Part shown: positions 1 to 64,000 of the stretch, in pieces | Position numbering within the stretch: the stretch's first letter is position 1 | How the letters are laid out: the number at the start of each line of letters is the position of its first letter | Assembly: GCA_031763025.1 (NCBI GenBank) | Contig: JASSKH010000017.1 | Coordinates: forward strand, 10,096,626 to 10,160,625 | Direction: 5' to 3' | Length of the DNA stretch: 64,000 nt | Source: Macrocystis pyrifera | Lineage: Eukaryota; Sar; Phaeophyceae; Laminariales; Laminariaceae | Position numbers and translations under genes: made by a program | Notes under the pieces: model-generated | The model's input: only the letters and a program-made list of their open reading frames with translations | Told to the model about the DNA's origin: nothing | Database searches by the model: none

Positions 1-620
1 CGATCCATGACATTTCAGTTCTAAAACGAAAAAAAGCCGAAAAACGTCACGTTTCGTGATACTTTCAAATAAAAAAATAAACGATATTTCAAACCCAACG
101 ATTTTGCGGGTGGAGCCAACTCTCGCGAGTGGGGCACGGCCAGGCCGGGCCGACCGCGCCTGGCCCGGCCCGTGATATATTCGAATCACGGGCCGAAGCC
201 TGACCCAACCTGCGAGATTCCAATCTCACCGGCCGTCGGCCAAGCCCGGTCCGCGAGGTTTCATCTCGCAGTCCGTCTGCCCGACCTGGCCTGTGACATT
301 CTCAGGTCATTTTCGCTTTTGTCTTCGAGCTGTGGCTCCTCCTCCTCGAAATTCCGAGGCCACATTGTGCTCGTTAGACCATGCCGAGCGGTGTCTTTGG
401 GTAGCCGCCCGTTGTCCACAAGCGGTGTACGAAGCAGAGTCTACCATGCCCTATGCCGGCCTTCGGATACCGTTGGTCCGCGTGGGTTGCGTAATGCCTT
501 GATCAGGCGTATTTCGAGACACGACAAAGATCACGAATCGTGATTTTTTTTTGTCATGATTTACGACAAAAAAAAATCACGATTCGAGACAAAAATCTCA
601 CGAATCGTGTTTTTTTTTTG
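1..620. repeat. ~650-bp dispersed element, copy 1 (left edge cut)
   Basis: Similar throughout to 18576-19264 in the same orientation. Shared features are GTGACATTTCAGTT, an AAACG..AAAAAGCCG block, GGGGCACGGCCAGGCCGGGC, and a terminal zone of short ATCACGATTCGTGAT palindromes. Short open frames inside it are not conserved as protein between the copies, so it looks like a non-autonomous element. The palindrome-rich end lies at about 535-620. Confidence 0.85.
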
Positions 621-1342
621 TTCGTTAGGAATGGCCCAAATAGGGCTGTGAGTTGGCTGCACTTCAAGCCTAGTTATTACAATAGTTAGTTGGATTGGTT
701 GGATGGCGAAACTAAACCATCTAACTGACTTGATTTCATCAACAAAAAACATGTTATGTAAACCATTTCGAGCCTCAAACGCGCCAAGTCAGATACAAGA
801 GGGGCAGAAATTCCGTAAATTGCCTGACGCAGCTAACTGCAACACCTAGCCAACTAATAACTCGGCGGCGGCTTATAGCCAGTCGGCTCGCAGCCCTAGA
901 AATAATGGCAAGGTCTTCGTCCGACTGCCCAACCTAAACTAAAAGCAACACACTGGGGAGCAGCACGCCAATACCGTTCTTTGGGCGCTGCATTTTTGGC
1001 GTTAATTTCCGGTCTCTATTGGGTGATACAGCAGCTGTATTAGCTTTAGCCGTCACCAAAAACGCACGAGGACTACTACTGTGCAGTAGCGCGCAGCCTT
1101 AAAACGACGCAAATCAGCCAGCACACGGATACAACACTGGGGATAAGTCTCCAGCGCACGAATGTCAATAAAAAATCGGCGGCAAGCAAAAAAATAAGCG
1201 TACGCTTTATTTTTACTCATCCGCTGGAGGATTATAAAAAAAAACCAAACCTCATTGGGGAATACGCTGCGAAATGGCACTCATTAGGTACCTGGTACCT
1301 GTTGCCACTTAGCAGCCGTTGGTCATGCGAGCAATAATTACT
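621..1342. other. Spacer downstream of the lyase gene
   Basis: No gene is recognised. The stretch is AT-rich. The segment around 1190-1240 (CTTTATTTTTAC, then CCGCTGGAGGAT) resembles 40389-40420, and 1286-1303 carries back-to-back ACCTGGTAC words. Confidence 0.5.
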
Positions 1343-1449
1343 ATTACGGGGGTCCACAGTTAACGGGACCAATTTTATCTAGTAAAAATAGGTAAATATA
1401 TAGGTTTTTATGTATACCATAGGTCCTATTAACTATGGACCCCCGTAAT
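1343..1449 (+). mobile_element. MITE family 1, copy a
   Basis: A ~107-bp element with imperfect terminal inverted repeats, ATTACGGGGGTCC...GGACCCCCGTAAT, and an internal TATATAGGTTTTTATGTATACC block. It lies just past the stop codon of the lyase gene. Confidence 0.93.
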
Positions 1450-1720
1450 AATATAGAAACCGGGCACACGGCAGTAGTGCTTCGAATAGCTATTTTTTCC
1501 GTACATCTGACAGTGGATCAGATCACGGTGCAGGTCACACGGATCATGAGCACATATCTGCATCATCTGTATAACTTTCCACTGGGCTGATTTAAAGTAT
1601 CTGACCGATCTGTATGTTTCCGCAGTAGTGATCGACAGCGTGCTGTCGTGCACTTCGTACTCTCGAGTCAGGTGTGATCTCTGCGATCTGCATCGTCTGT
1701 CCAACGATGTAAATATTCAG

Positions 1721-1920
1721 TCATGACTCAACCAAACCCATGTCCACCAAGGCCTGTTCTATGATCAACGCCCAGTGGGTCCAATGGGTGCATCCCTGCG
1801 CGAAGACATTGAACGGGGGTCGAAGGGGCCCGTCCGCGCTGAGCTCGAGCGTGCTGCCGTCGACGAAGGTGCCATCGGCAAAGATCACCTCGTCCCCGTA
1901 GCCGGGTGTCACGCCTGGCA
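1721..1920 (-). CDS. Lyase exon 9 (C-terminus and stop)
   Basis: Acceptor GCCCAG; TG completes a Val codon, giving YVRP|VPGVTPGYGDEV. It continues with FADGTFVDGSTLELSADGP and WALIIEQALVDMGL, the characteristic family C-terminus. TGA stop at 1723-1721. Confidence 0.96.
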
Positions 1921-4900
1921 CTGGGCGACGCACGACAGTCGATTCACAGACAGACGTGCGTTTGCAAAGCGGAAAGAGGGGGTCACAGCACGGATGAAGA
2001 GCAAAGGTGTGACACTAATGTACGCCGCAGGAGCGGTGCGTGCTTTAGAAATTTGGTAGTACCGGAAGTCCGGGGATCGGCACAAAAAAAGAAAAAAGTT
2101 TAAAAGCCGACTTGAGCGGCATACACTGTTGTTTTCATATGTGATGGTACTGCTTCGAATGATGCAAAAAGGCCGGTAATTACCTGGTACTGGTGGTAGT
2201 GGGATTGTATTTGTAAGACTTGGGGGGCGTATCTTAGATGGAAACTAGGGGTTTCCTGCGAGGCACTCAGCCTCCTCTCAGCCCTCCATCGTGCTCGAAA
2301 GGAATAAAGCTTTTCATTTTCTGTCTCTTATTAATAGCAATCAATAGATGTGAATACCAACGAGTACCTGCTCAATAGTTACACCTGGCAAGGGATACAA
2401 AGTGCCTAAACTCGATCGTAGTACACATACCAGGTACCGGTAATATTTACCTCTTTCCTGTAGTTGCCATTACTGTTACTTGTACTATTGTTATTATGGT
2501 CTTAACACCTTAGCTCATCGCCAGGGTCTAGTCAGCGGTCACAAGACAGGCTGAAACCGTTCTGGACGGGAAGAACAAAGCAACCCCGAAAAACTAAAAA
2601 TGGAATATTCGGTGTTTAAACCAGATGCCACTCACTAACAAGCAACGACAAATATCGCGTACTTAAGTACATAAATAAAACCAAACATCGTAGATACACA
2701 AGTACGCATGTTTCACGACTTGGATAGGAAATAGATAGCAGATAGGAATCCTCACCCGGTCGCACGTAGGAGTTGACAGGGCTGAAAAGCTGCACTGCTT
2801 CGCAGAACTTCACCAACCTGTCCCGATCTCCGAGCTGCAAGGCCTGCACAATGTCCGTGCGCCCCCCCACCCCGCCACTCCTATCCCCCCCCCCGATGCC
2901 CCCTACGCCAGGCGTTGACCCTGCCCCTAATAAAATGTCAATTTCACTATCATCGGCACCCAGCGCGGCGGGGGGATGGATCGAAGGTGGCGGCGGATTG
3001 GTGGGGAGTCCAAAAGTACCGCCGAAGACCTCGGCCAATAGAAGCGCGCCTTTGAGGCTTTCCCCGACAATGGTTGGCGCTAGGAACAAGCCCTGCGTTG
3101 CCGAGGAGTCGGTTGAACGCGGCCACGGGAGTAAGGATGGGGTGGTGGGGACAAGCGGCGTTAGGGTGGAATAGTTCAATTAACCAGCCGGATGCTGCGA
3201 TTGCACATACGGCAGTAGCACTTTTGAGAAGTGCAGAGTGTTGTGTGCTCGCCGGCGCTGTTCATCTTCGTCCTTGGACCCGGTTTGGGTGGGCAAAAAT
3301 AAAAAATGCCTGTGATAAATCATATTTGTAAATTTCTGACGTGGCTTCTCTTGATGAGAAGTCGTCGACAACAAAAAAAAACAAACTGCTGCATGGAGTC
3401 AGCGGGCCCCCTTGATCTGCCTCCTCTTCTCCCCCTCTCCCCACGAAATGAAGCGACGGGTTACTTCCATCGCAAGAGACTTTTAACCCAAAAGGAGAAA
3501 AGAGATACTGTTCCAAGCACGATAGCAGGCGCAAAAACATGCAAGTACAGCATAACCTGAGAGCGAAGCTTTGATCAAGAATCGATCGGGCGACGGACAT
3601 CAACCTTAGCTAACGAAGCTTATTCAAGAATCGATCAACGAACGACAACAACCCGAAAAAACGAAGCTAAGTAGAAACAAACGATCGGGGAAGAACAAAA
3701 CCATTGAAAGCGAATATAGGAAGAAAACAAAAAAACGATCGGCGACGGACAAGCGAGTGACCCGCTTTCGCACCACTCCGACAGTCTCCCTTCGTCTACT
3801 TATGCCCATCCTCCCATTACGCTTGGTTCACTTAGAGGTAGGTAGTATCTGGCCGTAAATAGAATAACCCTTTGGCACACGATCTCAACATCAAAAAGTC
3901 ACTATATTTCCGGCCAGATGGGTACCTTTCGACCCTTTTTGGGGCTAGTCGAGGAAACATAGTCGAAAGTGGTTGACGACTGCAGCATCGGCAGCAAGAA
4001 ACAGTCCGGGCTGCTACGGTCGGAGACAAATTCGAAGTGCAACATGGTGAACACAGGGAGATAGATGTACGACAAGCGCGCAGCATGATCCTATATACCT
4101 GCACTACGGAGGTTCACAGCAATCATAACTAATTAGAACTAATCGGAACCCATGATGGACCCAAAACCCACTTGTTTCCCGTATGTTGACGAACGACAAT
4201 TAATTCCGATGACGATGCTCCCCCGCAGTGGACGGGTGCTAAGATCGCATTTCACTCTTTCAAGGTTTTGGAGGTCTCTTATCCTGGGTCCCGAAAGGCG
4301 CGATAATAACCCTTTTAAACCTATGTAGAACTGCACGGTACAGAAACATCAGTCTAATTTCAACTAATTCGTCCCCGAAACGGAAGTGCGATCCTAAACG
4401 GGTTAAAGCAGGGTTTGACGGTAAACAACCTGGAAACATACTCGGATCGTTTTGGCGTATGAAACAAAACTACGAATATTACAAAAAACAAACACTGGGA
4501 CAACCTCACACCCCGACACTCGGGTAGCTTTAAGGTGTCTGTTTGAGACTGAGGGACGAAAGTTACACCTCCTGCATACGGTGTCTGTTTGAGCCCGAGG
4601 GACGAAAATTGCACCTCCTGCATACGGTGTCTGTTTGAGCCCGACGGGGGAAATGTCAAAGTTTCACCTGATATAAGTTGGGGTTTTGCCCTAACGTCGC
4701 CCCTCCAGCCACCCCTGGCGCGGCGAGACGGTTCGCTGCCGCCCGTACCAAACGTTTCTTGCCCACGACATATCCGCCTTTTATCACAAAGAAAAACAGC
4801 GCGCGCAAGAAAAGCAGGTTGGTGGGCGAAGTTGGAGGCATGAACGCCAAAAACAATCGCTTGGCGAATTTGGAGGCGCGAAAGCCAAGAAAAATACAGT

Positions 4901-7900
4901 AGGTTGGCGAACTTGGAGGTGTGAATTGCAAGAAACGTATCGCAGATCGGCAGAATTGCAAGGCGTCAAGATTAAGAAGAAGAGGTTGTCGAGTTGGTAG
5001 GAGGCATGCGCGCCAAAATAATAGGTTGGAGGACTCCGAGGCGTGAACTTAAAAAAAACATGCTTCGGCGAACTCGGAGGCGTGAAAAAAAAAAAACCAG
5101 GTTGGAGCGTGAACGGCAACAAAAATAGATTGTCGAACTTGGAGACGTGCACGCCAAGAAAATTTTCAGCTGGTTGTCGAATTTGGAGACGTGAGTACCG
5201 AGAAAAACAGGCTGACCGAGTTGGAGGTGAACTCCGGGGGGAACCTGATGCCGCGGACAACGGGAAAAGGCGCGTCTGCGCTCCAGCATTCTACGTATTC
5301 CAAGCACATAGTCCCCAGAAGCAGCTGCAAACTCACAAATAATATTCTGCAAAATGTATGCCACACTCATTCCAAGTACTTTTCCCAAACAATGGAAAGT
5401 GCAGGCAGTTAGTTGTGAAGGGGTGAAGCGATTGTGCCCATTGTAGGTTTTCCTGGCCAACAATTACAATTTCCATCGAAACGTTTTCTAAATTGCAAAA
5501 ACAACGATTAGTCTGATCGAAAATATTAGGTAATTTTGTACATATCGTGGCCATCGAAATGTATCTCTTTTTTTCGATCAGACTGGTACAAACAAATGGT
5601 TCCTCACCGGACTTGACAACCGTCCCTCCGGGGCTTTTTGTGAGAGACCCCTTCGATGAGATCGTCCCCCACGGGACAAGGCCCCAAGCGACTTTCGCTC
5701 GTTTTCGGCTGTCTGGCAACGATTTCTATCAAAAAGCCTTCAAAATTGCACTTATTATTTGTCAGGAATGCCGTAAAAAGAGCGTTGAGTTGGGACAGGG
5801 GTGCGATCGTTTTCCAGCGCTATTGATAGTTTTCTCGACAACGGTAAGACCAATTATTACGGGAAAAAATTGAAGGGTTCTGGGCTTTCAGAACTGTTCT
5901 TCATTGCGGAAAACCCGCGATTTACTCGGCAGGACTGTCAAAAACACCGATACACTTCTCAAGACGGTCCCCCTATTTTTCGTACAGCTTTCTTGAGATG
6001 TTTTTCGTATCTCCAGTCGTAGTTGTTTACCTGTTTTTCTATATTGCCAGTTCTGAGGACATCACGATTTTTCACCAAAAATCTTGAAAAGATCCAGTTT
6101 ATTTCTGGCCCCAGTTCTGACAAACATTTTTTTTTACCCTCCAGAGAAACCTCATTGACTGCTCCAAATATCAAACGAAGACTCTGGAGAAAGGGAAAAC
6201 TGTACTCCGGGGAGCATTCTGAGGAGTCTAGCGGCATTTTTTCACTGTCCCGCCGAGTAAATCGCGTATATTCGGCGTAAAAACTCAGTTCCTGGAGCCC
6301 AGAAATAATTCCCCATGGTAGTTGGTCTAAAAGGGTGCTAAACGTCGAAGCACTTTATATTATTTCGGAAGGCTCTGGACCAGATCCTTCCGAAACACAA
6401 ACACCTCCCTTGTTTGGCATTGGCAATTTTTCCGTTCTGAAAAAATCGCCCGCTGAAAAAAAAAACGATCACGCACACCCCTGCGAAGGCGAGCTCAACG
6501 CTCGATACGGTACCTCTTGTATCCAGACGTTGTCAAAGCTACAGAAATTACCAGATCGTTTCTCACCGGACTTGACTACCGTCCCTCCGGGGTTCTTGAT
6601 GAGCGAACCCGCGACGAGATCTGCCCCCACGTGGCAAGGCTCCTGGTCTTCTACGAACTCGCCGTAGCAATTGTCAACGAACACCACCAAGTCGCGATCC
6701 GTCCAGCGACTCTTCACGTGCGAGCACAGTCTGGAGATCATTACCACGTCGGGTGCGTGCGGAAGGGAGACGAAGGATGGCACTCATTCTCGTGCATGGC
6801 CGTAGTCGTATGATCATAGACCCTAGCATCTCGACGAATGCCGGCACGGAGAACGCCCGGTTTGCACAGACCAGGCAGACATAAATGCACGAAGCGCGAA
6901 GCACCATGAGGTGTTCGGCGAGTCGCATGAAGGATGAGCGGGGGGTCAGGGTACTCATTGTCATGCATGGCCGTAGTCGTATGACCATACGACCCGGGGG
7001 GGGGGGGGGGGGGTACTCGATATCATGCATGGCATCGCATCCCTATATACATTGCCGGGACGGATCACGTCGGCTTTTCACCGGCGGCAGCTTGCACCAA
7101 GCCATGCGAAGCCCCGTGAGGTGTCAGTAAGTAGCATGAAGGGTGAGCTGCATCCTTCTAAGAATCGCTTGTGAGGCGGACTTGCGTATAGATGACAGCT
7201 TCAATGAGCTAATAAATAATTTTCGGCAGTAGCCACTTCCAGAGACAGCAATGGGGGTACTATATAACTGCCTCGTGGGTGCTTTACCATAAACATTTGA
7301 TACGGTTATTCCCTTTGTGCTGAGTAGAGGCTCTCCACCCCGCAAATTTATGATCTGACTCGATCGCCAGCTGTGACCGACCTCCAAAAAACAAAAGCAA
7401 GAAACGGTACTCTGGTCGTCTAAAGTATCTCACGTAGCGAGCGGCATGTTTTACAGTGTCGTTGCCAACCGACGGCAACCTCAACTTAATGTAGTGCATA
7501 GGGGCGGGGGTGAAGTTGAGGTCCCGACAACTTCATCTGACACCCTATGGTTTCATTTTTCTGTTAGGGTTCCACAGGGGGGGGGGGGGGGGGTGAGGGG
7601 GGAGCGAAGCAACAGCGTTGCGCCGTGTGGTCCCAACAGCTTCATCTCCCATCTATATCGTAGATTCAACTTTTCTGTTTATGGGGCGCTTAGCGCGTCC
7701 ATCGCCGGCAGTAACTGGTACCTGGTTTCTAACACCCGGAAGTAGATTTCATCGCCGGCGTTTATTTGGTTACGTGACAGCCGAATTTCTTTACTGTTCC
7801 CTGGAGGAATCATCGGCCGGGGGTTTCGCTTCCATTTGCTCCGTAGTGATTCGTCTATTCAGGATGCGCACCGTGGGGCCTGACCGGCCACCAATCAAAT

Positions 7901-10900
7901 GCTGCCGGATTTAAGCCTCATGCTCGGTGCAGTGGCTGGTCTCCCTGCGTCGGTTGTTCAATCCAGAAAGGCAGCGGTGGAGCCTCAAGCACCAACGTAC
8001 ATGGTGTTGGCGAATAGTGCGCACGTCGGACAGGTCGGACAGGTCACGATCCATCTGTAGAATATCTAGGACCTAGCCTGCCGTTACGATATACCAGGTA
8101 TCTTCTCCAGGATCCGAATACAGTACCGATTCAACCCAGAAAACCTGTCCCAGATCATGCAGATTACGCAGCTCCCACGCGGTAACATGAGCTAGATCAT
8201 ACAGATCATACAGATCATACAGATCAGGAAATTACCTGCCCCGAAAGATCTAGATCATGAAGTAGGAATGATCTGTCTGGTCTGTCCAAGGCGTGAAATA
8301 GTAGAGCGTGCGGAAGCCAAAACACGAAACGCCAATGTGCAGATGGTCGGAGTCGATGAGTAACGGTTTTCATGTGAAGAATGCATACAGATAGTCGGAG
8401 TAGATTATATGAACACATACCAGTACCCCTCGTACTAACTTATTTCAATTACTGTATTGCTTCTTTACACCGCGCCAAAAACAAGGTACTGTACCCCCTT
8501 TCGAGCTGGCTGAAGCCGATTCTACGACCGTCGACCGAGGTCTTCGAAAACAAAGAAACCATGATCGGCGTATTTTTGGTTCGACCCAGCACGGACGCAA
8601 GAGGACGACAGTTGGAAATGTCTAGCTGCACGAGTTCGTAGCGACCGCTATACCGTCTTTGGAACTACTTTCGATTTCTTGGAATAAACGGGACGGGCGA
8701 TATTGGTACGGCGTCCCCGGTGGCTCAGTAGGTGGTCTGCGCGCCTACTAATATCAATTTCGTGGGTTCAAGTCTCACCGAGTGCATACTCGTAAGGACT
8801 TTTTCTCGCATAAAAAAAAAATGATCAGCGGAAAGCGCGAAAGCGTGAGTTAGCTAGTTCGACGAAAATCGACGAGCTGTGGGAATGCTGAACCCTATAC
8901 GCGACAAAAAAAGAAAGGCTCGTACCGGGGGGGGAGAAGGGATGACACCTGTGACCGCGGCTTGTCCAGAAGAAGACCGCTGAGGGTAAAACCTCCTACG
9001 AGTTAAGCTGGAAAGTGAAAGTGATGATTAAAAGAAAAAAGAAGGTTATGTAAACACACATAATGGCTGGAGGTTTCTACTGTACCTCTCTATTTCTCCG
9101 ACTGAAAGGGACGGCCGCCATCGGTAGCCACAGGACCGTTGCACGTGGAGAAGCTTCACCGCCGGGTCCGCCTCGATCGCCTCGTCAATTGCTTCGAGAT
9201 TGAACCCGCCTTGCTGTCCAAGGTCAACCTTCTCGAAGCCGGGAAACACAATCGCAGACGAGGGCGACGACCACCGACGAGCTTCAACTTCGACCATTGT
9301 GAGAGGGTTTGAAGTAATGGAGTGAGATGGCGCAGGTACTCGGCACAGAAAATGCGCCATATGAAAGTCCACATCCCACCAATCCTTGCAGTCCAATGGT
9401 TTCTGCGTCACATCGTCACCGTTGACTGTCGATGGGTTGTCGTGAGAGGTCTCCGAGACGACTATTGCCCCCCCCCCCTCCTTCGCGTATACGGCCATGC
9501 ATGAACAGGAGTATGTACACCCCCCGTTCCGCAGCTGCGTGCCCACCTTTCGACGTTTGATAAGTTGATGGAAAAGTTCCGCCGATGGAAAAAAAAACCA
9601 CGCCACCCCGCCAACACACCAAAAAAGGGGGCGAACGGCAGTACGTGGTACGGCGGACGGCCGCTGAAACACCCGCCGTCCCCATGCCATCTAAAACAAC
9701 ACCACCTAGGACACGACACGGTACGAGTACCAACACACGACCTTGGAGAGCGAGCTATTCATAGGGCACATGCCGTCTAAAACAACACCATCTAGGACAC
9801 GACACGGTACGAGTACCAACACACGACCTTGGAGAGCGAGCTATTCATAGGGCACATGCCGTCTAAAACAACACCATCTAGGACACGACACGGTACGAGT
9901 ACCAACACACGACCTTGGAGAGCGAGCTATTCATAGGGCACCTGCCCCCCCTACATAACCTTAGAAGCGTGCTGCGTAAACCGTGCGCGCCCCTACGCCT
10001 ACCTCCGTGTAGGAAATGTTGAACTCCTTTAGGTTGCCGATTAGACCCTCCGGCAGCGGGTCGCTCTCGTCCGCGTACTCGTCCTGCGCGAGATCATGGC
10101 GGCATATATATATATATATATGTTAGCGTGGGTTGGTCGACGGACGTCCGTGGCTGATACCCACAATCAAACACTGCCTGTACACTTACGCTTCGGTTGC
10201 AAGCGACTCGAAAATGGTTTGGGATGGAACTGCTCCCACGCTTCAGACACAACCCGCAGTAGTTGACAGTGGAGTGGGGCCTTTTTGACTTCCAAACCTT
10301 CAGCAGATCACTCGGCATTCTCATGTGACGGAAGCGTAGAACCGCCACCAGCAAAAAAAAAACTGGCTGGCATCCCCTGCGGCGTATGAGTACGGTACCA
10401 CTACTACGGACGTATACACGCTTCTCTGCTTACGATGCAACAGTAGTGAACCTCGGCCCTACCCTTCCGCTCGCCAGGAATCCCCTGCAGAACTGGCTGG
10501 CATCCTCGTGGGCGCATGAATGCGTACGAACTGATCCATTTCGTATATTCAGGAACGAATTGAAAATACACATCAGTCATGAGATCGAAGATATCTTCGA
10601 AACTTTGTTTTTGCAAGCTGCGTGCGCCATCTTGATGTGCAGTTCTGCTTGTGGCGCAACAATATCGACGCTCGGGCACAGCCTCGACCTTCTCGCTCGC
10701 CCGGAGACTCACCGTCATCGGTGCTCGGGTGCCGATGACCTCGTCGAGAGTGTCGTACGGCGGACCGCTGCACGCCAGCATGGTGTCGCCCGGTCTGAGG
10801 GCGCCGAAGAGGGCGCACGCGATGGCGTGCGTCCCGCTGAAGCACTGCACTCTCACCTGCGCGACCAACCCCGAAAAAAGAAACGTAAAAAATGTATACT

Positions 10901-13900
10901 TCGTATACCGTCTCTAAACTCGGGATGAATAATATCGATTTCAGTTGTTCAGATTGGTTGGTTTTGTGGGCGATCAACCACAAAAACAGAACGTCCAAAA
11001 AAGAATACCCGCTAATATGCCCGGAACGAACATCGATTACAGTTTTTTTTGTTTGTTCGTTGTGTACACGATCAACCACAAACAATAGCGTCAAAGAAAG
11101 TCAGGTATATATAGAGCTCTGCAGTACCAGGAAGAATCGTCGATTGTCGCATTGTAGCCTTCTTTGTTCCGCGTAGTGCGACGTCGGGAGCTTGTGTTAC
11201 CGAACCAGCGTTTATGCTTTCACTCTCCTGCCTTGTGCTCGACGGATGGTGTCCCACCTCCCGTGCACATACCATGAAGCCTTTGATGACTTGATTTTAC
11301 TGTAGGATACTGTAGGATAGCGATAAAAAATTCTACCAAGTATGTTAGGTGCGGTATTCTCTACCGTCCACTGTACAGGAGCGGGAGAGTGCAAGAGTAT
11401 GACTACCATCATACATGGGGGCGTGCAGGTCGGAGATCTCCATGCATTGCAGCATACCTTCATGTCCCAAACTATAGGGGCCGGTTTTGTTTGATATTAA
11501 TACGAAATTGGTCCTTAAATTTTGGGACATACAGTAGTGGCATCTACTATGGTGCACCCCCTACCCTTACCGATACCGTAATCTCAACTTTCTTTGTCGA
11601 CACTTTTTCCCTACGAGTATCGAGTCCCGAAGGGGTTAACAACGAAGAGACGCGGCGGCTGCACCTTGGACTCAACTACAGTAGTACCGCTGCAAGGGCT
11701 GCTCCCGTCCGGACTTGCGCTTGAGATCTGAGTATCTGGAGGCGCGCACCCCACATTATCCGCATGCCCAGAAGCTACCGATCGTTCATGCGTCTCCTCG
11801 TGTCTAAGGGGATAGACTTTCTATTTAGAAACCTGGTATCATAAATGTTAACAGTACCTACTTGTATGAATGTTACGGGGGACCATAGTCAATAGGACCA
11901 AATATTACTAGTAAAAATAGATAAATATATAGGTTTTTATGTATACCATTGGTCCTATTAACTATGGACCCCCGTAAAAAGTACGTTCTGCAGTTGACAT
12001 GCTCTCTATGTGGGACCTGCAGCAGGGTAGAGGACACATCGATCTCCACTGTGCACGACATGACCGAAACACAACATTATCCAGAACGCTGGAGAAATAG
12101 GTTGCCACGATGGGTCAATCGCTTACGTCAACTGGAGACCTGCGGGAAACCGCTGCACCGCTGTTTCCGGCCTCTATCCGACAACCCCTTACAGTACCGA
12201 TATTCCGCAACGAGGCGTTTTGGGATACCAGGCCCTCTTCCCCAGGTGGTGCCGCCTCGATATCACTCAATCCCATCACCTCGGGAGGGTCAGTCTGAGA
12301 TATATTTCGTTGCGTACACACGATTCCCCAGATGGTACCGCCTTAGTTCTTACTCTAGTCGTGTCAGTCCTGTAACCTCGGGAGGGTCAGCCTGAGACGT
12401 ACTTCGTTGTTGACCCGTGATCCCCTACTTGGTACCGCCTTATTATTATCACTCAACTAGTCCAGCCAGTCCTGTCGCCTCGGGACGATCAACCTGAGAT
12501 GTTCTTCGTTGATAGCTCCCCAAGATTGTAGTTACACCACACACAAGCCGCCTCGGCGTGTCTCCGTGCCCAACGCCTCAGAAAATGCATCTAGCTGCTG
12601 CGAAACTACCGTCCCACACGATTCACAATCTAACGCCCGACTGGAATCATAGACCCGCTGCGCCAGAGGGTTGGAACACCAGCTCGAATATTTTATCGAT
12701 GTTATATATTATCTCTGAGCGATGCCACTACAGCAGTGCGATCCATGCCAGTACAGTGCGGTACATTCCACTATCACGGGGGACCAGAGTAAATAGGACC
12801 AAATGTCGTTAGTAAAAATAGGGAAATATATAGGTTTTGTGTGTGCCGTAGGTCCTATTTACTATGGTCCTCCGTAACAATATGGTGCGTTACACCACTA
12901 CAGTGCGGTCCATGCCACAAAAGTGCGTTACACGCCACTACAGACAGTGCGGTCCATTCCACTATAGTGCGGTACATGTTACTATAGTGCGGTCCATTCC
13001 ACTGTAGTGCGGTACATGCCACTATAGTTCGGTCTATTCCACCTTAGTGCGGTAGGGGGGGGGGGCCCTCAACTGAGGAACTACCCAATATATTTGCTAC
13101 GAGTATCCCATTTGTGCTTTCTAAATGTTATTTTCGTTGCATGCCTTGTCTACGGGAATGTTTCTCATCGGGCTTGCATACATCTATCTCAAAGGCGGGG
13201 GGGTGCGAGTGAGGTATAGAGAGCTCCGTGTGTTAGGGTGATGCCTAATTTTCTGCACCAAAGAGGAGCTCAATACCCAAAGAGGAGCTCAATACCTCAC
13301 CCGAAACATGAAACTCGAAGAACGTTTGTTCGCGCAACCGACCACAAATTCGTTCAATGCGCTACGTAGTCCTATTATTACGGGGGTCCATAGTAAATAG
13401 GACCAAATATTGTTAGAAAGAACAGGGAAATATATAGGTTTTTATGTAAACCATAGGTCCTATTAACTATGGACTCTCGAAATAATAAAACGATACGTGG
13501 TTATGTTATCAATATAGTAAACGTATCCTACTAGCCGGTATATAGTTGATCACTTGGGGAGCTCAACCAGCCAGAAAAATGTTGCCTCCGAAGGCGAAAA
13601 AGCGCAACCCCTACCGTCAGATGAGTCAATATTGAGCGAAATTTTATGCTACAGCAGTAGCACTGTTGCTGCTGTTCCACCGCATCAAACCGGTATTAAT
13701 AGGATTATAGGATTGAAGGAGTCATGTGGGGGAGGGCTGTATATAGACCTTGACCCAGCTCCCACAAACCTGTTGAAATGCACTTGACTACATACCCTAG
13801 TTGATAACCACCTTTGCTGCAGTGGGCCACAGCGCGGTCTCAACTCCAATGCCTAACTCCAACCCCAGCCCCGACCGCCCAGGAAATTTCTCGGAATGTT

Positions 13901-16900
13901 CTAGGGTATAATGAGGAGTTAGTATGGACTATCAACTTTTTTGTCGAAGATGGACCGAGCCGTGAACGCAACTACCACCGAGAAGGGGGGTGGGGGTTGG
14001 CCGAGCTCACCAAGGCGGCCTCCCCACCGAAAAGCTGAGCGTAGATCTTGTCGAGAGTTTCTCTCCCGATGTCCCCGTGGCCGTACCCGTCGACGCCGGC
14101 GAACATGTTGCTGCCGACGCGGAACTCTCGAAAAGCGCCAAGGATGCGGCCAAGAGTACTGAAAGAGCCAGCCAAGCCAGACGAGGAAAATAAAAAAAAG
14201 CAGCAACAACAGAATGGGAACAAACACTCGTGAAGCACTATCAATAGTACAATATACGAATTAACAGTAGACAGCAGCAGTAACGTCTCGTGTCTGCGTT
14301 CAACTACTTCAGCCTATTAATAGGACACCGTACAAGACCATTTTCATTGGTGTTGCGTTTGGTTTCGACATAGGAAGTGCGTCGTATTTTTCTTGACGCC
14401 TTTTTTTCCAGGGATGGCAGTTGCCTGTGGTAAAAGAATGTTACCTACCGGCAGTTGGCAAACCCTAGATTTTCGTGTCACTTACCACAGTTCCAGCAAA
14501 AACGGGGGTAAACGTGAGCACCATCGGGGGGGCATGAGTGCTAAAAATCCCCGGGGCGAAATCGAGACCCAAACATTTTGAGCCAGCGATGGTACAGAGG
14601 TGGTTCCAATAACTTGAGTCTAAAATGACTCGTTGAACGAGGCGCACTCCAGAGTCAGAGTGCTCTCAACGGGCCCCAGATACATATACTAGACGCTGGG
14701 AGAGAAACTCGATACTGAGGGCAAGGGATAAAGTGCCCGTGGTGATTCTTCACCCTAGATATATACAAGCCCTGTGCCCACAAAACATTTGACAGACGCG
14801 ATACGTCGCGCAAAAAACATAATTAATGGTATAGTTTTTTTTAGACATCTGCACATTGTCGGAAGGCGAAAGAAATAATGATATCTTCCACGCCGTCTCG
14901 AACGCCTGGGGTCGCTGGGGCGGGCTGCCCCTGCCCCTGCCGTGGGGCGGACTCCGCGCTGACCACGGCTGGGTCCCCGGCTGGGTCTACGTCGGCACCA
15001 ATGTCTCATCACACGCCGGCTCCGCCTACAGATCCCACTCGGCAAACATGATCTAAATCGTGCAAACCATACAGATACGTCCTAGGGATAGATTTGCCTC
15101 GAAATATCTAGATATGATGAAGCGGGGATAAGATTTATTCGATGCGTGTCTCCTTGACATTAGACCGTTGTGTCTACCCAACTACATGAGTGCACTCAAT
15201 GCGCGTCCTGATCCTTCATCATAGAGCGACACACACTCTGTGGTCACAGACTGTGAGGCAGAGCAAAACAAAAAAGAAGAATCGCAAATTAAACCAAGGT
15301 ACGTAATGCAAGTGAAATGCTAACGCATCGGGTACGACGGGAACACAACAAAACGAGCTAGTTTTGATAGTATGCCAGGGTATAGGCTGACCACCGGACA
15401 GCAAAAGGGACGGTATGGGGCAGGCCCGACTACTGTGTGCAGGTCGAGCTACAGTACACGCTTGCTGTTACTTACAGAGTTTGATGTCTTATCTTGATGA
15501 TTCCCACTTTCCTGATCAGAGAGTTCTGAGAGCAGGGGGGGGTTAGATAAATTACTTGTTTGGCGCGTTTCATCAGAAACACGCCTCCTCGATAACAGAG
15601 GGGAAACGGGATCATGAATACTATGACACAAGCCCACCTTGAAGGGCTGTACGTGCACACACCTAGAAATCAGAAGGAGGATGCAGATTTTTGTTAGTTT
15701 AACCGGCTTTCGCCTTGAAAGTTATAGACGTGTGGGAATGGGTTGTGAAGCGCCGTATCTTCGATCCATTTCTCAGCGTCTTCTGAATGGATTTTGTACC
15801 CTCCTGATTTCTATGCATGTGCACATACAGTCCTTCAAGGTGGGCTTGTATCATGGTATTCATAATCCCGTTTCCCCTCTATTGTCGAGGAGGCGTGTTT
15901 TTGACGGAACGCGCCAAACAAACAATTAATATAACCCCCCCCGTGCTCTCAGAACTCTCTGATCAGGAAAGTGTGAATCATCAAGATGAGACATCAATCT
16001 CTGTGAGTAACAGCACGCGTCTAGCTCGACCTGCATTACAGTAGTCGGGCCTGCCCCATACTACCATGACACCACACCAGAAGAATAAGATTAAAAAAAG
16101 ATACCCAGGCATCCACAATTCTGAGATGACACAGAACACAAACGACGCAACAAGCTCAGGAAGGCTGCAAAAAAAGCATACATGCTGAAGAGGAACAGAT
16201 CACTGCTGCACTAACGAAGAGTGTGCAACCTTAACCTTGACATGAATGCAAGGTCACCTGGGAGGCTGCAATCCTTAGACCACAGAGGCCCTGCTCGTTC
16301 ATGGTCGTCGGCCAAGCTCTCAAGGGTGTGGAAATCAGAACTTCCACTGACTTACCTACCCGGCGGCCTCATTCTTCTTTCTCTCGTTTCTGTCTCCCCC
16401 ACCTTATCCAGTAGTTGCGAAATTAGTCTAAAGTTGCTGCCTCGTCTTACTAATATTATTAATAGTATATACATATGCCTTCATCAACCCTTCTCGGTGG
16501 AGTGTTTGCTCTCCCTCTGAGCTCTCGACTCTCGACCACGGTGCAACTGCTCTACATGTGCGCCGTGCTCCTCCGTTCTCCATATCTTCCAATACTCCGG
16601 GCGGACTTAAGAACCTCGCGCAGGCCAGGCCGTACAGCGAAAAAAAAAACCCACCGGGCCCGTTCCCTTCAGTACTCGCCTCTAGGCTGTCGGCGGGGAA
16701 GCGGGCTAGAGATGCCATAGTCATACTATGGTACTCGTGCGTGCGAGTAGAGTCTTTGCATGTGCTGAGCTCGCCACCTCGTTGGATTTGGGCATATAGC
16801 CGTCCGCTCGCTGCTTGTCTGGGACCTGGGACCCGCGTCATGGTTTTGGTGTGGCTTCTTCGTTCCCATTTCGACACCATTCAAAATTGAAACCGCAGAG

Positions 16901-17743
16901 ATGCAGCGGTGCTTACTCTGAGCCATCGCAGAGAATAAGGGTATCGTGGTGATGAGTGGACGGGGAGGTCGTCTATAACTGCATAATCGTAGCTTCACTG
17001 GACCTAGTCGATGAAGAGTCCGCAGTACGTGCGGCGCTGGCTGTGTGGTGCGAGGCGAGGGACTGACCTCATCACTCACCACCAAATTCAAATTCAAATT
17101 TAAACCAAACATGATATTTGAGATTTGGACGTGTTTTTTCGTGGGTACGTCAGTATCAAGCATGCATGTCGTCACTGCTGGATCAGCCTTGCGTTCTCCT
17201 GCCTGCGATACCCACCACTACTGCTGACTTCTGACACGTGCCAACACCTCTCTCGGCGCTTGCCTTCGTATGAAAACCCGTATAGCAATGCTCAGCCATG
17301 CCTGGTGTTCATCCAATGATCGTGTTCATGCGTAATGGGTACCACAGGATGCGTTTCGGTCCCTGCTGCGATGTGCGGCCCTAGCGCACTCACCGTTGCG
17401 TGTGAGCGTCAACCTCAGCGAAGAGCGGGACGAGCCTATGCGTAGCCTGCTCCACGGCCTCTTTGCCCGAAAGCTTCGCTTCCAGCTCAGTAGCAGTCGA
17501 TGGCAGTGATGTCGCAGCAGCAGCTTCCGACGCAAGGGACAACCGTTGCCGTATTCGACTTGAGTGGAACTTGCGTTGAAGCTTGTTCTCAATTATGGGA
17601 CAACTATTTTGGGGCACTAAGAACGCACTGGCAACGCCACTGCTTCGATGCCATGGATACGTCAAAAGGCAGGGGGCAACGAGGAGCGTATATGCCACCA
17701 AAATGCCCACTTGTCTAGAGATAAGCATGGCACTACGTGGCAA
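1721..17743 (-). CDS. Plastid-targeted aluminium-resistance / methionine-gamma-lyase-like PLP enzyme (9-exon gene span)
   Basis: Nine minus-strand exons join in phase into a 559-codon frame (558 aa) with a stop at 1721-1723. The product matches the family annotated as aluminium-resistance or cystathionine-beta-lyase-like protein (Met_gamma_lyase, YnbB type), PLP enzymes presumed to act on sulfur amino acids. Residues 1-40 form a hydrophobic signal peptide ending VASA, followed by F41; this ASAF-type junction is the hallmark of heterokont plastid import. Visible family motifs are GYGHGDIGRETL (exon 2), SGTHA at about 173-177 (PLP phosphate site), QRSCGYRWRPSL (exon 5), FVDNCYGEF with D308 expected at the PLP ring nitrogen, GSLIKNPGG with K334 as likely Schiff-base lysine, and ELSADGPLRPP near the C-terminus. 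Bacterial members are about 400-430 aa; the excess is the presequence plus a ~50-residue low-complexity insert in exon 8. Substrate and plastid location are inference; family assignment is firm. Confidence 0.93.
2150..2310 (+). repeat. Dispersed repeat D, copy 1
   Basis: Contains GGCCGGTAATTACCTGG, GGCGTATCTTAGATGGAAA and CGAAAGGAATAAAGC, shared with copies at about 39520-39740 and 40075-40300. It lies in lyase intron 8. Confidence 0.75.
2756..3092 (-). CDS. Lyase exon 8 (with low-complexity insertion)
   Basis: Acceptor AACGCAG. It encodes GLFLAPTIVGESLKGALLLA, then a Pro/Gly-rich insertion of about 50 residues not expected in the family, then RTDIVQALQLGDRDRLVKFC and SPVNSYVRP. It ends CCG G before donor GTGAGG, phase 1. 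The insertion is in frame and flanked by intact core sequence, so it is probably a surface loop. Confidence 0.95.
4531..4655. repeat. ~47-bp tandem repeat beside exon 7
   Basis: Three units begin GGTGTCTGTTTGAG at 4533, 4580 and 4626. The array ends about 12 bp short of the exon 7 splice donor, so it may have grown outward from the exon edge. Confidence 0.85.
4668..4777 (-). CDS. Lyase exon 7
   Basis: Acceptor GATAAAAG, a purine-rich rather than pyrimidine-rich site. The first two bases GC complete a Gly codon. It encodes GGYVVGKKRLVRAAANRL, AAPGVAGGATLG and NLYQ, the strand and helix that follow the catalytic lysine. Donor GTGAAA at 4667. A ~47-bp tandem repeat starts immediately downstream and a minisatellite sits immediately upstream. 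Confidence 0.95.
4790..5235. repeat. Degenerate ~40-45-bp minisatellite
   Basis: About ten diverged units with the theme GGTTGGCGAACTTGGAGG, CGTGAACGCCAAGAAAA. It lies in lyase intron 6 directly before the exon 7 acceptor on the minus strand. It produces spurious open frames on both strands. Confidence 0.8.
5602..5694 (-). pseudogene. Decayed duplicate of the 3' half of lyase exon 6
   Basis: This plus-strand stretch shares a long near-identical core with 6566-6625 (CACCGGACTTGAC, then ACCGTCCCTCCGGGG) plus weaker similarity on to a CCCCCACG-GGCAAGG block. On the minus strand it reads through TKSPGGTVVKSG and keeps a GTGAGG donor. The upstream half with DNCYGEF is missing and an indel breaks the frame relative to the real exon. 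It is therefore an exon-fragment duplication rather than a usable alternative exon. Confidence 0.75.
6567..6730 (-). CDS. Lyase exon 6 (catalytic core)
   Basis: Acceptor ATCTCCAG; the leading A completes AGA. It contains LVVFVDNCYGEFVE (D308) and ADLVAGSLIKNPGG (K334), the catalytic core. It ends TCC G before donor GTGAGA at 6566, phase 1. A decayed partial copy of its 3' half lies about 0.9 kb further along the intron (5602-5694). Confidence 0.97.
6780..7300 (+). repeat. Element P (ATGCATGGCCGTAGTCGTATG family), two tandem copies
   Basis: Copies begin near 6780 and 6950. Each has CATGGCCGTAGTCGTATG, a CGAATGCCGG or ATTGCCGGGACGG block, and GAGGTGTTCGGCGAG-type sequence. A run of about 18 G interrupts the second. 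The second extends to about 7300 and matches 34318-34640 in reverse. It lies in lyase intron 5 next to exon 6. Confidence 0.85.
8030..8300. repeat. Element G (GATC-rich dispersed repeat), copy 1
   Basis: Dense in CAGATCATACAGATC, TAGATCATGAAGTAGGAATGATC and AACCTGCCG-type words. Related copies occur at about 26330-26690, 32690-33020, 35300-35545, 45285-45460 and 52650-52920. Confidence 0.75.
8711..8805 (+). repeat. tRNA-like Pol III promoter unit, possible SINE head
   Basis: A perfect A-box match, TGGCTCAGTAGG (8721-8732), and a B-box-like GGGTTCAAGTCTCACC (8764-8779) able to form a 5-bp T-arm. A TTTTT terminator lies at 8800-8804 and an A run follows at 8811-8821. The anticodon and acceptor stems do not pair, so this is not a functional tRNA. 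A tRNA-derived SINE or tRNA pseudogene is the best reading. Confidence 0.55.
9086..9228 (-). CDS. Lyase exon 5
   Basis: Encodes VDLGQQGGFNLEAIDEAI, then VKLLHVQRSCGYRWRPSL and VGEIER. The acceptor is ambiguous: cutting after AAG (9229) gives SYTE|VDLG, matching the family best, whereas cutting after the preceding GAG would add one Lys; the frame is the same either way. The exon ends GAG AG before donor GTACAG, phase 2. Confidence 0.92.
9684..9946. repeat. 86-bp tandem repeat, 3 units
   Basis: The word CTAAAACAACACCA recurs at 9691, 9777 and 9863, an exact 86-bp period. Units are nearly identical and each carries ACGGTACGAGTACC. It lies in lyase intron 4. Confidence 0.95.
10003..10083 (-). 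CDS. Lyase exon 4
   Basis: An 81-nt exon after acceptor GCGCAG, encoding DEYADESDPLPEG then IGNLKEFNISYTE, the strand that precedes the next family block. Donor GTAGGC at 10002. The acidic DEYADESD stretch is unusual for bacterial members. A short TA dinucleotide run lies about 25 bp upstream of the exon. Confidence 0.9.
10713..10856 (-). CDS. Lyase exon 3 (PLP phosphate-binding loop)
   Basis: Acceptor GCGCAG, phase 0, 48 codons. It contains CFSGTHAIACALFGALRPGD and PPYDTLDEVIGT, which are near-diagnostic for YnbB-type proteins. SGTHA supplies the phosphate-binding turn. Donor GTGAGT at 10712. Confidence 0.96.
11872..11977 (+). mobile_element. MITE family 1, copy b
   Basis: Inverted termini GTTACGGGGGACC...GGACCCCCGTAA with the same internal TATATAGGTTTTTATG core; in lyase intron 2. 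Confidence 0.92.
12230..12520. repeat. ~95-bp degenerate tandem repeat, 3 units
   Basis: Each unit has GGTACCGCCTTA or GGTGCCGCCTCG, then TCACTC, then CCTCGGGAGGGTCAGCCTGAGA and TTCGTTG. It lies in lyase intron 2. Confidence 0.8.
12735..13055. repeat. ~21-bp minisatellite (CACTATAGTGCGGTCCATTC) split by a MITE
   Basis: Units such as CACTACAGTGCGGTCCATGC recur before and after the MITE at 12773-12879. The array ends at a 12-G run near 13055. The nesting shows the MITE arrived after the array formed. Confidence 0.85.
12773..12879 (+). mobile_element. MITE family 1, copy c (inside minisatellite)
   Basis: ATCACGGGGGACC...GGTCCTCCGTAAC termini with TATATAGGTTTTGTG core; inserted in the 21-bp array. 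Confidence 0.92.
13377..13484 (+). mobile_element. MITE family 1, copy d
   Basis: ATTACGGGGGTCC left end; the right end has decayed to GGACTCTCGAAAT. Internal TATATAGGTTTTTATG is retained. Confidence 0.92.
13690..13960. repeat. Dispersed repeat H, copy 1
   Basis: Shares GGGCTGTATATAGACCTTG, CCCAGCT, AAATTTCTCGGAATG and TTTTGTCGAAG, in the same order, with 56910-57115. It ends just short of lyase exon 2. Confidence 0.7.
14011..14158 (-). CDS. Lyase exon 2
   Basis: Acceptor CTCTTTCAG; the first base T completes an Arg codon (CG+T). It encodes about residues 117-166, including ILGAFREFRV, GYGHGDIGRETL and GGEAAL, which correspond to the N-terminal PLP-fold helices of the family. It ends GCC TTG before donor GTGAGC, phase 0. 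Intron 2 is 3.15 kb. Confidence 0.95.
15405..16062. repeat. Large inverted repeat (arms ~255 bp, spacer ~145 bp)
   Basis: The left arm (15405-15662) is matched in reverse complement by 15808-16062. Shared words include GGGGCAGGCCCGACTAC, CAGGTCGAGCT, TTTCCTGATCAGAGAGTTC and CCACCTTGAAGG. The arms carry scattered mismatches, so the hairpin is not recent. It lies in lyase intron 1. Confidence 0.88.
17394..17743 (-). CDS. Lyase exon 1: start codon, bipartite plastid presequence, first helix
   Basis: The frame opens with ATG at 17743-17741; a second Met at codon 6 could also serve. A hydrophobic stretch (about residues 7-29) and the VASA/F41 junction are followed by a Ser/Arg-rich transit-like stretch. 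The family body begins near residue 95 (EQATHRLVPLFAEVDA). The exon ends CAA CG before donor GTGAGT at 17393, phase 2. Intron 1 is 3.2 kb. Confidence 0.9.
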
Positions 17744-18575
17744 GAGAGGTCAGTGATCGTGACGGCATCATGTGCGATTTTTCGATTTTTCTGAGTGTCA
17801 GGCAACGAAAACAATCCCGAACCCATAACGCTATCAGTTTGCTTGTGAAACCCCCCCCAGCCTCAAAAGCAATATTGGGAATGACTGCAGTCCTGTGTTG
17901 TCAGCACAGCATCGACCGGAGACCTTATTGGGGAAGACTGCGGCTGGTGGCTTCACTAAACGGATCGGGCTTGAGGAATATCTGACTCTGACAGACAGCA
18001 GCTTGGACGTTGGTTTCAGAGTTACCCTCTTCATCCCAACGAGAACGACGTTTGTTTGTGGTTTCTTACGTACAGGTATCGGAACAGCATCAGGAAAGGA
18101 AGCTACGACACACAGCACGTACCCAGCAGGTGTATGCTCTCCGAAGGAACGAGCAGAGCAGGTGAGGCCAAGCGCGGCTTCCCAATTCATTGAAGCTTCC
18201 ACTTCAGTTAACGAGCAGATTCAGGGGCTATGTTATGCTTCTGGCGATGCTACAATATTCGGACTCCCAATACGAAATGAATGCGCCTGCACCGAGTGTC
18301 TGTACGACTTCTGTAGTTCGGGCCAGTTGGGCCGGTCTGTCCGCTTCGAGCCTGATCTATCAGGTGGCGGTACTGGGTATGTATACTCGTAGCCATGTAT
18401 AACCCACGTGCGTGCTGCTGGTGCTGTATCTATGTCGGACCGTAGCCATAGCTTGCAAACGGCGGTGCCAACGGCGGTGCCGCGTTTGCTACCAGGAGCG
18501 GGAAGTCAGGGAGGTGACGGCGGATACATCTCCTGGTCTTCTGTGTCAGTGTGGGTCCAACTTAGGGCCGTGAAC
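17744..18575. other. Upstream flank of the lyase gene, no gene recognised
   Basis: This should contain the lyase promoter. No TATA-like or other motif could be assigned. A plus-strand open frame at 17895-18392 has no recognisable domain or neighbouring splice structure. Confidence 0.4.
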
Positions 18576-19264
18576 CAAAAAAAAATCACGATTCGTGATT
18601 TTTAGGCATATGCCAAAAGATCACGATCCGTGACATTTCAGTTCAAACGAAAAAAGCCGAAAAAACGTCGCGTTTCGTGATATTTTCAAATAGCTAAAGT
18701 TCTGATATTTCAAACCCAACGTTTTTTGGGGGGGTGTGGAGCAAACTCTCGAGAGTGGGGCACGGCCAGGCCGGGCTGGGCCGTCCGCACCTGGCCCAGC
18801 CCGTGACATATTCGAATTGCGGGCCGAAGCCTGACCCAGCCTGCGAGATTCCAACGTCACCGGCCGTCGGCCAAGCTCGTTTCGCGAGATTCCATCTCGC
18901 AGGCCGTCGGCCCGGCCTGGCCTGTGACATCCCCAGGTCATTTTCGCGTTTGTCTTCCAGCAGTGGCTCCTCCTCCTGGAAATTTCGAGGCCACAACCTC
19001 CTCGTTAGCCCGCGCCCAGCGGTGTCTTTGGGTAGCCACCCGTTGTCCACAAGCGGCGTACGAAGCAGAGTCTGACATGCCCCTATGCCGACCATCGGAT
19101 ACCGTTGGTGCACGTGGGTTGCGTAGTGCCTTGATCAGGCGTATTTTGAGACACGACAAATGTCACGAATCGTGATTTTGTTTTTTTTAGGGAAAAGCTA
19201 AAAAAATTGGCGTCATGAATCGTGATTTTTTTTGCCGTGATTCACGACAAAAAAATCACGATTA
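18576..19264. repeat. ~650-bp dispersed element, copy 2
   Basis: Near full-length copy of the element at 1-620, same orientation. It begins with ATCACGATTCGTGATTTTT and ends with GTGATTCACGAC then AAAAAAATCACGATT, so short palindromic ends are visible. The centre is GC-rich (GGCCAGGCCGGGC). Confidence 0.87.
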
Positions 19265-21485
19265 CTGCTGTACCAGGTATATATTCACGATAGCGTTGCT
19301 GTCTTCGCTTGTTGCTTACAATATATACGTAGAAAAAAATGTGTCCTACACTCGTAATTCCAAGTACGAGTTAGTCGGAAATAATTGGGTGCTGTCAAGA
19401 ACAGATGAAAATATGAAATTCTGTCAATTTCATGCTTTGCTCTTTCGCAGTTCACATATGTTCCCGACTGCCGACCTTCGGCTGGTGTTGTCTTGCCGGC
19501 ACATCTTGCTTTTTAGGCATCGGCGTTTGCTGCCATCACTGATCAAGGCTACCAGTACTCGTATATATACCTGGTACGACGTACATGAAATAATAATAGG
19601 AAACTATTACCTGGTACCTAAAAAGGTGTGAAACAAGCATAACGACAGCCGTCGACGTAAAGCTAACTGAAGGTTTAATTGCGAGTGTTTCTAATTTCGA
19701 CGGCGTTTTTGGTAGGACACCCTTCGAAATTGCTCTCAGGTGGATCTAGCACGACTACCTACCATGATCTCCGAAAACTTGAGCATCCGCTGAACTCTTA
19801 CCAAAAAAATACAAAACCCCACATGTCAGAGGTTGTAGGACGCCAGAACAGCGGACTCAGCGGGCCACAAGCACAATACAGGCATCAGAACAGACGCTGC
19901 GTTACCCTCGCGCACACAGGGCGGTGTCTCCGCTGCAGGGCAGCGTCACCGCTACTGCCCGTCACTGCTGCATCCCGGTGATGGGAACAGCCCGAACTAC
20001 GTTTCTGGTCTCCATCCTGTGTTTCATATGCCTGGTGCTTTTCTTCCGCATACCGGGAGCACAACCCTTGGGACTGTCGCATTGAGGCAGGCAGAGAGCA
20101 CGGCGGACTCATAAAGGCTGTGCTCACCCCGTGTCTCGGATGGGAACGGCTCGCTGAGTTATACCTCCTGCTGTGCTCTGCTGGTCTCTGACGGTCTTGC
20201 TGTTGTGCGGTGCCTTCGACAGAAAGTTCTACCTCCGAACAATATTTGCACGTGGTTGGGTACTCCAAAATTCCTACTGCTGTACGAGTACTCGTACAGC
20301 GGAGGAGGCTTTTGGAGGTGTACATAACTCTTGTGCGATGCCTTATACAGAAACTTCTACCTTCGAACAATCTTTAAATTTGGTTCGGTACTCAAGAGTT
20401 CCTACTGCTGTACGAGAGTACTCGTGCAGCAGAGGAGATTTTTGGAGGTGTAGCGGACCGAAAACGGTACAGCTGTCCGCCGAAGGGCAGGACCGCTAGG
20501 GGTGACCGCTCATCCACTGACGGAGTGGCGAACAGTTCAACGGTGGCCGGTGGGGTGGGGTGTGATCGGCGTACGAGTACTCGTGTAGTTGTTGCGTGTC
20601 CTGCCTTTTGTATCCAGATCTGTCACGTTTAATTGCCAAGCAACACCCAAAGCACACAAGTTGACGAGAGTCGTAAATATCCTGCTGCGCGAGTTCCTAT
20701 TAATAGCGACAGGTATACTACTGTCTTACTGCTGTAATTCACTACAGATACTCACTACGTGCTCGTACCTCACCTGGTACCAGATACCCCACTACGCGAG
20801 GGCGCCATGACTGTGCAGGAGGCAAAGTTTAAGCTGTTGCGTGCCTGTTGTGGCGATGAACACATGGGCACGTCTTGCTGTCGACAGCAGCAGTGATAAC
20901 ATCACACCATCATCTCATTGCGCATCGCGCGTGCCCGAGACGACGAATATACTTGCGAAGGTCGTCACAAAGGCGGCAGTCCTTGTACATACAACAGCTA
21001 GTCCGGTACAGCAGCAGTAGTAGCAGAGAAGCAGGACTGCGTACGAGTACAAGCCAGACAGCAGTATAGTAATACAGCCGCCGTATCAGTACAATGGCAT
21101 TACCGGTAGTACTTTGGGCGTGTCGTGCCGCTGTGTTGCCGCTAGGTACGTTCCGTTTATTGTGTGCTTCATTGCTAGCGTAGTGGCCCAAACGAAATCG
21201 TGAGAGCAGTGCCAGTAGATAAGCTGCAGTTATCAATTGGAAAAAAAAAAAGAAAATATCAAAAGCGGCGTCCAGACCTTCTGCAAGAACTGTTGTGAGC
21301 TTATGCTACCAAAATTAGATATATACACTCCAAAACATGTGTTTTGTGTCACGTCGTCACATCGAGCTCCGTTGGCGCTCGTTTAATTTTTTGTGTTAAA
21401 CTTTTCCGCGCGTGTCGTCACCCGCCTGCCCCCGCCTCCGTCCCACCCACCTGAAAACCACCGTCTTTTGCACGCATCGAAACGA
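19265..21485. other. Intergenic region rich in short tandem duplications
   Basis: No coding exon is recognised. It holds several ACCTGGTAC / GTACCAGGT words, a 125-bp tandem duplication (20208-20455), and repeated TACGAGTACTCGT and CTACTGCTGTAC words. Confidence 0.45.
20208..20455. repeat. ~125-bp tandem duplication containing a 22-nt perfect palindrome
   Basis: Two diverged units share GACAGAAA-TTCTACCT, CGAACAAT, TTCCTACTGCTGTACGAG and TTTTGGAGGTGTA. The first holds a perfect palindrome at about 20279-20300 centred on GAGTACTC. The second has an insertion that breaks it. Confidence 0.8.
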
Positions 21486-36401
<14,916 letters not shown>

Positions 36402-37700
36402 CTGACCAGGAGGAAGAGGCGGTCTACTGAAACGGCCGTAGATGTAACCGCCTGCAACTTGTGGAGCGGACGTTGCGCCGAGCTGTATCGCTGTCGAATG
36501 ATTGTGTGTGAAGTGCGCGCATGCGTTAGGTTTTGACGGAAACTTGTTTCAAAAGAAAATATGGGAGTACGAGGCTGATAACCCGTTGAAATGGCACTTT
36601 TTGGGACGGTTTTGTTTGGGGAAAATGAGGTAGGGAGGTTTTCTCTTCTTACGAAGGAGACTGCGATGCTGCCGTTTGTGCTGCGCGGTAAAGCATGCAG
36701 TTGGTCGTGTGATACCAGGCACCAAGGTACCAGATATGTATGATTATTTGTTCCGGGGCGAGGTTGTTCATCGTGCTATGCAATTAATGGTCCGCTGTCT
36801 TGTGTTGTGTTGGGGCGTGTCGTTTTTGTTTTGTATCCCCCCGCGGATGGCTAAAATGTGAGCTCAAGCTCACCACGCTTACATGGCCAGCGTGTGTCGT
36901 TTGCCGATTCAGCTCGGTTGTAGAACGCAACGATAGTGCTGTGGCGTACACCGGCATACGTACTACCACCCGCTCCTGTTGTGTCGTTCAGCTTTCGGAA
37001 GGGGAGGCGGGGGGCGGGGTGTACTCATGCCATGCATGGCCGTAGTCGTATGGCCGGAAACCTTCGCATCCCTACGATGTCTGGACGGGGCACGAGATGG
37101 GGCACTATGACAAGACGAGCAACAACTTGAAGTATGAGCTCGGCGCGTTGTCGGGGGAATGAAAAGAGATCTCTTTTGTATTACCTTTATCAACTAGAAA
37201 GACCTCAGCTGTGAGTGCTCCCGATTGGGTCGAGGCTCAACTTCGCAAGCTGCGTGACACGTCGGTCGCGGCTTTGTGTATGATTCGTTGTGCGCAGGAA
37301 ATCGTCAATATTGTGTTGTGGAGGCAGCAACGCGCAGAGTGGGCCGATGTGGCATCATTGTTTTTTATGATTTTTTTTTTTGCTTTGTTGCGCGATGTGG
37401 GGGCGAATTTTCGTTGAAATTTTATACAGCGATGTAACGTTGTCAGCAGCGCGTTTTTGTACGGTTATCTGTTCCTCCCGCGGTCGGTCGTGAATTTCTA
37501 TGCAATTTTGATTTTGGCATACGGCAATATGCAGGTCGTGACTTTAATTCTTCGCCACTCACATAACGTAAGCAGTGTGTGGGCTTTTTGAATGTTGTGT
37601 CTCGATTGCTCCCGCATCGCTTTTTTGTCAAAGGGGAACTGTCAGTGGAAACCCTATCGTAGTATATCTCTGAAAAGTTGACGGGGTCTCCAACACACAC
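36402..37700. other. Spacer after the transporter
   Basis: No gene is recognised. A short Element P fragment occurs at about 37018-37090 (CATGCATGGCCGTAGTCGTA). Terminator and poly-A signals could not be assigned. Confidence 0.45.
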
Positions 37701-37707
37701 AGTGTAC

Positions 37708-37937
37708 TTGGACTCGGGTACTCGGATACCCGGTGATTTACGTGTCCCCGGTGCGGTATCCCCCACCACATACCTCATAGACGTGCGTGTTGGAGACCTT
37801 GACATATTTTTCTGAGATGGTTTACGAGGGTTTCTGGGAGTTGTGGTGAGGGATATCGTACCGGGGACACGTAAATTACCGGGTACCCGGATACCTGGGT
37901 ATCCGTTCATGTTGGGGACCCCGGTACCCGAGTCCAA
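37708..37937. mobile_element. 230-bp near-palindromic element
   Basis: The 13-nt ends are perfect inverted repeats: TTGGACTCGGGTA (37708-37720) and TACCCGAGTCCAA (37925-37937). Inside, GATTTACGTGTCCCCGGTG and the GTGGTGAGGGATATC block pair as further arms. Composition is dominated by GGGTACCCGG words, which continue to about 38030. Confidence 0.85.
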
Positions 37938-38099
37938 ATACCCGGCGGGTAATAGGTCCTACCCGTACCCGAACAGGTAGTGAGGTCCCGGTACTACCCG
38001 TCGGGTACCTGGGTAGTGGACGCACGGGGTACAAGTCTACTGTACACGTCATTTATTTTTGGGAAATGGTCGAACGGGGGTATACCCCTGCCCTCTTCA

Positions 38100-38225
38100 G
38101 CCAAACGGGGGGTAGGGGGGGGGGTATACTCATGCCATGCACGGCCGTAGTCGTATGGCCATAGACCCTCGCCTTTCTACAATGCCGGGATGGAGCACGT
38201 CGGATTTTCACCGACCACGCAGGGA
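38100..38225 (+). repeat. Element P fragment
   Basis: GCCATGCACGGCCGTAGTCG, GACCCTCGCC, ACAATGCCGGGATGGAGC and TTTTCACCGACCA; preceded by a G run. Confidence 0.85.
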
Positions 38226-39519
38226 TGAAGAAAACACATCCGCGAGAGGTGCCCCCGCTTGCTCCAACCTACTTAAAATTCAATTATGACGCACTGGCGA
38301 GACATCCACGGTCCATTCATGTAGCGCACGCTCTCCAATTCTTTTCCGGGCACGGTATTGGGGCTGGCGGTACCATGGCGCAGGAGGGTGAACAAGGATT
38401 CCCCCTTTTGGACTACGATTTGAGGGGAGGTGTGCCCCCGGAGTTCTACGAGTACTACAGATTTGAATGTATTACTCCATTTTGAATGCTGTTTGCTCCT
38501 TTTTCACCGACTATTTGCCCCGTATTGGCCTTTTTGGGATAGCTTCGATGTTGCGCCACCAATCTATTCTGAACGGACCCACGGCGGAACATCAAGGTCT
38601 GTCCAGCATCGAGATCTCTGTGACGTTTCGTTTCAGTTATTTTCGTATGTCCCCCGTTTTCGTTCGGCCATCGCTTTCGGGTAAAAACCCCTAGACTGTT
38701 CAATACCACTCTGTCCGCAAACTCCCTACCCTTGGGTAATCTAAATTGAAAAGTCGAAACCTTTCTGTCTGACTCCCCTCACAAGGAAACTCAAGCCCTA
38801 GCAAAATCTGATCACGCACCGCTCCCGACGTTGACGTGTGTGACCATCCGTCCACGCTGCAACGCTATGTAGCGAGAAACCAACCCACATATCCACCCAA
38901 ACCACCCACACACCCAGCAGTACAGCAGTACCATCTTTTTGTGATCCCCCTCCTTGCCGGGGATCGAGTCACTCTTCCCCGGGAGCGCGCCTTCCCACGC
39001 CCCCCGCTCGCCGAGTTGGGCATTGGTACTCGTTCTTTCGGCGGGGACCCCGAGAGATGCGGTGCAGGGTCGGCTTGGCACGCTTGCGCGGTCGAAGAGG
39101 ACCGGGGGGCGCACGGGAGGGCAGGCGCCCAGCGGAGGACATTAATAAATGCATAGTATACAAGGAGTCAAAATTTCAATGCATGCACCATCCACCGACC
39201 TACCCACCCACCCACGCACTCATTCATGCATCCACTTACTCATCCACCCAGCCACCCAAATGCCGATTCACTCACTACCTGGTATGTATGTGAAGCAGTA
39301 CATCAGCGCGTACAGCAGGCACGTTTTTAAACGGTCGATAATGGTCAGGCGTTGGCATAGGAATCGTGCATATATTATATACTGGTATTGTTTATTCATT
39401 TTCATTTCTTTTTCCGGTTCCATGTACTCGAAGGCAGTCTGTAGATGTCTATAGAGTGTTTGATGTTCGACGTTTTTTTTTAAATCGACTGCGCAAGACC
39501 AATATTGTCATGATACTGC
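38226..39519. other. Unassigned spacer
   Basis: A plus-strand open frame at 38225-38485 (86 aa, ending near GVPPEFYEYYRF) and a GC-rich island at 38950-39140 look mildly exon-like. No family, splice partner or conserved motif could be recognised. Confidence 0.4.
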
Positions 39520-40300
39520 CTTGAATGAGGCAGAAGCCCGGTAATTACTTGGGTCCGAGTATTGGGGTCGTATTTGTAGTACTTGGGAGGCTTATCTTAG
39601 ATGGAAAACCAGGGGTTTTCCAAGCGAGGCACGAGTTTGGCTGCCAGTCGCCGCGTGCATAAACGGAATAAAGCTACCCTTCTTCTATCTCTAAGCAAAC
39701 AACACACGTGAGTACCCACGAGTACCGACTTCATAGGCAAACCTGTCCAGGGATACAAAGTGTCCCGACTCTCTGATCTTAACAAGTGGCGTCGCTTTCC
39801 CATGAAACTTCCTCGCCCTCCCCCCCGTTGCGGGTGGCCTGGCGATGGCTTCCGTTGACGATTTATTCCTGCCCCTTACGGCTAGGCCTTCCTTTCTTTC
39901 TTTTTTTTTTTTATGTACCTTGTCGGCTTCGTTGCCTCGCCGTTCAGAGGTTGGGAGTAGGTTTTGAGGAGCCGCATCTTCCGACTCATGTTTTAGTCCG
40001 TGGAATCGGGGTTTACATGAATTTCCCATAATTCTGCAATAATATATACGGCTCATCAGAGTGGGCTAGTGTTATGATATTTCCTTGAATGAGGCCGAAA
40101 GCCCGGAAATTACCTGGGTTCAAGTATTATTGGGGTCGTATATGTAGTACTTGGGAGGCGTATCTTAGAAAACCAGGGGTTTTCCCAGCGAGGCACGAGC
40201 TCGGCTGCCAGTCTCCGCGTGCACGAAAGGAATAAAGCTACTCTTCTTCTGTCTTTAAGCAAACAACACACGTCGTGAGTACCCACGAGTACCAACAAAA
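39520..40300. repeat. Dispersed repeat D, copies 2 and 3
   Basis: Copies at about 39520-39740 and 40075-40300 share TTGAATGAGGC, GCCCGG(T/A)AATTAC, TTGTAGTACTTGGGAGGC and AAACAACACACGTGAGTACC-type sequence with each other and with 2150-2310. Both are in the same orientation. Confidence 0.85.
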
Positions 40301-41929
40301 CAACGTTCTGATGTTGCAACGGGAGCTATGGGCTAAATTGACACACGACACGAAATTGGAACGTGGAAGAGTGGTGAGCCCAAGCTTTATTTTTACCAAT
40401 CCGCCGGAGGATAAAAAAAAGATAGACAAAACAACGAGAGTACGTACGTATTTATACAGAAAACGTAGTAGTGGCGGCCGTCAATCGTTTACTCGTGACC
40501 GTCGTGTCCTTATTTGACAAGTCTACACTCCGCGCTGCTGTATCAAGTACCAGGGTCACCAACTCAACAACACAAATCTACGAGAGTACTAAATGGTAAC
40601 ACCTATTAATAGGGAACAGCAAGGTAACGATTGCCCCGCTCTACAGTAAAAATAAGGCTTCGGTATTCATATTACAGTAATACCAAAACGATCGTTATAC
40701 GAGTAGTGGTAGGGATACGGGTACCTGGTAGCCGAAAGAAGAGCACAGGCGGCGTTCTAGTCTGGCCAACGAAGAACCAAGTATACCAATCGTGTCGAAG
40801 GGTTTCGTAGAGGGATCGTTTGGGGAGAGATTTGGTTGTTGACATATCGAATACTTGGTTGGACGAATGGCTGGCATGTTACGGTGATTCATGGTGTGTG
40901 CTATTTCCAGCCCGCCAAGGAAATTTTGTTTCCGCCGTATAAGAGGTGCTCGTACTCACATACAGTTTATAGCGCCACGTATCCGTACCGGGACGTTTCC
41001 ATCTTGAGTGTCCACTTGAGTAGCAAGAACGCTTGTTGGTATTCACTTTTGTGTTGCTTGATTGAGTGAAGTCTGAAAAGCCAAGAATCATAAACATATA
41101 TATATATGGATGTGCCCCCATCCAACCTCAAACACGAACATCCTAGGGAACAGCAGGACAACAATTCTCATATCGTTGGCGCTACGAGTACTACTGCTGT
41201 AATGGAGATAAACTGTTTTTTGGGGTGTTCGCAGCAGAAATCACTGAAACGGCGAGACAGGAGTGGGAGGAGAGGGAAGCACTTTACTGTACGAGCTACA
41301 TACACATGTCGTAGACGACCTGTAGAAGCCTGCCAAAACACGGTAATTTTTTGGCCCAAAAAGAGACACAAAAATTGTCTTCAGAAAGGGTTCGTTAGTT
41401 CGGGCCAGGTCTGCTATTGCCTGTACATATACTCGTATGTACGACTTGCTGTACGACCATGTACGGCCTGTACGGCTTTGGCCGGTCGACGGCGTAACTA
41501 TTGGACGTGTAGTGTTCCGGTTCGTTCGAAACCGTCCAAATTTGTATTATTGTAAGTTTTTCGACGCACGACCAAACACGAACACGTGCGACAAGAAGAG
41601 AGAAACAAACAACAGCAACAACGACAAAACAGGAGGAGGAGTAGGTGTGAGTCACCAACAACACCATAACCTTCACGAGGCATGTAACAGTAGAGCACGT
41701 GCAACCGGCGTGCAACGGTTCAAGGTGTCACGCAGTTTGCAGATAGAAGTATCGGCCGATCTATGTGGTGGGATCTCACACAAGGTTGACGACACCTTCG
41801 TCGTACTGTTGTCCAGCGTCCATCGGTTCATCGAATATAATACGCTGTTTGTACCGGTATCCAAATATTTTTTCGACACCTACGAGCGTACGAACAGCAG
41901 GCACAGGGCGATTGAAGCTGTGTTGTCCA
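40301..41929. other. Upstream flank of the p25-alpha-like gene
   Basis: No coding exon is recognised. It contains several GTACGAGT / TACTCGTA words. A long plus-strand open frame (41437-42027) overlaps exon 1 of the next gene in another frame and is a shadow. Confidence 0.4.
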
Positions 41930-42013
41930 ATGGACGACGTGGAAGAGGAGCTTTGGAACATCTTCACCTTCTACACGCTTCGGGGAGGGCCTTCGGATTT
42001 GACCAGGCTGTCT
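41930..42013 (+). CDS. p25-like exon 1
   Basis: ATG at 41930, MDDVEEELWNIFTFYTLR, ending at TCT before GTGAGT (42014), phase 0. The frame is open further upstream but without family similarity, so this Met is preferred. Exon, donor and following intron start are repeated in part 265 bp downstream. Confidence 0.75.
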
Positions 42014-45000
42014 GTGAGTGCCAGTAGTGATTGTGCCACTGACTGTACAGCACTTGAAAATGTATAAAAAAGACATGCATTACGTGCTGTAGTCTAATGT
42101 AGATATTTATTTTGGGCTTGGTGTTCTCATTCATACGTACATTATATCATACATTCATGGTACTATATGCCTCTGCGATCAATGGATCCTTGCATCTGTA
42201 CACATGATGGCCACGTGGTTCTCTGATATCGCCCGGAGGAGATACTCGTCTACGAGTCGGTCCTATCATAAGACATGCGTGAGTGCCAGTAGTGATTGCG
42301 CCACTGACTGTACAGCATTTGAAAAGGTATAAAAAACACATACATGCATTGCGTGCTGTAGTCTAAAAAACAATGTAGATATTTATTTTGTGCTCGGTGT
42401 TTTCGTTCATACGTATCATTATATCATACATTCATGGTGCTATATGCCTCTGCGATCAATGGATCCTTGCAACCGTACACATGATGGCCACGTGGTTCTC
42501 TGATATCGCCCGGAGAAGATGCTCGTCTGCGAGTCGGTCCTATCATAAGACATGCGGAGCTGGTCCTGCAGTAGCAGGATGTATGCTGCTGTGTTTCCCC
42601 CAGCACCGAGTATGATCTTTTTCACGCACTGTTACCGCCAGTGAAACCCTACAGAACCCGCACTGCTGTACCAGGTACATGTTGTAGTGTCGGTCGGACT
42701 GACTGAACTACTGCTGTGGCCGAGCATACATATTGATATGATTGCTGTACGCCAAGTGATCTGCCATTATTACGTACCGTAAAAAATGTTGCGGTCGCAT
42801 CACAAGCCAAGAGCTCGATGCTATCTTAACTGGCACATGGACAGCACTGCCGCATCTCCAAGCTCGCGGCAAATAACCCCCACACGAAATCGCCCGACGG
42901 AAGTACTCCTCGTATTTCTTCGTAATATAATTTGTCTGGCCCTCCTGGTCGTTGAACAGGTCACGCAATTTTTACGCCTGGCGAGGGATTGTCAGATCGT
43001 CGATGACTGCCAGATCGTCAGTGCAGGTCAAGGTTGCGTCGTCGTGGACAGAGGATTGCATGGCCGACCTCCGGGGAACGCAGCCCGTCGACCCAAGCGG
43101 TTCGTGAAGCGCAGTCTAGGACAGGCGACGGTGAACCTCGCGTTTGCCTCCGTCGTCCAGAGGCGTACCAAGGTGCCGACACAACGCTAGCCTAGTAAAT
43201 AGTAATAAGGATGTTCACGGCTTGATCGTGTGCCGATCACGTCAATCACTGTTTGTCCGACAGGGTACTTTAGCCACCTCTCTTCTCTCTCCTCTCTATG
43301 GAAGACCAGAGACCTTTTCGGCTTGTCGGCTTGCCGCAGTCGTTATTTGCGGCAAGTCACGCAGCCACGCGCGCACGCGTCTCGGAAGACTGCAGCAGTA
43401 GTAGTCACGCGACACAGCAGTTAGTATCTCCTGTTTAAGCTACTAATAGTAAGGCTCCCGGCTTATTGTGATGTCAACGTTGAGCATAGGTTCTGATTAA
43501 AGGCTATAATACTGCCCATACCAGCTAAACCTGGTACCCGGTAGTATTTAGAGAGGCTATCCACACTGAGCACAAATATTTAGCTGTTAAATCTTGAACA
43601 AATAAAAAGTCAGCATGAAATTCTTAACTCCCAGATTATTAACACGGTGTCGCGTACTGCTGTACTACGAAGATATTCAGGTCCCGTGGCAACACGGAAG
43701 AACGGAAGGAATATATAGGGAATAACGTATAATGTTTATCTGCCCAAGTATGTCACCACCCAACCAAGCAATGGGCACTGCTGTATCCTTCCCTTTTGGT
43801 GTTAATAGTCAGTTTTTCTCTTGCATGTCCCACAAGGTCAATATCAATAGAGCTCGAATTTAGAGTTGCTGCGTACGATTTTCTACAGGAATACTGCTGC
43901 ACTCGATATATCAGAAGCAGAGGCGGACGGCTTCTTCTACGGCTTACGCAGCCCCCAGCTACTTACTGTCATCGAAACACTGAGATTCGCTCCGCCTAGA
44001 TTGCGCGCAGAAAGCGTTTCAAGCCCTCAAAAATAAAACCGTTTCCATTTTATATCCGTATTTTAATTCAGCAAAGCTGAGCCTCATGTAGCAACCAGCG
44101 AGCGCTTGCGCGGCCAACGTTTTTTTGTTCACGTGCCTAGGTCACGCCGGAAACCGGCTGCGGCCGAAACGCCAAGAGGCAACCTCGACACCCGGCAGTA
44201 CCCAGCGAGCGCGCCACTTTAACGAGCAAACTCAACTATCCCGAGTTTCTCGATGCCCTTTTGATTTTGGGCAAGCGCATGTACAGCGGGAAGGTCCCTA
44301 AGGTTTTGAAGCTCTCCGCACAGAAGACTGCGGCAGCGGGAAGCCGGCACCGCGGCCGGAGCGTTGAGTCCATGTTCCAGCAGGTGGGTGCTGGAGTTCC
44401 ACTGTTGTTGTCCTGGAAGGCTCGTAAATACCCAGGGATAGGAATAAGATAAAAACGTGGCGTGTTGTTTTGAAGGGCCTGCACGTTTAGGGGAAGCGGG
44501 CAGGCAACTGTGGACGAAGCGTTGAGTTCATGTTTCGGCAGGTTGCTGCTGGAGTTGTGCTACTATAAGTTATTGCCCCTGGAAGGCCTGTAAAGGTCCA
44601 GCATTTAGCCCTTGTTACCTCTGCAAAAATGACCCCACACTAATCCCAAGTAGTTTTCTCCCAAAAACGTGGGTGCAGTTCTGCACAAGTGTCAAGGGAA
44701 AAAAGATGGCGTACTTCTTGAAAGGCCTATACGTGTAGGGAAACAGAGGTCATGGACGGGGCGAGAGCCGACTCACTCCTTCTCCAACTACATCCGCCCG
44801 CAGTAGATAGTAGCTTAGGGGTCTAACATCGTAACAGCACCAGTAAGAAGGGGCGGGGGAAGCTGTGGACAGGAATTGACGGGAATTTCGTTAGATTAGC
44901 AGAAGGTGATTCCGTGTTTTCCCATTGCAGCGCCAAGATAATCTTCGCTGAATTGGGGAGGCTGTTCCAAGAGCTACTGTTGTAGAGTCGTGCCGACAAA

Positions 45001-48000
45001 CCACTTGAAAATAATGACGCCAGGGCAATTCCCCAGCTCGTTCGCGCCAAAAGCCAGAAGTTTTACGGTGTGTCGCTTCTCTGCGAAAGGCTCGTCAAGT
45101 GCTTCTTCTACTGCTCTGTTGGAGTAGAAAGCGTCCTCAACATGTGCTATTTGTTGTTCGGAGGTGTCCTGGTACCGAGGTGTTTCCTTTGAGCTAAAGC
45201 CAAGACCTGCAAGAACGGCCTTGAATGCGCATGCTCAAGAACTGCGGCGAAAAGTTCACGCATCGGATACCATCGATTGACTCCCACTTCATGATCTAGA
45301 TCATTCCAGGCAAATAGATTCCTGATTTGTGAGATACGAAGTATAGCTCATGTTAAATCTGCATGATCAGGTACTTGAGTACGTGTACAGATCCTGCACA
45401 GCACCTCATAACGGCAGGTGAGGATCTGCACTATCTACATTGTCGACAGTAGATCGTGATATATCCTACTGTATACATAAGTGTGGAAAGATTGGTAGGG
45501 TGGGGCGAAAGCTAATGGGGTGGGCGGAGAAAGACGCGCGATTCACAGCGATGCAAAGGGTGCTGGCCACTTCCTATTTGCTAGATAAAGGACAACTGTC
45601 GCTTTTCTTCGACGTCAAGGACTTTTTACGAGTAATTATTCGGTCGAAACATGCGTACGGGGGGTTGTAATGTACGGCGACGGAGCTATTTATAAATGCA
45701 TATCGTCGAGCACGAGGCCAAACCTTGACCAGAAATAATAACTTTAGGGACTGCTAAGACTTTCGTTAGACACCAAGTCCGGAGGTGTCCGGTCGGTTTC
45801 GATCGGCGTCAATTCCACTCATGAGTGTCGGATAGAGCCTGTCGGACGAGTTCCTTTAGGAAGTCTCTCCACTACTAACTCTTCATCCATTTTCGGGGAT
45901 CGAATTTCAGATCCGCGGATGATTCTAAACAAAACGCAACTTCCACACACCCAAAACAAAGAGATGAACGCATCTTCCTGTACCGATGTGCAGTATACCA
46001 ACGACCCGGCGTGCCGTAGGCAGGTTTTTGAGCCGACATGAAAACTGGCTCGGCTTGTTTTTCGGATTCTCACCGAAAAGAGGGTCGGTTTCGGCCGCTT
46101 TTTTTCAAGCAAACCGACACCGAAAAAAAACTGAGAGAAAAACAAGAAAAACACGAAAATGTCGGGGTTAGTTTCGGTCGTTTTTTAGCAAATAAATCGA
46201 GAAAAAAAGCATGTTTTCGGTCGGGCAAAACCGAAAAAAAACGACCGAAAAAACCGACTTTCAGTTTTCGGTTCACAACCCTGTCTATAGGATACTGAGC
46301 GATCGGCACGTGTGTTTGCGCCAAAAAACAAGTGAGAGAGTTTTGACAGTTCTCCCTCCTGCTTGTACAGAGGATCCTCACCTTTCGCCTCTCTTTCGCC
46401 TGTGCTCACTGCGTGTGGGTTGTTTCCATTTCATTTATAGTATTCGCCCGTATTTTCTCTCTCCCTTTCATGTAATAGCCGTAACTCAGATCCGGGGTCA
46501 CATGGCAGGCTCGTATCCTCCCTGCCTACTATGGTTCGTGCCTTGCATTTTCATCGTGAGAATACTTTAGCTCTTTGTTCCCTCGTCGACTGGTATCGAA
46601 TCTAGCGTACCCACACTAAGCGCTCTCAACAGTTGGTTCCTTATATATATATATATATATATATTTCCAAATACATTCACAATCTCACTACGGTGGGAGT
46701 CGAACTCCAGGATCAACGCTTGAGTAGTAGCATTCGAGAGTAACCAACAGACCACCGGGGTAATCGGGCGTATTGTGTACTACTGTATACGGAGGGGGAA
46801 ATGCTCTGTATATCTTTCTACACTCCACTCGTACTTGGTTACCGCAAGAGAGCGTACACGCAGCCACTCATATACTGCATATATTCCATGCATGATATCG
46901 AGTGCACCCCCTCCCCCCCCCTCTCTCCACATCTTTTTGCCCATCGATCATACACACGTCACAGCTACTGATGGAGAACATCCTGCCTTTAGCATCACGT
47001 CGACGGCCGGTTTCAGTGTCAGCTGCGATGCACGACCCTCTGGTTCGAGATCTGTTGCGGCACTACAAGCCCGCGCTGAGAGAAATGTTCAGGTGCAACA
47101 GCTTTCACGCGGGCCACGCTGACGAAGGGTGTGATCACCTTGTCCTATAGTATAGTAGATGGGATCACGTTGTATAATCATCCAACGAACAAGCGGTGGT
47201 GTAGCAATAGCAATGACGAGCGGGGCAAGGGGCTTACTTATACGGCCGCCTAAAGTATACCAGATATCATAGGACAAGCCTTAACAGGGCACGCCTTAAT
47301 TGTGGGCTAGGTAACAAAACTGGACATCCGTGCCACCCGACCGAGAATCTCCGATTTTTTTCGATGCCTTCCACCAGTCCACCAGCGCGCACGGTTGGCC
47401 ATGGTTGACGACAGTTTTAGCTATCAGCGTGAGTTTCTGGTGAAAGGTCACCTTATGCTCCAAATTGAATACCTGTAAGTTTAATTCCCGTGTGTTTCAT
47501 TGTGTCTGACACAGCACTTTTCGGGGTGCGGTATGGTGACTCACGCTCCTGGTATATACTCGGAAAGGCGTCCGTTGTAAAAATATAAGCCTCATCTCCC
47601 AAAATATGTACCGTCATCTGCGGAACCGTGTGTGTGCAGATTCTACGCAGCGTCTCCCTCCGCCGTGGTCACCAAGCATCCGTCTCACAGGGGCAGCAGC
47701 GGCAGCGTTGGCGAAGGTACCGCTACACAATCGGCGAAGGTCGGGGACGTAAAACAGGTTGTCCAGCCGCCGGCCCACGAATATCTTCGAGCTACTGTTA
47801 ATAACAATATCCCGCCGGCCCAGCATTCGACCCAGTCTGCGAACGCTCACGATACCCCCCCCGTGCCCGAATCTGCCTTGGAGACCGGTGATGCTGTACC
47901 TTCCATATCTGTGGAAGGGAAAGCCTGCGACGCCGACGGGGATTCCGATGAAGACTGTACCTTTGGAGGTGCTGTCCACGGTGCTGTCGACCCCCTCACC

Positions 48001-51000
48001 GCGACCCCACCGCCAGCTGCAGCAGCAGCAGTAGGCTGTGAAGCCGATACTTTTGATGATGATGATAATACCGCCAACCCCGTCACTGCGACCACACCAC
48101 CAGCTACGCCGCCAGCATCAGCACCAGGTGCAGCTTCAGCTTCAGCAGCAGCAGCAGCAGCAGCAGCAGCTTCTGTACTGACTGATTCCATCCCGCGACG
48201 GACATCCTCGCCCTTTCCCAGCCCAACCACTTCGCTTCTTCCAGTAAGCAGCAGCAGCGTCGGCGAATACGTCGAAGATCGAAAAGCCGCACCCCCAGTA
48301 TCAGCATCATCTGGGGGTGACGGTGAATACCGAAAACAACCACCAGCAACAACATTGTCGCGGGGTGGTGGCGGCGAAGAACCCCGCAAAACCCCACCAG
48401 CATCAGCATTGTCGGAGGTAGATAGCGAAGGCCAAAACACTCCACCTGCGTCAGTAGTACCATCAACACCACCAGCGTTGCCAGAGGGTGGTGACGAAGA
48501 GCGAAACTCGCCAGCACCATCAGCACTGTTGGGGGATGCTGTCGAAGAGGACAAAACAATCCCGCCAGTCTCAGCGTTATCGAGGGTGGATAGCGATTTC
48601 CACAACCTGGCACCATCTGCGTTGCCGAGGGGGGGTGGCGAAGACCGAAACAATCCACCAGCAACAGGTTTATCGGGGGGCGACACGGGCGGCATAGGTG
48701 ACAGCGCGAGCGACATTACTGGGAGCGGCAGCGGCGGCAGCGGCAGGGTACCGAGCCCAGCGTCTGCGCGGTCGTCACTTCTGTCTGCGCGATCGTCGGC
48801 GACGATAAACTCCATGGCCGAGGCGCTCTCGCACAGGTCGCTGTTGTGCTTTGCGGCAGACCTTGGCGTTTTAGGATCGCTGCTGTCAGCTCTGGATGTC
48901 GGCGAGGTTTTCCTCTCCTGCAACGGTGGGTCTTATGGTTATGGTGGGTCGTATTTTATACCTGTTACCTGGTAGACTTTAGAAGTGTCGTCAAGTTTTC
49001 GGGGACAAACGACTACGGATTGTTATCGTAGTAGGCAGCGAACTGCATAAATAAGTTCATTGTAGTCCACTAAAAAAAGTACCAGTTAGATTCACACTAA
49101 ATCGTCATTTAATTATTTGCCTTCTCCACGAGTACGTGTGGTGCAGCGCTCACCGTGAGGTCTTTATCCATACATGCTCTCAATCAGTCTCTATCATTAT
49201 GTTAATGGTACCCAATGAGCGCGACATCGCTGCGTTTAGAGCTCTAGATCGAGGCGGAATATAGAACAACACTGGCGTATGATACCCATGCACCTAATAT
49301 AGCTTTCGTCTGTTCTGATAGATACAAAAATCTCGAGCTTATGCCCCCCCACCGACGCTGCGACGGTCCCGCCGCACACACAGCTTATGTGGAAGTCTTA
49401 AAATTTGTGGCACGGTTTACTTATAGCAGTCGTTGCTGTTGTTCTAACATTAGCTTGTCGCGTACTTCTGCATGGCTCAACTGACATTTCGTTCTTTAGC
49501 CGGCATCCGTCATTGATCCCATCAACAACTCCTCCTGAGAAAGAAAGTGCACTTTTCCGCGTTACTAACTACTTGCCGTCTGCCCCCCCCCCTCCCGTCC
49601 TGTTGTATTCATGCCGGCGCTTGTCTGGGAGAGGGAAGTCTATCGTACGCGCGGTTTTTCACTCAGTAAATGTTTCCCCTTGATATGTACATGCGCTTGA
49701 ACGTGAGGTGGGGGAGAAGAAAGCAACCCGCTCCAGTTTTTAGGACACTATTATGATTGTCATCCAATAATTTGTAAAGAGCATGAGCTTCAACGTTGAT
49801 CACTCATAAACATCCCCAGAAAATAAGAAAGCCCAGGGAATCTTGAACAAAAAACGAAAGTAAGCCTATGCACGTATTACATCATACAGTACGTAGTCGA
49901 ACTCCATTCGGCACCTACTTCCGACCTAACTCTTTAGACTACTGAAAAACTCAACCCACAATGATTGAAAAATTTGTGTTTCCAAAATTGTGTGTGCAGT
50001 TCTAAAGTAGAAGACATCGATCACTATCGCGTGTAATTTCCGTTGGCAGGACCGAACGCACCGGATGCGGGCGCCGATGCCGCGAACAGGGCGAAGACGG
50101 GCGGGCCGAGTCATGGAGACTTCGCCCGAACTTGTCTTGCTAGAGCCGGAAAGGGAGCCGTTAGGCCTCTCCGGTTTGCGGAGTTTTTAGAGGTGAGGGC
50201 GCCGGCGCGCGTTGTTTGGTTAAAACACCGATCGTCTGAAAAACGAGGGATTTTTCAAGCTTGAAAACTATGAAAATATTTCTGAAACCGTTCGTTGGGC
50301 TGTGAACACCGTGGTTTCAGGAAGGACAGCTATTGGTGACTGCTACTATAAGTCGGTGGCAATGGTTCAGCGTCTGGTCTATATCACTCCCTCGTCGCGG
50401 AACTGCACGACGGAAATAGTTTGAGTGTCCGGACTCCTGCTGCTGCTGCGTGTCGCTGGTACACATTTTGTCTCGTTGACGGTCTAATTTATGTCAGTTG
50501 TCGCAGACGCAGTCAGCGTTCGACGGTCCACCTTAGCACGCGACAAGGGTTCCAAACTTCGACCCGAGGGCTACTTTGATTAGTTTTTGGCCATGCTATG
50601 GCCGGGAGGGGAGGGGGGGAGGCACTCAAGTTGGCTGTAGTCGTATGGAGGAGGGGGTACTCATGTCATGTAGGGCCGTAGTCGTATGACGAGGGGGCAC
50701 GTTTTGGGCCCGACTTTTTGTGACTGACGGGGCTCGTAACCTGTCAATACTCAAGTGTTGTAATGCTCTTCTCACGAGCAACCCGATACCTTCGCAACCC
50801 CATCGATGTTTTTATTGAACACATGCGTCGCCATGGAAGATGATTTGTTCATCGGGGTGCGCGTATGTACTTGCTCCTCAAAGGCGCCTTTGGGGCTTCG
50901 TATGTGTTGAGAATCTCTACCGTCGCGTGAGTCCGAAATATTCAGTGCCTTGCATCGGGCGTTCGTGTGTGCTTTGCAGGAAACATCGTTGGGTTGGCCG

Positions 51001-52596
51001 GCGCTGTATGCCCCCCTCCCCCTACATTTTCACATGCTTCGAATTGACCGCCTCCCCTTCTCTCTTTGGGGGCTCACTGTTCCTCACGAAAGCAAAATAT
51101 CGAAACGTCAAAATCTCGAAATATCGAATATTAAAATATCGGAATATCGAAGAATCGAAATAACAAAATACCGAGTTATCTTATCATATATCAAATAAGC
51201 TATCAAAACATCGCAATATTGGTCCAGGCCCTGGTGAGAATCTCGCTGATGTGTTTCCGTCCGAGAGACGATGGTAGTGTGGCGGAGACCAAAGGAGGTG
51301 ACGGTGACTTCATTGGCCCCGGGCATTGCTTGCGTGCGCTTTTGACGTACATGTGGAGGAGGGTGCACGCGTCGGCAGAGTTAGCTCTCAACGGCGTTCG
51401 CGAGGGGGGCGCGCGACATCGATCGAGTATTCAAAAGGTGAGACAGCACATGGTATGACGACGGTACGATGAGAAGTTACTGTCGGCGACTAGTGTCGCT
51501 CGGGATTTTGCACGGGGTGTTATGGGAAGCGCTGTAGATATAGGCCAAGGAAGATGGATCATTGCAAGAGGACTGGCTCGAGTAAAATTGGAACAGGCTA
51601 CGTAGCCATCGATCTCCACGAGGTTGTTTTGCGACGACTTCACGCGAACATGAGCCGCGGCAAGGTTTACGGCCACGTCCTCACCACCGCCTAACAAATA
51701 TTAATTGTATTTTGAAGACGAAAACTAGCGGGCCAACAGGACAGATATATACGTCCTGCTCGAAGCATCTACTCCGAGCCTAGGGTATACGGGGTGGCGT
51801 GGGGCTCTACCCACCTCGACGGATGATCTTTCCTTTCGAGAACAAGCGACAAAGGCGGGCTCAAATTAAATAGGTTATGGACCGCCAACTCTCCCTTGAA
51901 AATCGTCCTGTTGATCCTGCTATACGAACAACATCTCTAGGGGAGTGGGCCACCGACCTATACATTCTTCGCGTACGAGGAACTAAAGTTTACTATTAAT
52001 AGGCATGGCCGAAGTTACCACGCAGCTTGTAAACGTGAGTTTCGACTAATCAATCAAGCGAGCTCACACAACTGGCGTGTTTGAAAAATATGTACGTGCT
52101 AAAAACACAGAACCTCCCCCTCCCCCCCCCCCGCGTCCTTCCCGCCCGCCCGGTGCAAACCATATTGAACGCCCTGTTCGATCCCCCGAAGGGAGCGCTG
52201 ATGAAGGGCGTGCAGCTCTTCAACAAACGCATGCTCTCCCGTTGGAGGACCGAGGGTTTCCTGGACTTTGCAACAACCGGCCCCGCGTCTGCCGCCGCCG
52301 CCCCGGGCGCTCCTCCTGTCACTGCTGGTAGCATCCCCAGAGAAGGGCAAGCCGTAGAAATTCTACGGAAGCTGTTAGCTCGTAGCGAGGAATGCCTAGC
52401 CGAACCAGAAGTAATAGTAGCTGGGTCAACTGAAGTAAGCGAAATCAGCCTCGATCGGCGCTTGGACGGGGATTATAGCAGATGTGGTGGTGGTGGTGGT
52501 GGTGTTGGTGGTGATAGGGAGAGTGCGCAAGGTAGTCTTGGGGTGCAGCAGACAGCGGCAGTGCCATGGACGATGCCAGGCCCGCTGACAGTCTAG
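41930..52596 (+). CDS. Protein with two p25-alpha/TPPP-like helical modules (8-exon gene span)
   Basis: Eight exons join in phase into 909 codons. Residues ~1-145 read like the p25-alpha (TPPP) fold: LWNIFTFYTL, QFLRLARDCQIV (compare the KLCKDCK helix), VNLAFASVVQR (compare VDIVFSKV) and LNYPEFLDALLILGKRMY (compare the ...EFxxALxxLAxKR end helix). After a bridge (LLMENILPLASRR) a second module starts, HDPLVRDLLRHYKPALREMF, is interrupted by ~370 disordered residues, and resumes with LLCFAADLGVLGSLLSALDV, FARTCLARAGKGAV and FAEFLEALVRISLMCF. The C-terminal ~160 residues are partly helical (ALFDPPKGALMKGVQLFNKR) then Gly-rich. No canonical EF-hand loop is visible. p25-alpha proteins bind tubulin or cilia, so a cytoskeletal role is inferred; exact function is unknown. 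Confidence 0.82.
42014..42556. repeat. 265-bp tandem duplication carrying the intron 1 donor
   Basis: GTGAGTGCCAGTAGTGATTG occurs at 42014 and again at 42279. The units are near-identical through TGGCCACGTGGTTCTCTGAT and CCTATCATAAGACATGCG. The second GTGAGT is a duplicated splice donor without an exon before it. Confidence 0.93.
42960..43164 (+). CDS. p25-like exon 2
   Basis: Acceptor GTTGAACAG. Encodes VTQFLRLARDCQIVDDCQIV, a basic linker and LGQATVNLAFASVVQR. The donor GTACCA at 43165 (phase 1) fits the next exon. A nearby GTGCCG donor would not keep phase. Confidence 0.75.
43165..44198. other. p25-like intron 2
   Basis: No embedded gene is recognised. The stretch is AT-rich in its middle and contains one ACCTGGTACC word near 43530. 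Confidence 0.4.
44199..44383 (+). CDS. p25-like exon 3
   Basis: Acceptor CCCGGCAG; TA completes a Leu codon. Encodes LNYPEFLDALLILGKRMYSG, the last helix of module 1, then a Lys/Arg-rich stretch and RSVESMFQQ. Donor GTGGGT, phase 0. Its 3' end is duplicated at 44513-44605. Confidence 0.85.
44513..44605 (+). pseudogene. Decayed duplicate of the 3' edge of p25-like exon 3 and its intron start
   Basis: Matches 44355-44440 through GCGTTGAGT.CATGTT.C and the GGTGCTGGAGTT.. / CCTGGAAGGC blocks downstream of the donor. The original VESMFQQ reading frame is lost. A further weaker unit follows at about 44690-44800. Confidence 0.75.
45285..45460. repeat. Element G copy
   Basis: CATGATCTAGATCATTCCAG, GATTTGTGAGATACG, TAACGGCAGGTGAGGATCTG; reverse to the 8030 copy. 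Confidence 0.75.
46020..46285. repeat. Simple ACCGAAAAA / TTTTTCGGT-rich inverted stretch
   Basis: Words such as CACCGAAAAG, TTTCGGTCG, ACCGAAAAAA and TTTTCGGTT alternate on both strands over about 260 bp and could fold back. In p25-like intron 3. Confidence 0.7.
46641..46770 (-). repeat. Second tRNA-like unit (minus strand)
   Basis: The reverse complement reads CCCCGGTGGTCTGTTGGTTAC, then about 35 nt later GGAGTTCGACTCCCACCG and TAGTGAGATTG, ending at an AT run at 46644-46664. The order and the CCCCGGTGG start recall the unit at 8711. Stems do not form a proper cloverleaf, so this is not a tRNA gene. Confidence 0.4.
46965..47092 (+). CDS. p25-like exon 4
   Basis: Acceptor CGTCACAG after a C/T-rich tract. 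Encodes LLMENILPLASRR and HDPLVRDLLRHYKPALREMF, the bridge and first helix of module 2. Ends AG before GTGCAA, phase 2. Confidence 0.88.
47093..47639. other. p25-like intron 4
   Basis: No repeats of the families above and no coding signal were seen. Confidence 0.4.
47640..48925 (+). CDS. p25-like exon 5: large disordered insert with degenerate Pro/Ser/Glu repeats
   Basis: Acceptor TGTGTGCAG; A completes Arg, giving REMFR|FYAAS. Then come about 370 residues rich in Ala, Pro, Ser and Gly: an acidic DDDD patch, an 8-9 Ala run, and around residues 405-552 about eight degenerate copies of a PPxSALxxGxxEExK-type repeat of about 18 residues. Helix sequence returns at ALSHRSLLCFAADLGVLG. Ends AAC G before GTGGGT, phase 1. 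A long minus-strand open frame here (47847-48923) is its shadow. Confidence 0.88.
48926..50049. other. p25-like intron 5
   Basis: No gene or recognised repeat apart from one ACCTGGTAG word at about 48967. Confidence 0.4.
50050..50192 (+). CDS. p25-like exon 6
   Basis: Acceptor GTTGGCAG; GA completes Gly. Encodes HGDFARTCLARAGKGAVRPL then RFAEFLE, helices of module 2. Donor GTGAGG, phase 0. Confidence 0.82.
50580..50700 (+). repeat. Element P fragments
   Basis: GTACTCATGTCATGTAGGGC and CGTAGTCGTATGACGAGGGG, with a partial copy just upstream (GGCTGTAGTCGTATGGAGG). In p25-like intron 6. Confidence 0.75.
51228..51437 (+). CDS. p25-like exon 7
   Basis: Acceptor TTGGTCCAG. Encodes ALVRISLMCFRPRDDGS, then CLRALLTYMWRRVHASAEL. 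Ends CAA AAG before GTGAGA, phase 0. The preceding ~100 bp is an AATATCG-rich AT stretch. Confidence 0.8.
52111..52596 (+). CDS. p25-like exon 8 (C-terminus, stop)
   Basis: Acceptor AACACAG before a C tract. Encodes VQTILNALFDPPKGALMKGV, MLSRWRTEGFLDFA, an Ala/Pro linker, AVEILRKLLARSEECLAEPE and a Gly run. TAG at 52594-52596. Two short C tracts at the exon start could hide small length errors. Confidence 0.75.
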   Translation, partial: NLPLPPPRVLPARPVQTILNALFDPPKGALMKGVQLFNKRMLSRWRTEGFLDFATTGPASAAAAPGAPPVTAGSIPREGQAVEILRKLLARSEECLAEPEVIVAGSTEVSEISLDRRLDGDYSRCGGGGGGVGGDRESAQGSLGVQQTAAVPWTMPGPLTV

Positions 52597-52649
52597 AGAG
52601 TCTAGAGCTCCACGTAGAGCCCTGGTTATTGAAGACGTTTCGCACCTCG

Positions 52650-52920
52650 CAGACAGATGACGATCTACAGTAGATAGATCATCTGCTGTAGATCCTAACC
52701 TGCCTCTATGAGATGGTGTGCAAGTTCTTCTGTGTATTGCTGTAAGCACAGATTTAACACAGGAATTACGTGCTACTACCATAGATCACGCAGATGATAC
52801 GGCTCCCATCCGGCGACATGATGAGCTTCAGTAGATCGTATACAGCAGGATTGTATCCGCCCTGAAATATCTACTACTATTGTAGATCAGGAAGTAGGAA
52901 TCGACCATCTGTCCGAGATG
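52650..52920. repeat. Element G copy
   Basis: AGATCCTAACCTGCC, GAGATGGTGTGCAAG and GATCAGGAAGTAGGAATCGA; resembles the 35300 copy. Confidence 0.75.
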
Positions 52921-55325
52921 TGCAACGTTTGCTGATCATCGAAGAGGTCCATTTTTTTTTTTTTCCGTTTAGTTTTTGGGTTGTTTTACCGGTACGTAAG
53001 CGTTGCAGCTGATCCTGACAGTTGGTACGTATCAGTCTGGTCGTCAATATAAGGGATGTTTGAATGATAAAAAATATCGGAATGTACCTTATATTTCGGA
53101 TCAGAGTGGAATATATATATCTTCGTTGCGTGACCGAACGGTCAAGGTATGAAGTGTACCAGTATAAAATAGCCGCTGCGCGCGTTTGCTGCGTGGGTTT
53201 GTTTGAAGCAGAGAGGCGGAGCGCAGCCAAGACGAAAGTGGAAGGTCATATCTCGAAGATACTTTCTTCAGATCGCGAGATGCCAGTAGACTATCAGGTA
53301 TATCGGTATCAGATCCATTCATGCGTCGAGATCGATCTTCATACACCGAAGATATATACAAAAGCGGAGGATAACGGAGGTCGCGCGCAAGGATACACTA
53401 CAAACGTTATTACCTCTTGCATCATTCGCGGTGGTTGATAAGCCGTCGTGTCTTGACACAACACAAAGGAGTCACCAGCAGCACGCAGAAGACTATCACC
53501 ACGCCCACACTTGCGCTATACTAGAGACCTGTCTACTTGCTACGGCGCTTGCATTCAGTACAGCACAACAGACACAGGACAACAACACAGGTGTCCTCAT
53601 GTGTGTGTGTGTGTGTGTGTGTGTTCTTCACATTAAACCGTTCTTCTACTCGTCGACATCCAGCAAGCCCAGTGTCCGTGCTGATTCTTCACCCTAGAAA
53701 GATACGAGCTCTGTGGTCACAGACTACGACACAGAGATAACACACCGTAATGCATTAATAGCCTACGTAATACCATGCCTTCGCACTGGGTGCGGCCGAC
53801 ACAACATACATACATACGCCAGCAACCAAAATACACCATAAAGAAAGAGAAGCAACGAAAAAACCAAACCGAAAAAGAACAAGAAAAAGAAAAAGAAAGG
53901 AGAAGAATCCCAAATAAATAAACAAAAATGGGAAGCCAAAGCTCAGACACATACATACTTACCCCGAGCATGAGCCAAAAGGGACGTGCAAGGTACGGTA
54001 CCCCGGGTATTAATTAATACGAAGTGACAATGGGAACAGCAGCAGCAGATTCAGAACTTTCTGCAGAAATTTCCATTTCAGCTTTTTTGTGAGTGGGTTC
54101 CAGAGTGAGCGAGCATCTATCCGCCTCTGGCATATGCTGAACTCCCGCAAGAACCCGGAGATCTGCATCATCGCGCACGAAACACGATGGAGCAAGTCTA
54201 GGTGCTGCTTCGTCTTCGTCGAACGCTCAAGCTCACTATCGAAGGAATAACGTTATCGCCCGGACAGCTGTGCCTTCCTGCCTCTGTTCTACTGCACGTG
54301 AGTTTGTCCCCTTAGGTAGGCACCGGGCCCCAATCGCTTCCCTTCGTAGTGGCTCTCCTCGAAATGGACCCGTGGATCCTCTACGATTACTTCAGCAAGT
54401 ACTAACAAAGTAGTACGTCGTAGTATTAATATTAATACAAGTAGTACGTCCGTATACTGCCGCTGAAAGCCCGTACATGATGCCCTGGACAGACCTGGAA
54501 CCTGGAACACAGAGAGAACGCCGAGCTGTGCATGCCCAGAGAATAAGCCGCAGGCCTGAAACACAAAGCGGGCTGTGCTTGCTGGGCAATGGACCGTGGC
54601 AGGCGCCTGTTTCTTGTCATACTTGTACTCGTACTGCAGTTTTTTTGCAGTATTTTTGTACAGATGGGTTCCCCCAACTACAACTACACCAGCAGCAGCA
54701 GCACGAGCAGCAGCAGCTGCTGCTGCAGTGCAATGCGGTAAAACAAGCAGGCAACGCAGCATCATGTGTTCCGCAGGCTATGCACACATGTGCATACGAA
54801 TTGGCTGTACCCCGGCTGATGTATCCTTACTTTGAAGCAAACCACCCATGGTTACGGTTGCACCGTCTATAGCCTTGTCCCGTGGTGAGGCATCTGAAAG
54901 CACGGACTGCTGTCGAACCGCTTCCTGTGCTACGTACGAGTACAGCATGGGTGTGCGTGCTGCTTTGTGGAAGCAAATACTTTCGCCTGAGACGGGCAAT
55001 GCTGGGGAATAAAATGACCATGCTGCTGCCATAGACTACTATATGTGCTACATTATGTTGAGACAGGAAAGCTCTTGACATGCATACCCGACTGCTGTGG
55101 TAGATCCCTCACATCTAGAACAACACTGCTGTCAATAGCTCTGTTTACACAGCAGTAGTCATACTTTGTGCAGCAGTGAGAAACTGGGAGGTTCGTTTTC
55201 TTCATATTTCCTCACGTCACTATTAATATTAATATGAAATCGCGATAGTCTGATTGCGACGTAATCACTGATTGTCTTACTCGTAAATCACAGATACCCA
55301 GCGGTACAGCAGTATCAAGCACCAG

Positions 55326-55396
55326 TCTGGACGGAAATGTAAGGTCCGTTGGGGTATAATTATGAGTACCAAATGGTCCTTATATTTCCGTCCAGA
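55326..55396. mobile_element. 71-bp hairpin MITE
   Basis: 19-nt termini, TCTGGACGGAAATGTAAGG (55326-55344) and CCTTATATTTCCGTCCAGA (55378-55396), pair at 18 of 19 positions. Related diverged sequence occurs at 35738-35760, 53045-53110 and 58145-58170. Confidence 0.85.
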
Positions 55397-56334
55397 GTGA
55401 TATTTCATACCCGGCGTATACCTTTGGTACACAGCAAGCAGTATACCGGGTGTGCGGTATTATACCAGGTACAATATATATGATACCAGATACCAGGTAG
55501 GCTCAGGGTTCAGCCTTGCTCAGGGTACGTCTCCACATACGTGTACCACCAACTATGAACACGTGTACGAGTACCAAATTCACTTTTTGTGCACATTCGC
55601 ATGCCCTTCTCCGGCGGCGGCGGGTCTGTTTTCGCGCTCTTGGCTGCGGGACATGCAGGGGGCCCGCGGGTACACTACGGCGCAAATCTTGGCCCCGGCC
55701 GGGATCGGTGGCGCGTGCGCGGGGCGCTCAAAGTCGCGCGAGCTGGCGCTTTTTCAAAGGATCGCGTTCCGTCTCGCTGAGCCACAGGAACACGGAAAAC
55801 CCATAAAACAGTGGTGTTTCAGCTTTGTTTTGCTCTCTGCTGCTGCTGCTACATCTGTACCACGACGTCTCTCAAGCTTTCAAGCTTCCTGCTTTGTGGC
55901 AGCCACGGTACTACAACAGCAGTCGACATCAAGCTCTTCCCTTTGTGACGGCCACGGACGGTGCTTCTGTGTGTGCATGTTCGTGCCGTGTCTCCTGTCG
56001 TCCTACTGTAGGAATCGGGTAATTGGAACGAGCATAATTCTCAAGAGTGGTGTAATCGATTGATTGAGTGCTACGGAGAGAGCGGTGCGATATAAACCCA
56101 CTCTTGCTCTCATTAAAACAAACGCACACCGGGTACATATATTGATTATATTCGTATTGAAAGCGTAAGATTAGACTGCAAGATCAAGTTACTGATGTTT
56201 TACACCGCGCTACATGCGCCCTATCCCTCTCCTTCACCCTCACATCCAGGGACCGTCGAGCCTTTGAGACGTCTAAGAAAAGCCACAGCGAGGTCCACTT
56301 CTGAACGCGCTCGCCCTCCACTCCAAGCCCAGCA

Positions 56335-56570
56335 ATGGAGAGTGACCTACGGCCGCACAATCATCAGCGCGATAATCATAGTCATCATCGCCACGGGAAT
56401 GGAAAGCAGGCGGTACGGGGCTCGCAGAACATCGCGCAGTTGCTGCGGTGCCGCCGGGAAGGAAGGATACCCTCCTCGGCAGGCGCCGGTGTTCTCGGCG
56501 GGCAGACGAGTGCAAGGTCAGCAAGTGCCAAAATGCGCGGCAGCGGTATTGCCAACGCCAACTTCGACAT

Positions 56571-56613
<43 letters not shown>

Positions 56614-56725
56614 GCTGTTCATAGCGGGGTCGGGAGATCGCCGTTCGGGTTTCGGCGAAGCATGATGGAGCACCCGTCGATGGTCAACAGACTGGGGCAT
56701 GCCGCCACCATGAGGGGGCACACAC
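56335..56725 (+). CDS. DCAF exon 1
   Basis: ATG at 56335; His/Asn-rich start, NIAQLLRCRREG helix, Ser run, then FGFRRSMMEHPSMVNRLGH. Ends ACA C before GTGAGT, phase 1. Start chosen because the helix shortly after it aligns with the N-terminal region of the family. Confidence 0.85.
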
Positions 56726-59700
56726 GTGAGTGGACGCGCGCCTGAGTCTCTCTGACGGGGACACGGGGGTTTAGAGGCGACACCGGCCGTGGCGCGGAGG
56801 GAATACTCGATCTGCTGGTTCAAGTCGATCCGTTCAGGACTGCGCTCCCTTTGTGGAGGCGAAGCACTTGGAATTAGACTCATGTTTTGGTTTCTGTGTG
56901 AATCTGCTGTTTAAGCAGTACTAAAAAGGGTTAAATGGGCTGTATAGACCTTGCCCCAGCTTCGACAAAATGGTTGAATTATGCAGTTGACGTTTGAACC
57001 CTGAAACCCGACGAAACTCTAACCTGGGAAATTTCTCGGAATGCTCTGTGGGGTGTAATGGCGAGTTATTTTCGGCTGTCAACCATTTTGTCGAAGCCGG
57101 GCCAATTGGTAAACGTTGTTATTTGTGTAATGTGTTGGGCTGTTTTCGGTGGAACCGCTCTGTCATGACGGCACTGCAGCACGTATGCATGATACCTGGT
57201 GCACACTTTGACCTTGCCCCGTCTGGGTATGGTTGCAGTTGGTATGCTTTTCTTTTCCTTCACGATCAAACCCTGCTCTTGGTGACACCACTCTCCTGCC
57301 TGTGCTGTCGTATATATATACACATAGCTGCCGTTGACAAGTGAGATGTAGGCAAGAACGACGAAGCATGCACCGCCTCGGTGAGGGCTCCATGGTTCGA
57401 CTACCGGAATAATGCGGCCATTCCCCAGCAGTGTTGGGGCGTGCACAGTGTTTGCCTTCACTCGACCACCCCGTCGGTAACTCTCCGTCTCCGTAATGTT
57501 CGCCAGATTTTTACCCGGTCCGGAGAGTTGTAACAGTTGCATCTGACCGCCCGCAGTTCGTTGTGCGCCAACCAATCCGCTAAGATGTTCGTAACATCAG
57601 TGCAAGCACTTGAAACTCCGACCGAATCCCACCGTGCCCAACCCGCCCCACCCCACCCCACCCTCTTCAACGTGCGTGTGCCGATTGTTGTACATGCACT
57701 CAGTACGGAGCGGAAACTGCAGTCCGCCGCTTGCAATGCCCGCTGATGTAGTATCGCCTGTGAATGTTTGCATTCTACTCTTAAGCCGTTTTAGTGCTGT
57801 CGGCGTACGTCTGACTTGTACTGCTGATTTTGGTCACTATTTCATAAGCTCAACACGAGGTGGCATGAGGTGCTGAGGTTAACCCATTTACAGCGAGATG
57901 CTCAAGTTAACCCATTTAGAGCACATCTCGCGTTTTGGGGACAAGTTACTTGGAAGTAGAGCTTGATCGGTGTTGCAGCATTTAGGTGCAGAGTGGTAGT
58001 GTTCACAGACTTCAACTGCTATTACGGGGGTCCATAATTAATAGGACCTATGGTATACATAAAAACCCATATTTTTACCTATTTTTACTAACAATAGTGG
58101 GTCCTATTTACTAAGGCTCCCCGTAGTAGTCAGTGTTAATACCACTCTGAAACCTCAATATAAGGAAGATTTGTATGTCTTCTGTTTTTATCCGAACGGC
58201 GCGTCTATTCGGGGACATAATAGTGCCCTTTCATATCGTTAGCTCAAGGTTTTTCAACTGCTCGGCACCGTACCGCTCCCGCTTCCGCGCTCTAACCTCT
58301 CACACAGGTACCCCTGGTACGTATATACCTGTTTCTATGTCTTTGCAGGAGGGGCAAGCACGTTTCGCGCAAAATGGGCTCGCTGTTTTTTGTCACAACC
58401 CTGGAATCATCGGGACACCCTTCGCGCCACGCACAGAAACTCCTCTTTGCCGTTTCTCGTGTCCTTACCGTACACACCGGTATATAGACGTCTCGCGAGT
58501 TTCCTTTTCTTTTCCTTGGCTGCCCCCCTCTAGCCGCCCGTGTGCATACATGGACTCTAGACTCTCGCGCGGTTGACTCTTGTGTGTGTGTGTGTGTGTG
58601 TTTTTTTTTTTCTTGACTGCCTTCATCCTTCTGCCGTCTGGCCGTTGTGCCGCACCGGTTTGCGGGGTGGGTTAGGTTGCGTGAATCGGCTGTGCTGGAA
58701 CGATGCCGGCACGCGCATCGCCTCCGGGTCGGACGACAAGACGGTCTGCCTCTTCGACGCCGCCTCGGGCAACCGAGACCTGCAGTTCGACACGGGCCAC
58801 CGCAGGAACATCTTGGGCGTGAAGATTCTACCGTGCACAAACGACCAGGTGCGTCAGCAGTACGTCCAGCAGTGTAGTGTTGCTGCAGCAGTATAGCATG
58901 ATCGCAGCAATACGCGCAGCAGAAGAGTGTTGCCGCAGTAATGCCATGATCGTGCACCAACGCCCGGGGACGGCAGCGGTACAGCAGTATGTGCAGCAGT
59001 CTCGTGTTGCGGCTGGGTTTTCGTGCGTACTGCCGCAGACCATGGAGTATGTGAGCGAGTACAACAGTAGGTGGCGACAGCAGCACATCGATCTGTACAG
59101 TGGTGTTGCGGCATTAAGTGTTGAATCGTGTTGCTGCGGCCTATATGGCCTGTGAGCGAATAGAACAGTAGAGCAGTGGTATCGTTGATATTCTCCTGCT
59201 GGAGTACATCAGCGAGAAGCGAGCAAGGGGGCGGTGAGGCGTGGAACCTTTTCGCGTTTCGATAAATCTGCACGTCGATTTTCAGAACCGACGGCAGGCA
59301 CAGCAGTAGCTGCCGCACCGCGCCGCGACACACAGCGGCCACCCACCCAAGCTTCACCTTCGCACCTCACCTCACTAGTTCATACTGCTGTGCTGTGCTG
59401 TACTGTGCCGTTTTCGACGTTACGCCTTGGCCTCGCCCCCCTACCCCGCCTAACCCTCTACCGTGCTTGAGTCACGGCGACTCTTCAGTTGTCGCGGGGA
59501 CGAGCGGTCTACGACGTTCCAAGCATGACACGGGGGGAAGATCACGATATAGATTATACAGAAGGAGGCCTTTGGCGATGTTACGCGAGCCACGGTGCAC
59601 ATGACATGACCTTTATTATCGCCCGAACCTTTTCCGCTCAAGGATGGTGTCATACGAACCAGCGCCCTCATGTCCCTATCGTTGCCTTTCCCATGTTGTA

Positions 59701-62420
59701 TGAGCCAGCGCGGACATGACCCCCATCACAATTTTTTTTTTCACGGAAGGAAGGATGCCTTCGGCGATGTCATGCAAACCACAGCATTTTACCACAGAAG
59801 GGTGATTTTGGCTATTATTATGTCATGCAAACCACCGCGAGCATGAGCCTATCGTGACCCTCTCCACGGAAGGATGCCTTTGCCGGTGTCACGAGAGCCA
59901 CCGCACATATGACCTTAACCAGAGGTACACGACAAAAGAGAAAAAAAACGACACCACACTCCTAGAAAGGTCAGAATAGAAATAAAAAGTAGTGGAATGG
60001 AATTTCTGTACGAGTATCAAAACTCGTACTTTGTCCATTTTTCATTTAACTTGATTACAGTAACCCCGCCCACCCCTTTCCCCTCCCTGTCTGAGTCTCA
60101 AAAACAAAATCGGGGTGTGTTTTTTTTTTCTTCGTGTACCCCTGCCTTGATGCCGTGCCCTTTTCTGCTACCCTTGGCGATACCGCCTCGCCACTTCACA
60201 CTTCCACGTTCGACACTGGAAACTGGGGCACAGGTGATCGTGACGGGTGCGATGGATGGAGAAGTCCGCTTGCACACGGCGCCGTTCTCGCCGGAGCTAA
60301 CGGAGTGCTTCCTCACCCAGGGCAAACGGATTCACGCTGTCGAGGTATGTTTCCACGCTTTCGACCCCAAAAAAGCCCCATCATCAACATGCTGCGAGCC
60401 AGAACCGTGAACTCCAGAACCGTGAACTCTGGGCTGGGTACTCGGTAGATTGTTTCGTTGGGGGATGAGGATGTCTGCTGTAGTCTCGGGGGCTGTTGGG
60501 TGTACATAGGTTGACTTGATGTCTTGACGTTTATGCTGGGAAAGGTCAAGTCCGGGAGGGACGACCATGAGTTTCGTGACAGATGGGGATGTGCACGTTG
60601 CGACGGGTGTGAGCTGTGAACGCGGCGCTTTCTGCAAGATGTACAGCGGTGATAGGGTGGTGGTCGCTCCTTGGGGTAACCGTCGCAGCCACGAGGGGGC
60701 AGTGGTGCAGCGCAAACCAGCTGGGTGGGATTCCTGCACGGATTTTACGAAGAGCGTTTTGTTTTTTCTTCAAAGCTTCTTGTGCAGTGGAGTGTAGTGC
60801 AGTGCAGTGCATGTCGTTGAACAGCTGACCGCTGAAATGTTATTCTGAAAACTGATCTCTTCTGAAAGCTGATCGCCGCATGAAAGAGTTTCGATGAATG
60901 AAGGCTGATCACGGAATGAAAGCCGATCGCTGGATGAAAGCTGATGAATGAAAGCTGATTGCTGAAAGCTAATCGCCGAATGAAGGCTGATCGCCGCATG
61001 AAAGTTGATTGCTCAACACAATGCTCAAATTGTATAAGTCACTGACACGGCGTGGCGTGGAGGCAAAACCTCGAACCCACGCTTACGTGTCTGTCTCCAT
61101 GCCTGTAGTTGACCGGGGTTCAACAACCGTCGTCTTGATAGCTCGAATGTTCCGTGCTCGCGAAAACGTCTCTATTCGACAGGTGGAGCCGGGCAATCCC
61201 TTCGTCTTCTGGTCTGCCAGCGATGACGGCGCTGTCAGGTGAGACTTTTGATACGGTCCGGGCTTTTGACCCTAGGCAGCAGAACCCCAATAGACGTTGC
61301 CGGTAGCTCGTGTGCCGTCAACGTGCCTCTGTTTGGTCCAAAACCGTCTTGTCGAGCCCGTGGCCGAAATGAAGGGCACCCGCGTTGTGGTTCGCTCACT
61401 GTACAACCAACGAGGGAATGCCTGGCCGTCCCCTCCCCCCGCGTACGCCCCCGTTCTGTGGAAGGCAATTCGATCGTCGCCTGCGGAACTCCAGCAGTGG
61501 AGATGAGGGAGGTTCAAGCTATGCCTCTGGGGTAAGCTGTGTAATGTGCAGCATGTGTTCATGTCGTTTTACTACTCTGACAGGAATATTCCTACAAGGG
61601 ACCGGCGCCCATCCTTCAAGAAGGAAAAGGCTGGTTGGAAGAAATTCGACGCATGTCCTTCCCCCTTCGTCAGAAAAATCGCTTCGTACGGGCCCAAGGC
61701 GTACGTATCCTGTCGCGCGCTGGAAATTTGCGCGAGTTTTGAATGTCTATTTTGTCGTCCCGCCCCGCTCTTGTTGGCAGTTCTTTTGGACAGTTTTTTT
61801 TTCACAGAAGTTTTTTTTTTGACAGTTGTGACAAGACTCTCTTCTGACACATCTTTTTTTTTTTTACAGCTGTTTTTGACAGGTCTTTCTGAGAGCTATT
61901 TTTTTTTTTGACAGTCCAGTCCGTTCCCTTTGGTTGCGTTCGCGGCGCGCGGCATGGCAGGAGACTTTTAGGCGGGCCCAGAACGCCTCCTCCTGTCTCG
62001 TGCGAATACCGCCGACGCTTGAGGGAGGAGGAGGGCTAGGGAGCGACGGCGTCGTCGGCGATATAGGCGGCCACCGGCACTCGCCGGTGCCTCACGGGGG
62101 CGGCCGCGCGTTCCACCTCGCGTGCAATCCTGTCGATACTCACTATCTCGCGGTGGCTTGTGGAGACCGCATCGCCAGGGTTTTCGACAGAAGGTGGGAA
62201 GGCGTCGGAGAGGTGGGGGGGAGGGGGGGGGGGGGAAAAAAGGGGGGGGGGGGCGGGTCGCGAGAGGGGTTGGCGTGTTTGTGATCAGTTCCTGTCCTGG
62301 TGCAGCTGGGGCTGATGAGTCTGCAACATTCGTGAAGCGAGTGTCGGTTTTGGATGTGAGCAGGGAGAGGCGTGTACCGTGTGGTCGGCGGACCCGAAAA
62401 CGAGCAAAGTAAACCGCTTC

Positions 62421-62451
<31 letters not shown>

Positions 62452-63471
62452 TGTGCTGCTGGTGGTAGTGCTGCAATTGCTGCTGCAAACGCTGGTATAG
62501 CTGCTTCTAAAGCTGGCTGTAGGTGGACACTCGTGCGGGAGATTTACGTCGGCGTTATGCGTTATGGGACGGTGGCGGTAAGGGACAGGCAAGCCGAATG
62601 CCCACATGCCCTCGTAGGCCAATCACACTGCTATTGTTCGCTGCCCCCCCCCCCCCCTCCTCTGATAGCGGATGCTATTGAGGCAGTGGGTGGTGAACTC
62701 CATTCAGCCAAGTCTGCCACCGGAATGTCGTGGCGTATGGGAGAAAACTGCAAGACCGCTACCCTGTGTCGCTCCCTCCCCCCTCCCCCCCCCCCCCCGC
62801 GCGAATCAATACTTGTTCTCTGACAAAAGACGACGTACCCAGTATACCCAGCATCCCCCCCCTGCCCACCCTCCTGCCTACCTGGTCCTTCCTTTCCTCG
62901 TGTCTACGTATGTCTGTCACGTCCCCCCCCCCCGGTTCCCTGCCCTCCCCCCCCCCCCCCTCCCCACTCTACGCTTTATTTCGACCGCGCTGGCCGCACT
63001 CGCACCTCCTACGCCGCCGTCGGAACCCCGATGAAAACCTTGGCTCTACCTCGCTTTCTGCTTGGCTTTCTGCTTGGCTCGCTTCCTGCTTCGCTTAATG
63101 CTTGGCCTACTGCTTGTCTTATTGCTTGTCCTATGCTTCGCTTTTTGCTTGGCTTTCTGCGTTGCTTTCTGCTTGACTTCTGCTTGGCTTGTCTTCTGCT
63201 TGGCTCCTGCTTGGCTCGGCTTCTTCTTGGCTTTCTGCTTGGCTTTCTGCATCGCCTTAGAGTCTTGACCGTAGGCGGCGACGAGGAGGAGGGCCGTCGC
63301 TCCAGCAGTCGAAGCCGCCCCGCGCTTGCTTTCTGTCCGCCGCACGACCACCCCTCGGCGGGCGCGGCGGTACGCTCTTCCGGCGCCTCTCTGGCAAGGG
63401 CGGGCTTGCAGTTCCTGTCGGCGCAACACGCCACCTGCGTGGCCTACAGCCCAGACGGACAGCAGCTGCTG
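56335..63471 (+). CDS. WD40 protein of the WDTC1/ASG2-like DCAF family, 5' part (7 exons; continues past window)
   Basis: Seven phased exons give 427 codons, incomplete at the right edge. The order matches plant ASG2 and animal WDTC1, substrate receptors of CUL4-DDB1 ubiquitin ligases: a short N-terminal helix (NIAQLLRCRREG), an exon-1 tail (HPSMVNRLGHAATMRGHT), then WD repeats CVNRLCWNDAGTRIASGSDD, TGHRRNILGVKILPC, VIVTGAMDGEVRLHTA, VEPGNPFVFWSASDDGAVR, LAVACGDRIARVFDRR and HATCVAYSPDGQQLL. FDRR fits the W/Y/F-D-x-R DDB1-contact motif. Family members carry C-terminal TPR helices and further WD repeats that would lie beyond 64000. A 14-Ser run in exon 1 comes from an AGC microsatellite. The stretch after DDGAVR, where relatives have a Q-[FY]-D-x-R strand, is not clearly matched, so exon 5 is the least certain. 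Confidence 0.9.
56571..56612 (+). repeat. (AGC)14 coding microsatellite
   Basis: Fourteen AGC codons give a polyserine run at about residues 80-93 of the DCAF protein; likely length-polymorphic. Confidence 0.95.
56910..57115. repeat. Dispersed repeat H, copy 2
   Basis: GGCTGTATAGACCTTGCCCC, AATTTCTCGGAATGCTC and CATTTTGTCGAAG; same order as 13690-13960. In DCAF intron 1. Confidence 0.7.
58021..58127 (-). mobile_element. MITE family 1, copy k
   Basis: ATTACGGGGGTCC...GGCTCCCCGTAGT, reverse core; in DCAF intron 1. Confidence 0.92.
58676..58848 (+). CDS. DCAF exon 2 (WD repeats 1-2)
   Basis: Acceptor TGGGTTAG; GT completes Arg. Encodes CVNRLCWNDAGTRIASGSDD, KTVCLFDAASG and TGHRRNILGVKILPC. 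Donor GTGCGT, phase 0. Confidence 0.95.
60234..60344 (+). CDS. DCAF exon 3 (WD repeat 2-3)
   Basis: Acceptor GGGCACAG. Encodes VIVTGAMDGEVRLHTAPF and CFLTQGKRIHAVE. Donor GTATGT, phase 0. Confidence 0.95.
61183..61238 (+). CDS. DCAF exon 4
   Basis: Acceptor TTCGACAG. Encodes VEPGNPFVFWSASDDGAV, a highly characteristic strand of this family. Ends AG before GTGAGA, phase 2. Confidence 0.96.
61584..61700 (+). CDS. DCAF exon 5 (tentative)
   Basis: Acceptor TCTGACAG; G completes Arg. Encodes NIPTRDRRPSFKKEKAG and a basic, Pro-containing stretch up to donor GTACGT, phase 2. Phase fits both neighbours, but the sequence is not clearly conserved. A different frame of the same stretch also lacks stops. 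Confidence 0.5.
61972..62193 (+). CDS. DCAF exon 6
   Basis: Acceptor ACTTTTAG. Encodes RAQNASSCLVRIPPTLE, a Gly-rich loop, then GRAFHLACNPVDTHYLAVAC and GDRIARVFDRR. Ends AG before GTGGGA, phase 2. An alternative GGCAG acceptor lies 12 bp upstream. Confidence 0.85.
62200..62265. repeat. G-rich homopurine tract at the exon 6 donor
   Basis: Long runs of G separated by single A or AAAAAA directly after the donor. Also in this intron, a (GCT)n run at 62421-62452 and several poly-C runs (62643-62657, 62780-62800, 62925-62960). Confidence 0.9.
63050..63250. repeat. CTTGGCTTTCTG degenerate minisatellite
   Basis: Repeated GCTTGGCTTTCTGCTTGGCT words over about 200 bp before the exon 7 acceptor, serving as an extended pyrimidine-rich stretch. 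Both strands are open but compositional. Confidence 0.85.
63261..63471 (+). CDS. DCAF exon 7
   Basis: Acceptor ATCGCCTTAG after a long CTT/GCTT-rich pyrimidine stretch; A completes Arg after VFDR. Encodes VLTVGGDEEEGRRSSSRSR, a low-complexity loop, LQFLSAQHATCVAYSPDGQQ and LL. Donor GTGAGT, phase 0; later exons lie outside the window. Confidence 0.9.
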
Positions 63472-63702
63472 GTGAGTGGGTTGGGCTCAACGAAGCTCGT
63501 CCGAGTGGCAACACTACCTACCACGGGAGAACACAGTAATTATATTAATAGAAGTCAGGCCCAAACGTGGTGTGTGAACATGCTGTAGAGAGATACATGC
63601 TTTTTGGGTCAATCGTGAGTTCTGCTTACAACATTAGTCCCCCCGGAATACTTCGAATCGGTAGCTTGTCGCTTTTTGTGCATGTACATGGAGTAGGTTT
63701 AG

Positions 63703-63983
63703 CAATCTGGGAGAAAGGATCTTTAGGGGTGTTTTTGACTTGAAAATTGCGTAGCGCGGTCTGCACTTCGGAATCGTCGTCTGCAATCGAGAAATTTCCT
63801 GGTTCGATGCAAAGGCGGCGCAGCCACGTTTATGGCCAGTTTTGGCCCGTTTTGGCTGCGGTTTGGGGGTTGGGGTTAGGGTTAGGCTTAGAGTTGGATT
63901 GGGTCTTCGCCCGTACCTTGATCCCAGCAGGAACCAAAATACTTGAACATCCTACCAACCTAAAGATCCTTTCTCCCAGATTG
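63703..63983. mobile_element. 281-bp TIR element containing telomere-like repeats
   Basis: Perfect 25-nt inverted ends at 63703-63727 (CAATCTGGGAGAAAGG...) and 63959-63983. Inside, about 63863-63890 holds GGGGTTGGGGTTAGGGTTAG, similar to TTAGGG telomere repeats. In the last visible DCAF intron. Confidence 0.93.
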
Positions 63984-64000
63984 TAAGGGGACCTCTGTAC

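Follow-up and report, generated by a model that had tools for sequence, protein, structure and literature searches.

What does the gene at positions 41930-52596 of the analysed window, a 64,000-nucleotide stretch of the Macrocystis pyrifera genome, encode, and how does its layout relate to known proteins? The answer that we consider moderately probable is a nuclear giant kelp gene whose TPPP-like product carries two short (truncated) p25-alpha modules in tandem ("double short") and would be a flagellar microtubule-associated protein with a disordered repeat loop in module 2. On the forward strand, the locus was rebuilt as eight exons with seven GT-AG introns and consistent phases, yielding an intact in-frame model of 930 amino acids whose exon joins are based on splice signals, frame, and homology. 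A sequence-only reading had already proposed eight exons with consistent phases and a product of 908 amino acids. The exons were recovered and the length was revised, and splice choice can explain roughly such a gap: an alternative in-frame acceptor of exon 3 at 44210 would drop 23 amino acids, corresponding to 23 of the 26 residues of its insert. The features of the model, with predicted helices, are as follows.

41930..42013, + strand: exon 1, residues 1-28; start codon (the first in-frame ATG past a stop) and helix 1 of module 1, with an in-frame GT-AG join
42960..43172, + strand: exon 2, residues 29-99; helices 2 and 3 of module 1, with a 34-aa insert (residues 45-78, 43008-43109)
44141..44383, + strand: exon 3, residues 100-180; a 26-aa insert at the N-terminal side (100-125), helix 4 of module 1 (KLNYPEFLDAL), and a linker
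46965..47092, + strand: exon 4, residues 181-223; linker, followed by helix 1 of module 2 (LREMF)
47640..48925, + strand: exon 5, residues 223-652; rest of module 2 helix 1, the 386-aa insert (229-614, 47656-48813), and module 2 helices 2-3
48289..48699, + strand: nine degenerate repeats of ~16 aa, PP/AP-x-[ST]-[AV]-L type, residues 440-576, within exon 5
50050..50192, + strand: exon 6, residues 652-699; a 34-aa loop (653-686), then the beginning of module 2 helix 4 (PLRFAEFLE)
51228..51437, + strand: exon 7, residues 700-769; rest of module 2 helix 4 (ALVRISLMCF, up to 711) and downstream region
52111..52596, + strand: exon 8, residues 770-930; C-terminal region, acceptor uncertain

In exon 2, 29 in-frame GT-AG pairs were counted, 21 of which keep both flanking helices. 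Because pairs that remove most of the 34-aa insert exist (e.g. 43017-43109), this insert could be a small unrecognised intron. Three-base periodicity was weak in the seven exons other than exon 5 (0.65-3.0, lowest in exon 7), and no Pfam family matched the open frame of exon 8 with E-values of up to 0.01 admitted. Scanning the window for Rfam families (gathering thresholds) and for tRNAs returned nothing. A repeat in intron 1 was observed to begin exactly at the splice donor. It was considered as a mobile intron element and rejected; the search lists it only at this place, twice in tandem, and it was therefore taken as a local duplication.

Whole-protein and untrimmed searches retrieved nothing from Pfam or PDB, and no other Pfam domain was detected in the protein at E up to 10. 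Module 1 (approximately residues 1-150) also contains two inserts (45-78 and 100-125) and gave no Pfam match at E up to 10 when left uncut. With the inserts cut out, a trimming guided by the expected fold, it matched PF05517 with an E-value of 3e-5 and 24.7 bits, above the curated Pfam cut-off of 22.6 bits, and all five of its PDB matches were TPPP (best E 0.0023). The uncut module, aligned locally with TPPP3, attained a score reached by none of 1000 shuffles. Similarity to the kelp's own TPPP was weak, with 60 of 2000 shuffles reaching the score. As judged from the PF05517 and PDB matches, module 1 is p25-alpha, which bears out the p25-alpha/TPPP likeness proposed earlier for the first ~145 residues.

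Module 2 comprises residues 204-711 and is split after helix 1 by the 386-aa insert, with the 34-aa loop of exon 6 as a further interruption. The earlier reading had described here a second, more diverged copy with a repetitive domain inside, and had suggested a profile-profile comparison of both modules. With its inserts removed, again guided by the expected fold, module 2 obtained an hhalign probability of 76% and a score of 30.7 against a four-row TPPP profile without module 1, a score equalled by none of 150 shuffles. In a control of twelve shuffled module-2 sequences, each represented by the best of 20 random trims, the maximum was 15.5. Untrimmed, module 2 scored 18.0 with the 34-aa loop (probability 3.1%) and 18.6 as encoded (1.2%), and module 1 scored 17.7 (2.4%), all of them little above the 16.5 of a C-terminal control. 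Module 2 by itself yielded no PDB match and no Pfam family at E up to 10, whether fully cut or with the loop kept, and the curated PF05517 score was not reached. At the profile level, it bears a p25-alpha-like resemblance and appears more diverged than module 1, in line with the earlier description.

The 386-aa insert is acidic and lies in module 2, in the loop joining helix 1 to helix 2. Its nine repeat units show spacings of 16, 18, 16, 9, 14, 17, 15, and 16. The earlier account of ~370 residues with about eight degenerate PPxSAL-type repeats was right about the repetitive character, and its figures gave way to 386 amino acids and nine units, only two of which are strict PPxSAL. The best autocorrelation lag was 16, which 1 of 1000 shuffles reached. 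The motif count of nine compares with a maximum of three among 2000 shuffles, the motif and its anchors having been picked by eye from this same sequence. Three-base periodicity in exon 5 was 20.3, against a maximum of 2.7 in 39 overlapping windows (one at 48930 and 38 across 41930-46900, a largely intronic stretch that includes exons 1-3) and of 2.1 in 62 windows at 34.4-40.6 kb. Within the insert, sub-stretches gave 4.5, 18.3 (aided by a CAG run), and 8.4, and the last 226 bases gave 2.0. One forward frame of exon 5 is free of stops, the coding frame being open over 1286 bases. The insert looks coding from its periodicity and in-frame repeats, and is probably disordered.

Two alternatives concern these features directly. 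It is quite improbable that p25-alpha is confined to module 1, with module 2 being either a helical region unrelated to it or an EF-hand-like pair of a generic kind. The absence of Pfam and PDB matches for module 2 alone, its untrimmed probability of 1-3%, and the weakness of its direct match to module 1 (a score attained by 69 of 2000 shuffles when trimmed and by 248 of 2000 when untrimmed) are in keeping with such an origin. They are countered by the trimmed match, which none of the randomly trimmed controls came near, and by the behaviour of the joined query: with module 2 added, TPPP matches became sharper and were not diluted, in a comparison of a single-sequence with a two-row profile search. 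Furthermore, the intron after AEFLE, before exon 7, lies at the same place and in the same phase as the inferred intron after DAFRK in the kelp TPPP gene. Calmodulin lobes, used as single-sequence hhalign queries, matched neither module (probability 0.9-2.2%), and the protein contains no DxDxDG-type EF-hand calcium loop, which places it outside the calmodulin-type EF-hand proteins. Slightly less probable still is an untranslated insert: exon 5 would be partly intronic, and the mature product would be a double p25-alpha protein of ordinary, compact form. Exon 5 does hold six in-frame GTGA/GTAA/GTGC/GTGG..YAG pairs with a separation of 900 bases or more, the insert has low-complexity content, and splicing could similarly remove or shorten the two inserts of module 1; codon periodicity across most of the insert, the stop-free coding frame, and the in-frame peptide repeats argue against it.

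The class of the protein was further examined through its motifs. The long-type TPPP feature GxGxGxxGR, which belongs to the conserved C-terminal part of the p25-alpha domain, was not found after either module; its single occurrence (GSGSGGSGR) lies in a Gly/Ser run within the insert and was taken as low-complexity chance. According to the excerpted text of PMC12731214, its lack is expected for a short-type TPPP. The canonical short TPPP stretch (RFHDDK..YTG type) is also missing, with RF.D..T.TG and RFHD absent from the protein and a lone YSG present. As regards double short TPPPs, module 1 reaches the PF05517 score, module 2 matches at the profile level only, and a long-type C-terminal part is lacking.

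The genome searched was an assembly of 537 Mb in 223 pieces. A paralogue search, with 11 candidates scored, yielded nine matches; eight were the gene's own exons, and a second copy was not found among them. The ninth match (L011, E 5.4) was rejected on inspection as a chance open frame. Across the genome, PF05517 at E up to 0.001 detected the TPPP gene only; since the gene in the window itself escapes this search, further relatives split by inserts may be present. Among 9, 26, and 26 stretches from viral and prokaryote genome collections that matched short peptide patterns, none was a relative, as expected for a eukaryotic gene.

A two-module profile search matched TPPP at E 6.3e-7 and added FAP216 of the Chlamydomonas central apparatus (PDB 7n6g, 7sqc; 739 aa) at 7.4e-5. 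When module 2 was extended and module 1 shortened, FAP216 became the best match (E 2.3e-5), aligned over stretches 87-169 and 259-327. FAP216 thus appears, from these alignments, to carry two p25-alpha-type modules. A doubtful possibility is that the kelp protein is its orthologue and belongs to the C1c/C1e projections in the ciliary central apparatus, as opposed to being a general double TPPP. In both two-module searches, FAP216 alone among non-TPPP proteins had an E-value below 0.001, and its stretches lie in the same order, about 90 residues apart compared with about 80 in the kelp protein without the 386-aa insert. The consulted part of PMC7642295 reports FAP216 as having no mammalian orthologue, which fits a protist and algal distribution. 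Pairwise scores point the other way: trimmed module 1 is closer to human TPPP3 (84) than to FAP216 stretch 1 (48), and module 2 obtains 56 with kelp TPPP and 54 with TPPP3, above its 47 and 42 with FAP216 stretches 1 and 2, stretch 2 not being preferred. Taken by itself, the second FAP216 stretch matches very weakly (5.4 bits, i-Evalue 270), and the trimmed two-module protein, searched as one sequence, did not find FAP216 at E up to 10. A further match to FAP216, obtained with a profile that already contained it, was not counted as evidence. In fap216 mutants, small parts of C1c and C1e are lost and beat frequency is lower, as described in the passages available from PMC8175508. An unlikely extension would have a FAP216-kind central-apparatus protein persisting in brown algae; in kelp, a long acidic phospho-acceptor repeat loop would open module 2 between helices 1 and 2 and reach out from the C1 projection, serving as a regulator or spacer that this lineage has added to the heterokont axoneme.

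Under the preferred reading of a double short TPPP-like protein, the product would be microtubule-associated and would reside in zoospore and sperm flagella of kelp. The fap216 mutant phenotype, the reported location of FAP265, and the reported co-occurrence of TPPP with flagella speak for this placing. The helical, EF-hand-like modules may each make contact with tubulin or with adjacent proteins of the axoneme, and together they could bridge two sites. The 386-aa insert would be a disordered loop grown by repeat expansion with the fold left intact, acting as a spacer or proline-directed phosphorylation site, or being nearly neutral. The cytoskeletal or ciliary role in a stramenopile suggested earlier is retained as our best guess, and nothing was found in support of the cell-wall-trafficking idea offered alongside it. 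An unlabelled kelp gene thereby becomes a concrete flagellar candidate, and the case illustrates that a profile library can miss p25-alpha modules split by inserts. If translated, the module-splitting repeat loop is a tidy case of a small fold's tolerance for insertion.

The layout had earlier been held to occur in no described protein, a claim that does not survive comparison with double short TPPPs, green algal duplicates, and FAP216. According to the portion of Orosz 2025 available (PMC12731214), double short TPPPs with two short p25-alpha modules occur mainly in stramenopiles, alveolates, and chlorophytes, and TPPP presence tracks flagella. The sections consulted of Orosz 2012 (PMC3498115) list duplicate modules for green algae, and Ectocarpus and Phytophthora proteins of that class with only one incomplete module, at times plus a fragment, unlike the kelp protein. 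As described in these excerpts, double short TPPPs have two short p25-alpha modules, as the kelp protein appears to have, and like it lack the conserved C-terminal part; compared by description only, the kelp protein differs in that both modules carry inserts, that of module 2 being 386 aa long and repeat-rich. The kelp protein also shares the p25-alpha helical core with its own genome's canonical short TPPP (G000:C140, L002) and with FAP265 of Chlamydomonas, a TPPP that the available text of PMC5607191 places in flagella and at basal bodies. The kelp TPPP gene has one inferred intron at the place shared with module 2, whereas its protein has a single module and a C-terminal RFHDDKTTYTG stretch that the window protein lacks. 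Like the kelp protein, FAP216 has two p25-alpha-like stretches in order, but without a comparably long insert inside the aligned stretches and with low similarity, very weak in the second stretch; the resemblance hints that a single family may unite FAP216 with the double short TPPPs. In the parts of the TPPP literature surveyed, no description of a long repeat insert inside a p25-alpha module was found. The two-copy layout is therefore already known from other protists and algae, with a long repetitive stretch grown here inside the second copy; this repeat-rich loop seems to be the new element and is plausibly a lineage-specific expansion.

The gene at window positions 41930-52596 (+) was rebuilt from eight exons, with all seven introns of the GT-AG type, consistent phases and an open frame of 930 aa. 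The eight-exon structure proposed in the sequence-only reading was recovered; the length given there (908 aa) differs by 22 residues. The exon 7 acceptor lies at 51228 and joins EFLE to ALVRISLMCF; an alternative at 51295 gives stops and was ruled out. Among the boundaries, confidence is lowest for the exon 8 acceptor. Additionally, intron 1 starts with a two-copy tandem duplication (window 42014-42555; 265 + 277 bases, 90% identical), in which the start of the repeat unit coincides with the 5' splice site GTGAGT; no copy elsewhere was among the matches listed in a genome search. Other features in the window were the following:

Window about 24163-34197, + strand: sugar transporter exons (of nine window frames searched against Pfam, three hit Sugar_tr)
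Window 9046-9690, - strand: open frame of methionine gamma-lyase type (PF06838, E 1e-8)
Window about 31294-31690: an extended triplet repeat array in which several frames stay open (poly-V, poly-T, poly-S, poly-L)

At E values up to 10, Pfam returned no family for the whole protein or for residues 1-180. Module 1 (approximately residues 1-150) is interrupted by two stretches, at residues 45-78 and 100-125. With both cut out, the remaining 90 residues matched the p25-alpha (TPPP) family PF05517 (E 3e-5; 24.7 bits, cut-off 22.6), and a PDB search (E up to 10) gave five matches, each of them a TPPP (best E 0.0023). This trimming was a visual choice guided by the p25-alpha fold, and two controls are independent of it: a gap-tolerant local alignment to TPPP3, and hhalign against A2, a four-row TPPP profile without module 1. 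In the former, with free gap extension, none of 1000 shuffles reached the score of uncut residues 1-160; in the latter, uncut residues 1-147 gave a marginal result (score 17.7, shuffle maximum 17.3, n=150; probability 2.4%). Module 1 can be assigned with good confidence to p25-alpha, and other splice choices could shorten either of its inserts.

A search of the same genome with the window protein listed nine matches, comprising its own eight exons and one chance frame. The PF05517 profile, at E up to 0.001, listed one other gene, a canonical short TPPP on contig C140, in region L002 (G000:C140:304500-314400). This kelp TPPP contains an RFHDDKTTYTG stretch, which the window protein lacks. Its exons are:

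L002 about 2911-3343: kelp TPPP gene, exon
L002 about 4808-5095: kelp TPPP gene, exon
L002 about 7509-7733: kelp TPPP gene, exon

Module 2 (residues 204-711) is split by a 386-aa insert and carries a 34-aa loop (653-686), and its sequence alone gave no match in Pfam or PDB. With both removed, hhalign aligned it with A2 over 64 columns, from helix 1 to helix 4 (probability 76%, score 30.7; shuffle maximum 18.6, n=150), and 12 shuffled versions, each given 20 random trims, scored at most 15.5. Retaining the loop gave a probability of 3.1% and a score of 18.0 against a shuffle maximum of 16.9, and the module as encoded reached 1.2%; other parts of the protein gave 0.1-1.4%, with a C-terminal control score (16.5) close below the untrimmed modules. 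In local alignment to TPPP3, the trimmed score was reached by 0 of 2000 shuffles, compared with 37 of 2000 when the loop was kept. With free gap extension, the corresponding counts were 10 of 1000 for residues 605-780 and 15 of 1000 for residues 200-780, the latter alignment passing partly through the insert. Between the two modules, local alignment was weak, its score being reached by 69 of 2000 shuffles for the trimmed and 248 of 2000 for the untrimmed sequences, and global alignment lined up the helices at 26% identity. If the junction reading is right, the module 2 intron after AEFLE would share place and phase with the kelp TPPP intron after DAFRK.

The insert (residues 229-614) is rich in A, S, P, G and T (composition counted over 222-617), carries a net charge of -26 over residues 236-600 and includes nine degenerate units of ~16 aa each at residues 440-576. 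Codon periodicity of exon 5 is the highest of the gene (20.3); a CAG run near 48113-48170 supplies part of it, and 48200-48700 alone gives 8.4. The insert is probably coding and, judging by composition, would be disordered. The long-type TPPP pattern GxGxGxxGR occurs once in the protein, within a Gly/Ser run of the insert, and was taken as chance.

At E up to 10, a two-row profile of both modules retrieved six sequences from the PDB: five were TPPP chains, with E from 6.3e-7 to 1.9e-5, and the sixth was the Chlamydomonas central-apparatus protein FAP216 (7.4e-5). A second profile, in which module 2 was extended and module 1 shortened, was built to display the FAP216 alignment, and it ranked FAP216 (PDB 7n6g chain 3C) best of 18 sequences at E up to 10 (E 2.3e-5), above five TPPPs; the other 12 were four peroxiredoxins, seven leptins and one 2520-aa flagellar protein, at E 0.65 or worse. 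We take 7n6g and 7sqc to be central-apparatus structures. The matched FAP216 stretches, 1 (87-169, 15.8 bits) and 2 (259-327, a very weak 5.4 bits), were in register by eye with helices 1-4 and 2-4, respectively; a third, at 1.9 bits, looks like chance. Two p25-alpha-like modules may be present in FAP216, the match to the second being very weak. In pairwise comparisons, trimmed module 1 scored 84 with TPPP3 versus 48 with FAP216 stretch 1, and untrimmed module 1 scored 50 with stretch 1 versus 42 with TPPP3; its score with the kelp TPPP was 31 (reached by 60 of 2000 shuffles). Module 2 scored 56 with the kelp TPPP, 54 with TPPP3, 47 with stretch 1 and 42 with stretch 2. Used as one PDB query, the trimmed two-module protein retrieved TPPPs, plus a single capsid protein (E 0.39) that is unrelated, and did not retrieve FAP216.

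Kinship with the p25-alpha superfamily is well supported, and the comparisons above do not agree on one nearest branch. Given the profile ranking and the pairwise scores, it is possible, if rather doubtful, that the window protein is the kelp orthologue of FAP216. We consider it unlikely that a FAP216-kind central-apparatus protein exists in brown algae, with the kelp module 2 opened by a long acidic repeat loop. Fap216 mutants show a lower beat frequency and miss small parts of C1c and C1e (PMC8175508); in a Chlamydomonas FAP81 mutant, FAP216 falls to 0.07%, and the search for mammalian orthologues found none (PMC7642295). Still less probable is that only module 1 is p25-alpha and module 2 is an unrelated helical region or a generic EF-hand-like pair: when module 2 is added, E improves from 0.0023 to 6e-7, a gain that sets a single-sequence search against a profile search and supports module 2 independently of any TPPP profile. 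Module 2 showed no preference for FAP216 stretch 2, and splice variants removing the first module 1 insert exist; these points slightly raise the odds of an unrelated module 2 and slightly lower those of FAP216 orthology, of the FAP216-kind protein with an opened module 2 and of the explanation that we somewhat favour, a double short TPPP-like, microtubule-associated protein of kelp zoospore and sperm flagella with a repeat loop in module 2.

Kelps have flagellated spores and sperm. The occurrence of p25-alpha is reported to correlate with flagella (PMC12731214), and the Chlamydomonas TPPP FAP265 is located in flagella and at basal bodies (PMC5607191); because of this correlation, FAP265 and FAP216, we read the double short TPPP-like protein as flagellar. 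The function of two-module proteins has been called unknown, with tubulin binding expected (Orosz 2023, PMC10304595). Accessible text of PMC12731214, PMC3498115 and PMC10304595 contains no mention of a repeat insert inside a p25-alpha module. Duplicate short modules are listed in green algae, and Ectocarpus and Phytophthora proteins have one module, at times plus a fragment (Orosz 2012, PMC3498115). The sequence-only reading had recognized the kind of protein, with two p25-alpha-like modules, and overstated its novelty, since 'double short' TPPPs are already described, in a quick BLAST mainly from stramenopiles, alveolates (ciliates, myzozoans) and chlorophytes (Orosz 2025, PMC12731214). The window protein is probably a diverged member of this known class, with an unusual loop.
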